50,223 nt of DNA from Candidatus Parcubacteria bacterium (lineage in GTDB: Bacteria; Patescibacteriota; Patescibacteriia; Patescibacteriales; BM507): assembly GCA_002869265.1 (NCBI GenBank), contig PKTH01000036.1, forward strand, positions 1-50,223, in the 5' to 3' direction. Under the pieces are notes generated by a model. That model made no database searches. It was given only the letters and a program-made list of their open reading frames with translations, and had not been told where the DNA came from. Below, piece after piece: positions 1 through 50,223 of this stretch. Position 1 is the stretch's first letter. Each line of letters opens with the position of its first letter. Made by a program: the position numbers and the translations under genes.

Positions 1-80
1 CCCGTGCAAAATAAAAAGTACCTATCTTTAGGTATTTTTTTGTATCAAAATTGGGGTAGGGCTCGTGGAAATCGAACTAT
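1..80. repeat. Repeat copy 1 (left-truncated by window edge): palindromic element containing an intrinsic terminator hairpin
   Basis: First 44 nt (cccgtgcaaaataaaaagtacctatctttaggtatttttttgta) identical to 6091-6134; similarity continues to about position 80. Right arm GGGCTCGTGGAA (59-70) is the exact reverse complement of TTCCACGAGCCC at 6082-6093. Confidence 0.9.
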
Positions 81-130
81 TTAAAATTAATCATATATTA
101 ACATTTTTTTAATATGATATAATTGACTAT

Positions 131-1051
131 ATGAAACATGTTTTAAAAGACAAAATTAGAATTGGTGTATCTGCTTGTAACTTCGGTGCCAAAGTTAGGT
201 ACAACAGAAAAGGCTGGGACAGGATTGCAGATCTTGACCGAGAAAAGAGCGCATTTGTTTGGACTCCTGTTTGTCCTGAGGTTATGAGTGGTTTGGGGGT
301 TCCTAGGGAAGCTATGAAATTAGTTGATGGGAATGGTGATGACTTTTGGGAAGGGAGAGCTCGTATGAAAAACAAGAAAGGAGAAAATGTTACAAAGCAA
401 TTAAAAGAAGGCTTATTGTCTGCACTCGATAATATAAAAAGAGCTGGAGTGGAGGCTTTTGTATTTATGGAAGGTTCTCCCAGCTGCGGGGTTTACAGAA
501 CGACTCTAAAAAATCAAAGACTAGGTAAACCGCCAGGGGTTTTTGGTTCACTTCTTCTACGTGAGCAGTTATTTCTGATACCAGCAGATGATCTTGAAAG
601 TCCTGTAAAGTGGTGGGATTGGCGCAGAAGGTTACATGCTTTTGTTTGGATAAAAAGAAAAGAATTCAAAACTAAAAAAGATATAATTGAGATCTGGCAT
701 GATTTTAAGTTCTTGTCTCAGGAGGTGTCTAGAGTAAGGTCTGATGAGCTAGGCAGAAAGATAGCCTCAATGCCCAAAAAAATTACAGCTAAGTATGTTA
801 GCGAAGTAAAAAACGAAATACTTAGTATTTTGAGGCTTCCTTCAAATATTAATCGAATCAAGTCAAGTGCGGAAAAGCAGATGTCTCATTTTTGTAAACA
901 CTACAATTTATGCGAAACAGAAAAACTGCCCTCAACTGAAACAGCCAAAAGAAAGTTCTTTGATAGATTAATTGAGTTAGAAAAAAAATCAATTAGCGAT
1001 AATATTAATTACGGATTTGTCCCTGTTGTTTATAGGAATAACTCTAGATAA
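131..1051 (+). CDS. DUF523-type protein (YbgA-like) with C-terminal extension
   Basis: N-term 'RIGVSACNFGAKVRYN', 'WTPVCPEVMSGLGVPRE', 'FMEGSPSCGVYRT' typical of DUF523; extended -10 TGATATAAT at 115-123. Confidence 0.8.
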   Translation: MKHVLKDKIRIGVSACNFGAKVRYNRKGWDRIADLDREKSAFVWTPVCPEVMSGLGVPREAMKLVDGNGDDFWEGRARMKNKKGENVTKQLKEGLLSALDNIKRAGVEAFVFMEGSPSCGVYRTTLKNQRLGKPPGVFGSLLLREQLFLIPADDLESPVKWWDWRRRLHAFVWIKRKEFKTKKDIIEIWHDFKFLSQEVSRVRSDELGRKIASMPKKITAKYVSEVKNEILSILRLPSNINRIKSSAEKQMSHFCKHYNLCETEKLPSTETAKRKFFDRLIELEKKSISDNINYGFVPVVYRNNSR

Positions 1052-1055
1052 ACAT

Positions 1056-1466
1056 ATGACATTTATAAGTTTTTTAAAAATGTATTTAATCACAGTCCCG
1101 ATATTCTTTGCGATTGATCTTCTTTGGTTGGGGGTGATAGCAAAAGGGGTGTATCAGAAGTATATTGGGCATCTTATGAGGGAGACACCAAATTGGCCAG
1201 TTGCAATTGTTTTCTACCTTTTGTTTATAGTTGGTATGATTATTTTTGTTATTAATCCTGCTATCCAGAAAGATTCCTGGACTTATGCCCTAGCTTACGG
1301 AGCAATGTTTGGATTTTTCACCTATATGACTTTTGATCTAACTAATTGGGCTGTGTTAAAAGACTGGCCATGGGAGATTGTGATTATAGATATCATTTGG
1401 GGGACTAGTCTTTCTGCAATTGTTTCTCTCGTTAGCTTTTTCGCAATTCGCAATTTTATAAATTAA
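1056..1466 (+). CDS. DUF2177 family membrane protein
   Basis: 'FAIDLLWLGVIAKGVYQKYIGHLMRETPNWPVA' and multiple TM segments; internal ATG at 1056 preferred over 1017. Confidence 0.8.
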   Translation: MTFISFLKMYLITVPIFFAIDLLWLGVIAKGVYQKYIGHLMRETPNWPVAIVFYLLFIVGMIIFVINPAIQKDSWTYALAYGAMFGFFTYMTFDLTNWAVLKDWPWEIVIIDIIWGTSLSAIVSLVSFFAIRNFIN

Positions 1467-1476
1467 AAATAGTTAA

Positions 1477-1947
1477 ATGAAATTTTTTATACCAGTTCTG
1501 TTTGTGTTGGCTAGTCAGCTAGCGGGAGCAGTTGGATCTTTTTTTACTGTCACAAATGTTGATAGTTGGTATTCAACAGTCAATAAACCATTTTTTAATC
1601 CACCCAATTGGATTTTTGGTCCAGTTTGGATTACTCTCTATACCTTAATGGGGATAGCTGCTTATCTTGTTTGGAAACACTGGGGGACCAACCCCATCGC
1701 TAAATATGCGACTATATTGTTTTTTATCCATCTGGCATTTAACTCTCTTTGGTCTATATTGTTTTTTGGCATGCAAAACCCCATGGCTGCCTTCTTTGAG
1801 ATAATTGTTCTATGGATTATGATTGCGGTTTTGATTTATATGTTTTTCCAAGTAAATAAGACAGCGGCTTATCTCCTTGTCCCATATATTCTTTGGGTAA
1901 GTTTTGCCTCGATTCTTAACTTCTATATTTGGAGACTAAATTTATGA
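1477..1947 (+). CDS. TspO/MBR family protein (copy 1)
   Basis: 'WYSTVNKPFFNPPNWIFGPVWITLYTLMGIAAYLVW', 5 TM, 'WVSFASILNFYIWRLN'. Confidence 0.9.
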   Translation: MKFFIPVLFVLASQLAGAVGSFFTVTNVDSWYSTVNKPFFNPPNWIFGPVWITLYTLMGIAAYLVWKHWGTNPIAKYATILFFIHLAFNSLWSILFFGMQNPMAAFFEIIVLWIMIAVLIYMFFQVNKTAAYLLVPYILWVSFASILNFYIWRLNL

Positions 1948-2723
1948 AATTTCTAGACGTCACAAGTTGCCAGATCATTGCTTACGCGCTTTTTGTGCAT
2001 TTATTTTTCCTTTTTGCTGTTTGTAAGAAAAGAAACGATATAGCAGATGTTGCATGGGGGCTTGGCTTTGTTTTAGTTTCTTTCGTTGGTGTAATTCATA
2101 ACTTTAATATAAAAACAATTATAGTTTTTGTTTTAGTTGCAATTTGGTGACTGAGACTCGGAAGTCATATATATAAAAAATTCTCAAGTCACGATGAGGA
2201 AGATGCTAGGTATAGTAAATGGAGAGCGGGATGGGGCAAGCATTGGAAAATATACTCTTACGGAAAAGTATTTCTACTTCAAGGATTTTTACTGCTTTTA
2301 GTTGCAATGCCTATTTTACTTATTTCAAGATATTCAAGTGGAGAGTGGAGTATTATAAACACTATTGGAATTTTAGTATGGATTTTTGGTTTTACATTTG
2401 AAGTAGTTGGGGATAGACAATTAAAATCATTTATCAAATCTAGAGATAGAAATACCGGTAACCAAATAATGAAAAAGGGTCTTTGGAAATATTCCCGACA
2501 TCCTAATTATTTTGGAGAAGCTGTTTTGTGGTGGGGGATATTTTTAATAGCTTTCGGTGTAGATTATTTTTATCTGGCCATAATAGGGCCTATTACCATT
2601 TTTCTTCTTCTGCGTTTTGTATCTGGTGTTCCGATGGCAGAAGAGAGGTATGGTGAAAATATTGAATTTCAGGAGTATAAAAGAAAAACACCAGCCATGT
2701 TTCCTAATTTTTTTATTAAATAG
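1944..2723 (+). pseudogene. DUF1295 (steroid 5-alpha-reductase-like) membrane protein interrupted by one in-frame TGA (2148-2150)
   Basis: ORFs 1929-2150 and 2307-2723 are in the same frame; reading through TGA gives AIW*LRLGSHIYKKFSSHDEDARYSKWRAGWGKHWK..., a continuous DUF1295 protein ending 'YSRHPNYFGEAVLWWGIF...EYKRKTPAMFPNF'. Confidence 0.8.
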
Positions 2724-2726
2724 TCT

Positions 2727-3983
2727 ATGAAGAAAAAACTAGCTATCGTTGGATCAGGAATATCCGCAATGACTTGTGCCTTTTATTTAAAAGATGATTT
2801 TGATGTTTATATTTTTGATAAAAATGATTATTTAGGGGGACATACACATACGCACAGTATCCATGAAAATGGAAAAAAGATTAAGGTAGATACAGGCTTT
2901 ATTGTTTTTAATGAAGAGACTTATCCAAACATGCTAAAAATGTTTGCTGAGCTGGGTGTAGAGAAGCAAAAGAGTGAAATGTCTTTTTCTGTTTACAATC
3001 AAGAGACTGGACTACAGTTCTCTGGAACGAGTTATTCTCATTTGTTTGCACAAAAGAGAAATTTTTTATCTATAAGGTATATTAAATTCCTTCTCGAGAT
3101 AAATAAGTTTTTTAAAATTGCTAAAAATGACCACAAGAAAGTTTCAGGAAGCAAGGAGACAATTGCCGACTATTGTAAAAGAAATGGCCTGTCTGAGTAT
3201 TTCATTGAAAATTACCTTGCCCCAATGTCTGCGGCTGTTTGGTCTACTCCCCAGGAAGAGGTGTATAATTTTCCGATATCTCTATTACTGCCATTTTTTT
3301 ACAATCATGGCTTACTTGGCATGGAAGGGCAGCATCAATGGTACACAGTTAAGGGCGGTTCGAACACTTATACCAAGAAAATTGTTGAAAGCGGAAAATT
3401 TAATATTCATCTAAACGAGGAGGTTCTTTCTGCTATCGAGGGGGAAGATAAGGCAATCCTTAATACAATAAAAGGTGAATATGAATTTGACTATGTTGTA
3501 CTCGCCAGTCATGCTAATGAAAGTTTAAAAATTGCAAAAGGTATGAGGCCAGAGGACAAAGAGTTGCTTAGCTCCTTCGATTATAATAAGAATATTGCTA
3601 TTCTACATACTGACGAAAAAGTGATGCCTCCAGTTCGGAAAGTTTGGTCATCATGGAATAATGTTATTAAAAAAGATGAAAGCGGAAAAATACATTCCAG
3701 TACTATATATTGGATGAACAGATTAGAAAAACTTGATACAAAAACAAATTACTTTGTTTCTCTAAACCCAATTGAGGAAATTGATGCCAAAAAAACTATC
3801 AAAAAAATTGAATACTATCACCCAAATTTTACTGTAGAAAATTTTTCTATTCAAAATAGCCTAAAAGATCTGAACAATGACACAAGAATCTTTTTTGCTG
3901 GAGCATATTTTAAGTATGGTTTTCACGAGGATGGAATGACCTCAGGGCTAAATGTTGCAGAAAAAATATTAAATAATAAGTAA
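2727..3983 (+). CDS. FAD-dependent amine-oxidase-like oxidoreductase (COG2907 type)
   Basis: 'KLAIVGSGISAMTCAFYLKDDFDVYIFDKNDYLGGHTHTH', 'DTGFIVFNEETYPNM', C-term 'FAGAYFKYGFHEDGMTSGLNVAEKIL'. Confidence 0.9.
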   Translation: MKKKLAIVGSGISAMTCAFYLKDDFDVYIFDKNDYLGGHTHTHSIHENGKKIKVDTGFIVFNEETYPNMLKMFAELGVEKQKSEMSFSVYNQETGLQFSGTSYSHLFAQKRNFLSIRYIKFLLEINKFFKIAKNDHKKVSGSKETIADYCKRNGLSEYFIENYLAPMSAAVWSTPQEEVYNFPISLLLPFFYNHGLLGMEGQHQWYTVKGGSNTYTKKIVESGKFNIHLNEEVLSAIEGEDKAILNTIKGEYEFDYVVLASHANESLKIAKGMRPEDKELLSSFDYNKNIAILHTDEKVMPPVRKVWSSWNNVIKKDESGKIHSSTIYWMNRLEKLDTKTNYFVSLNPIEEIDAKKTIKKIEYYHPNFTVENFSIQNSLKDLNNDTRIFFAGAYFKYGFHEDGMTSGLNVAEKILNNK

Positions 3984-3984
3984 T

Positions 3985-4821
3985 ATGAATTCTTGCATAT
4001 ATAAAGGTAAAATTACCCACCTAAGGGAGAAGCCAAAAAGAAATTTCTTTAAGTATAATTTCTACATGCTTTTTCTAGATTTGGATGAACTGGATATCTT
4101 AGAAGAAAACCTTTTTTTATTTTCCAAAAATAAAAGAAACGTCTTTTCTTTTTACGACAAGGATCATTTTAAGTTTTTAGAGGCTAGCAGTGAAGTTGAG
4201 GATAAAATATCGAGGGAAAAAGTTAATTACTCAAAAGAAAAATACAAAAACAAAAGCACTAAAGAAAGGATTAGTCTGCTAATAAAAGAGCAGGGGCTTG
4301 ATTTTGATCTAGGAAAGATTTTTATACTAACAAATTTAAGAAATTTTGGATATCTATTTAATCCCGTCAGTTTCTACTATTGCTATGACAAGGATGGCAA
4401 ATTAAGAGCTCTTTTTTCAGAAGTAAATAATACTTTTCATGACCAAAAAATGTATTATATAGACTTAGAAAATCAGTCTGGTGAAATATACAAAACAAGC
4501 ACAAAGAAAAACTATTATATTTCTCCTTTTACCGACCTTGGCAATACATTAGCATGGGAATTTAACAAGCCAGCCGATACTTTGCTTATGAAAATTGATT
4601 CTATTAAAGATGGGGAAGCTGAGTTGAAGACTGTTTTTACTACAAGCAAGAGTCCTCTTAGCAATTACTCATTATTGTATCTTCAGCTACGATATCCCTT
4701 GGTTACCTTGGTTGCTATGTTTAGGATCCACTATCAGGCTATGAAACTTTGGTATAAAAAAGTTTCTTTCAACAGGAAAAAAGAAGCTGATGAGAAGATT
4801 ATTAAAAACATGGATTTATGA
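3985..4821 (+). CDS. DUF1365 family protein
   Basis: 'CIYKGKITHLREKPKRNFFKYNFYMLFLDLDEL', 'LTNLRNFGYLFNPVSFYYCYD', 'EVNNTFHDQKMYYI'. Confidence 0.9.
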   Translation: MNSCIYKGKITHLREKPKRNFFKYNFYMLFLDLDELDILEENLFLFSKNKRNVFSFYDKDHFKFLEASSEVEDKISREKVNYSKEKYKNKSTKERISLLIKEQGLDFDLGKIFILTNLRNFGYLFNPVSFYYCYDKDGKLRALFSEVNNTFHDQKMYYIDLENQSGEIYKTSTKKNYYISPFTDLGNTLAWEFNKPADTLLMKIDSIKDGEAELKTVFTTSKSPLSNYSLLYLQLRYPLVTLVAMFRIHYQAMKLWYKKVSFNRKKEADEKIIKNMDL

Positions 4822-6044
4822 ATATAATTTTTAAAAAGATATTTTTATCTTTTTTTGCTAACAAGAGTTTTGTCGGCAGATTAGAGATTGCAGATATTGA
4901 TAATAAAAAATATGTTTTTGGAGAAGCATTAGGGGCGAGCAATATGCCCAGAGCAGACATAAAAATTATTGATAGCAGTTTTTATAAAAAGGTAGTTTTG
5001 TATGGAGATATTGGTCTGGGAGAAGCATATTTTTTGGGATACTTTGAAACCGCTGATTTAAAAATTCTTTTAAAGTGGTTTATTGATAACCAGGAAAATA
5101 TGCCAAGCTTCCAAGAAACAAAGAATAGTAGTTCATTATTTGAGTGGGCAAAAATTCCATCTAGATTTTTTCATTATCTAAATAAGAATACTAAAAAGGG
5201 AAGCAAGAGGAACATCAAAAAGCACTATGATGTCTCAAATGATTTCTACAAGCTATGGCTTGATGAAACCATGACATATTCTTCGGCTATTTTTTTGGGA
5301 GACGAAAGTCTTTATGAGGGACAAATAAATAAGTATGAAAGAATTTGTGAGAAGCTAGGCTTGAGAGAGAGCGATACTGTGCTCGAAATAGGAAGTGGCT
5401 GGGGTGGATTTTCTATATATGCCGCAAAAAAATATGGATGCAAAATTAAAACAGTCACAATATCTCAGGAGCAGTATGACTATACTAGGGAGAAGATCAC
5501 AAAAGAAGGGCTAGATTCAAAAATAGAAATTTTGTTGCAAGATTATCGGGATCTTAAAGGAGATTTTGATAAAATTGTTTCTATTGAAATGATGGAAGCC
5601 CTTGGACATGAATTTGTGCCATTGTTTGTAAATAAGTGTAATGAGCTATTGCGCCCAGGAGGCAAAATTTGTTATCAGTGTATTACATTCCCAGATAAAT
5701 TTTTTAAAAAATATCTAAAAGATAACAACTATATTAAAAAACACATTTTCCCCGGAGGAGAGTTAATCTCTTTAGGAAATCTAAAAGATGTTTTAGAAGA
5801 GACGAGGTTGTTAAAAATAATGAGCGTGGAAAGTATAGGAATTGACTATGCAAAAACATTAAGAAAATGGAGGAAAAATCTTTTAGATAAAAAAGATAAA
5901 GTTTTTAGTATAGGATTTGATGAGGAATTTATAAAAAAGTGGTTATATTATTTTTATTATTGTGAAGTAGGCTTTGAGGAGAAGTATTTAGAAGATGTTC
6001 AAATTTTAATAGAGAAAAAAACTAAAGAGGCAAATCAAAAATAG
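4818..6044 (+). CDS. Cyclopropane-fatty-acyl-phospholipid synthase-like SAM methyltransferase
   Basis: 'NIKKHYDVSNDFYKLWLDETMTYSSAIF', 'VLEIGSGWGGFSIYAAKKYGCKIKTVTISQEQYDYT', 'FPGGELIS'; overlaps DUF1365 stop (ATGA). Confidence 0.92.
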   Translation: MNIIFKKIFLSFFANKSFVGRLEIADIDNKKYVFGEALGASNMPRADIKIIDSSFYKKVVLYGDIGLGEAYFLGYFETADLKILLKWFIDNQENMPSFQETKNSSSLFEWAKIPSRFFHYLNKNTKKGSKRNIKKHYDVSNDFYKLWLDETMTYSSAIFLGDESLYEGQINKYERICEKLGLRESDTVLEIGSGWGGFSIYAAKKYGCKIKTVTISQEQYDYTREKITKEGLDSKIEILLQDYRDLKGDFDKIVSIEMMEALGHEFVPLFVNKCNELLRPGGKICYQCITFPDKFFKKYLKDNNYIKKHIFPGGELISLGNLKDVLEETRLLKIMSVESIGIDYAKTLRKWRKNLLDKKDKVFSIGFDEEFIKKWLYYFYYCEVGFEEKYLEDVQILIEKKTKEANQK

Positions 6045-6081
6045 ATATTTTCATATTACTCATCACTTCAGTTCTAATGTC

Positions 6082-6170
6082 TTCCACGAGCCCGTGCAAA
6101 ATAAAAAGTACCTATCTTTAGGTATTTTTTTGTACTAAAATTGAAGTAGGGTTCGTGGAAATCTAACTAA
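6082..6170. repeat. Repeat copy 2: inverted-repeat element TTCCACGAGCCC...GGGTTCGTGGAA enclosing an intrinsic terminator
   Basis: Arms 6082-6093 and 6149-6160 match 11/12; inner hairpin GTACCTA-tctt-TAGGTAT plus T-tract; near-identical to window positions 1-80. Confidence 0.9.
6102..6131 (+). terminator. Intrinsic terminator within repeat copy 2
   Basis: aaaaagtacctatctttaggtattttttt hairpin followed by T-run. Confidence 0.75.
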
Positions 6171-6217
6171 TTAGTGAAATTTGATATAATTATATTAAAA
6201 TATTAACAAATGATTTT

Positions 6218-7069
6218 ATGATAAAAGTTGAAAATTTGCAGTTTAAATATCCGAAATCTAAAACATTTGCTATAAAAAAAATAGACTTCGAAATAAAGAA
6301 AGGAGAGATTTTTGGATTTCTAGGCCCTTCTGGTGCTGGTAAAAGTACCGCTCAGAAAATATTATATAAAAGCTTTGGAGACTACACAGGAAAGGTGGAG
6401 ATAGAAGGTCGTGACTTAAAAGAGTGGGATAAAAGTTTTTTTGAAAAGGTTGGTGTCAGTTTTGAACTGCCTAATCACTACGACAGACTTAGTGGAAGAG
6501 AAAATCTTGATTTGTTTGCGAGCTTTTATAAAGAGAAAGAGAGAAAAGATATAAATAAGTTATTTCAAATAGTTGATTTGGAGGATGCAATTGATAGGCC
6601 AGTGGGGGAATATTCCAAGGGAATGAAAATGCGTCTTAATTTTATCCGAGCTATTCAGCATGACCCTGATATTCTCTTTCTTGATGAGCCGACCACCGGG
6701 CTTGATCCAGTGAATGCTCAAAAAATCAGACAATATATTCTTAATTTAAAAAAACAAGGTAAAACGATTTTTATTACTACTCACGACATGCATACTGTTG
6801 ATCAGATTTGCGATAGAGTGGGGTTTATTGTAGAAGGTGAGTTAAGGATAATCGAGACACCAGAAAATCTAAAAATTCAGCATGGGAAAAAAGCCGTTTC
6901 GGTAACGCTTAAAAATAAAGAAACACGAGAATTCCCACTTAGGTCCATAGGAGATAACCAAGATTTTTTAGAGTTTATTAAGAAGGGGGAGGTTTTGCAT
7001 ATAAACACCCTAGATGCTAGTTTGGATGAGGTTTTTATAAAAGTAACTGGGAAAGCTTTGTCTGTATGA
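6218..7069 (+). CDS. ABC transporter ATP-binding protein
   Basis: Walker A 'GPSGAGKST', signature 'YSKGMKMRLNF', Walker B 'ILFLDEPTTGLDP', 'TTHDMHTVDQ'. Confidence 0.97.
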   Translation: MIKVENLQFKYPKSKTFAIKKIDFEIKKGEIFGFLGPSGAGKSTAQKILYKSFGDYTGKVEIEGRDLKEWDKSFFEKVGVSFELPNHYDRLSGRENLDLFASFYKEKERKDINKLFQIVDLEDAIDRPVGEYSKGMKMRLNFIRAIQHDPDILFLDEPTTGLDPVNAQKIRQYILNLKKQGKTIFITTHDMHTVDQICDRVGFIVEGELRIIETPENLKIQHGKKAVSVTLKNKETREFPLRSIGDNQDFLEFIKKGEVLHINTLDASLDEVFIKVTGKALSV

Positions 7070-7770
7070 TGGATTTTTTGAAACAATTAAAATGGCAACT
7101 ACTTCTTTTGCAGAGAAATAATGTTATTGTGATAAGTTTTGCTGTTACTTTAATTTACGGCCTTCTACTATTTTTTTTCAAAGATTTTAAATATATTGAT
7201 AAATTATTAGTGTCCTTAGTATTGAATGACCCCTCAGTGATAGGATATTTTTTTATTGCACTTATTATCTCAACTGAAATTAAACAAGGAATCTTATCCG
7301 CTATTTTTGCAGCCCCAGTAAATTTACACTCATACATTATATCGCGAGTTACTTCTTTGTCGATTGTTGGGGTTGTGTGTTCTCTAGCTTTGGCCTTGTT
7401 TATTAAAGGATTATCATTCAGTATTCTAAACTTTATTCTTGGCAGTTTAGCGGTTTGTATAATTTCAGCCTTGGTAGGACTTATAATGGTTACTTATGCA
7501 ACCGAGTTTTTGCGCTTTGTCCTTCTTTCTGTCCCAATATTTTTGTTTTTAATCAACTTACCACTCTTTAGTTATCTTGGAGTTTTTGATCTAGGCTATT
7601 TTTTATATATATTTCCAACCGGGGGAAGTCTTGATTTACTAGCCGGATCTCTTGAGGGGGGATTAAATATTGTTGACCTATTTTTTGATTATAGTTCTGT
7701 AATTATTTTCTCTGGACTTTTATATATGTTCTCATTAAAAAGATTTAGAGAGAACTTAATTTTTCAATAA
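7066..7770 (+). CDS. ABC transporter permease (ABC-2/fluoroquinolone-exporter-like)
   Basis: Six hydrophobic segments, overlaps ATPase stop codon. Confidence 0.75.
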   Translation: MMDFLKQLKWQLLLLQRNNVIVISFAVTLIYGLLLFFFKDFKYIDKLLVSLVLNDPSVIGYFFIALIISTEIKQGILSAIFAAPVNLHSYIISRVTSLSIVGVVCSLALALFIKGLSFSILNFILGSLAVCIISALVGLIMVTYATEFLRFVLLSVPIFLFLINLPLFSYLGVFDLGYFLYIFPTGGSLDLLAGSLEGGLNIVDLFFDYSSVIIFSGLLYMFSLKRFRENLIFQ

Positions 7771-7772
7771 AT

Positions 7773-8483
7773 ATGAGAGAGATATTGAAAATTGCAATTA
7801 TGGATATGAAGCTACTCTTCCGTGACAAATCGTTACGGGCATTTTTGGTGCTTCCTTTGGTTATTTACGCCTTATTTCTTTTCCTTTTACCTTGGCTTGC
7901 AGATAAATATGTCTTTCTTGCACCATATCTTTACTTGTTTGTAATACTAGGGACGATTGAGAATACTCAAACTTTTTGTTTTATTAGTAGTATGGTTTTA
8001 CTTGATGAAAAAGAATCGGGGGTTGCAAAAACTTATGGAGTAATTCCTTTAGCAGGTTACCAATTTGTTTTGTCTCGTATTTTATTTCCTTTTTTGATAA
8101 CTACTTTAATTAATTTTATTTTTTTGCTGGTTCAGCCATTCTTTAGTATCGGGCTAATAAGCAATCTTCTAATATCACTTCTTCTTTCTTTGGTTGTACC
8201 TCTTTATGTCTTAACCCTAAATTTATTTGCAAAGACGAGAGTTGAGGGACTAGTTTTTGTTAAAGCTTTTAATATAGTGGTTCTTATACCAATTGCATCA
8301 TTTTTTATGCCACAATTCTTGGAATATATTTTTAGCTTTATTCCTACTTTCTGGGCTTTTCAAAGTCTTAACTTTATTATTGAAAATAATTCTTTCTGGG
8401 CACCAATGATATTTGGTTTCGGGCTTTATTTTACTTTAATTTTCATTGTTGCAAAGCAATTTCTTAAAAAACATTTTTTATAG
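7773..8483 (+). CDS. ABC transporter permease (fluoroquinolone-exporter-like)
   Basis: 'LLFRDKSLRAFLVLPLVIYALFLFLLPWL', 'LLDEKESGVAKTYGVIPLAGYQFVLSRI'; operon with previous two genes. Confidence 0.75.
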   Translation: MREILKIAIMDMKLLFRDKSLRAFLVLPLVIYALFLFLLPWLADKYVFLAPYLYLFVILGTIENTQTFCFISSMVLLDEKESGVAKTYGVIPLAGYQFVLSRILFPFLITTLINFIFLLVQPFFSIGLISNLLISLLLSLVVPLYVLTLNLFAKTRVEGLVFVKAFNIVVLIPIASFFMPQFLEYIFSFIPTFWAFQSLNFIIENNSFWAPMIFGFGLYFTLIFIVAKQFLKKHFL

Positions 8484-8530
8484 AAACATATATTTAAACA
8501 TCAAGGATAAAGAGTATTTTATCTAAAAAC

Positions 8531-8598
8531 TCAGTTCTAATGTTTTTTGCTAGTCTGTGCTTAAAAAAAGAACACTTTTTCAAAGTGTTCTTTTTTTT
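8531..8598 (+). terminator. Terminator with conserved upstream motif shared with repeat copy 2
   Basis: TCAGTTCTAATGT (8531-8543) identical to 6068-6080; hairpin AAGAACACTTTttcAAAGTGTTCTT then T-run. Confidence 0.75.
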
Positions 8599-8613
8599 GT
8601 AAATTTGTCTAGG

Positions 8614-9267
8614 TTAGTTTACATCTGTAGAAACTGGGTAAAATCTTAATTGAACATGTTTTAGTCCATTGTTGTCATATTCCCAGAAATAGTCTTGTAA
8701 AGCCTCGTCGAATAAAGGGTATCTTTCAACCGTTCCATCGCCCTCTAGGTCAGCAAAGATATATAGCAGTTCTTTGCTTACGTTGGAAAATGAACTTTTA
8801 CCTTTTTTTCGGTTTAGCTCTAACTCTAACTCGGCAAGTGTGCACACCTCCTCTAGAGTGACTGCACCAGAAAGTGGATCTACAACCTCTTGCATAGCAC
8901 AAGTAGTCATAGTAGCATGTCCGCCTGGTTTACCTAGTGCTCTCGCATAAACACTGTAAGTAGTAAGACCATTGTTTTCTGGATCGGGGTTAGGTAGTTG
9001 AAATTTTGCTCCGTTACGATCTGTTCCATTGGCGTCTAGAACAGAGAATGTGTCACCTTCCGCTAGCATAATTTTTGTTTTACCCTCAAGATTTATAAAT
9101 ATTCTGTGTCCAGAATTTGCATCCATGCTAGCTGTTTTGCCCTTAGGGACTCCTATAAGGTTTAAATTATAGTGAGTGCCACTTGGTGCACCATTTCCAG
9201 CAAGGACTGGCATGATTGTTATGACCCCTAGTGAAAACACTAGAAGAAAGACAATAATTTTTTTCAT
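8614..9267 (-). CDS. Secreted protein of unknown function (signal peptide)
   Basis: N-term 'MKKIIVFLLVFSLGVITIMPVLAGN' signal peptide; no recognised domain. Confidence 0.75.
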   Translation of the reverse strand: MKKIIVFLLVFSLGVITIMPVLAGNGAPSGTHYNLNLIGVPKGKTASMDANSGHRIFINLEGKTKIMLAEGDTFSVLDANGTDRNGAKFQLPNPDPENNGLTTYSVYARALGKPGGHATMTTCAMQEVVDPLSGAVTLEEVCTLAELELELNRKKGKSSFSNVSKELLYIFADLEGDGTVERYPLFDEALQDYFWEYDNNGLKHVQLRFYPVSTDVN

Positions 9268-9565
9268 AGATTTTTTCTTTAGTTAATTAAAGTTTATGAA
9301 AATAACACTAAATATTAGTTCATCGAAGAATATTTGTCAAGCAATAGGGGCAAAATTAAAATATTAGTCAGTATTAGTTGTATCCTTCATCAGCTGAAAA
9401 GTTATATATAATACCTAGCATTAGAATTAAAGACATTTGGTTTTATATTGCGAGTATTTTAGCTTACGTTTAAGAATCATAACCAAAAAGATAAGTGGTG
9501 CATTTCTATAGAATTATATCGTAAATTTGATATAGTGTTATTAGGAGAAAATATTATGATTTAGT

Positions 9566-10165
9566 ATGTTAGGTGCCGGGCAAGACATATATTTATTTTT
9601 ACAACAACATGGTTACTGGATCATGTTGCCTTTGATGATAATTGAAGGGCCTATCGTAACAGTAGTAGCGGCGATGCTTTCAAGTCTTGGCGCTTTTAAT
9701 ATATATGTAGTTTTTGTTTTATCTATAATGGGTGATGTCGTTGGGGACGTCATTTTTTATTTTCTGGGATATATTTTTGGTTTACGTTTCGTTAAAAATT
9801 TCGGGAAGTATATAGGGGTAACAGAGAAGCTTGTTGATCAAATGGAAAAATATTTTATTCGACACGGGGGTAAAACTATTTTCGCAGTTAAGGCGACCAC
9901 CGGCCTTTGTTGGGCGACATTTACGGCTGCTGGAATAATAAAAATGAGATTTTATAAGTTTATAAAGTATTCTCTTCTTGGTGGTTTCGTCTGGAGTGGT
10001 TTTTTGGTCGCGATGGGATATTTTTATGGCTATCTTTGGAGGGAAATAACGGTTTATATTGAATGGGTGGGTTGGATAATTTTTGTGCTTACAGTAATGT
10101 CAATTATTGTGATTAGTTTTTATAAAAAACAGAGGGGCAAAAAGATTTTTTTGGAAAGGCTGTAA
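9566..10165 (+). CDS. DedA family (SNARE-associated) membrane protein
   Basis: 'YWIMLPLMIIEGPIVTVVAAMLSSLGAFNIYVVFVLSIMGDVVGDVIFYFLGYIFGLRFV'. Confidence 0.85.
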   Translation: MLGAGQDIYLFLQQHGYWIMLPLMIIEGPIVTVVAAMLSSLGAFNIYVVFVLSIMGDVVGDVIFYFLGYIFGLRFVKNFGKYIGVTEKLVDQMEKYFIRHGGKTIFAVKATTGLCWATFTAAGIIKMRFYKFIKYSLLGGFVWSGFLVAMGYFYGYLWREITVYIEWVGWIIFVLTVMSIIVISFYKKQRGKKIFLERL

Positions 10166-10270
10166 TGTTAAATTTGAAGCTTGACTCGGGTTGTATTAAT
10201 TGGCTTAACAAAATAGACCAAATAGGTCTATTTTTTAATTTAAAATTAATGTATTATTTATAAAATTGTA

Positions 10271-11740
10271 ATGATAGCTAATAGGGCAATTATAATAATC
10301 AGTCCAATGTTTTTATCAAAAGACTCAAAAATAGAATACATTTTTATCCATGGCTATACTGGGGGGCCAACGGATTTTAATGGGTTTCCAGAGTTTTTGA
10401 GCAATCGATACGGCGTAGACGTTAAGGTGCCTCTTTTGCTTGGTCATGGGACAGATGTGTCAGATCTGGATGGAGTAGAGTTCGATGATTACATAAAACA
10501 ACTTAAAGAAATAATTGAAATTGATCTAGAAAAATATGAAAAAGTATTTTTAGTTGGTGTCTCCCTGGGCGCTATTTTGGCCCTGGATCTGGCCTCAGAA
10601 TATCCAGTTTCAGGAGTTCTAAATATAAACCTACCGACACGTTTACGTTTCCCATTAAATTTTCCGGGACTGTATTCACTGAGACATTTTAAAAAATATT
10701 GGCCAAAGGTATTTTTAGAAGAAGAACTAGCCATGAAAAATGGTACAACATATTATCCCCATATGAATATCAGGGGGCTAAAACTTATAAAAGACGGAAA
10801 GAAATTACTTAGAAAAAAATTAGGAAATATAAGGGCTCCAGTTTATTCTGTGCACTCTGTTTATGATAGGATAGGTAGCTATAAAGCATTGTTCGATTTA
10901 GATAAAAAAATTAAATCACCTCATAGGAAAATGCTTTTTACTGAAAAAATTCATAATGTATTTTTCATGAAAGATAGTCATGGATTTTACGCAAACCTAG
11001 CTGAGTATTTTGAGAATGAGCAGGACATAAGCACAAGAAGAAAAGTGGCCGCCATAGTTCCTGCATACAACGAAGAAGAAAATATAGCAGGTGTTTTAAA
11101 GGTCTTAAAAAATGTTTCAAAACTAGATGAGATAATAGTTGTCGATGACGCTTCTACAGACAACACCGGTGAGGTTGTTTTAGCTTTTGATGAAGTAAAA
11201 TATTTCAGAAATGAAGTAAATAGTGGAAAAGCTTTTTCTATGCAAAGAGGGGTGAATGGCACAGACGCCGATATTATATTTTTCTGTGATGCTGACTTAA
11301 AAAAACTTACTCCTGAAATTGTAAATTCAATAATAGAACCGGTTTTTAATGAACGATATGATATGTTTGTAGGCTTAAGAAATAATTTAACTCAAAAAAT
11401 GATAAAACTGTTTGCACTAAATTCTGGTGAGCGGGCGATAACCAGAGAGATGTGGGAAATGATTCCGGATAAATTCAAATATCGCTATCGAATTGAAGTC
11501 GGTATGAATTATTTTGTTCAGACCTATGGGAGAGGTTTTGGTTCTAAAAAGTTCGACTATTATCAAACTTTTAAAGAGAAAAAATATGGACTACTTAAAG
11601 GTGAATTACTGCGTTGGTGGATGTATCTGGATGTGTTGGTTGCCTATTTTCTTACCTTTGAAGATTATTTAACTAAATTATCAAAGAAAGATTTATTTTC
11701 TTCTTTCAAAATATTTGACTTATGGGGGCATAAGCGCTAG
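10271..11740 (+). CDS. Fusion: N-terminal alpha/beta hydrolase (carboxylesterase-like) and C-terminal family 2 glycosyltransferase
   Basis: 'YIFIHGYTGGPTDF...LVGVSLGAILALDLA' (GxSxG) then 'KVAAIVPAYNEEENIAGVLKVLKNVSKLDEIIVVDDASTDNTGEVV...FCDADL'. Confidence 0.85.
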   Translation: MIANRAIIIISPMFLSKDSKIEYIFIHGYTGGPTDFNGFPEFLSNRYGVDVKVPLLLGHGTDVSDLDGVEFDDYIKQLKEIIEIDLEKYEKVFLVGVSLGAILALDLASEYPVSGVLNINLPTRLRFPLNFPGLYSLRHFKKYWPKVFLEEELAMKNGTTYYPHMNIRGLKLIKDGKKLLRKKLGNIRAPVYSVHSVYDRIGSYKALFDLDKKIKSPHRKMLFTEKIHNVFFMKDSHGFYANLAEYFENEQDISTRRKVAAIVPAYNEEENIAGVLKVLKNVSKLDEIIVVDDASTDNTGEVVLAFDEVKYFRNEVNSGKAFSMQRGVNGTDADIIFFCDADLKKLTPEIVNSIIEPVFNERYDMFVGLRNNLTQKMIKLFALNSGERAITREMWEMIPDKFKYRYRIEVGMNYFVQTYGRGFGSKKFDYYQTFKEKKYGLLKGELLRWWMYLDVLVAYFLTFEDYLTKLSKKDLFSSFKIFDLWGHKR

Positions 11741-11820
11741 TAATTATTTCTTTAGTATAAATTTATAGATAAATATTAAAAAACATATTACTAAACAAGT
11801 GAATTATTGTAATTTCTTAA

Positions 11821-11848
11821 AAAATAGCTAAAAATAGCTATTTTTTTA
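11821..11848 (+). terminator. Intrinsic terminator
   Basis: aaaatagctaaaaatagctattttttt hairpin. Confidence 0.6.
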
Positions 11849-12023
11849 TAAATATATTTTTTAGTTAGACTTATAAATCGAAATATTTGCCAATATTTGA
11901 TATAATTTTGACATTGTTATAGAATTATTAGAAGCATATACAGCGTAGAATAATTTGGAAAAAACATTTATATTGCTATTCGTGTATGTAAATTTTACAA
12001 TCATAAAAACTTAAGAAAATAAA

Positions 12024-13301
12024 ATGCTTGATAAAAAATTTATTAGAGAAAACATAGAATTAGTAAAAGAAAATTCAAAAAACAGGCTAGCAAATGTTGA
12101 TATTGACAACTTTGTCGCACTCGACAAAAGGGTTCGCGACCTGGAAAAAGAAATTAATGATTTGCGAGAGAGAAGAAATAAATCATCAAAGAAAAAACCA
12201 AGCCCAGAGGAAATTTTGGAAATGAAAGAAGTCGGCAAGAATATCAAGAAGTTAGAAGAAGAGAAAATAGAAAAAGAAACACAATTAAAAGAAATTTGGA
12301 TGGCCATCCCTAATATGACTCATAAGGATGTCCTTGTGAGCTTAGATGAAGAAGAAAATCCAGTAGTAGAAATTTTTCTCGAACCTACCAAATTTGATTT
12401 TGAAGCCCGTGATCACGTTAAGTTGTCAGAGATTAATGATCTTATTGATTTTAATCGAGCCACAAAAGTAAGCGGAGCAAAATTCTATTACCTGAAGAAT
12501 GAATTGGCTTTAATGGAATTTGCATTAATTCAGTATGCCCTTGAAGTCGTAACAAAGCATGGCTTTATACCATTTTCTACTCCCGATCTTGCAAAAAGAG
12601 AAGTTCTTGAAGGGTTGGGCTTTAACCCAAGGGGAGAGTCTACTCAAGTTTATAACATTGAAAACAATGATCTTTGTCTTGTGGGTACAGCCGAGATTAC
12701 CATGGGTGGCTATCACATGAACGAGATTTTAGAGAAGAAAGAATTGCCAAAGAAATATGTTGCAGTTTCTCATTGCTTTAGAACTGAGGCTGGGTCATAT
12801 TCTAAATTTTCAAAAGGAATATTTAGGGTGCACCAGTTTACAAAAGTCGAAATGTTTCAGTATGTTATACCTGAAAAAAGTGAAGAAGCACACAAAGAAT
12901 TGCTAGAAATTGAAAAAGAAATATTTATGGGACTTCAAATTCCGTTTAGAGTTGTTGACCATTGCACAGCAGACCTAGGGGCTCCTTCTATTAGAACTTT
13001 TGACCTAGAGGCTTGGATGCCAGGAAAACCAAACAAGGAAGGTGGGATGGGTGACTGGGCCGAGATAACATCAACCTCTAATTGCACGGACTATCAATCA
13101 AGGGGCTTGAATGTTAAGTATAAAAAAGAAAACAACGAAAAGGAATATTTGCATATGCTTAACGGGACTGCAGTTGCTGTAAGTAGGGCTCTTATTGCAA
13201 TAGTGGAAAATTTTCAGCAGGAAGATGGTAGTATTGAAATACCTAAAGTTCTCAAAAAGTATATGCCTGATAATTTGGAAAAAATATCAAGAAAAAAATA
13301 G
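12024..13301 (+). CDS. serS: Seryl-tRNA synthetase
   Basis: Start 'MLDKKFIRENIELVKEN', 'LVGTAEI', 'HCFRTEAGSYSKFSKGIFRVHQFTKVEMF', 'MLNGTAVAVSRALIAIVENFQQEDGSIEIPKVL'. Confidence 0.97.
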   Translation: MLDKKFIRENIELVKENSKNRLANVDIDNFVALDKRVRDLEKEINDLRERRNKSSKKKPSPEEILEMKEVGKNIKKLEEEKIEKETQLKEIWMAIPNMTHKDVLVSLDEEENPVVEIFLEPTKFDFEARDHVKLSEINDLIDFNRATKVSGAKFYYLKNELALMEFALIQYALEVVTKHGFIPFSTPDLAKREVLEGLGFNPRGESTQVYNIENNDLCLVGTAEITMGGYHMNEILEKKELPKKYVAVSHCFRTEAGSYSKFSKGIFRVHQFTKVEMFQYVIPEKSEEAHKELLEIEKEIFMGLQIPFRVVDHCTADLGAPSIRTFDLEAWMPGKPNKEGGMGDWAEITSTSNCTDYQSRGLNVKYKKENNEKEYLHMLNGTAVAVSRALIAIVENFQQEDGSIEIPKVLKKYMPDNLEKISRKK

Positions 13302-13323
13302 AGTTGCCTTGTATAGTAAAAAG

Positions 13324-14502
13324 TTAATGGTTGTAAACTATTGTTCCTAGGCTATTTTCGCTAGGTCTTGTTTCGTTCTTGGTGCTAGTCAGGGGTAAAA
13401 CTTCAGAAAAGATATGTTCTGCATCGCCTTGTGTTAGGTTTGTGCAACCCGCACTGCGAACAGTCCCGAACTCGTCATGCCAGTATGTTCCATGGATTGC
13501 AAAAGAACCTTTGTAATACATTATCCAAGGAACATCAACTAAATTATATGTGTAAGGAACCAGAGGTGGCCCACCAGACATGCCACCTTTTTTTAGTTTT
13601 ACCCATATCCTGTAAGTCCCACGAACGGTTGGGGACCAGGCTCTGCCAGTCGAGACATATGTTGCAAAAACCGGTTCATTAAATTTGAATAATGTTAAAA
13701 CTTGTTTTTCAATATTTACGTCTACCCAGAATTCTCCTTCTTTAATTTCTTTAGGGATTTCTGGGTTTGATTCGGGAGTCGGCTGAGGGATGGCTTCTAC
13801 ATATGATGAATTTATAAAAGCTCCTGGGTATTGGCCACCGTCAATCATGTACCATAAATTACTGCCATTAAATAATGTTCCAGATTTTTCTTCTAAAACT
13901 TTAATTCTGTTTATGGTGTTTAAATATCCGAGAATTGATGAAGACGCGGTAGGGGATTCGTGCACTGGAACATCAGTGGTATTTATTTTTCCCCACCATC
14001 CTAAGTATTGCCACTTATTTGAGGTGGCTGTTTTTATTTTTTCATTATTTTCTGTATTTATCTCTGCCACAGGAATTTGTTCCAGATCATTAGAGTTTAT
14101 TCCTTGTGAATAATTTCTCATAACAAAAAATGCCGTTTTAGGATCTCCTAGGTATATAGCTTCGCCGTTACTTGGATTGATGTAGAATGCTTTTCCTAGA
14201 TCGTGAGGTTTTATTAATATCTTTCCCCAGAGTTTTTTTGGAAGATTTTCGCTCATAGAATCAAAGAACTCATTTGAGACTCCCAGGGAAAGATTTTTCA
14301 TAATATTTATAGCATCCCTTGGTCTGCCCAGATAATAACGATGAAGATCTTTCGGGTTTAGGTACCAGGCCTCACCGTTGTTGCTTGTGTCAAGAAGAAT
14401 TCTTCCTGAGAGACGGCTTGAAATGTTTTCTTCTGGAGTGGCAAAAGAGAAAATAGGGGACAATATCAGTAAGAATACAACCATTAAAATAGATTTTCGC
14501 AT
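13324..14502 (-). CDS. L,D-transpeptidase (YkuD) with SH3-like domain and N-terminal 'GEAWYLNP' repeats, secreted
   Basis: 'FAIHGTYWHDEFGTVRSAGCTNLTQGDAEHIF' YkuD motif; two copies of 'G.I.....GEAWYLNP.....YYLG.P..A...M.N.S.GI'; signal peptide. Confidence 0.92.
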   Translation of the reverse strand: MRKSILMVVFLLILSPIFSFATPEENISSRLSGRILLDTSNNGEAWYLNPKDLHRYYLGRPRDAINIMKNLSLGVSNEFFDSMSENLPKKLWGKILIKPHDLGKAFYINPSNGEAIYLGDPKTAFFVMRNYSQGINSNDLEQIPVAEINTENNEKIKTATSNKWQYLGWWGKINTTDVPVHESPTASSSILGYLNTINRIKVLEEKSGTLFNGSNLWYMIDGGQYPGAFINSSYVEAIPQPTPESNPEIPKEIKEGEFWVDVNIEKQVLTLFKFNEPVFATYVSTGRAWSPTVRGTYRIWVKLKKGGMSGGPPLVPYTYNLVDVPWIMYYKGSFAIHGTYWHDEFGTVRSAGCTNLTQGDAEHIFSEVLPLTSTKNETRPSENSLGTIVYNH

Positions 14503-14696
14503 AATATTAATTTTACGTTAACATTAATATTTTATAATAATAAAATTAAAATAATATTAAGCTTTAAAGATAAATTACCTTTTTTACTGCTAACAGTAAT
14601 ATTTTTATTAATTTTTAATATTTTTTTAATTTTTATAATTTACTATTATTAGTATAAAATTATCCAAAAACATAAACTTATTAATAATTTAATCAT

Positions 14697-16712
14697 ATGA
14701 AAAAAATTATTTATTCTTTTGTTGTTATTTCCATGGTTTCACTTAGTTTACCCATCCCTTTTCAGACAAGTCCTGTTTTAGCAAATGGACAAATGTGTTA
14801 TGAGATTGGAGATGCACCAGATGGAGATGAATTTGCATCGATAGTTGTCGATTTTAGTCAAGGGGACCAATATGATGGTGATCCCGTAGATCCCGCTCGA
14901 TCAGTCCCTGAGCAAGGCTTGGCACTAGAGAATGGTGAAGATGTTACAAATTTCTTTAGCTTGGGATTTGGCGGGGAAATAATTGTACAGTTTAACTACC
15001 CAATCTATAATGGCACCGGAACAGATTTGAAAATAACTGAAGATACATGGGGGACATATCCTTTAGAAAAGGCAGAAGTTTTTGTTTCTCAGGATGGTCT
15101 TGTGTGGACTTCTCTTGGTTTTGCTGATAATACAAATTTAGTTGGTATACACACGACAAGCGAATTTGATTTGCCAGTCATGATGGAGTGGGCCAATTAT
15201 GTAAAAATAGTTGATGTAAGTATTTTAAGTGATTTTAGCACTAAGCCAAATGCAGATGGTTATGACCTTAATGCAGTTGAGGCTTTATATTCTGCTGTTC
15301 CGATACCGTGTGATTTTGATTATGCTTGTGGAGATGGTTTTTTATACCTAAACTCGAATGCTAGTTCTGTTTCTAGTGACCTTTATATTGTTAGTAGTAT
15401 TGATGGCTCAGCTGAATACAAAAAAACATATTACGGTAATTTTCAGAACACTCTTGCTGCTGATGTTGATGGTAATATATATTCAATTGATCGAGACACA
15501 TTAAAGATAATGCAATTAATGCCTGATGGCACAAGTTTGGAAATATCCCAAACAACCCTACCTGCTAGCGAAGGAACTTTAACAGTCGCCCCTGACAATA
15601 CTATGTATTTGGCATTAAATGATGAGCGATTATACTCGATTGATATAAATTCTGGCACTAGTACATTACTTGTGGATCTTACAGCAGAAGGTGTTGATGT
15701 CCAGGGGGGAGATATTGCAGTAAATTACAATAATTTAATGACGATAATAAACACTTCGGGTGAGGTTTGGACTGTTGAACTTGGAAATGGATATGCTGTA
15801 GATTTTCTTGGAAACATTGGTTCCTCTAGAATAACAGGGATGACAGTTATTGGAGATGTATATTATGTAACAAATGATACAAATGATAAAATATACACCT
15901 TTACTCATGCTGATCCAGTGGCTACTCAGTTGGGTGATTTTGGTTATAATTTTGGAAGTGGTGATGCAGCAAGTTGCGCCCCAGAAAGATTAGAAGCTGG
16001 CATAGAAATTGATAAATCTGCTGAAGGTTTTGGGGGAGATCCATTTGAAGTATTCTCCTCTGAAGAAGTTACTTATGTTTATGCCGTTACAAATACTGGT
16101 GAGCTTCCATTGTTTGACGTGGAGGTTAGTGATAATAAATGTTCTCCAGTTATTTACGATAGCGGTGATGACGGAAACAACAAGTTGGACATTAGTGAAA
16201 CCTGGAATTACTCCTGCGTAGTTGAAATGAACGAAGAGGGTTCTATTGAGAACATAGCAACTTCGACCGCAAATGATCCATTTGGAGTCGAAGTAAGTGA
16301 TAGTGATTCTTTTGTAACAGTCGTTAAGGGGCCTGGTTGCACCCTAACCCAGGGTTATTGGAAGACGCATGGTGATCCAGAAAATGAAAAAAAATACGAT
16401 TCTACTTGGGACGAGTATTTTGATAATTGGTATGAAGTTATTTGGACCGCACCTAAAGGTGGTAATGCATATTATATTTTAGCTCACCAATATATAGCTG
16501 CTCTTCTTAACTCAGAGACGGCGTTCGTTCCCGAGGAAGTACAAGAGGCTCTAGATGAAGCGGGATTATTACTACAGACTTATTCAGAAGAAGAAATCGG
16601 TGCCTTAAAGGGCAAAAATGGCAAAGAGTTAAGGTCAGAGTTTATTTATTTAGCTGGATTACTTGGAGGCTATAATGAAGGAATGACGGAAGTTCCACAT
16701 TGCTCAGAATAA
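14697..16712 (+). CDS. Large secreted protein with CARDB/DUF11-like repeat and C-terminal 'TQGYWKTH' domain
   Basis: Signal peptide 'MKKIIYSFVVISMVSLSLPIP', 'YVYAVTNTGELPLFDVEVSDNKCSPV', 'CTLTQGYWKTHGDPENEKKYDSTW'. Confidence 0.75.
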   Translation: MKKIIYSFVVISMVSLSLPIPFQTSPVLANGQMCYEIGDAPDGDEFASIVVDFSQGDQYDGDPVDPARSVPEQGLALENGEDVTNFFSLGFGGEIIVQFNYPIYNGTGTDLKITEDTWGTYPLEKAEVFVSQDGLVWTSLGFADNTNLVGIHTTSEFDLPVMMEWANYVKIVDVSILSDFSTKPNADGYDLNAVEALYSAVPIPCDFDYACGDGFLYLNSNASSVSSDLYIVSSIDGSAEYKKTYYGNFQNTLAADVDGNIYSIDRDTLKIMQLMPDGTSLEISQTTLPASEGTLTVAPDNTMYLALNDERLYSIDINSGTSTLLVDLTAEGVDVQGGDIAVNYNNLMTIINTSGEVWTVELGNGYAVDFLGNIGSSRITGMTVIGDVYYVTNDTNDKIYTFTHADPVATQLGDFGYNFGSGDAASCAPERLEAGIEIDKSAEGFGGDPFEVFSSEEVTYVYAVTNTGELPLFDVEVSDNKCSPVIYDSGDDGNNKLDISETWNYSCVVEMNEEGSIENIATSTANDPFGVEVSDSDSFVTVVKGPGCTLTQGYWKTHGDPENEKKYDSTWDEYFDNWYEVIWTAPKGGNAYYILAHQYIAALLNSETAFVPEEVQEALDEAGLLLQTYSEEEIGALKGKNGKELRSEFIYLAGLLGGYNEGMTEVPHCSE

Positions 16713-16730
16713 AGAAAAATAAATTTTAAA

Positions 16731-16764
16731 AAACAGACCTTGAAAAACAAGGTTTGTTTTTTAT
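16731..16764 (+). terminator. Intrinsic terminator
   Basis: aaacagaccttgaaaaacaaggtttgttttttat. Confidence 0.8.
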
Positions 16765-16832
16765 ATCAGATTAATATAATATTGTAATCTTTTTTTAATA
16801 ATATTTTTGCTATAATTTAATAAAAATTATGT

Positions 16833-18383
16833 ATGAAAAAAACATATTTGACTCTATTATTTATAGTAATTTTATTCTTGATGACATTCATCTTTTTACT
16901 TCCAGATAAAGATAAAGGTAGATTATCAGATGGATTGGAACAGAATATTGATATATCCGAGGAGATAAAAATAGAAGAACCAGCGACTCTTATAGAAGAT
17001 GTAGAGCACCCAATGTCAATTAGTTCTCTAAGAGGTGGAAACTACCCTGGGGGCGACTTTGTTGTAGAAGAAGAATTGGCGAATGGTACAAATTATAAAC
17101 AATCCATTGTTTCGTATTTGTCAGAAGGTTTAAAAATTTACGGCCTACTAACCACACCTCTCGGAGATGTTCCAGTGGGTGGATGGCCGGGAGTGGTTTT
17201 TGTTCACGGGTACATTCCCCCAGAGCAATACTCTACAACGGGAGATTATCCAACTTACCAAGCAAGACTTGCCAGGGCAGGTTTTATTACTTTCAAGCCT
17301 GATTTACGAGGTCATGGAAACTCAGAGGGAGATCCAGTGAGTGCTCATTATTCTGAAAAATATGTAGTAGACACCCTTAACGCTATTTCTTATATAAAAA
17401 AATATCCAGAAGTGAATCCAGGTAAAATTCTATACTGGGGTCACTCAAACGGAGGGGAGATTGGCTTGAGGGTTTTAGTTGTCTCTGATGACATAAAGGC
17501 TGCATCTCTTTGGGCCGGCGTTGTTGGAAGCTATAAAGATATGTTTGAAACTCATAATGATAAAATACCATTCTTACAAGACGCTTCATCAACTGATTTA
17601 ATCTTAAAAAATGGACTACCAAGTGAGAATCCAGATTTCTGGGATGAGTTAGATCCATTTAATTACATCTCTGACATATATACACCGGTTCAATTGCAAC
17701 ATGCTACGGGAGACGACCGTGTGCCAATTGAACTTTCCTTAAGCTTAAAAAATACACTAGAAGATGCTGGTAAGGAAGTTGAATATATTCAGTACGAAGG
17801 AGATGATCATAATATTGGGCAAAATTCAAGTTTGGCCTGGGATAGAACAATAGAATTTTTCAATAAGACTTTATCAGAAAAATCTGTAAAAACTTTAGAC
17901 TATTCTATTAAAAGGATAACAAAAAAAGAGTTTGGAACATATGTAGACGAAAATAATTCTCCTGTTCAAAACGAAAGGTTTCAAGGTTACCATACAGGGG
18001 TAGATTTTGAAGTTTATCCTGGCGAGAAAAATATAGAAGTTCAAGTTGAGTCTGTGTGCGATGGCCCTCTGGTTTACAAAGATTATGTTTCTGGATATGG
18101 AGGGGTTGTAATCCAAGAATGCACTATAGACAATGAAAAGACTACAGTTCTTTATGGTCATTTAGCTCTAGAAAGTATTTTAAAGAGTCAAGGGGATAAT
18201 CTAGTCAAAGGTACGTATCTAGGAAATTTAGGTGAAGACAAAAGTGTTGAAACCGACGGAGAAAGAAGACACCTTCATTTGTCTGTTCACAAAGGAGAGG
18301 AAATTGAATTAGCGGGATATACAAGCTCTTTATCTAGTTTGTCCGAGTGGAGAGACCCATGTGATTATTTTTGCCAGGAATAA
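16833..18383 (+). CDS. Secreted or membrane-anchored fusion: alpha/beta hydrolase (prolyl-oligopeptidase-like) plus M23 (LytM)-like domain
   Basis: 'GVVFVHGYIPPEQY', 'GHSNGGEIGLRV' then 'YHTGVDFEVYPGEK...YGHLALE...RRHLHLSVHKGE'. Confidence 0.8.
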   Translation: MKKTYLTLLFIVILFLMTFIFLLPDKDKGRLSDGLEQNIDISEEIKIEEPATLIEDVEHPMSISSLRGGNYPGGDFVVEEELANGTNYKQSIVSYLSEGLKIYGLLTTPLGDVPVGGWPGVVFVHGYIPPEQYSTTGDYPTYQARLARAGFITFKPDLRGHGNSEGDPVSAHYSEKYVVDTLNAISYIKKYPEVNPGKILYWGHSNGGEIGLRVLVVSDDIKAASLWAGVVGSYKDMFETHNDKIPFLQDASSTDLILKNGLPSENPDFWDELDPFNYISDIYTPVQLQHATGDDRVPIELSLSLKNTLEDAGKEVEYIQYEGDDHNIGQNSSLAWDRTIEFFNKTLSEKSVKTLDYSIKRITKKEFGTYVDENNSPVQNERFQGYHTGVDFEVYPGEKNIEVQVESVCDGPLVYKDYVSGYGGVVIQECTIDNEKTTVLYGHLALESILKSQGDNLVKGTYLGNLGEDKSVETDGERRHLHLSVHKGEEIELAGYTSSLSSLSEWRDPCDYFCQE

Positions 18384-18535
18384 ATTATTTAAATAACTAG
18401 AAAAGCAAACTTTAACTTTTATTTAATATTTTTTGGTACAATTAATTTATTCACAAGTTGTTACTTTTTTATAATTTTTACGTTATTATATTTATATAAA
18501 CTATTAATGAATAATTAGTAATTAATATAAAAATT

Positions 18536-18700
18536 ATGGCAAAAGTTATTGAAAAAACAAGCTGGGCAGTAGGAGGAGGTTTATTAATGGGGCTAGGGAT
18601 TGGATTCTTTTTTCTTCCCAATGCGCTTGCATTTGTTGGGAGTCTTTTAGCGGGGCTAGGGATTGGTCTTGTTGTTTCAGCGTTTATAGCAAATTCTTAA
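18536..18700 (+). CDS. 54-aa glycine-rich two-TM small membrane protein (below ORF-track cutoff)
   Basis: MAKVIEKTSWAVGGGLLMGLGIGFFFLPNALAFVGSLLAGLGIGLVVSAFIANS*; duplicated 'GLGIG' motif. Confidence 0.65.
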   Translation: MAKVIEKTSWAVGGGLLMGLGIGFFFLPNALAFVGSLLAGLGIGLVVSAFIANS

Positions 18701-18742
18701 GGATAGGGATTCTAAATTAATCAGTGATGTCTATCAAATAAT

Positions 18743-19213
18743 ATGAAAAAATATTTTTTGCCATTTTTGTTTATTCTAATTAGTCAGTTTGCTGGAATTG
18801 TTGGGTCAATTTTTACAAGCTCTAAAATTCCAACATGGTATGCTTCTATTAATAAACCCTTTTTCAATCCTCCTGGTTGGCTCTTTGGTCCTGTCTGGAT
18901 TGTTTTGTATGCTATGATGGGGTATGCCTCATATCTAATTTATCTTCGAAGAGGAGAAAATTCTTTAGTGAATGCGACCTTGATAGTTTTCTTTATCCAC
19001 TTAGCCCTAAACGCTCTTTGGTCGATAATATTTTTTGGTCTTCAGAATCCAATGTGGGCATTCTTTGAAATTATTATTCTTTGGATAATGATTGTTTTAT
19101 TAGTTTTTCTTTTTTATAAAATTGACAGGAGGGCAGCTTATTTATTAATACCTTATTTATTGTGGGTAAGCTTTGCATCAGTTTTAAATTTTGCAATTTG
19201 GAAATTAAATTGA
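18743..19213 (+). CDS. TspO/MBR family protein (copy 2)
   Basis: 'WYASINKPFFNPPGWLFGPVWIVLYAMMGYASYLIY', same 156-aa length as copy 1. Confidence 0.9.
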   Translation: MKKYFLPFLFILISQFAGIVGSIFTSSKIPTWYASINKPFFNPPGWLFGPVWIVLYAMMGYASYLIYLRRGENSLVNATLIVFFIHLALNALWSIIFFGLQNPMWAFFEIIILWIMIVLLVFLFYKIDRRAAYLLIPYLLWVSFASVLNFAIWKLN

Positions 19214-19217
19214 AAAT

Positions 19218-19724
19218 ATGGAGTTTAGGCAAGTAGTTGTAAATGATAAAATGCAGAATGGTTATAAATATTTCCTTAGCGAGAAAATGGGTGAAAATTT
19301 TCACTCTGATTTTAGACCTGAGCTTACTCCAAAAAAGATGCTTGAGCTTGGTGTTTTTGGAGGGAAATACATGACTGATTGCAAAGAAGAGTTCCCAGGA
19401 AGTTGGTATGAAAACGCCAAGTTGGCAGACAAGGGATACGACCCAGAATTAAATTTTTTTAGAGTTAGAGCATCTCAATCTCTTTTGGTCTGGAGAAGAA
19501 AAGAGTGGATACACCTAGATGACCCAAGGGGGTGGTTCCAGTGGTATTGTCGTTATTATATGGGGCGGAGACATGAAGATGATGAAAGGCAAATAAAAAG
19601 ATGGAAGGCGTTTAGAAGACATTGGTCGGCTGTTAAAAATAATTGCCTCAAAGGAGACTGGGATTGTAGACCCAGACAAAGGCAAGCACTCTTGCATTGG
19701 GCTTATGATAGTCGGAAAATATAA
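19218..19724 (+). CDS. Conserved protein of unknown function (basic, Trp/Arg-rich)
   Basis: 'SQSLLVWRRKEWIHLDDPRGWFQWYCRYYMGRRHEDDERQIKRWKAFRRH'; start 4 nt after tspO stop. Confidence 0.75.
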   Translation: MEFRQVVVNDKMQNGYKYFLSEKMGENFHSDFRPELTPKKMLELGVFGGKYMTDCKEEFPGSWYENAKLADKGYDPELNFFRVRASQSLLVWRRKEWIHLDDPRGWFQWYCRYYMGRRHEDDERQIKRWKAFRRHWSAVKNNCLKGDWDCRPRQRQALLHWAYDSRKI

Positions 19725-19813
19725 AACCCTAAATTAATACTTGCAATTTTCGTTTGAATATGGTAATCAAAACAAAGATTGTTCTTTAAAACAACATATA
19801 TGGAGGAATAAAA

Positions 19814-20644
19814 ATGGGAAAAGTGTTTTCATGGAATGAAATTGAAGAAGGAAAAATACCAGCTATTAACGATTTTCATATAGTTTGTGAAAAAATGAAA
19901 TTAAAATTTTCTGAAATGAGAGAGATAGTTGGTGCAGCAATCTGCGGGTCTATTTTGAACGAAGGGATTGATATACGAAGTGACATTGACGCTGTAATAG
20001 TTTATTCAGAAAGTTCTAGGAGTATTGTGATAAAAGCAATGCAAAGTCTTTCTCTAGTGGCGCAAGAGCTAAACGTTCCAATTGAATTAGTGCTTATAAG
20101 CGATGGCCAGGCAAGAAGAAGTGGTCATGGTATAGATAGATCTTTCTGGGAACATCTTGAGCACTCTGTAGAAAATAATGGCGTTATAAAGATTAACCCC
20201 CAAGAACTAATTGAAACAAAGGATACTGTTCTAAGAGATACGAAGTATTGCATAGCCAGGAAGGGGTCTGTTCTTGAAAAAAGATGGGCCAGAGCCAGCA
20301 TTGAAGATGCTGGCAGATATCATTTTCTGGAAAAACTTCTTTCAGCTCCGGTTTATGTGGCCAGAAAAGTTCTTCGATGTCATAACTCTGATTTGCTAAA
20401 GAACGGCGATAGTAAGAAAAAAGTTTTGGAAGCATATTCTAATCTCTTTGGAGATAATCCCATGGTAAGGCTCTTGCATGAACTTGTTGAATTTGACAAG
20501 GTCTATACTGAGCACTTGAAAATGCAAATAAAAGAACCACAGAACAAGCTTTATGTAAAAATGCTTGAAGAAATAGAAGAGCAGGCTCCTAATGTTTTAT
20601 TATTCTTACAAGAGAACTATAGATTCTTAGAAGACCTTGAGTGA
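19814..20644 (+). CDS. Nucleotidyltransferase-domain protein
   Basis: 'AAICGSILNEGIDIRSDIDAVIVYSE' (GS..x..SDID motif); SD ggagg; promoter TTGCAA-17-TAATCA upstream. Confidence 0.75.
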   Translation: MGKVFSWNEIEEGKIPAINDFHIVCEKMKLKFSEMREIVGAAICGSILNEGIDIRSDIDAVIVYSESSRSIVIKAMQSLSLVAQELNVPIELVLISDGQARRSGHGIDRSFWEHLEHSVENNGVIKINPQELIETKDTVLRDTKYCIARKGSVLEKRWARASIEDAGRYHFLEKLLSAPVYVARKVLRCHNSDLLKNGDSKKKVLEAYSNLFGDNPMVRLLHELVEFDKVYTEHLKMQIKEPQNKLYVKMLEEIEEQAPNVLLFLQENYRFLEDLE

Positions 20645-20650
20645 GGATAG

Positions 20651-20678
20651 ACCCAGCTAAAACAGCTGGGTTTTTTGT
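20651..20678 (+). terminator. Intrinsic terminator
   Basis: acccagctaaaacagctgggtttttt. Confidence 0.9.
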
Positions 20679-20691
20679 TAATCGAGAAGTC

Positions 20692-20739
20692 TTGACAACA
20701 AGTTTAAAATAGTGTATCATTGTATTAATACGATAATAC
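20692..20739 (+). promoter_or_regulatory. Promoter TTGACA-17-TATCAT overlapped by 26-bp inverted repeat operator candidate
   Basis: GTATCATTGTATTAATACGATAATAC (20714-20739), 11 of 13 symmetric pairs match. Confidence 0.7.
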
Positions 20740-20756
20740 AAAAATATCTTAAGCTT

Positions 20757-21035
20757 ATGAAGGAGATTAATAACAAAAAACAAAATTTATATAAAGCAAT
20801 AACTCTATTAAAAAACAAGAAGGAAGTAGAGTGTTTTTTAAGAGACTTGTGTACAGTATCAGAAATTGATTTAATGTCTGAGCGTCTTAGTATTGCCATG
20901 AAACTGAGAGACAAGCTTAGTTACAGGAGGATTGCTAAGGAATCAGGAAGTAGTACGGCCACTATTACAAGAGTTGCTCATTGGCTTCATCATGGTTTAG
21001 GTGGGTATGTTTTAGTGTTAAAAAAACTTAAGTAA
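20757..21035 (+). CDS. TrpR-like regulator (YerC/YecD family)
   Basis: 'FLRDLCTVSEIDLMSERLSIAMKLRDKLSYRRIAKESGSSTATITRVAHWLHHGLGGY'; start at 20757 rather than 20712. Confidence 0.9.
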   Translation: MKEINNKKQNLYKAITLLKNKKEVECFLRDLCTVSEIDLMSERLSIAMKLRDKLSYRRIAKESGSSTATITRVAHWLHHGLGGYVLVLKKLK

Positions 21036-21053
21036 TTTAATACATTAAATTTT

Positions 21054-21080
21054 AACCCACCTTATATGGTGGGTTTTTTA
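21054..21080 (+). terminator. Intrinsic terminator
   Basis: aacccaccttatatggtgggtttttt. Confidence 0.9.
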
Positions 21081-21095
21081 ATTTATTAAAAAAGT

Positions 21096-21638
21096 ATGAA
21101 AAAATTTCAAATTGGAGTCATGGGATCAGCCGCTGATCTAAAATACTCAAAAAAAATCGAAAATATTGCAAAAAAATTAGGTGAAGAAATAGCAAAGAAT
21201 GATTGCATCTTGGTATATGGGGCTGAAAAAGATTCAAGTTCACTGTCTACTGTGGCAGCAAAAGCCGCCAAAAGAATGAATGGTTTTACAGTAGGAGTTA
21301 CCTACGGCAAAGGAATGGATATATGGGAAAGAAATTATGCAGATGTGATAATTGCGTCTGGAATGGAGAGAGGTGGAGGAAGGGAATTGGCTCTTGTGAA
21401 TAGTTGTGATGGGATTATCGCAATTTCAGGAGGCTCGGGGACACTAACCGAGATATTAATTGCCTATCAATTAAATATTCCGATAGTAGTAATTAAAGGC
21501 ACTGGTGGCTGGGCCGATCAAGTTGCTGATAAATTTTTAGACTCCAGAAAAAGACTGAAAGTTATTGGTGTCTCCGAATATAGCGGGGCAGTAAAGAGAA
21601 TGATTAGAGAAATTAAGAAAAAAACAAATGAAAAATAA
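21096..21638 (+). CDS. SLOG/LOG-like (TIGR00725-type) protein
   Basis: 'GVMGSAAD', 'RGGGRELALVNSCDGIIAISGGSGTLTEILIAYQLNIPIVVI'. Confidence 0.75.
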   Translation: MKKFQIGVMGSAADLKYSKKIENIAKKLGEEIAKNDCILVYGAEKDSSSLSTVAAKAAKRMNGFTVGVTYGKGMDIWERNYADVIIASGMERGGGRELALVNSCDGIIAISGGSGTLTEILIAYQLNIPIVVIKGTGGWADQVADKFLDSRKRLKVIGVSEYSGAVKRMIREIKKKTNEK

Positions 21639-22284
21639 AAAGGGACTGATAATCTTTGATCTGGATGGAACTTTATATAGTTATGGAGAAAAAGTTTTTG
21701 AAAAATCATTTTTGGGCTTAGAGGTTAAGAAAAATATTATAGATTTAATCAAAAGACTAGAGGACTGTGATGAGAAAAAAGCAATTAAAAAATATTCTAA
21801 GCTAAAAGCTGAGTTTGGCGAAAATTTTAGTGTCGCATTTGAAAATAGATATTCTATAAAAAGACTGGACTACTTTAAAGAAGTTTGGAATATAAATGCT
21901 GATAATTATCTTAAAGCATCTTTTAATTTAAAAAAATTGTTATTAGATCTAAGCGCGAACTATGTGTTGGTGCTTTTATCAGATGCTCCTGGAGTTTGGA
22001 TCAGCTCAGCCATCAAGACCCTGGGGGTAAAAAATATTTTTACAAAGATATATTCAGGAGAAACAAATATCAGAAAAAATAATTTTAGAGCATTTGAAGT
22101 AGTGAAAACAGATTTTCCAAAAATGAAAAAATATATATCCGTTGGTGACCAGGAGACAACCGATATTATCCCTGCAAAAAAAATTGGCATGATCACTGTG
22201 CTTATAGCCGCAAGAAATAATAACCAGAATGCTGACTATGAGATAAATTCTGTTTTAGATCTGGTAAAGATAAAATGTTTTTAG
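21628..22284 (+). CDS. HAD superfamily hydrolase
   Basis: 'LIIFDLDGTLYSYGE', 'LLSDAPGVW', 'YISVGDQETTDIIPAKKIGM'. Confidence 0.85.
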   Translation: MKNKKGLIIFDLDGTLYSYGEKVFEKSFLGLEVKKNIIDLIKRLEDCDEKKAIKKYSKLKAEFGENFSVAFENRYSIKRLDYFKEVWNINADNYLKASFNLKKLLLDLSANYVLVLLSDAPGVWISSAIKTLGVKNIFTKIYSGETNIRKNNFRAFEVVKTDFPKMKKYISVGDQETTDIIPAKKIGMITVLIAARNNNQNADYEINSVLDLVKIKCF

Positions 22285-22375
22285 ATTAATCTTTAATTCG
22301 TGGTCTGTATTGAAAAATAGCAATATTTATGCTTAAATAGCAATAATGATATAAAAATAAATAAAATAAAGTTAT

Positions 22376-23770
22376 ATGAAAAAACCAGTAACAGTCAAAC
22401 CAGAATTAATGGGAGGAGTTAGAGACATGTTGCCTGAAGAAGCAATAGTGTTTTTTGATTTTGTTGAAAAAATTACAGGTGTGTATAAGAAGTTTGGTTT
22501 TGTTCCTCTGGAAACTCCATGCATGGAAAAGTTACCAACCCTAACAGGCAATATTGATGATTTTGATAAGTCAATTTTTAGAACGAAGGTAGTCAAGGGG
22601 ATGGAGGATAAATCTCTAAAATCTTCAGACCTTGGAGAGGAGTCCGCCCTAAGATTTGATCTCACTGTTCCATTGGCGAGGGTTGTTTCAGCCTATCCGG
22701 AAATTCCAAAACCTTTTAAAAGGTATCAACTAGGTAAAGTTTTTCGAGGTGAAAGACCGCAGGCAGGCAGGTACAGAGAATTTTACCAGCTAGATTTTGA
22801 TATAATCGGGTCATCTTCATTGGCTGCGGATCTGGAAACAATTCAAATAATGTATGAAGTGATGAAAATTTTAGAAGTTGATAACTTTTTAATAAAGTTT
22901 AATAGTAGAAAAATTTTAGCAGGACTTGCTGATTCTTTGGGCGAGGGTGATAAAATAGAAGAAATTATAAGAATAATAGATAAGCTAGATAAAATAGGCA
23001 TGGATGGGGTAGTGGCAGATCTCCAAAAGTCCCCAGGGGAAAGCTCTTCTGGTTCAGCTCTCCTCAATAAAGAGCAAGCAATTAAGGTTAAGGACTTTTT
23101 GGAAATAAGCAGAGAAAGTAAAGATATTGTTGGTGATTTAAAAACTTTTTTTAATGGAGTGTCAGGTCTTGGAATGGAAGGGGTGTTAGAAATAGAATAT
23201 CTAGCCAATGGACTAAAAAATCTTGGTGTGCAGCAAAAGTATTGGGAAATTGATTTGTCTGTAGCAAGGGGGCTTGGATATTATAATGGTCCAGTATTTG
23301 AAGTAATATTAAAGGACCTCCCAGGCCTTGGAAGTGTATTCTCTGGCGGAAGATATGATGGCTTAACTAGTCGCTTTATAAAAAATAGCAACATAGGAGG
23401 AGTTGGGGCTTCTGTTGGTCTAGACAGGCTGATTGTTGGTTTGAAGCAACTTGGAAAAATCAATGAAAAAGTTTCCCAATCTTCTGTGGTAGTGGCTGTG
23501 TTCAATGAAAGCTTGAGCCAAGATTCTATTTTGGTGGCAAACGAGCTAAGAAAAGCTGATATAAACACAGAAGTATATCTTGGATCAGACACATCTCTAA
23601 AAAACCAGATTGCTTACGCCTTAAAGAAAAATGCAAAATTTGTTGTAATAATTGGCCCCGATGAAAAAGAACAAGAAAAGGTTCAATTAAAAGATTTAGA
23701 TGCAAGGATTCAGGAGACAATAACAATGAACGAGTGTGTTAAGAAAATAAAAAAATCAGTTAATAAATAA
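22376..23770 (+). CDS. hisS: Histidyl-tRNA synthetase
   Basis: 'GGVRDMLPEEA', 'LRFDLTVPLARVVS', 'RYQLGKVFRGERPQAGRYREFYQLDFDIIG', 'GLGYYNGPVFEV', 'GGRYDGL', C-term anticodon-binding domain. Confidence 0.95.
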   Translation: MKKPVTVKPELMGGVRDMLPEEAIVFFDFVEKITGVYKKFGFVPLETPCMEKLPTLTGNIDDFDKSIFRTKVVKGMEDKSLKSSDLGEESALRFDLTVPLARVVSAYPEIPKPFKRYQLGKVFRGERPQAGRYREFYQLDFDIIGSSSLAADLETIQIMYEVMKILEVDNFLIKFNSRKILAGLADSLGEGDKIEEIIRIIDKLDKIGMDGVVADLQKSPGESSSGSALLNKEQAIKVKDFLEISRESKDIVGDLKTFFNGVSGLGMEGVLEIEYLANGLKNLGVQQKYWEIDLSVARGLGYYNGPVFEVILKDLPGLGSVFSGGRYDGLTSRFIKNSNIGGVGASVGLDRLIVGLKQLGKINEKVSQSSVVVAVFNESLSQDSILVANELRKADINTEVYLGSDTSLKNQIAYALKKNAKFVVIIGPDEKEQEKVQLKDLDARIQETITMNECVKKIKKSVNK

Positions 23771-23820
23771 AACTTTGTACAGTCCAGAATTATTTTAAGG
23801 TTATACTCTTTTTGAAAAGG

Positions 23821-23848
23821 CTGCCCTCTTGTGGGTAGTTTTTTTTAT
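23821..23848 (+). terminator. Intrinsic terminator
   Basis: ctgccctcttgtgggtagtttttttt. Confidence 0.7.
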
Positions 23849-24136
23849 TTGAGAAAAGCTGAAAAATCGAAAAATGTTCTAAAGTTTGCTATAATTTACT
23901 TAGAATTTTATATAATTACTTTGTAAAGCAGTAACTTAGAATTGCATGGTTTTTAGTTCAGCTATTTTTTTATTCTTGGGGAGATCCGAAGTTTACCCTA
24001 TTTTTAGTGATAACCATTAGTTTGGATTATCTATCGATTCGTCTAATGTGTGCTAGTAAAAAAGATAAAAAGAGAACATGACTCATAAAAAGCAATTTTC
24101 TAACTATGTTATTTAGGAGTCTTTAACGAAAAATAA

Positions 24137-24589
24137 ATGATTTCAGTAAAAACTATCATTGCCAATAAAAAACAATTTGCCAAATATTTTATTACAGGAG
24201 TGAGTGGTTTTATTCTTGATATTTTGTCTTTGTATTTTTTGAAAGAATATCTGCATCTAGCAGCCGCACAGTCAGTTATGATAAACCAAATATTTATTTT
24301 ATTTTATATTTTTCTTTTAAATAAATACTGGTCATTTAATTCTAATAATGGAGGACTCGCTGAACTTAAAAGATATTTGGTTGTAGTTTTTGGAAATTAT
24401 TTATTCTCAATAGTTTGGATTTGGTTTTTTTCTGACTTGATTGGATTATATTATTTGGCTGTTAGAACTGTTAATATAGCATTGGCGGTAAGTTGGAATT
24501 TTGTTTTATATAAAAAATGGGTCTATCGAGAAGTGAAAAATATTTCTGAAGAGGTATTAAAAGATAAAGTATGTAATGAACAAATATGA
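24137..24589 (+). CDS. GtrA-like membrane protein
   Basis: 'FAKYFITGVSGFILDILSLYFLKEYLHL', 'NFVLYKKWVYR'. Confidence 0.85.
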   Translation: MISVKTIIANKKQFAKYFITGVSGFILDILSLYFLKEYLHLAAAQSVMINQIFILFYIFLLNKYWSFNSNNGGLAELKRYLVVVFGNYLFSIVWIWFFSDLIGLYYLAVRTVNIALAVSWNFVLYKKWVYREVKNISEEVLKDKVCNEQI

Positions 24590-25209
24590 ACGAAAAAAAT
24601 GCCATGTGTCCCAATTGTAATATCTTGATGGATGAGGTTCTTATTTCATCACATTACAAAGTAAATATTCCGATAGATCAATGTAGTCGTTGTGGAGGTT
24701 TGTGGTTTGATGAATTAGAGCATCTTAGGGCCGATCATGATGAGCACAAGAAATTTGCTAAATTTGATCAAGAGAAGTTTCGGGGTGGTTTTGAGATAAA
24801 TTCAAAACTTTTATGCCCCAGAGACGGTCAAGAGCTGAGAGTCCTAGAGGATGACTATTTTACAAAAGAGGTCGAGGTGGAGTATTGCGAAAAGTGTTAT
24901 GGTTTTTGGTTTAATTCAGGCGAGTTTGAAACATTTCAAAAACAAAGGAAGAAAAAACTTGGAGTAGTTAGTAAAACGAAAAAAGATAATCTTGAAGAAC
25001 AACTAGAGGCAATGTTTATGGCAGAATCTGTCGCCAATAAATACAATACAATTGGGAATATTGGAAGATCACTTTCAAGTCCGGTAAGTAGAATGCCAGG
25101 AAATATCTTTTACAAAAAGAGCCATGCCAATGATCCCATTGCAAATCTTATAGAGGGTATATATTTGGTTATCACATCGCTTATAAGAATAATTTCAATA
25201 AAAAAATAA
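24586..25209 (+). CDS. Double TFIIB-type zinc ribbon protein (zf-TFIIB)
   Basis: Two repeats: 'CPNCNILMDEV...QCSRCGGLWFD' and 'CPRDGQELRVL...YCEKCYGFWFNSGE'. Confidence 0.85.
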   Translation: MNEKNAMCPNCNILMDEVLISSHYKVNIPIDQCSRCGGLWFDELEHLRADHDEHKKFAKFDQEKFRGGFEINSKLLCPRDGQELRVLEDDYFTKEVEVEYCEKCYGFWFNSGEFETFQKQRKKKLGVVSKTKKDNLEEQLEAMFMAESVANKYNTIGNIGRSLSSPVSRMPGNIFYKKSHANDPIANLIEGIYLVITSLIRIISIKK

Positions 25210-25273
25210 AATTTGGTACTATTTGGCAGAGTTTATAGCCAGGTTAATTCTTTTTAAAACACTCTTTATATAA

Positions 25274-25337
25274 TTGACTTTTAGCATGTTTTATGCTAAT
25301 TTTAAAAAAAATCTGACAAGGAGGTCGGACTTTTTTT
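25274..25337 (+). promoter_or_regulatory. Promoter TTGACT-17-TAATTT plus immediate hairpin with AAGGAG loop upstream of the purN-like gene
   Basis: TTGACT 25274-25279, TAATTT 25297-25302; TCTGAC-aaggag-GTCGGA (25312-25329) + CTTTTTTT; inverted repeat TTAGCAT/ATGCTAA in spacer. Confidence 0.6.
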
Positions 25338-25400
25338 GTTTTTTGACAAATAAATATTTTTTGTTGTAAAACTACATAACTTTACCGAGAGGAGGAAAAA

Positions 25401-26183
25401 ATGTCTAAAAAGCTTCGAATTGGAATTCTAGTTTCAGGTGGTGGCACGAACATGCAGGCGATTGTTAGAAATTGTCTTTCTGGCAAGGTAGATGCGGAAG
25501 TAGCTTTTGTTGCCTCAGATAACCCTGGCTCAAAAGGGCTCGCCTGGGCAAAAAAAGAAAAGATTCCAAACTTTTTAATCGATCACAAAAACATCAGAAA
25601 GAAAGTAAAAAGCGGAGACTGGTTGCCTGCAAACAAAAAAATGGTTAACGAGGTGCACGAAAAAAGCACCTGTGTTCATTCTTTGTTCAAGGGTGATGTT
25701 GAAAAGCAAAAGAGCCACTTGGCTTGGAAAATTCTTGCAGAAGGGGCTTTGCTGGTAGAAGTTAAAATGTATAAAATTGACTATTTGATTCTTGCAGGGT
25801 TTATGCAACTCTGCACCGCTCATCTGATTGATGAAATGAATGAGGGAAAAGTTTATCCAGGAATTATCAATATTCATCCGGCACTTCTACCTGCATTCCC
25901 TGGAGTTGATGGCTATGGTGATACTATCCGCTATGGTTGTAAATTTGGGGGATGCACTGTTCATTTTGTCGACTATGGTGAAGATACGGGGCCGATTATC
26001 GCGCAGAGAGCTATTCCCGTTAACCCGGGGGATACAAAAGAATCATTCATGAAAAAAGGCCTAGAAGAGGAGTATGAAGTTTTTTCGGAGGTTATTCATG
26101 CCTTGGCTCAAGGACGAGTTACAGAAGTAACGGACCCTTCACAGAAAAGAAAAAAATATTGGCTCGATCGACGTGTAAACTAA
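25401..26183 (+). CDS. purN: Phosphoribosylglycinamide formyltransferase-like (PurN), with an internal insertion
   Basis: 'GILVSGGGTNMQAIV', 'YLILAGFMQL', 'NIHPALLPAFPG', 'GCTVHFVDYGEDTGPIIAQRAIPV'; SD gaggagg. Confidence 0.85.
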   Translation: MSKKLRIGILVSGGGTNMQAIVRNCLSGKVDAEVAFVASDNPGSKGLAWAKKEKIPNFLIDHKNIRKKVKSGDWLPANKKMVNEVHEKSTCVHSLFKGDVEKQKSHLAWKILAEGALLVEVKMYKIDYLILAGFMQLCTAHLIDEMNEGKVYPGIINIHPALLPAFPGVDGYGDTIRYGCKFGGCTVHFVDYGEDTGPIIAQRAIPVNPGDTKESFMKKGLEEEYEVFSEVIHALAQGRVTEVTDPSQKRKKYWLDRRVN

Positions 26184-26208
26184 AACTCTAAAAAGACAGG
26201 AGAGAAAA

Positions 26209-28167
26209 ATGTCAGGGAAAACAGCGTTTCAAAAGATTATTGATAGCCATTTGGTAGGAATTTTACCTGATGGAAGCATGCTTCTTAAGATCGACAAGCG
26301 TTTTTGTCATGAGATTACAACTCCAAATGCCATTATCGATGCTCAGAGTCGAGATGCTGACGTTGTGTATGATCCGCAAAATATAAAAGTAATGATTGAT
26401 CATGTGAGTCCAGCCAAGGATACTCAGTCTGCAATTCAGGCCAAGATTATTCGTGACTGGTCTCGTAAGCACGCTCTAGAGTTCTTGGAGATTGGCAACA
26501 ATGGTGTTTGTCATGCTATTATCCCTGAAAAGGGATGGATCCTTCCTGGTGAAACCGCGGTTATGGGTGATAGTCATACTTGCACCCATGGGGCTTTTTG
26601 CACATTCTCTGCTGGAGTGGGAACGACCGATTTACAAGTAGCTATTGCAACTGGTCTGTGGGTTTGCCCTCCTCAGAAAGTTATTCGAGTAAATTTCAAT
26701 GGTGTGCTCCCATACAATCTTTTTTCGAAAGACCTTGTTCTTGCCTGGATCGCTCAAGTGGGAGTTAATGGGGCTACAAACTGTGTTGTTGAATTTGGTG
26801 GTTCGGTTATTGACAATATGTCAATGGACGCTCGAATGACCATAACAAACATGGCAGTCGAGGCAGGAGCAACTTCAGGCATGATAAATGTCGACGATGT
26901 TACTCTTGAGTATCTGGATTATTGTATTTGGGATATTTTGGAAAGAGACTTGAAATCAGATACACAATCCATCAAAGAAGAGATGATGAGCTGGAATAGT
27001 GATCAGGATGCAAAGTACGACAAAGTGATTGATATCGATGTGAGCAATATGGAACCAATGATAACCTTTGGCACAAGTCCTGAAAATGTAAAAACAGTGA
27101 AAGAAATGGAAGGTGGCCATGTAGATCAGGTTTATATTGGCTCATGTACCAACGGCCGGATCGAAGATCTGCGTGTTGCAGCAATGATTCTCGGGAAAAA
27201 CAAAGTGGCCGAAGGAGTTCGTTGTATTATAAATCCAGCGACAACTGAAATATGGAAAATGGCCCTGGAAGAAGGTTTATTTAAAACCTTTTCTGAAGCC
27301 GGTTGTTCAATTACGAATCCCAGTTGTGGAGCTTGTCTTGGTATGTCATGCGGAGTTTTAGCTCCTGGTGAAACTTGTGTTTCTACGACAAACAGAAACT
27401 TCCCAGGACGCATGGGGAAAGATGGAACAGTCCACTTGGCATCTGCGGCGACAGCAGCTGAGACTGCAATCAGAGGAGTGATTTCAGTTCCTGAATCTGT
27501 AGAAGATTTCTCATATTGTTCTAAGCTTCCTGCGTTTGCTGAAAGGACAGCTTATGTGGGACCCGAATGGGATACACCAAACTTTGCTGAAATTGCTGCA
27601 AAGCAATCTGGAGAGGGAAGAGACTTTTCTGGAAAGGTGTTTATCCATCCAGATTCGAATGTTGATACAGATCAGATAATCCCGGCAAAATATTTAACAG
27701 AAACAAGTAAGTCCGTGATGGGGGAACATTGTTTGGAGGATGCTGACATTCCCGCAGATCTTAGAGAGAAGCTTTTGTCATCTCAGATTTTAATTGCTGG
27801 TGAGAACTTTGGTTGTGGTTCAAGTCGTGAACACGCACCATGGGCACTTGAAGCGGCTGGCATTTGTTGCGTTATTGCGCCAAGCTTTGCACGCATTTTC
27901 TATGAAAACATGTTTGCCAATGGCCTGCTTTGTATCGTCTTGCCGCAAGAGATGATTGATGAGATTGTTAAAGAACGAGCAACTACAATAAACATTGACT
28001 GGGAGGCAGGAAACTTATCTCATCACGTAAAATTGATTGGCAAAAAAGACCCAGCTGAATATGACTTTGAGTTATCAGAATTTCAGAAGGAAATGATCCG
28101 CAGTGGTGGCAAGGTTGCCTATATGTTTAGTCTGGCGGCCGAGCTAGTTGAAGAAGGTAAACTCTAA
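26209..28167 (+). CDS. Fused 3-isopropylmalate dehydratase large plus small subunit (LeuC-LeuD, aconitase family)
   Basis: '[22 protein letters not shown]', '[14 protein letters not shown]', '[13 protein letters not shown]' then LeuD-like '[15 protein letters not shown]', '[16 protein letters not shown]'. Confidence 0.88.
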
Positions 28168-28186
28168 AAAAAATGTGGAGGTTGAA

Positions 28187-29350
28187 TTGGAACAAAAAAC
28201 GATAGCTTTAGTTACCGGCGACGGTTCAGGGCCAGAGATGATGGCGGTTGCTTGCAAAATTGTAGATGAAGCAGCAAAAAGTTATGGGCTTGAAATAATT
28301 TGGGAAGAAACTCCTATGGGATGGGGTGCTTACCATAAATATGGCGACACCTTGCCTCCGGAATCTCTCAAGCGGGCAGTAGAAATTGGCACCATCTTTT
28401 TCGGCGGTGTTGGGGATTTTGAAAACGACAAGACCATCGGAGCTGAGAAACCGGAAATGAAGCCTGAGGCACGAGCCCTTCTTCCTATCCGTAAACAGAT
28501 GGGATTACTTCTTAATTTCCGTCCAATGATTTACTTCCCAGGACTTGAGTCACTTTCGAACGTCAAACCGGAAAACATTCCTTCTGGCGGAGTAGAACAG
28601 CACTTTATTCGCTTCCTCCTCCAGGACAGCTATTTCGGTAATGCAGATTTTCTTGGAAGCCCCATGGTTGACTCTGAAACAATGAAGCACCTCGGAATCA
28701 AATTGAAAAAAGATGTCAAAGCTACAGATTATCAGGTAGCTGACCTGGCATATTTTACTGGAGATAGTGTTCGACAGTATTTGTATGCAGCATTTAAGTA
28801 TGCCGGCGCTCTTAATCTTCCTCTTATTTCAATCGATAAGGCCAATGTAATGGCTCGATATGATTTTTGGCGGAAGATTTGCAATGAGATTGCTCTGGAA
28901 TTTCCCGAAGTAGAAGTGAAGCATCAGCTGGTTGACTCTGCTAATGCACTTCTTTTTTATCCCGGTGAACTTCACGGAGTTATCGCATGCGGAAATGAGC
29001 ATGGTGACATTCTCTCCGATGGAGCGGCTGGTGCTCTTGGAAGCATGGGAATGATGTGCTCATCAGCAATTAATCCCGACACTGGCGCTGCCATGTTCGA
29101 AAGTGGTGCTGGGACTGCTCCTGACATTGCTGGCCAAGACAAAGCGAATCCGATCGGTCGTATTCTCACAGGCGCAATGATGCTTGAGCACCTCGGATAT
29201 ATTGAGGCTGGCTCTAATATTAAGGGGGCTGTCAAAAAAGCTCTTTTGTCCGGATACCGAACAGCTGATATTTTCTGCAAGGGCAGTGACGATCCGAAAA
29301 AGATCCTTGGCTGTCAGGCCATGGGTAAAAAAATCCTTGAAAACATGTAA
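28187..29350 (+). CDS. Isopropylmalate/isocitrate dehydrogenase family protein (LeuB-like)
   Basis: 'ALVTGDGSGPEMM', 'SIDKANVMA', 'GNEHGDILSDGAAGALGSMGMM'; TTG start at 28187 after GGAGG preferred over 28148. Confidence 0.8.
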   Translation: MEQKTIALVTGDGSGPEMMAVACKIVDEAAKSYGLEIIWEETPMGWGAYHKYGDTLPPESLKRAVEIGTIFFGGVGDFENDKTIGAEKPEMKPEARALLPIRKQMGLLLNFRPMIYFPGLESLSNVKPENIPSGGVEQHFIRFLLQDSYFGNADFLGSPMVDSETMKHLGIKLKKDVKATDYQVADLAYFTGDSVRQYLYAAFKYAGALNLPLISIDKANVMARYDFWRKICNEIALEFPEVEVKHQLVDSANALLFYPGELHGVIACGNEHGDILSDGAAGALGSMGMMCSSAINPDTGAAMFESGAGTAPDIAGQDKANPIGRILTGAMMLEHLGYIEAGSNIKGAVKKALLSGYRTADIFCKGSDDPKKILGCQAMGKKILENM

Positions 29351-29373
29351 ATTGTTCATTTGAAAATTATTTT

Positions 29374-29403
29374 AGCGCTATCAGAAATGATAGCGCTTTT
29401 TAT
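29374..29403 (+). terminator. Intrinsic terminator
   Basis: agcgctatcagaaatgatagcgcttttt. Confidence 0.9.
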
Positions 29404-29445
29404 TTACCAAAAGACACTGAAGGTGTATTGTGATAATATAATAAT

Positions 29446-30294
29446 ATGATAAAAAAATACAAAATTTTAATAGGTATTGGTATATTACTATTTATTTTAT
29501 TAATCTCATGGTTCTTGGGGACAGAGCTTTATGATAAGAAAGTTGTTTCTGAGACGAATAAATGGCTCAGTGATCAAAGAGAATATCTTGAAACCTTTCC
29601 CGGGTATGTAAAAAAGGCTCCAAAGAATATTTTTTTTGATGAACGTTCAGCCGAGGAAGCATCGATAAGCAAGAAAGATTTTTTGGGGATATTGGAAAAA
29701 CAAGATAAAAATAACTTCCTACTAGATGCTAGGGAGGATTTTGAATGGGATGAGGGTTATTTCGAAGGTAGCCTGCATATGAGAATGATAGATATTCTGA
29801 TAGGCGGATGGCAAGATATTCCTAGGGATAAAAGAGTTTATGTAATTTGTTGGACAGGGGCCAGAGGAGGCGAGATTGCTAACTTCTTAAGAGAGAAAAA
29901 TATTTTAGCTTATTATTATGATGGAGGAATAGATGAATTAGGGAGTGTTGATACCTGGGTAGAAAACACAGAGCAGATTGATAAACACTCTGCTCCAAAT
30001 TATAGAAAGCTATTTAGAGCCAACGAGTTATCTATTGAGATTGACAAAGGGGTCTTTGTTGTCGATACTAGGAGTACAGAAGACTTTATGAAGTCACAGA
30101 TAAAAGATAGTATAAACATTTCAATACTTAAAACACCAAGCGATCAAATAGAAGAAGTTCTTTCAAATATTACTGGAGATAGGGTTATAGTAGTTTGCAA
30201 TAGTCTTGTATCATGTTTTGATGCAAAAGCAAGTGCCGTGGAAATTGAAAAAAGCAACAAAGTTATTTTAGGATTTTTCAAAAGTATTGAATAG
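29446..30294 (+). CDS. Membrane-anchored tandem rhodanese-like protein
   Basis: N-term TM; 'FLLDAREDFEWDEGYFEGSLHM...VICWTGARGGEIA' and 'VVDTRSTEDFMKSQIKDSINI...VVCNSLVSC'. Confidence 0.85.
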   Translation: MIKKYKILIGIGILLFILLISWFLGTELYDKKVVSETNKWLSDQREYLETFPGYVKKAPKNIFFDERSAEEASISKKDFLGILEKQDKNNFLLDAREDFEWDEGYFEGSLHMRMIDILIGGWQDIPRDKRVYVICWTGARGGEIANFLREKNILAYYYDGGIDELGSVDTWVENTEQIDKHSAPNYRKLFRANELSIEIDKGVFVVDTRSTEDFMKSQIKDSINISILKTPSDQIEEVLSNITGDRVIVVCNSLVSCFDAKASAVEIEKSNKVILGFFKSIE

Positions 30295-30359
30295 TCTAGA
30301 AAATAATGTTACTTTGTTTATGTTTCCGAGAAATATAATATTTTTACAAAGGAGATTTT

Positions 30360-30875
30360 ATGTCAAAAACAGAAAGTGAAATGGAGTTGGAAAGAAAATT
30401 TCTAATTAAAGAAATTCCTGGAGATGTTTTGAACTTTCCAAATACCGAAATTGTTCAAGCGTATCTAGGGCTACCGGGCAAAAAAGTTGCTATGAGAGTT
30501 CGACAATACGGAGAAGATCTTTTTTTTACAATTAAGGCAAGTCGGGAAGAGGGAGAAGAAGAGTTGGAGCCCAGAATAACAAAAGAAATGTTTAATGATA
30601 TTCTTGAGATTTGCTCGGGGATAAAGATTTGTAAATTGAGGGTTAAAATTCCCTTCGGAAAAGTAACAATAGAATTAGATTTTTTCCGCAATGAGCTAAG
30701 GGGCTTAGTCTTGGGAGAAGTAGAGTTTGAAACTGTCGAGGATAAAAAGACATTTATTCCTCCTGATTGGTTTGGGCAAGAAGTGACAGATGACCCTAGG
30801 TTTAAAAATGTAGTTTTATCAAGGGAGGGAATTCCTAAGGGCACAGCACTTCATAAAGTTGATGCTATTATCTGA
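30360..30875 (+). CDS. CYTH domain protein
   Basis: 'EMELERKFLIKEIP', 'IVQAYLG', 'MRVRQYGEDLFFTIK', 'VTIELDFFRNELRGLVLGEVEFE'. Confidence 0.9.
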   Translation: MSKTESEMELERKFLIKEIPGDVLNFPNTEIVQAYLGLPGKKVAMRVRQYGEDLFFTIKASREEGEEELEPRITKEMFNDILEICSGIKICKLRVKIPFGKVTIELDFFRNELRGLVLGEVEFETVEDKKTFIPPDWFGQEVTDDPRFKNVVLSREGIPKGTALHKVDAII

Positions 30876-30923
30876 TTTTCTGAAACCATAGCACTTTTCA
30901 AAAAAGTGCTTTTTTATTTGGAC

Positions 30924-30996
30924 TTGAAAAATTGCAGAGAGTGTGTTAGAGTAAACTCAAATTTGAAGCTAAACCAAGGAGAAGGTTTAGCTTTTT
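30924..30996 (+). promoter_or_regulatory. Promoter TTGAAA-17-TAGAGT plus 10-bp hairpin with AAGGAGAA loop upstream of PurC-PurE
   Basis: AAGCTAAACC (30966-30975) AAGGAGAA GGTTTAGCTT (30984-30993) TTT. Confidence 0.65.
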
Positions 30997-31092
30997 GCTG
31001 TTTTAAAAGTTAATATTCAATGCAAAAATAGAAAGGAGGAAGTGCTTAAAAATATGAAAAAGCTCACCAACACTTACTAAAAGGAGGAAGAG

Positions 31093-32493
31093 ATGCAAGT
31101 TGGAACGATCTTGCCAGACCATGGTTTTAAACGAGGGAAGAAGGTTGATGCCGGGAAAACGAAAACACTTTACAGAGTTAAAGGCCGACCAGATCTTTTG
31201 TGGGTCGAGAATAAAGACAAGATAACTGCTCATGATAAGAAGGAGTTTACCAAATCCTTTGACACAAAAGCGGGCTATGCCACTAATACGACTTGTCGTG
31301 TGTTTGAACTTCTCGAGGCAGCTGGAATCGAGACAGCTTACGTTTGTCAGGTTTCACCGACTGCATTTATTTGCAAAAGACTCGACATGATCAAGCTGGA
31401 AGTTGTTGCCCGCCGCTCAGCAGTCGGTAGTTTTACTGACCGCAATCCGCACCTGCAGAAAGAAAAGGGTGAAGAACCTCATCGTTTCCACAGTCTCGTC
31501 AGGGAGTTTTTCCTGAAAACGAGCAATGGAAATCTCAGTGTGAATGGTGAGCCTTTGGTGAAAAACCTTCGGGGCCTGGTCAAGGATCCTGACACCAAGA
31601 AATTCAAGATGGGAATAGTGGATGATCCTTTTATCCCTGATCCGTACAACGAACTTGGATGGGCTCTGGTTAATCCGAAGTTGCCTAAGTGGCACGAGAA
31701 GTATGATCTTGGTCAGAGCATTGATCCACGGTTTGTTCTTCGGAACCAAACTGCTGATCTTTTGAAGATTGATGAACTTCTTCGGAAGATTTTCTATGTT
31801 CTCGAAAAGGCCTGGGCTGTTCTCGAGATGCGCTTGATCGACTTTAAGCTAGAATTCGGCTACGACATGGCCGGCAATCTCGTGGTCGGCGATGTTATTG
31901 ACAATGATTCTTGGCGTATCCGGCTCTTTGATTGGACTGACTATTCTAAGCAGGCCTTCCGTGATGGTGAGAATCTGGATGAAGTCGAGAGAAAGTATGG
32001 CTATGTTTCACGATTGGCCAATCAGTTCCGCATCCCCAAGCAGGTCATTGTCTTTTGGCGGGGGTCAGACAAAGATGATTGCTTTGACAAGATTCGGCAA
32101 GAAATCGAAAGTCAGGCCAAAGGGACAATCGAAATTGTCGATATTGTCCTTTCCGGACATAAAAAAACCGACAAGTCTCTCAAGATGCTTAACAGTATTA
32201 TGAGTAAGTATCTGGGTGGTGGTTTTATTATTACCAATGTCGGTCGCTCAAATGGTCTAGGTCCGATAGTCTCGGCACATACCTCCTGGCCGGTTATGTC
32301 CATTGCAGCCACATTCGAGAGTGACCCCAATGACATTTTTAGCTCGATTAATATGCCTTCGGATACGCCCCACACGGCCACTCCTTATGGCAAGCTGGCT
32401 TTCTTGTCTGCTCTCAATCACTTGTCACTGAACAATCCAGTGGCCTACATGATGAGGCAAAATGTTATCGAAAGTCTCGATGACCAGTATTGA
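31093..32493 (+). CDS. Bifunctional SAICAR synthetase / AIR carboxylase (PurC-PurE fusion, PAICS-like)
   Basis: PurC: 'GKTKTLYRVKG', 'RRSAVGSFTDRNP', 'DFKLEFGYDMAGNLVVGDVIDNDSWR'; PurE-like: 'VVLSGHKK', 'NVGRSNGLGPIVSAHTSWPVMS', 'INMPSDTPHTATPYGKLAFLSALNHLSL'. Confidence 0.9.
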   Translation: MQVGTILPDHGFKRGKKVDAGKTKTLYRVKGRPDLLWVENKDKITAHDKKEFTKSFDTKAGYATNTTCRVFELLEAAGIETAYVCQVSPTAFICKRLDMIKLEVVARRSAVGSFTDRNPHLQKEKGEEPHRFHSLVREFFLKTSNGNLSVNGEPLVKNLRGLVKDPDTKKFKMGIVDDPFIPDPYNELGWALVNPKLPKWHEKYDLGQSIDPRFVLRNQTADLLKIDELLRKIFYVLEKAWAVLEMRLIDFKLEFGYDMAGNLVVGDVIDNDSWRIRLFDWTDYSKQAFRDGENLDEVERKYGYVSRLANQFRIPKQVIVFWRGSDKDDCFDKIRQEIESQAKGTIEIVDIVLSGHKKTDKSLKMLNSIMSKYLGGGFIITNVGRSNGLGPIVSAHTSWPVMSIAATFESDPNDIFSSINMPSDTPHTATPYGKLAFLSALNHLSLNNPVAYMMRQNVIESLDDQY

Positions 32494-32516
32494 TTAGTTG
32501 ACGCGTTTTTTTACTA

Positions 32517-32546
32517 GCGCCCACAAAATATGTGGGCGCTTTTTTA
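32517..32546 (+). terminator. Intrinsic terminator
   Basis: gcgcccacaaaatatgtgggcgctttttt. Confidence 0.92.
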
Positions 32547-32727
32547 TTGACTAAAACAGTATTTTTTGATATACAGTAAGTATATGAAAACAAATAACCT
32601 AAAATTAAATAATCTTCAATTGAGAAGAAGAGAAACACCTTGGTTTGGACTAGGTTATTTTTCGTGTGTTTCATAGTATAAAATAAAGCACACCAAGAGA
32701 GATGGCTCTAGTCGAGCCATTTTTTAT
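32547..32727 (+). promoter_or_regulatory. Promoter TTGACT-17-TATACA followed by structured leader ending in intrinsic terminator
   Basis: AAATAACCTA (32592-32601)/TAGGTTATTT (32651-32660); GAAACAC (32632-32638)/GTGTTTC (32666-32672); terminal ATGGCTCtagtcGAGCCATTTTTT. Confidence 0.5.
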
Positions 32728-32774
32728 TTTGGAAAATTGTTCATTTAAACACCAACAAAGAGAGGAGAAAGGAA

Positions 32775-33269
32775 ATGAAAGAAAAGCTAATTTTTGAAAA
32801 AAGTTCTTCAAAACATTTGCAGTTTGTTGAAGAGGTAAAAATCCTAATAGACAGGGAGGCCCGTAAGGACAATATGGTTTATCAAACAGAGGAAGCTCTA
32901 AGCGAACAAATAATGAATGAAGATGCAGTTTTAGTTTTTTCAGAGTCACGACTCGTCGGATACATCTGCCTTGAGTATTGGAAAAACTATATTGAGATTG
33001 GGGGCCTAGTTGTCGACCCCGAATATAGAGAAAGTGGTATTGGTTATCAGTTGACGGTTGAAGTTATCGAATTGGCTTTGTCAAAGAAATCTGACAAGGA
33101 GATAATTATTCTGGCCAATAGCGTTTCTTGTCTTATTCCCAAAAAAATTGGCTTCGTGGTTAAGGAAAAAAATTATTTTCATAGCGAGGTTTGGGAGTTA
33201 TGCGAAATGTGTGAAAGTAGACATAAATTTCCTGATTGTCGTTGTGTTGGTCTGGTTTATCCAGTGTAA
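32775..33269 (+). CDS. GNAT family N-acetyltransferase
   Basis: 'IEIGGLVVDPEYRESGIGYQLTVEVIELA'; SD gaggagaaagg. Confidence 0.85.
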   Translation: MKEKLIFEKSSSKHLQFVEEVKILIDREARKDNMVYQTEEALSEQIMNEDAVLVFSESRLVGYICLEYWKNYIEIGGLVVDPEYRESGIGYQLTVEVIELALSKKSDKEIIILANSVSCLIPKKIGFVVKEKNYFHSEVWELCEMCESRHKFPDCRCVGLVYPV

Positions 33270-33273
33270 AAAT

Positions 33274-33300
33274 AAGGAGAGATTTATTCTCTCCTTTTTA
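33274..33300 (+). terminator. Intrinsic terminator
   Basis: aaggagagatttattctctccttttt. Confidence 0.85.
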
Positions 33301-33362
33301 TTACTCAATTGTTATAAAAGCTTAATATTGCTAAAATGTATATATAAGAATTAAAGCATATT

Positions 33363-35852
33363 ATGAGACAAGAATACAAACCAAATAAAAATGCCTATAT
33401 ATTTTCTAGACTTATTTTTCAAGTCTTGGTTTTATTGCTTTTGTTTGTTGGTGTTTATATCTTTCTGAAAGTAATTACACCTGAGTATTTTTCTTTATTA
33501 TATATTATAGGAGCTATAGTTTTCTTGGTTGTTTTTTTGTATTATTATCACCTAGTTGCACACAGAAAATTAATTTTTTATTTTGAGGGTACAAAAATAA
33601 TTCAGAAAGGAGGGACCATTTTTTCTGATTATGAGACGGAGCTAAATATTAAGAACATCACACACCTTCGCTTAAGACTTCCCTTTATTGAATATAAGTT
33701 ATTTAGAACAGGCCATGTTGATATAGAGTCAGCGGGTTCAGCTAGTTCTGAGATCCACTTATGTTCAATGTTGGAGTATAAAGATATTCATTCGCTTGTC
33801 CTAGAAATGATGAAGACTAATGGTTTTAATATTGGAGGAGGTACTCTAGCTACACTAGAGAGGCCCAATAAGCTTGGGGTGTTTTTTGAAACTTTTAAGA
33901 GTCTAATTGGTTCCTTGTTAGCTGTTTTTTACATAGTATCAAGTATTATGTATGATGATGATGGAAATAGAATAGAAGTTATTTATGATCTTGTTATTGC
34001 TTACGTCATCCCTTTTGCAATTCTTTTAGTGTTAGTATTTTCATTCTTTCACATTTTTAAATTTCTTGATTTACAGAGAAGAGTTTACAAAATATACACA
34101 AACGTTATTACCTATAAAGAAGGCTTTTTATCAAAAAACTATTCGATCCTCCCTTTTGAAAATCTTACAGACTCCAGTGTTACTCAAACCTTGGTAGATA
34201 AAATATTTGGCTTGTATGATGTTAAATTAAGTTGTCAGGGGGCAGGCCAAGAGATTCTTTTTAAAAATATTAAGAACGGGCAAGCGATGAGCGACAAACT
34301 TGATGAATTGATAAGTGCTGAAGTTAGTGAAGAGATAGAGAGGGAGGAGGTAGTTCAAACAAAAAAAGCGCAACAGGAAAGGGCTATTAACTATGACACT
34401 GAATTCAAGAGTGAGTATAAAATGGATTATTTTAGAACCGTTAAATTCCCCATGCTGCTTGTCTTGGGAGCAGTTTTGTTTTTTATTCTTTCACTCCTGA
34501 TAATCAAGTTTGTTGCCTCGACTTTTGTATTGGTATTATTCTCATCCCTAAACGTTGTGACTGGTATTATTGGTTTAGTGTCTATACCAATCACTGTCTA
34601 TGGATATATTCAATACATATCAACAAAGTATATAGTTACAGATAAAAGTATTCAGTATAAATATGATTTTCTAGAAAAAAGAGACAAGGAATACAATGCA
34701 GATAAAGTCACCGGTATTATTATAAAAAGAAATTTTATAGATGAATGGTTTGGAACGATTAGTATAAATTTTTGGTCTATTGGGTCAAGTACTAGTCTTT
34801 CATTTCGTAATGTTAAAAGAGAAGATGTGGACATCCAAAATATTTTAGCTAAATTTGGGATTAGAAGAGAGGAGGCTCTACATGCTATTCACCCTAGTTT
34901 TTCTTTCAGAGAGTATATAAAGAAATCCATTGTTACTTTCTCTTTTTTTGCATTTCTGGTAATTAGCTTTGGGTTGATTTTCTTTTTTATTGCTCCACTT
35001 ATAACATTCGGGTTGATATTAGCCATTACCTTTGTCGTTTTTGTTTCCTTTGTTTATAATAAGGAATACTTTAAAAGGACAAAATTAATTTTTTATAAGA
35101 ATTATGTTTATTGTCAAAAGGGTTGGCTATTTAAAAATTATGTCTATGTAAAAATGAATGATATAAAAGATATTGAGACCGTTAGATACCCATTTTCAAG
35201 TGAAGGTAAAATTAAGTTTAATATTTCGGGAGACAGGATACAGATTGACCCAAATCATAAAAAAGGGAATATGGTTTCCAATAATTTTTACATAGACTTT
35301 GTGGAAAATATTAAGTCGATGGACGAGTGGGTTGACTATATTCTTTATAAGAGGCCCAGAAAAGAAGAATTAAATGATTATAATAGTGAAATAAAAAATT
35401 TATCCGAAGTTTTTTATACAAGTAAACCCTCTCTACTAAACACTATGATTCCCTTACTTTTTGTTTTAATTCCAGTAAATCTTTTATTTTTATTTATATT
35501 TATTATAAATTCAAGTTCTTTTATTTTTGTTGTGGCTGTTTTTGTTATTTTTAACTTGGTTAATGCTATGGTAATTTTACCGGTTTATCTTCCAATTAAA
35601 ATGACAACTTTCTATATGGACAGATACAGGGTGATTTCAAAAAGTGGTGTTATTTACAAGAAGCAAGTTTCTATAATATTTGATAGAGTTGATTTCATTC
35701 GTAATACGCAGGGACTCATAAATAAACTTTTTAAAAATGGTAATATAATAGTAAATACTGTAGGATCAACAAAACCCGAACTTACGATATATCATATACC
35801 TGATTATAAAGAATTTTATAGTAAACTAAAAGAAGAATACGAAAAGCCCTAG
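33363..35852 (+). CDS. Large membrane protein with repeated bacterial PH-like (bPH_2/YdbT-type) domains
   Basis: Repeated units of paired TMs followed by 'Y.IYTNVITYKEGFLSKNYSILPFENLTDSSVTQTLVDKIFGLYDV', 'KYIVTDKSIQYKYDFLEKRDKEYNADKVTGI', 'DRYRVISKSGVIYKKQVSIIFDRVDFIRNTQGLINKLFKNGNIIVNTVGS'. Confidence 0.75.
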   Translation: MRQEYKPNKNAYIFSRLIFQVLVLLLLFVGVYIFLKVITPEYFSLLYIIGAIVFLVVFLYYYHLVAHRKLIFYFEGTKIIQKGGTIFSDYETELNIKNITHLRLRLPFIEYKLFRTGHVDIESAGSASSEIHLCSMLEYKDIHSLVLEMMKTNGFNIGGGTLATLERPNKLGVFFETFKSLIGSLLAVFYIVSSIMYDDDGNRIEVIYDLVIAYVIPFAILLVLVFSFFHIFKFLDLQRRVYKIYTNVITYKEGFLSKNYSILPFENLTDSSVTQTLVDKIFGLYDVKLSCQGAGQEILFKNIKNGQAMSDKLDELISAEVSEEIEREEVVQTKKAQQERAINYDTEFKSEYKMDYFRTVKFPMLLVLGAVLFFILSLLIIKFVASTFVLVLFSSLNVVTGIIGLVSIPITVYGYIQYISTKYIVTDKSIQYKYDFLEKRDKEYNADKVTGIIIKRNFIDEWFGTISINFWSIGSSTSLSFRNVKREDVDIQNILAKFGIRREEALHAIHPSFSFREYIKKSIVTFSFFAFLVISFGLIFFFIAPLITFGLILAITFVVFVSFVYNKEYFKRTKLIFYKNYVYCQKGWLFKNYVYVKMNDIKDIETVRYPFSSEGKIKFNISGDRIQIDPNHKKGNMVSNNFYIDFVENIKSMDEWVDYILYKRPRKEELNDYNSEIKNLSEVFYTSKPSLLNTMIPLLFVLIPVNLLFLFIFIINSSSFIFVVAVFVIFNLVNAMVILPVYLPIKMTTFYMDRYRVISKSGVIYKKQVSIIFDRVDFIRNTQGLINKLFKNGNIIVNTVGSTKPELTIYHIPDYKEFYSKLKEEYEKP

Positions 35853-35854
35853 AC

Positions 35855-35930
35855 TTGATTTTTTTCTATTTTTAGGTTAATATTCAAACAATTAAATAAG
35901 CTCACTAAGGAGAAATTAGTGAGCTTTTTG
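35855..35930 (+). promoter_or_regulatory. Promoter TTGATT-17-TAATAT plus 11-bp hairpin with GGAGAAA loop upstream of thrC
   Basis: AAGCTCACTAA GGAGAAA TTAGTGAGCTT (35898-35926) TTTG. Confidence 0.65.
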
Positions 35931-35991
35931 TTTAGAATATAGGTCATTAAAATTTATTTAAAAATCAACCCTAGACGAGAAGGAGTTTACA

Positions 35992-37344
35992 ATGAGTTTT
36001 TCGATTAAACAAACCTGGATAGAATGTATCGGCTGTGGTTTTCAAGCAGAACTACTTCAAGAAAGAAAGTTTAAGTGTCCGAAATGTGGGAATCTTTTTG
36101 ATATCAAGCATAATCTGGATCTTTTGGAGATGTACCCCGCCGGGTGGACTCAAAAGTTTGATGCAAGGGCCAGGAGAACCGATCTGGGGAAAACTGACAA
36201 CCCCCTTTTTCATTCGGGAGTTTGGCGTTTTAAAGAATGGATCATGCCTTATCTGCCGACAAATGACATCGTTACTCTTGGCGAAGGAAATGTTCCTATC
36301 ACAAAAGCGGGAAAAAATCTTTTGGAATGGATCGGAGGAGATATTGATCTGCATATCATCCAGGAAGGGATGACTCCCACAGGGTCATTCAAGGACTTTG
36401 GAGGAACCGTTATGATGAGCCTCGCAAAAACAATGGGCATCAAAACGGTTTGCTGTGCTTCAACTGGAGATACTTCAGCGATGGCAGCGGCATATGCTGC
36501 AAAGGCCGGGATTGAGTGTGTGGTAATTTTGCCTAAAGGACTGGTTACTCCAGCGCAAATTGCACAGCCCTTGGTCCATGGAGCGCTTGTAATAATGCTA
36601 CCGGGGGACTTTGATGACTGTATGCGAGTTCAGCTTGAACTCACAACTAATCACGGGGTGTTCCCAGCAAACAGTATAAACCCCAGTCGTATCGAGGGTC
36701 ACCAAGCAACGGTATTCTTGTTGGCTCAGCATTTTGGATGGGAGCTTCCCGACTGGATCGCAGCACCTGTTGGAAATGGCAGTAATGTTTCGTCTATCGG
36801 CAAAGGTTTGCGACTTATCCAGGAACAGCTTCCAAATATTGGATCTTCAAATATTCTTGGCTGTCAGTCACGGGCAGCCAATCCTTTGGCAAGGTCCTGG
36901 AATCTTGCCAATAATGGTCGTTGGGATGAAGGAGTCGACCGCAGGAATTTTTGGCTTGAAAAATATGTTGACATCGAATGTGGAACCACCACAGCTACTG
37001 CAGCCAGAATAGGAGCGCCTGTTTCAAGAGATAAGGTTATGCGAGAAATTGCTTTATCTAGAGGGGCTATGACTGTTGCTCAGGAAGAAGATCTGAATCA
37101 GGCAGTGTTTGTTTGCGGTCGTGATGGTTTGTTTGTTTGCCCACAAACGGGGATAGCACTTGCCGGGGTTAAAAACGCAGTCAAAAATGGTTGGATCAAG
37201 GCAGGTGATAGGGTCGCTGTGGTTTCCACTGCCAATGGTCTTAAATTTACAGAATCAGCATCAGAAAATCCCGATCGTCGTATGATTGATTCTAGTGACT
37301 GTAGTGTTGAATCTGTCCTGGATTTAATAAGTGCTTATTCCTAA
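35992..37344 (+). CDS. thrC: Threonine synthase
   Basis: N-term zinc ribbon 'CIGCGFQAELLQERKFKCPKCG', 'EGMTPTGSFKDFGGTVMMSLAKTMGI', 'STGDTSAMAAAYAAKAGI', 'NSINPSRIEGHQ'. Confidence 0.92.
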   Translation: MSFSIKQTWIECIGCGFQAELLQERKFKCPKCGNLFDIKHNLDLLEMYPAGWTQKFDARARRTDLGKTDNPLFHSGVWRFKEWIMPYLPTNDIVTLGEGNVPITKAGKNLLEWIGGDIDLHIIQEGMTPTGSFKDFGGTVMMSLAKTMGIKTVCCASTGDTSAMAAAYAAKAGIECVVILPKGLVTPAQIAQPLVHGALVIMLPGDFDDCMRVQLELTTNHGVFPANSINPSRIEGHQATVFLLAQHFGWELPDWIAAPVGNGSNVSSIGKGLRLIQEQLPNIGSSNILGCQSRAANPLARSWNLANNGRWDEGVDRRNFWLEKYVDIECGTTTATAARIGAPVSRDKVMREIALSRGAMTVAQEEDLNQAVFVCGRDGLFVCPQTGIALAGVKNAVKNGWIKAGDRVAVVSTANGLKFTESASENPDRRMIDSSDCSVESVLDLISAYS

Positions 37345-37359
37345 TGGAAGGAGGGCTTC

Positions 37360-37542
37360 GTGAATAGAAATGGAGGTTTTAGTGAACGTGATTTTCTCAT
37401 AATTATTGTAGTGGTATTTATCCTATCAGCAATTGCAATACCGCAGATCGCGAAATATAGAGAATCTAAAGAAGTAGCCAAGGAAAACTCTTACAATGTA
37501 TATGACAGTGGTAATAACAATATTGTCAGAAAAGTTGATTGA
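37360..37542 (+). CDS. 60-aa type IV pilin/pseudopilin-like protein
   Basis: GTG start after ggagg; 'GGFSERDFLIIIVVVFILSAIAIPQIAKYRE' resembles class III signal plus pilin N-helix. Confidence 0.6.
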   Translation: MNRNGGFSERDFLIIIVVVFILSAIAIPQIAKYRESKEVAKENSYNVYDSGNNNIVRKVD

Positions 37543-37557
37543 TTCATAAAAAACCCA

Positions 37558-37587
37558 GAGGCATGTTTAAAACATGCCTCTTTTTTA
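37558..37587 (+). terminator. Intrinsic terminator
   Basis: agaggcatgttttaaaacatgcctctttttt-type hairpin. Confidence 0.9.
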
Positions 37588-37678
37588 AAAAAAGAAATAT
37601 ATATTTTAATATATATTATAATATGTATTAAAAAAGCCCAGATATTCATCTATATAAATGGTGTGATATAATGGATAT

Positions 37679-38395
37679 ATGAATAAAAGATTTTGGGAAA
37701 TTGATTTTTTGCGAGGGTTAGCTATTATTATGATGGTTATTTATCATGTGGCCTGGGATTTAATATACTTTTTTGAGGTCTCTGTAAATATAAATCAAGG
37801 CCCTTGGAAGATTTTCCAGAGCCTAACAGCTTCTTTATTTATTTTTTTGGTTGGGGTTTCATCATTTCTTAGCTATCAGAGAAAAAGATCATTGTTGGTA
37901 TTTTTAAAAAGAGGAACCCAAGTATTTTCTTTTGGTCTTTTGATTAGCCTTGTTACCTGGTATTTATTTCCTGATGAAGTTATTGTTTTTGGCATACTCC
38001 ATCTTATCGGTGTGACTATTGTTCTTACATATTTTTTTCAAAGTTTGAGGTATCTGAATTTAGTTTTTGGCTTTTTGTTTATATTTATTGGCAGTGTTTT
38101 TAGAGTTACTTTTAGTAATTCCCTATATCTTCTGCCTTTCGGGATTGTTCCAGAGACCTATGCTTCTCTAGATTATTTTCCAATATTTCCATGGCTTGGC
38201 ATCGCCTTGGTGGGAATTTTTTGGGCACAGCTTTTCTACGAAAACAACCAAAGAAACTTTGACTTTAATTTAGTAAATAATAATTTTTTAACAAAAAGCT
38301 TTGAATTTTTGGGTAAAAAATCTCTTTTAATATATCTTATCCACCAGCCAATATTATTTTTGGTTTTTTATTTAGCTAAATTACTAATTTATTGA
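37679..38395 (+). CDS. DUF1624 / heparan-alpha-glucosaminide acetyltransferase-like membrane protein
   Basis: 'RFWEIDFLRGLAIIMMVIYHVAWDLIYF', 'GKKSLLIYLIHQPILFLVFYL'; extended -10 at 37664-37672. Confidence 0.85.
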   Translation: MNKRFWEIDFLRGLAIIMMVIYHVAWDLIYFFEVSVNINQGPWKIFQSLTASLFIFLVGVSSFLSYQRKRSLLVFLKRGTQVFSFGLLISLVTWYLFPDEVIVFGILHLIGVTIVLTYFFQSLRYLNLVFGFLFIFIGSVFRVTFSNSLYLLPFGIVPETYASLDYFPIFPWLGIALVGIFWAQLFYENNQRNFDFNLVNNNFLTKSFEFLGKKSLLIYLIHQPILFLVFYLAKLLIY

Positions 38396-38396
38396 T

Positions 38397-39131
38397 ATGG
38401 AAAAAATAAATAATCTAGAACAAAAAGAAAAATATATTCCTAAGATAGAATTTTATACTTCAGTTGAGGATGAACTTCAGAATTTTATGTATTTCCTAGA
38501 AGACGATCCTGATTGGTTTAGAGGTAGAGAGATTTGTGTAGACCTGGAACATTTATTGGACGAGCCAGACAAGGAAAAGGCAAGAAATGAGGCTAGAGAA
38601 TATTTTACTAAGTTTTTTAGAGAAAACAGCGTAGAAGTTGAAAGGCGACTCAAAGAAGCTAGCGATAAATGGAGCTTGGTTAGTGAAGAGTTTTATTCTA
38701 AGGTGAACAAAATATATAAAAATCATTCTTGGCCGGAAGGAAATTATCGAGGGCTCATTTCTATTATGCGAATGTATCCAAGAAACATTGAGGATAAGAC
38801 TTTTTCATTTCCATACAAGGAGGATGGGGAAACCAATGTGACTATTGCTCATGAGATGATGCATTTTATTCAGTATGATTATTTGGAGAAAATAAATGGA
38901 CTTGAACCTTCAGAGGCGCATGATAAAGATAAGCGTTTTTGGGAATTCACAGAAGAGTTTAATAGAGTCATAGAGAAAGATTCTATATGGGACTATCTAG
39001 GGGGCAAGGAAAGAGAGTCTAGAATTTCTCCAGAATTACATGAAAAAATTAAAAAATTATGGGAAGAAAAGAGGGATGTTGACTATGTCGTAGAAAACAT
39101 CTTTCCTGAGGCAAAAAAGTCTTCTAAATAA
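38397..39131 (+). CDS. Putative zinc metallopeptidase-like protein (HExxH motif)
   Basis: 'VTIAHEMMHFIQYDYLEK' (HEMMH at about 38850-38864). Confidence 0.55.
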   Translation: MEKINNLEQKEKYIPKIEFYTSVEDELQNFMYFLEDDPDWFRGREICVDLEHLLDEPDKEKARNEAREYFTKFFRENSVEVERRLKEASDKWSLVSEEFYSKVNKIYKNHSWPEGNYRGLISIMRMYPRNIEDKTFSFPYKEDGETNVTIAHEMMHFIQYDYLEKINGLEPSEAHDKDKRFWEFTEEFNRVIEKDSIWDYLGGKERESRISPELHEKIKKLWEEKRDVDYVVENIFPEAKKSSK

Positions 39132-39194
39132 TGTAATGATTGGCTAATTTATGTGTATTATATAGTACGGAGGTATTATAAATAATATACATAT

Positions 39195-40919
39195 ATGAAA
39201 TCTGGAAAAAACTTTTTTACAAATGTGGCTCTTGTTTCGCTAAGTTTAGTGCTTGGAGCCGGTGTGCTGTTCGCAGTTAATGCGGGCCCTAATGATTATT
39301 ACTTAGATAGTGACGGAGATGGTTTTGGTGATCCCGACACGCTTATATCAACGACGACACCACCAACAAACTACGTTAATGACAACACAGATTGCAATGA
39401 TAACGATGAAAACATCTACCCAGGAGCTGAAGAAACAGTAGGAGATGATATTGATAGTGATTGCAATGGTCAAATTAATGAGGTTGTTTTTTATAAAGAT
39501 AGTGATGGAGATACTTATGGTTTAGCCTCGTCTACTGTGATTGCGGTCACAGCCCCTACCGGGTATGTAGATGATAATACAGACTGTGATGATAATAATA
39601 ATACTATCTACCCAGGAGCTGAAGAGATATTGGGTGATGATATAGATAGTAATTGTGATGGATATACTAACGAACAAGAATTTTATTTAGACAGTGATGA
39701 AGATGGATATGGGACAGATGAAACATTTGTTGTGTCTACTTCAACACCAGAGGACTACGTGGAGTTAGGTGGTGACTGTGATGATACTAACGTTTCTGTT
39801 AACCCGGGAGTATCTGAAGTTTTAGGGGATGAAATTGATAACAACTGTGATGGCAATATAGATGAGATGGTTTTTTATGAAGATGGTGATAATGATGGAC
39901 ATGGCTCATCTCTTGCAACAACCACTGCAACAACAACACCAGATGGATATGTTGATAATGCTGATGATTGTGATGATGATAATAATAATATAAATCCTGA
40001 CGCGGTTGAGTTATACAATCAGATTGATGATAACTGTGATGGTTTTATTGATGAAGGTTTCACACACTATTATCTTGACAATGATGATGATGGTTATGGA
40101 ACTGGTGCTGAGTTTGAAATCGCAACAACAAGTCCAGAAGGCTATGTAGATAATGATGATGATTGTAATGATGACAACCCTGATATTCATCCTGGGGCAG
40201 AAGAAGACAGAAATAACGGCGTGGATGATGACTGTGATGGGCTAGTAGATGAAAATAGAAATTTCAGCATATTCTATAAAGACAGTGATAATGATGGTTA
40301 TGGTTCTGATGATGACACTGTTGAGGCTGTAAATGCGCCTACAGGATATGTTTCAAATGACGATGATTGTGATGATAACAACAACACCATTTATCCAGGG
40401 GCTACTGAACTGAACGACGGGATAGACAATGACTGTGACGGCTTAGTAGACGAAAACATCAGAACATATTATATTGACGAAGATGGTGATGGTTACGGAT
40501 CAGATGAAGATAGTGTTGAGGCTACTGAGGTACCAGATGGTTATGTGTCGAATGACAATGATTGCAATGATAACAACAACAAGGTATATCCGGGGGCACC
40601 TGAGCTAGATGACAATCTAGATAACGACTGTGATGGATATGTAGACGAAGGAGTACAAAATAATAATTGTGGTGATTGTGATCATGATTGTGATAATGAA
40701 TATAAATACAGAAACCAGAATAGATATAATTACGACGAAGACGATGATACTAGTGACTGGGATGAGGGTGATTTCAAAAATCATGGACAGTATATTAGTA
40801 ATATGGCCCACTTTACTAATTATCTAAAAAAGATAGGGAACATTACAGGGAAAGAAAAAGGGCAAATGATGAAAAACGCCAACAAAGGCAATGGAAACGG
40901 AAAAGGAAATAAGAAATAA
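39195..40919 (+). CDS. Secreted Asp/Asn-rich protein with seven MopE-like putative metal-binding repeats
   Basis: Signal peptide; 7 repeats of '[FY]Y.D.D.DGYG......A...P.GYV....DC.D.N..IYPGA.E...D.ID.[ND]CDG..DE'. Confidence 0.9.
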   Translation: MKSGKNFFTNVALVSLSLVLGAGVLFAVNAGPNDYYLDSDGDGFGDPDTLISTTTPPTNYVNDNTDCNDNDENIYPGAEETVGDDIDSDCNGQINEVVFYKDSDGDTYGLASSTVIAVTAPTGYVDDNTDCDDNNNTIYPGAEEILGDDIDSNCDGYTNEQEFYLDSDEDGYGTDETFVVSTSTPEDYVELGGDCDDTNVSVNPGVSEVLGDEIDNNCDGNIDEMVFYEDGDNDGHGSSLATTTATTTPDGYVDNADDCDDDNNNINPDAVELYNQIDDNCDGFIDEGFTHYYLDNDDDGYGTGAEFEIATTSPEGYVDNDDDCNDDNPDIHPGAEEDRNNGVDDDCDGLVDENRNFSIFYKDSDNDGYGSDDDTVEAVNAPTGYVSNDDDCDDNNNTIYPGATELNDGIDNDCDGLVDENIRTYYIDEDGDGYGSDEDSVEATEVPDGYVSNDNDCNDNNNKVYPGAPELDDNLDNDCDGYVDEGVQNNNCGDCDHDCDNEYKYRNQNRYNYDEDDDTSDWDEGDFKNHGQYISNMAHFTNYLKKIGNITGKEKGQMMKNANKGNGNGKGNKK

Positions 40920-41007
40920 AGGAATCCCATTTAAATAGCGAAGCCAGTTGAAAAAAAAGTGATTATGGTGTAATATTCAATAATTATTCTAGTATTCAAC
41001 TGGTTTT

Positions 41008-41493
41008 ATGTCTCGAGAAGACAAACAATTCATAGCAAATTATAATAAATACCTAGATAAGATATATAACTATATCTGGTATAGAGTTGCCTTTGACAAG
41101 ACAGTAACCGAAGATCTTTGTTCCGAGGTATTTTTGAAGGCTTTTAAGGCTTATGATAATTTTGATGAATCAAGATCTTTTCAGTCATGGATATACGCTA
41201 TAGCTAAAAATCATCTTTCAAATTATTACAGAACCAGAGGGAGAGAGGTGGATATTGAAAATGCTCTAAATCTTTCTTGTGAAACATTGGAAAAAATAAA
41301 CACCAAGATAGAAGCTGAAGAATTATTTTCTGAAATTGATAAACTGGATTCATACTCAAAAGAAGTAATAATTCTAAAGTACGTTGACGAGCTGAGTACT
41401 AAAGAGATAGCAGAGTTATTGGAAAAAGAGGTCAATGCGGTCCGGGTTCAATTAAGTAGAGCAATCGCAAAATTAAAAGAACAGGTTAATTAA
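41008..41493 (+). CDS. ECF-type RNA polymerase sigma factor
   Basis: 'YNYIWYRVAFDKTVTEDLCSEVFLKAFKAYDNFDESRSFQSWIYAIAKNHLSNYYR' and 'ELSTKEIAELLEKEVNAVRVQLSRAIAKLKE'. Confidence 0.93.
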   Translation: MSREDKQFIANYNKYLDKIYNYIWYRVAFDKTVTEDLCSEVFLKAFKAYDNFDESRSFQSWIYAIAKNHLSNYYRTRGREVDIENALNLSCETLEKINTKIEAEELFSEIDKLDSYSKEVIILKYVDELSTKEIAELLEKEVNAVRVQLSRAIAKLKEQVN

Positions 41494-41494
41494 T

Positions 41495-42481
41495 ATGGAT
41501 AAATTAAACATAAAACTAAATAAGCTTCCGAGGGCCAGAATGGGGTTTGGGAAAAGAACAAAACTAAAATTTAGTTTGTATGTTTTGATTTGGCAAAAAA
41601 AATCTAGATTATTTCTTTTAGGACTGAAAAACTTGAAACATGTTCCAGCAGCTCTATTGGTGTTACTATCTTTGGTGTTTAGCATCCCAGCCTATGCCTA
41701 CAATAGTCCTAGAGTGACTGAGGGCCACATTCTTTATCCTGTGAAAAAAGTTATAGAGGAAGTAGAAATAAAAACGGCTAGCACAGAGATAGAAATTGCC
41801 CAAAAATATGAGAAATTTTCAGAAAGAAGGCTTGATGAAGCAAAAGTAATTAGTGAAAATATTGACAGTGATGAAGACAGGGAGAATTTGTCCAAAACCA
41901 TTGAAGCAGCCGTTGAACTTCAAGCGAAAGCCGAAGTGACTACAAAGTATGTACCTGGCAAAGCCCTGGGTCTTGAAAAAAACATGCAGAGAGAAAAACT
42001 AAATAGTATAGCCGAGGCAGTAGGGATTGAAGAGAAAGAAGAGTTGATAGAAGATATTGCGGAAGCAATGGATCAAATTGACCTAAAAGAAAAACAGACC
42101 AAGTTTTTCCAAGAGCGCTTGAGAAATGCAAGCACCACTATAAATACAAAAGAAAACGAAAGAAAAGAGCAAAAGAAGGAAAATTTTGACGACTTAGATT
42201 ATTCGCAAAAAGCAGAAGAGCTAAAAGAAAGTATTAATAGCCTAAAAACAGAATTTACCAGTGAGGATTTTGAAGAAAAAGATTTAGAAACCTTGTTTGA
42301 AAGACTGGATAGAAGAGTGGAGAAGGTTGATGAGTCTATAGGTGAGAAAGATTCTAAAAATATAAATGGTTTGATTAACTCAACAAAGGCAATCACAAAT
42401 AATGCTGAGCATTTTATAAAGAAGAAAGGTAAAGGAAATTCTGGTAACTCATCTCAGGGAAGAGGGAAATCTGGAAAATAA
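41495..42481 (+). CDS. DUF5667 domain protein (possible membrane-linked partner of the ECF sigma)
   Basis: TM 'AALLVLLSLVFSIPAYAYNSPRVTEGHILYPVKKVIEEVEI', coiled-coil C-terminus; starts 2 nt after sigma gene. Confidence 0.75.
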   Translation: MDKLNIKLNKLPRARMGFGKRTKLKFSLYVLIWQKKSRLFLLGLKNLKHVPAALLVLLSLVFSIPAYAYNSPRVTEGHILYPVKKVIEEVEIKTASTEIEIAQKYEKFSERRLDEAKVISENIDSDEDRENLSKTIEAAVELQAKAEVTTKYVPGKALGLEKNMQREKLNSIAEAVGIEEKEELIEDIAEAMDQIDLKEKQTKFFQERLRNASTTINTKENERKEQKKENFDDLDYSQKAEELKESINSLKTEFTSEDFEEKDLETLFERLDRRVEKVDESIGEKDSKNINGLINSTKAITNNAEHFIKKKGKGNSGNSSQGRGKSGK

Positions 42482-42584
42482 ACACAATTGACTAAAGCGT
42501 TTTTTTAGGGTAGTATTTTTAATCGTACATTGAAAATACTATTTTTATTTTAAAGAATAAACCGATAATTAATAGGAGGTAGTC

Positions 42585-43673
42585 ATGAAAAATAGAGTTC
42601 AAAAGCTGAGAGAAATTTATCGCTCCAAGGGTTTTGATGCCTATCTGGTTTATGGCAAAGAATATATCCGTTATTTCACTGGGATTCGATTCCGCGAAGA
42701 CAATGAAGCATTTTTATGTGTAACTGATTCCGATATGACTGTTATTACAGACACACGGTACAAAAGTGTGGCTGAAGAGCTTCGTGCCAAGACAGGTCTT
42801 TTTGAAGTCGAGCTAGCTTCTGGTCTCAAAAAACCAGAGAAGATTGTTGAAGTCTTTTTAGGAAAAGCAAAGAAAGTTGGTTTTGATGGTTATTTTCTAT
42901 CCCATGATTTGATTGATATTTTGCGTAACAGGGGATTAGTCTGTGATTCATCTCATAGAGATTATGTTGAAGATATTTCAATTGAGAAAAGTATAGAAGA
43001 GCAAGAAAAGTCAAAAGAGGCATTGGCTATTACTGAGCTTGTTTTTGAACAAGACGTTCTACCTGCTTTGAAAGAAGGGATAAGCGAAATAGAACTATCT
43101 GGCATTATTAGCCTCGCTCATAAAAGGCGAGGGGCCGAGGGGGATTCTTTTGATCCGATAGTTTTGTTTGGCGAAAACACGGTTCTTCCTCACGGATTGC
43201 CGGGGGCGAGAAGGTTAAAAGAAGGCGATATTGTTCAAATCGATATTGGCTGTGCTTTTGAAGGTATTTGTTCTGATTTTTCGAGAGTGGTTTCTTTTGG
43301 ACAACCCGATCATGAAGCCCAACATCTTCACAAATCATTAGTGAAAGCACAAAGACTTGCTGTGGAGTATTTGCAAGAAGGGAGAGACTCTTTCACTTTT
43401 CATAACACTGCCGTAACCTCTCTTAAGGCTGATGGATATGATTTTAACCTTCATGGCATAGGGCATGGCGCAGGGATTGTAATCCACTGCCAGCCACATA
43501 TTTCTTTACATGCTGAGAAAACAGTGCAAATCCCAGACGGGGCAATTTTCACCGTTGAGCCGGGAGTGTATATTGAAGGTTGGCTTGGCATGAGAGTTGA
43601 AAACATGCTTTTAATGACTTCTTCAGGGCCGATTGTTCTAAATAAATTTCCAGACGATTTGATAATTCTTTAA
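42585..43673 (+). CDS. M24 family Xaa-Pro aminopeptidase/dipeptidase
   Basis: 'VDIGCAFEGICSDFSRV' (D..D), 'LHGIGHGAGIVIH', 'FTVEPGVYIEG'; SD aggagg. Confidence 0.93.
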   Translation: MKNRVQKLREIYRSKGFDAYLVYGKEYIRYFTGIRFREDNEAFLCVTDSDMTVITDTRYKSVAEELRAKTGLFEVELASGLKKPEKIVEVFLGKAKKVGFDGYFLSHDLIDILRNRGLVCDSSHRDYVEDISIEKSIEEQEKSKEALAITELVFEQDVLPALKEGISEIELSGIISLAHKRRGAEGDSFDPIVLFGENTVLPHGLPGARRLKEGDIVQIDIGCAFEGICSDFSRVVSFGQPDHEAQHLHKSLVKAQRLAVEYLQEGRDSFTFHNTAVTSLKADGYDFNLHGIGHGAGIVIHCQPHISLHAEKTVQIPDGAIFTVEPGVYIEGWLGMRVENMLLMTSSGPIVLNKFPDDLIIL

Positions 43674-43691
43674 CTGAAAAGGAGGAAGATA

Positions 43692-44105
43692 ATGTCGGAC
43701 AATGTACGGAATATTGGACCAGGGATTGCGCTTGAAGGTGACTTGAAATTGTTTTTTAGTGATGGTGGAATCCTCCTGCACAAAGAGTATCGTAGTTTTG
43801 CAGAAGAAAACGTAAAAAGCGGTAGGGTCTTTATAAAGATTTTCGGAAGAGTTTGGTCCAACGGCGAAGGACTTTTTAATGGTCCTCATCTTGGTAGCAT
43901 TGAATTCGTTTCTGGCAGGAAGTCGATGTGTGTCTTTAAATCTCTTGAAAAAGGATGTTTCAAGGATCGTCTACTGGGCCCACAGTTTATGGAAATAGTC
44001 GTAAAAAGACTTGGGGAATTTATGAATGAAGAAATGAAAGAAGCGCCTCAGTACATGCAGACATGCCTTAAAAACTTTTTGGAAAACCCAGAAAACCTGG
44101 AATAA
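43692..44105 (+). CDS. Hypothetical protein
   Basis: ORF with strong SD (aaaggaggaagataATG), directly downstream of the M24 gene. Confidence 0.7.
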   Translation: MSDNVRNIGPGIALEGDLKLFFSDGGILLHKEYRSFAEENVKSGRVFIKIFGRVWSNGEGLFNGPHLGSIEFVSGRKSMCVFKSLEKGCFKDRLLGPQFMEIVVKRLGEFMNEEMKEAPQYMQTCLKNFLENPENLE

Positions 44106-44116
44106 AAGATTCATAG

Positions 44117-44145
44117 AGCAGCATCACCCAGATGCTGCTTTTTCT
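44117..44145 (+). terminator. Intrinsic terminator
   Basis: agcagcatcacccagatgctgcttttt. Confidence 0.9.
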
Positions 44146-44264
44146 TTTAGATTGACAAGTAGTTTATTTATTGATATTTTGAAGCTGTAAACATGGTGTT
44201 TACAATTGTTCCTTAATAGCTTTACAAAGCCGTCATAAAGGTCGGCAGGTAAAGGAGGAAAAAA

Positions 44265-44804
44265 ATGGGTGAAAAAGTTTTGAAGTTAAGAGAGGGTTAT
44301 AAGTTACGTGGTGATCTGCAATTCAGGTTTTTACTGGAAGATTCTGAAGTTTTGTACAAAGATTTTAAATCAGCAATGGAAAATATGGTTGGCAATGAAA
44401 GAATGTCTGTAGTAGTAAGTGGAAAGCTCTTTCAAGAGAATGTAAGTGGGGAAGGAGAGCAAGGACTAAGGATTTTGATCCAGATATTTTTTCTAACTTA
44501 CTCGCGTTTTTCAGAATGCACCTGGGGGCCTTTTCAAGAAGTAATGCGGCCAATATTGATTACCCCGAAATTTATAGAGTTGTTCCAATCTTCAGCAGAA
44601 AAGTTTTACAATAAAGTAATGAAGGATACACCAAATCTCTACAGATTGCCCTTTAATAGATTTGTAGAACGATTAAAAAATGAAAAAGAAACCTATCCTC
44701 AGATTTCTGAGATTGAGGGATATCTGAGGAAAATTAGAAAAAGGGGGCTGGAAACTGAAGATATGAAAAAAATTCTAGAAATGGTTGAAATAGCCAGGAG
44801 ATAA
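44265..44804 (+). CDS. Hypothetical protein, possible paralog of 43692-44105
   Basis: SD aaaggagg; promoter TTGACA-17-TATTTT near 44154; N-terminal pattern 'L.GDL...F...G/S..L.K....A.EN'. Confidence 0.7.
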   Translation: MGEKVLKLREGYKLRGDLQFRFLLEDSEVLYKDFKSAMENMVGNERMSVVVSGKLFQENVSGEGEQGLRILIQIFFLTYSRFSECTWGPFQEVMRPILITPKFIELFQSSAEKFYNKVMKDTPNLYRLPFNRFVERLKNEKETYPQISEIEGYLRKIRKRGLETEDMKKILEMVEIARR

Positions 44805-44814
44805 TAAAAACATA

Positions 44815-44843
44815 AGCAGCGTTGTAATAACGCTGCTTTTTCT
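44815..44843 (+). terminator. Intrinsic terminator
   Basis: agcagcgttgtaataacgctgcttttt. Confidence 0.9.
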
Positions 44844-44897
44844 TTGTATAAATATGATTTATTGCTAGTATGTAGATATAAACAATAAGGAAAAAAT

Positions 44898-45821
44898 ATG
44901 ATTGATTTTTCAAATACACTTGTAGTTGGCATATCTTCGAGAGCTCTTTTTGATCTGGAAGAAGAAAATGAATTGTTTGATGAGAAAGGTATTGAGGAAT
45001 ATAGAAAAAAGCAACACGAGAAAGAAAATGATACTCTAGGACCAGGAACAGCATATCCTCTAGTAAAAGCTCTTTTGGGTTTGAATAAGCTGTCCAAAGA
45101 TCACCAAATAGTTGAAGTGATTGTAATGTCTCGGAATAGCCCTGAAACGGGAGTAAGAGTTTTAAACTCTATAAACAAACTAGGTCTTGATATAACAAGG
45201 ACGGCCTTTTCTGGAGGTGAAGCTATATCGAAATATGTTGAAGCTTTCGGTGTTGATTTATTTCTCTCAAAAAATGAAGAAGACGTTGATGAGGTGATTG
45301 ATTCAAAAAGTGCAGCAGCAGCTCTTATTCTTGAGGCTCCTGATAATTATAAATCAGATGACGGTGAAGTGCGGATTGCTTTTGATGCTGATGCTGTTCT
45401 TTTTTCTGATGAGTCAGAACAAATATTTAAAAAAGACGGTCTCAAAGCATTTAGCGATAATGAAAAGACTAAAGAGAATAGCCCTCTAAAGGAAGGTCCT
45501 CACGGTAAATTAATAAAAACTTTATCAAGGATTCAGAAATTCATGAACACTAAAGTGGAATTAACTCCTTTGAAGCTAGCTATTGTTACTGCCAGAAACG
45601 CACCGGCACACATGAGAGTAATAAAGACACTTAGGAATTGGGATGTTTATGTTGATGAGGCATTTTTTCTGGGCGGGCTTCCAAAAGATAGAGTATTAAA
45701 GGCCTTTAACGCGCATATTTTCTTTGATGACCAAGATCATCATCTAGATGGAGCGAAAAAAGTTATCCCATCTGGGAAGGTGCCATATGATTCAAAGTCT
45801 CCGTTAAAAAAGAAAAAGTAA
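44898..45821 (+). CDS. Cytosolic 5'-nucleotidase 1 (cN-I)-like protein
   Basis: 'LVVGISSRALFDLEEENELFDEKGIEEYRKKQHEKENDTLGPGTAYPLVKALLGLN', 'VIVMSRNSPETGVRVLNSINKLGLDITRTAFSGGE', 'RIAFDADAVLFSDESE'. Confidence 0.82.
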   Translation: MIDFSNTLVVGISSRALFDLEEENELFDEKGIEEYRKKQHEKENDTLGPGTAYPLVKALLGLNKLSKDHQIVEVIVMSRNSPETGVRVLNSINKLGLDITRTAFSGGEAISKYVEAFGVDLFLSKNEEDVDEVIDSKSAAAALILEAPDNYKSDDGEVRIAFDADAVLFSDESEQIFKKDGLKAFSDNEKTKENSPLKEGPHGKLIKTLSRIQKFMNTKVELTPLKLAIVTARNAPAHMRVIKTLRNWDVYVDEAFFLGGLPKDRVLKAFNAHIFFDDQDHHLDGAKKVIPSGKVPYDSKSPLKKKK

Positions 45822-45857
45822 ATTACCTATATAAATAAATTACTTGAAGTATATATG

Positions 45858-45883
45858 AAAACCACCAAATGGTGGTTTTTTCT
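45858..45883 (+). terminator. Intrinsic terminator (may serve both directions)
   Basis: aaaaccaccaaatggtggtttttt. Confidence 0.85.
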
Positions 45884-45887
45884 TTAT

Positions 45888-46382
45888 CTAGTATATTCTT
45901 AGAATTTTGTATTTGACAACACCTCTTGGTAGCTTGATAGAAATGATATCTCCAAGTTTTTTGTTTATTAAGGCTGAGCCTATTGGAGAATTGTGGGAAA
46001 TTACTCCTTCTTTTGGACTAGTCTCACTTGAACCTAGTATAGTATAAGTTCTTTGTTTGCCATCTACCTCAAGATCAATAGTTGACCCAATTTCAACTAA
46101 ACCAGAGTTGGGTTTTTCGATAATTATTGCTTTTTTAATTTGATTTTCAGTTGCTAGTATTCTTGCATTAAGGCCACGCAATTTTCCTTTTGCTAGACTG
46201 TAGGCATGGTTTTCAGAAAAGTCTCCATCAAGGGCGAGTCTTTTTACTTCGGCAATTAAGGCGGGGCGTGCTTTTTTTAGTCTTTCTAGTAAATTTTTAA
46301 GTTCCTCAAGCTTGGCCACAGTTATTAAGGGGTCTTTTTTATCAAATGTATATTTTCCTGGTTTTCTGATTGGTGTTCTCAT
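45888..46382 (-). CDS. GreA/GreB-family transcription elongation factor-like protein
   Basis: 'LKNLLERLKKARPALIAEVKRLALDGDFSENHAYSLAKGKLRGLNARILATENQIKKA', 'SPIGSALINKKLGDIISIKLPRGVVKYKI'. Confidence 0.88.
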   Translation of the reverse strand: MRTPIRKPGKYTFDKKDPLITVAKLEELKNLLERLKKARPALIAEVKRLALDGDFSENHAYSLAKGKLRGLNARILATENQIKKAIIIEKPNSGLVEIGSTIDLEVDGKQRTYTILGSSETSPKEGVISHNSPIGSALINKKLGDIISIKLPRGVVKYKILRIY

Positions 46383-46400
46383 TTTAATATTATATATGGT

Positions 46401-47465
46401 TTATGGACAATTACCAGCTTTTCTCCACCCAGCTAACAGAGCCTCTTCTTCTGTACAAAACCACTTTTCCCCTTTGGCTTCGTTAACCACGGTTTTATTA
46501 TAATCGTCACAATCTGGTAGGTGATATATTTTTTCTTCAGAGGTGTAGGAAATGTTTCCTTTGATTAAGCAGGTTCTTTCTTGTTCACTTAGGTTGAGGA
46601 TTGTATTGTCACAAACTCCATCGGCCCACAATCCTAGTTTCATATCTTTAGCTAAATTTTCTGCTAACCGGAAGTCTTTTTGAAAGTTGTAAGGGGTTAA
46701 GTAGGTGTACTCATAAGCATAGCCATTTTCGACCAACCATTTGTTTATAAACAAGCCATCATCTCTATAGACATATCTTAAGAGGCGAGAGTATTTATCT
46801 CTATTGTCTTGACTAGCGTCTGCCTCTAGGGTGACATATGTATTATCAAGCAAAGCTTTGAGCTTTTGGGAAGCTTCAAGACCAAAGCATTCAACAGGTT
46901 TTTCCGGGTGGACAGTTTCTGGAGTGTCTATGCCGATTAAACGGATAGTTTCTATTCTGCTTGATAAATCTACTTTTATAGTATCTCCATCAATAACTTC
47001 TACTACTCTGTACTCTGCTGGTTTTTGTTCATTTTCTTTTGTGATATCTTCGATGAGAGAATTTTCTGGGCTTGAAGAGGAGATGATGCTTACTGAATTG
47101 GTTGAGATAGCCAGGTCTTCTTTTTGATCTTTATTGTTAGTTAAAACTAGATCTCGACTGTTAAGTATATTAAATAAAAGGAATAATATAATAATAACCA
47201 GAACCCTATGAATATTATTAAAACTCAATGAATAGCTGCCCCCAATTCTTTGTTTTATTTTTTTATAAAATGGTTCAAGAGTAAGTGAGGCGACAGAGAA
47301 CATAATAAGAGCGTTTATTAGATCTAGGTCTAATAAAAATATAAAAGAAGAAAAATAAAAGAGAAAGGCTAAAAAAAGAATTAGAGTTTTTTGCTTAAAA
47401 AATTTTTTCATAATTACATTATATATTGTTTTGGATGATATAAGCAATTTTATGTTATAATACAA
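46401..47465 (-). CDS. Membrane-anchored thermonuclease (SNase-like) family protein
   Basis: 'VVEVIDGDTIKVDL', 'IRLIGIDTPETVHPEKPVECFGLEAS', 'RDKYSRLLRYVY', 'LVENGYAYEY'; N-terminal TM segments. Confidence 0.92.
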   Translation of the reverse strand: MYYNIKLLISSKTIYNVIMKKFFKQKTLILFLAFLFYFSSFIFLLDLDLINALIMFSVASLTLEPFYKKIKQRIGGSYSLSFNNIHRVLVIIILFLLFNILNSRDLVLTNNKDQKEDLAISTNSVSIISSSSPENSLIEDITKENEQKPAEYRVVEVIDGDTIKVDLSSRIETIRLIGIDTPETVHPEKPVECFGLEASQKLKALLDNTYVTLEADASQDNRDKYSRLLRYVYRDDGLFINKWLVENGYAYEYTYLTPYNFQKDFRLAENLAKDMKLGLWADGVCDNTILNLSEQERTCLIKGNISYTSEEKIYHLPDCDDYNKTVVNEAKGEKWFCTEEEALLAGWRKAGNCP

Positions 47466-47467
47466 AC

Positions 47468-48466
47468 ATGAATAACTCTCAAGGAGGAGCCATTCTTAAA
47501 TATGACAAAAAAACAGCCGGGAAGATCATGACTAAAGATGTTCCTGTTGTTGGTATTGATGAAACAATTGGAGGCATAGAAAAACTAATTGTAAAAAAAG
47601 CAGATAGTTTGGCTTCTATTAATTATGTCTATGTTATAAACAGAAGAAACAAATTGGCTGGGGTGGCTTCGATAAAAGAAGTTTTTAGACAAAAGAAAAG
47701 ACAGAAGATAGTAGACATAATGACAACTGAATTAATAGTGGTTAGGTCTAGCACTGATCAGGAGAAGGTCGCCTATAGAGCACTAAAAAACAACCTTAAG
47801 GCGATGCCAGTTGTTGATAAAAATGGGGTGTTTTTGGGAGTTGTTCAGAGTGATGATATTTTAAGAGTTTTGCATGAAGAAAATGAAGAGGACGCTTGGA
47901 GGATGATTGGTGTTGTAAAACCAGAAGGGGATTTCGATAATGTCATGAACTTGTCAGTCTTTACTTCTTTTGCTCATAGATTCCCTTGGTTGTTTGTTGG
48001 TATACTAGGAGGACTGTTGATAGCAAAAATAATAGGGATTTTTGAAAAAACTATTTCATCCAATATTATATTAATTGTTTTTATCCCTTTGGTTACTTAT
48101 ATTGCCAGTGCCGTCAGCACTCAGATGTCAACTTTTATTATAAGGGACTTGGCGCTCGATAACGGCTTTAGATTTTGGAGATATTTTTTTAAAAACTTTA
48201 TGGTAGTTTTTCTAATTGCTATTTTTTCAGCTTTCTCTTTTTTCAGTCTAGATATGATTCTTTACAAAAATCTACATATTGGGATAATACTCAGTGTGGC
48301 AATTTTCACCTCTATAATTTCAGCCCTTTTTACCGGCTTGATTATTCCTTTTGTTTTGAGTAAAATGAAAGTCGACCCAGCCAATGCCAGTGGTCCCTTT
48401 GGAACAATAATGCAAGACACCTTGTCAGTGACGATATATTTTTTGGTGATTTCTTGTATGCTATAA
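47468..48466 (+). CDS. MgtE-like Mg2+ transporter with CBS pair, lacking the MgtE N domain
   Basis: CBS: 'DVPVVGIDETIGGIEKLIV...', 'MPVVDKNGVFLGVVQSDDILRVL'; TM: 'FAHRFPWLFVGILGGLLIAKIIGIFEKT', 'PFGTIMQDTLSVTIYFLV'. Confidence 0.85.
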   Translation: MNNSQGGAILKYDKKTAGKIMTKDVPVVGIDETIGGIEKLIVKKADSLASINYVYVINRRNKLAGVASIKEVFRQKKRQKIVDIMTTELIVVRSSTDQEKVAYRALKNNLKAMPVVDKNGVFLGVVQSDDILRVLHEENEEDAWRMIGVVKPEGDFDNVMNLSVFTSFAHRFPWLFVGILGGLLIAKIIGIFEKTISSNIILIVFIPLVTYIASAVSTQMSTFIIRDLALDNGFRFWRYFFKNFMVVFLIAIFSAFSFFSLDMILYKNLHIGIILSVAIFTSIISALFTGLIIPFVLSKMKVDPANASGPFGTIMQDTLSVTIYFLVISCML

Positions 48467-48485
48467 AAAATAATTGAAAAATAAT

Positions 48486-48767
48486 ATGCCAGAAGAAACA
48501 ACAGAGAATGTAGAACTAGAAGGAGTCTCAGTCCCTAATGACGATATGGGAGATCTTATAAGTGCGCTTTTTCGTGCTGGCTTCTCTGATGAAGAGACCG
48601 ATATGGTTTTGGATTCTGTGAATGATATGCAATCTATGCCAGAAGGGGAGATGATGCTAGATGAGGAGATAATGAAGCTTTTTGATAAGTTTGAGATTGA
48701 AAATATTGAATTGAGTGAAGAAGATAAGGCCTGTATCAGAGAGGAGCTTCATAAAAGGTTTGTTTAA
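48486..48767 (+). CDS. Hypothetical acidic protein
   Basis: ORF between mgtE-like and CsoR-family genes; alternative start at 48474. Confidence 0.55.
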   Translation: MPEETTENVELEGVSVPNDDMGDLISALFRAGFSDEETDMVLDSVNDMQSMPEGEMMLDEEIMKLFDKFEIENIELSEEDKACIREELHKRFV

Positions 48768-48771
48768 TTCC

Positions 48772-48801
48772 TTGACACCCCTTGGGGGTGTATGATAAAA
48801 T
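48772..48801 (+). promoter_or_regulatory. Promoter with CsoR-family-like operator
   Basis: ACACCCC-TTG-GGGGTGT (48775-48791) overlapping TTGACA (48772-48777) with an AT-rich -10 (GATAAA or TAAAAT). Confidence 0.75.
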
Positions 48802-48820
48802 GTTTTTGTATTAGAAAAAT

Positions 48821-49063
48821 ATGAAAACTACAGAACAATTAATAAATAATATCATCGGTCAAGCCAATGGGATTAAAAAAATGATTGATAATGATAAGGA
48901 TTGTTATCAGGTCATTAACCAGATGAAGGCGGTCAGAGCAGCTATTACTTCTTTGATGGACAAGTTCATTGAAGACAACATGTCACAATGTTTAAGTAAT
49001 CCTGGTAAAAAAGAAAACAAGGATACACTACAAAAGCTCTTTAAGGAGATGACAAAAAAATAA
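48821..49063 (+). CDS. CsoR/RcnR/CstR-family (DUF156) transcriptional repressor
   Basis: 'IIGQANGIKKMIDNDKDCYQVINQMKAVRAAITSLMDKFIEDNMSQCL'. Confidence 0.9.
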   Translation: MKTTEQLINNIIGQANGIKKMIDNDKDCYQVINQMKAVRAAITSLMDKFIEDNMSQCLSNPGKKENKDTLQKLFKEMTKK

Positions 49064-49065
49064 TT

Positions 49066-49251
49066 ATGTACAAAATAGATTTTAACAGAGAGGAGTGTTT
49101 GGGCTGTGGAGCCTGTACTATGTGTAATAATTGGGAGTTTTCAGCCGATGGTAAGGTGAGTCCCGTGCAAAATGAATTTGAAGAACCAGGGTGTAATATA
49201 GAGGCTAGTGAAATTTGCCCAGCCCAGGTTATTAAAATAATAAATAATTAA
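49066..49251 (+). CDS. Small [4Fe-4S]-type ferredoxin
   Basis: 'FNREECLGCGACTMCNNWEFSADGKVSP...EASEICPAQVIKI' (CxxCxxC...CP). Confidence 0.9.
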   Translation: MYKIDFNREECLGCGACTMCNNWEFSADGKVSPVQNEFEEPGCNIEASEICPAQVIKIINN

Positions 49252-49592
49252 TGAATATAATAAAAAATATGGAAAAACATTTCACAGATGATAATTTTGA
49301 AGCAGAAGTAATTACCGCTTCAAAAGAAAAACCAGTACTAGTTGATTTTTATGCAGACTGGTGTGCTCCTTGTAAAATGCAAGGACCAATTATCGAAGAA
49401 GTTGCAAAAGAATTAGCTGACGAGGCTATTGTTGGCAAGCTCAACACAGAAGAAGCCATGCAGACTGCTGCAAAGTATGGAATAATGAGCATTCCGACAT
49501 TATTAGTATTTAAAGGTGGAGCAATTGTTGAGCAAATGGTTGGAGTTCAACCAAAGGAAGGTTTGATTGAAACTCTTAAAAAGCATAAATAA
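49251..49592 (+). CDS. trxA: Thioredoxin
   Basis: 'PVLVDFYADWCAPCKMQGPIIEEVAKEL', 'YGIMSIPTLLVFKGG'; gene symbol by family only. Confidence 0.95.
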   Translation: MNIIKNMEKHFTDDNFEAEVITASKEKPVLVDFYADWCAPCKMQGPIIEEVAKELADEAIVGKLNTEEAMQTAAKYGIMSIPTLLVFKGGAIVEQMVGVQPKEGLIETLKKHK

Positions 49593-49595
49593 TTT

Positions 49596-49627
49596 TAAAA
49601 CCCTTTCTTTTTAGAAAGGGTTTTTTG
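49596..49627 (+). terminator. Intrinsic terminator
   Basis: aaaaccctttctttttagaaagggttttttg. Confidence 0.92.
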
Positions 49628-49634
49628 TATCTAA

Positions 49635-50090
49635 ATGAAAAAAATATATTTACTCAAAATAATGTCTAGTGTTTATTGTAAGATGGTTTTTGTTCTGGCA
49701 CTTTTGATTTCATTTTTTCTTTTACCAGAGGGTGTTTTCTCTGGCACTCATAAATACATAGCGGTTCTGTTTATGCTAACATTTTCTTTTTCAGCCGCCT
49801 GTATTGTTAGGAATATTAAGAACAAGATTGTATTATCCAGAACCTATAAAACCTCTGTTATTAGCGCAATATTATCTGTTTTGGGTTTCTCTGCTTTCCA
49901 GGTTTGTGGCATTAACGCAGCAGTGTGCACCGCCTCGGTAAGTGCGGGGTTTGTGGCAACAATATTTCCTGGATTTCTCTTTAATTTTTTGAAAGACTAT
50001 GGTCATCTTGTGATTTGGTTTTCAGTGATTTTGCAAATCATTGCTTTGTACATGATGAAATGTTTTGAGAGGAGAAGTAGAATTTCTTGA
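49635..50090 (+). CDS. Small multi-TM membrane protein, unknown function
   Basis: Four hydrophobic segments; Cys-containing 'AFQVCGINAAVCTASVSAGFVATIFPG'. Confidence 0.65.
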   Translation: MKKIYLLKIMSSVYCKMVFVLALLISFFLLPEGVFSGTHKYIAVLFMLTFSFSAACIVRNIKNKIVLSRTYKTSVISAILSVLGFSAFQVCGINAAVCTASVSAGFVATIFPGFLFNFLKDYGHLVIWFSVILQIIALYMMKCFERRSRIS

Positions 50091-50189
50091 CTTAAAAGTC
50101 GATGTCTATTGGCTTTTTGAAAAAAAATATTGTATAATGACCATATTGTGGATAAGTGAATCCCCATGTATAATAAATAATTTAAAATT

Positions 50190-50223
50190 ATGGCAAAAAT
50201 GACTAAGTCACAATTGATGACAG
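50190..50223 (+). CDS. 5' end of a CDS, probably an HU-family DNA-binding protein (truncated by window edge)
   Basis: MAKMTKSQLMT...; preceded by TTGGCT-18-TATAAT. Confidence 0.4.
   Translation, partial: MAKMTKSQLMT

Follow-up and report, generated by a model that had tools for sequence, protein, structure and literature searches.

A candidate arginine-responsive, ribosome-mediated attenuator upstream of an ArgA-like GNAT gene in a Parcubacterium

The 50,223-nucleotide stretch of Candidatus Parcubacteria DNA analyzed here (the window) carries, before a gene for a GNAT acetyltransferase, a leader that is in all likelihood an arginine-responsive, ribosome-mediated transcription attenuator. Judging from the placement of its codons and from related leaders, the sensed amino acid is very probably arginine rather than an aromatic residue. 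A run of three arginine codons in a short leader ORF lies immediately upstream of RNA that folds, depending in silico on ribosome position, into either an antiterminator or an intrinsic terminator, and short ORFs with arginine runs recur before GNAT homologues in other Patescibacteria.

Leader architecture and the putatively regulated gene

Direct reading of the sequence at 32547–32775 confirmed every promoter, ORF, and pairing coordinate proposed in a previous sequence-only reading, including the TTGACT-17-TATACA promoter, the 30-codon ORF, and the terminator before the GNAT gene. The elements of the locus, with their basis, are as follows.

32547–32575, + strand: sigma-70-type promoter TTGACT-17-TATACA (sequence; −35 box 32547–32552, 17-nt spacer, −10 box 32570–32575)
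32584–32676, + strand: leader ORF, 30 codons plus stop (TAG 32674–32676), product MKTNNLKLNNLQLRRRETPWFGLGYFSCVS (sequence; layout shared with 12 further leaders)
32592–32601, + strand: Region 1, AAATAACCTA, with partner 32651–32660 (lowest-energy folds of nascent transcripts ending at 32658–32700 and 32730)
32623–32631, + strand: putative control codons AGA AGA AGA (Arg14–16), the presumed sensor (recurrence, ribosome-position folding, control-ORF comparison)
32641–32671, + strand: antiterminator 5′ arm, coding for W F G L G Y F S C V (folding)
32688–32719, + strand: antiterminator 3′ arm, overlapping the terminator 5′ stem and loop, start approximate (folding)
32701–32730, + strand: intrinsic terminator, stem 32701–32708/32714–32721, U-run 32722–32730 (sequence, folding)
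32762–32767, + strand: Shine-Dalgarno sequence GAGGAG for the GNAT gene (sequence)
32775–33269, + strand: GNAT gene, 164 aa, NAGS/ArgA-like (NCBIfam)
33274–33296, + strand: terminator 3′ of the GNAT gene, giving a single-gene transcript (terminator search)

The leader ORF ATG at 32584 lies 8 nt past the −10 box, approximately at the predicted start site, and on the strength of this promoter spacing translation of the ORF is probably leaderless, as had been suggested. The leader fold was more stable than all 200 of 200 shuffled sequences (z = −3.73). No Rfam family reached its gathering threshold anywhere in the window, leaving the leader without a known Rfam cis-regulatory family, and no T-box (RF00230) match was found in the leader or elsewhere in the window. 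The best Rfam match to the leader, FopS (29.7 bits vs a gathering score of 56), was rejected as a resemblance to the terminator hairpin, and the remaining matches in an E-value search were weak and at chance level.

The GNAT gene forms a single-gene unit, flanked by the terminator of an upstream purC/purE fusion gene (32516–32540) and by its own. Its product matched PRK07757 best (56.8 of 154 bits), then rimI and the amino-acid N-acetyltransferase family PRK07922 (27.2 of 180 bits), all below the curated NCBIfam cutoffs; these are therefore nearest families only, and no curated cutoff was reached for identity as N-acetylglutamate synthase (ArgA). A C-terminal W-x2-C-x2-C-x8-C-x-C motif is present. 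Neither argG nor argB was detected in the window's genome (92.6% complete), and the GNAT thus does not fall within any complete known pathway for arginine in that genome; both were also undetected in most other genomes with Arg leaders. The gene belongs to a GNAT group that is found in the arg operons of some other Patescibacteria, and does not simply encode the opening step of a full acetyl pathway in its own genome.

Ribosome position and the predicted choice between antiterminator and terminator

The nascent transcript was folded stepwise, with ribosome-covered RNA masked codon by codon. A long antiterminator hairpin was found, with its 5′ arm at 32641–32671 and its 3′ arm extending to 32719, which uses up the 5′ stem and loop of the terminator. 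In silico, the probability of the terminator was 0.00 with the A site at Arg14–16 vs 0.97 with the ribosome at the stop codon, a contrast stable across assumed footprints of 9–17 nt. Masked folding gave the antiterminator with the A site at any codon up to and including 18 and the terminator from P19 onward; the Arg run (codons 14–16) lies toward the 3′ end of the permissive codons, and W20 to F26 fall within the terminating stretch. Of 300 sequences shuffled everywhere except in the terminator, 1 switched as well as the real leader. The ribosome-position-dependent folds support the proposal, already made from the sequence, that the leader is an amino-acid attenuator whose ORF takes part in the switching.

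In untranslated window RNA the two states have almost the same energy (−36.4 kcal/mol in transcripts that stop short of the U-run, −37.0 kcal/mol in those that end within it), and with the U-run omitted and no ribosome present the antiterminator is favored (terminator probability 0.01). A preference for the terminator with the ORF untranslated, balanced in the window (G000), is clear in leaders G687, G743, and G744b. The three rival pairings described earlier all exist at their coordinates, yet only AAATAACCTA/TAGGTTATTT is part of the lowest-energy fold of the untranslated transcript; GAAACAC/GTGTTTC and CTTGGT/ACCAAG lie outside the lowest-energy folds, and the antiterminator had gone unnamed.

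From these folds we infer the following sequence of events. Transcription would start at or next to the leader ORF ATG, with a ribosome trailing the polymerase. Given ample Arg-tRNA, the ribosome would reach the stop codon and cover the antiterminator 5′ arm, whereupon the terminator at 32701–32730 would form and transcription would stop short of the GNAT gene. Under a shortage of charged Arg-tRNA, the ribosome would stall on AGA-AGA-AGA, leaving the arm at 32641–32671 free to pair with 32688–32719; this pairing would destroy the terminator, and read-through would allow the GNAT to be made. Without translation of the ORF, pairing of Region 1 (32592–32601) with 32651–32660 could block the antiterminator.

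Arginine leaders and arginine T-boxes in other Patescibacteria

GNAT relatives were gathered by whole-genome search and a contig scan (named contig matches being Berkelbacteria), and their upstream regions were read without a prior filter for leaders. Together with a search for the antiterminator-arm motif, this reading yielded twelve more Arg leaders across nine other genomes. In eight other genomes, a short ORF that encodes an Arg run is followed by a terminator and then a GNAT homologue, with leader peptides including MTKANQNSRRHCHF... (G192), MNKQNNRQLNHRRRRSYQ... (G687), ...IRRRRNRLRRRCL (G116), ...SRRRQN... (G744), ...NRRRNS... (G009), ...NRRRST... (G032), and ...LRRRGI... (G697). The motif search, which used the antiterminator arm and not Arg codons, contributed three of the leaders, two in tandem in G743 and one in G744; six of its 11 matches (L078–L081, L084, and L086) did not show the leader layout and were set aside as chance matches. 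Two leader units also stand in tandem before the GNAT in G584, where one unit (G584a) contains no RR and has scattered Arg codons. The G584 peptide/terminator units occupy L029 1980–2260 on the minus strand, with one gene downstream; the G743 pair (L085, upstream of 1610) precedes the gene for a putatively controlled 181-aa protein that has no Pfam match.

The distance from stop codon to terminator is 19–30 nt in the 12 tabulated leaders and 48 nt in the first G743 unit. The Arg runs, usually RR to RRRR, are encoded as AGA AGA AGA; CGT CGT; CGA CGT CGC CGA; or CGC AGG AGA. The Arg codons are unrelated between loci, and it is therefore the amino acid that is conserved, not the DNA. RRR was present in 8 of the 12 tabulated leaders vs 0 of 30 control short ORFs, and 11 of these leaders vs 2 of the controls contained at least RR, counts that come from few loci and ignore relatedness. 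In most of the further leaders, the in silico terminator probability was 0.00–0.02 with the ribosome stalled at the Arg run vs 0.92–1.00 at the stop codon. The G192, G744, and G116 leaders switched partially or for some footprints only, and that of G697 only with footprints up to 13 nt. TTGACA with 16–17-nt spacing lies directly 5′ of the leader ORF in G687, G744, and G192. By eye, the helix is kept despite variation among the G009, G032, G743, and G744 leaders, with GAGG/CCTC becoming GGGA/TCCT in the second G744 leader.

Close orthologues of the window locus were found neither in 60 relatives nor in the genome contig collection; blastn with the leader against 111 genomes of the order returned, besides the leader itself, AT-rich chance matches only, and purC/purE synteny gave no matches in 11 genomes. 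Weaker GNAT matches (L032, L035, L059, L062, and L064–L067), with neither an Arg leader nor a recognized T-box upstream, probably represent other GNATs. A small ORF with TRR at 25286 of the window, 5′ of a formyltransferase gene, was rejected as it has no terminator downstream. At L088 (G744:C33, 1339–1500), the Arg leader that the motif search found in G744, MNKILINNRSMTQRRRPTV..., and its terminator have no codirectional gene nearby and a large ORF antisense.

A second, independent line pointing to arginine comes from T-box leaders, which precede GNATs of the same group twice in G032 (specifier CGC) and once in G066 (specifier CGA), both specifiers reading as Arg codons; by locus, L033 and L045 have CGC and L057 has CGA, each specifier having been read visually, following the GAA in the Rfam alignment. 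Truncated T-box matches at L060 and L063 have CGC in a shortened stem loop. The operon partners likewise involve arginine: G116 has the order Arg leader-GNAT-argG-argH, G066 has Arg T-box-GNAT-argH-argG-argS, and leader-GNAT-argE-like gene is the order in G192, G584, and G687. ArgE/DapE-type deacylases are GNAT partners in these three genomes and in G215. At L082 (G032), an Arg T-box (CGC) and its terminator are followed directly by an Arg leader ORF, MAKNQIYTIINRRRSTHTIFLRLFVSV, all before one GNAT. At L053 (4026–5019, minus strand; G009), a 149-aa ORF stands after an Arg-leader GNAT and is similar to the N-terminal portion of acetylglutamate kinase, with a weak argB match and no Pfam match.

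A broader proposal, plausible but tentative, is that ArgA-like GNATs in Patescibacteria make up an arginine regulon: before them, attenuators with leaderless Arg leader peptides and T-boxes specific for Arg would stand in for one another or act in series. The regulon would extend to genomes that lack the classical acetylated route to arginine; the GNAT there, in many cases accompanied by an ArgE-like deacylase, might act in an undescribed response to arginine scarcity.

Alternative explanations and relation to known systems

The leader ORF also encodes W20, F21, Y25, and F26, which had suggested an aromatic amino-acid attenuator with stalling at the W-F-Y-F codons on shortage of Trp, Phe, or Tyr. 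An A site anywhere from W20 to F26 covers the antiterminator arm and gives a terminator probability of about 0.9–1.0, the reverse of what control by aromatic shortage would require; stalling on aromatic codons would terminate because the antiterminator 5′ arm is the very RNA that codes for WFGLGYFSCV, and the aromatic codons can be accounted for as what that arm spells when translated. Since homologous loci, moreover, share Arg runs and not the aromatic cluster, aromatic sensing appears extremely improbable. A leader that senses a drug is also improbable, if somewhat less so. An antibiotic might arrest the ribosome at RRR and thereby induce a drug-detoxifying GNAT: the +X+ motif is known for macrolide ribosome arrest, the leader would work mechanically with any arrest at RRR, and drug acetyltransferases exist among GNATs, with the window's GNAT itself weakly matching an entry in the PDB, a putative streptothricin acetyltransferase (E 9.5e-5). 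Against this, NCBIfam places the GNAT closest to amino-acid acetyltransferases, and its homologues adjoin argG, argH, argS, and argE-like genes and stand under Arg T-boxes, which sense tRNA charging and not drugs.

Strong alternative folds would equally suit a ligand-binding riboswitch or a protein-bound leader in which the ORF is coincidental, and a 30-codon ORF is by itself not rare in AT-rich DNA. This explanation is very improbable given the Rfam results above and the 12 tabulated leaders, in which the Arg-run ORF and its spacing to the terminator recur and the RNA sequence mostly does not. That there is no regulation, with a short terminated transcript of its own here and the GNAT expressed from elsewhere, would fit the self-contained unit made by the upstream terminator (32516–32540) and the locus's own promoter; it is hardly credible beside a position-dependent antiterminator overlap so rarely matched by shuffles and found again in relatives.

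The preferred arginine attenuator shares with the trp, his, leu, thr, phe, and ilv attenuators a leader ORF at the 5′ end that contains consecutive control codons, competing antiterminator and terminator, an intrinsic terminator before the gene, and predicted read-through on a control-codon pause. It differs from them in its proposed arginine control, putatively leaderless ORF, and Patescibacteria host, and in having the antiterminator arm within the ORF itself, 3′ of the control codons. In Salmonella speF, which encodes ornithine decarboxylase, consecutive Arg codons 12–13 of the short upstream orf34 sense arginine, synonymous Arg codons are equally effective, and control runs through termination by Rho, decay by RNase G, and occlusion of a ribosome site (PMC6386406). 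Tandem Arg codons in a short leader ORF are thus common to both systems, whereas the window has an intrinsic terminator and an ArgA-like GNAT. The Arg-specifier T-boxes (RF00230) that other Patescibacteria have in front of GNATs of this group sense tRNA-Arg charging by binding uncharged tRNA directly, with no ORF needed, in contrast to the window leader. Exchange of T-box and leader peptide before the same gene has been described for hisS genes (PMC2965389). For Pseudomonas aeruginosa carAB, according to work cited in PMC4997734, a leader peptide likewise precedes an arginine/pyrimidine gene and attenuation was proposed, with the signal ascribed to pyrimidines. Neither an arginine leader-peptide attenuator with an intrinsic terminator, in Rfam or open papers, nor any leader-peptide switch in Patescibacteria, in open papers, was found.

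Gene regulation in Patescibacteria is little studied. The leader would name a signal, arginine, for a gene group annotated merely as acetyltransferase, flagging it as an arginine-scarcity gene even where genomes seem unable to make arginine; exchange of T-box and leader peptide, with tandem use before one gene, would offer a clean case for the study of sensor replacement.

Several other features of the window were observed. Two copies of an approximately 80-bp element with inverted ends (CCACGAGCCCGTGC ... TCGTGG) lie at 1–80 and about 6085–6170, each upstream of a gene and with an inner terminator-like hairpin. A fused LeuC-LeuD-type aconitase family protein of 652 aa is encoded at 26209–28167, and the fused PurC-PurE-type protein, of 466 aa, at 31093–32493. 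A second terminator-like hairpin at 30965–30994, approximately 98 nt 5′ of the purC-purE fusion gene, may be part of a further attenuator.
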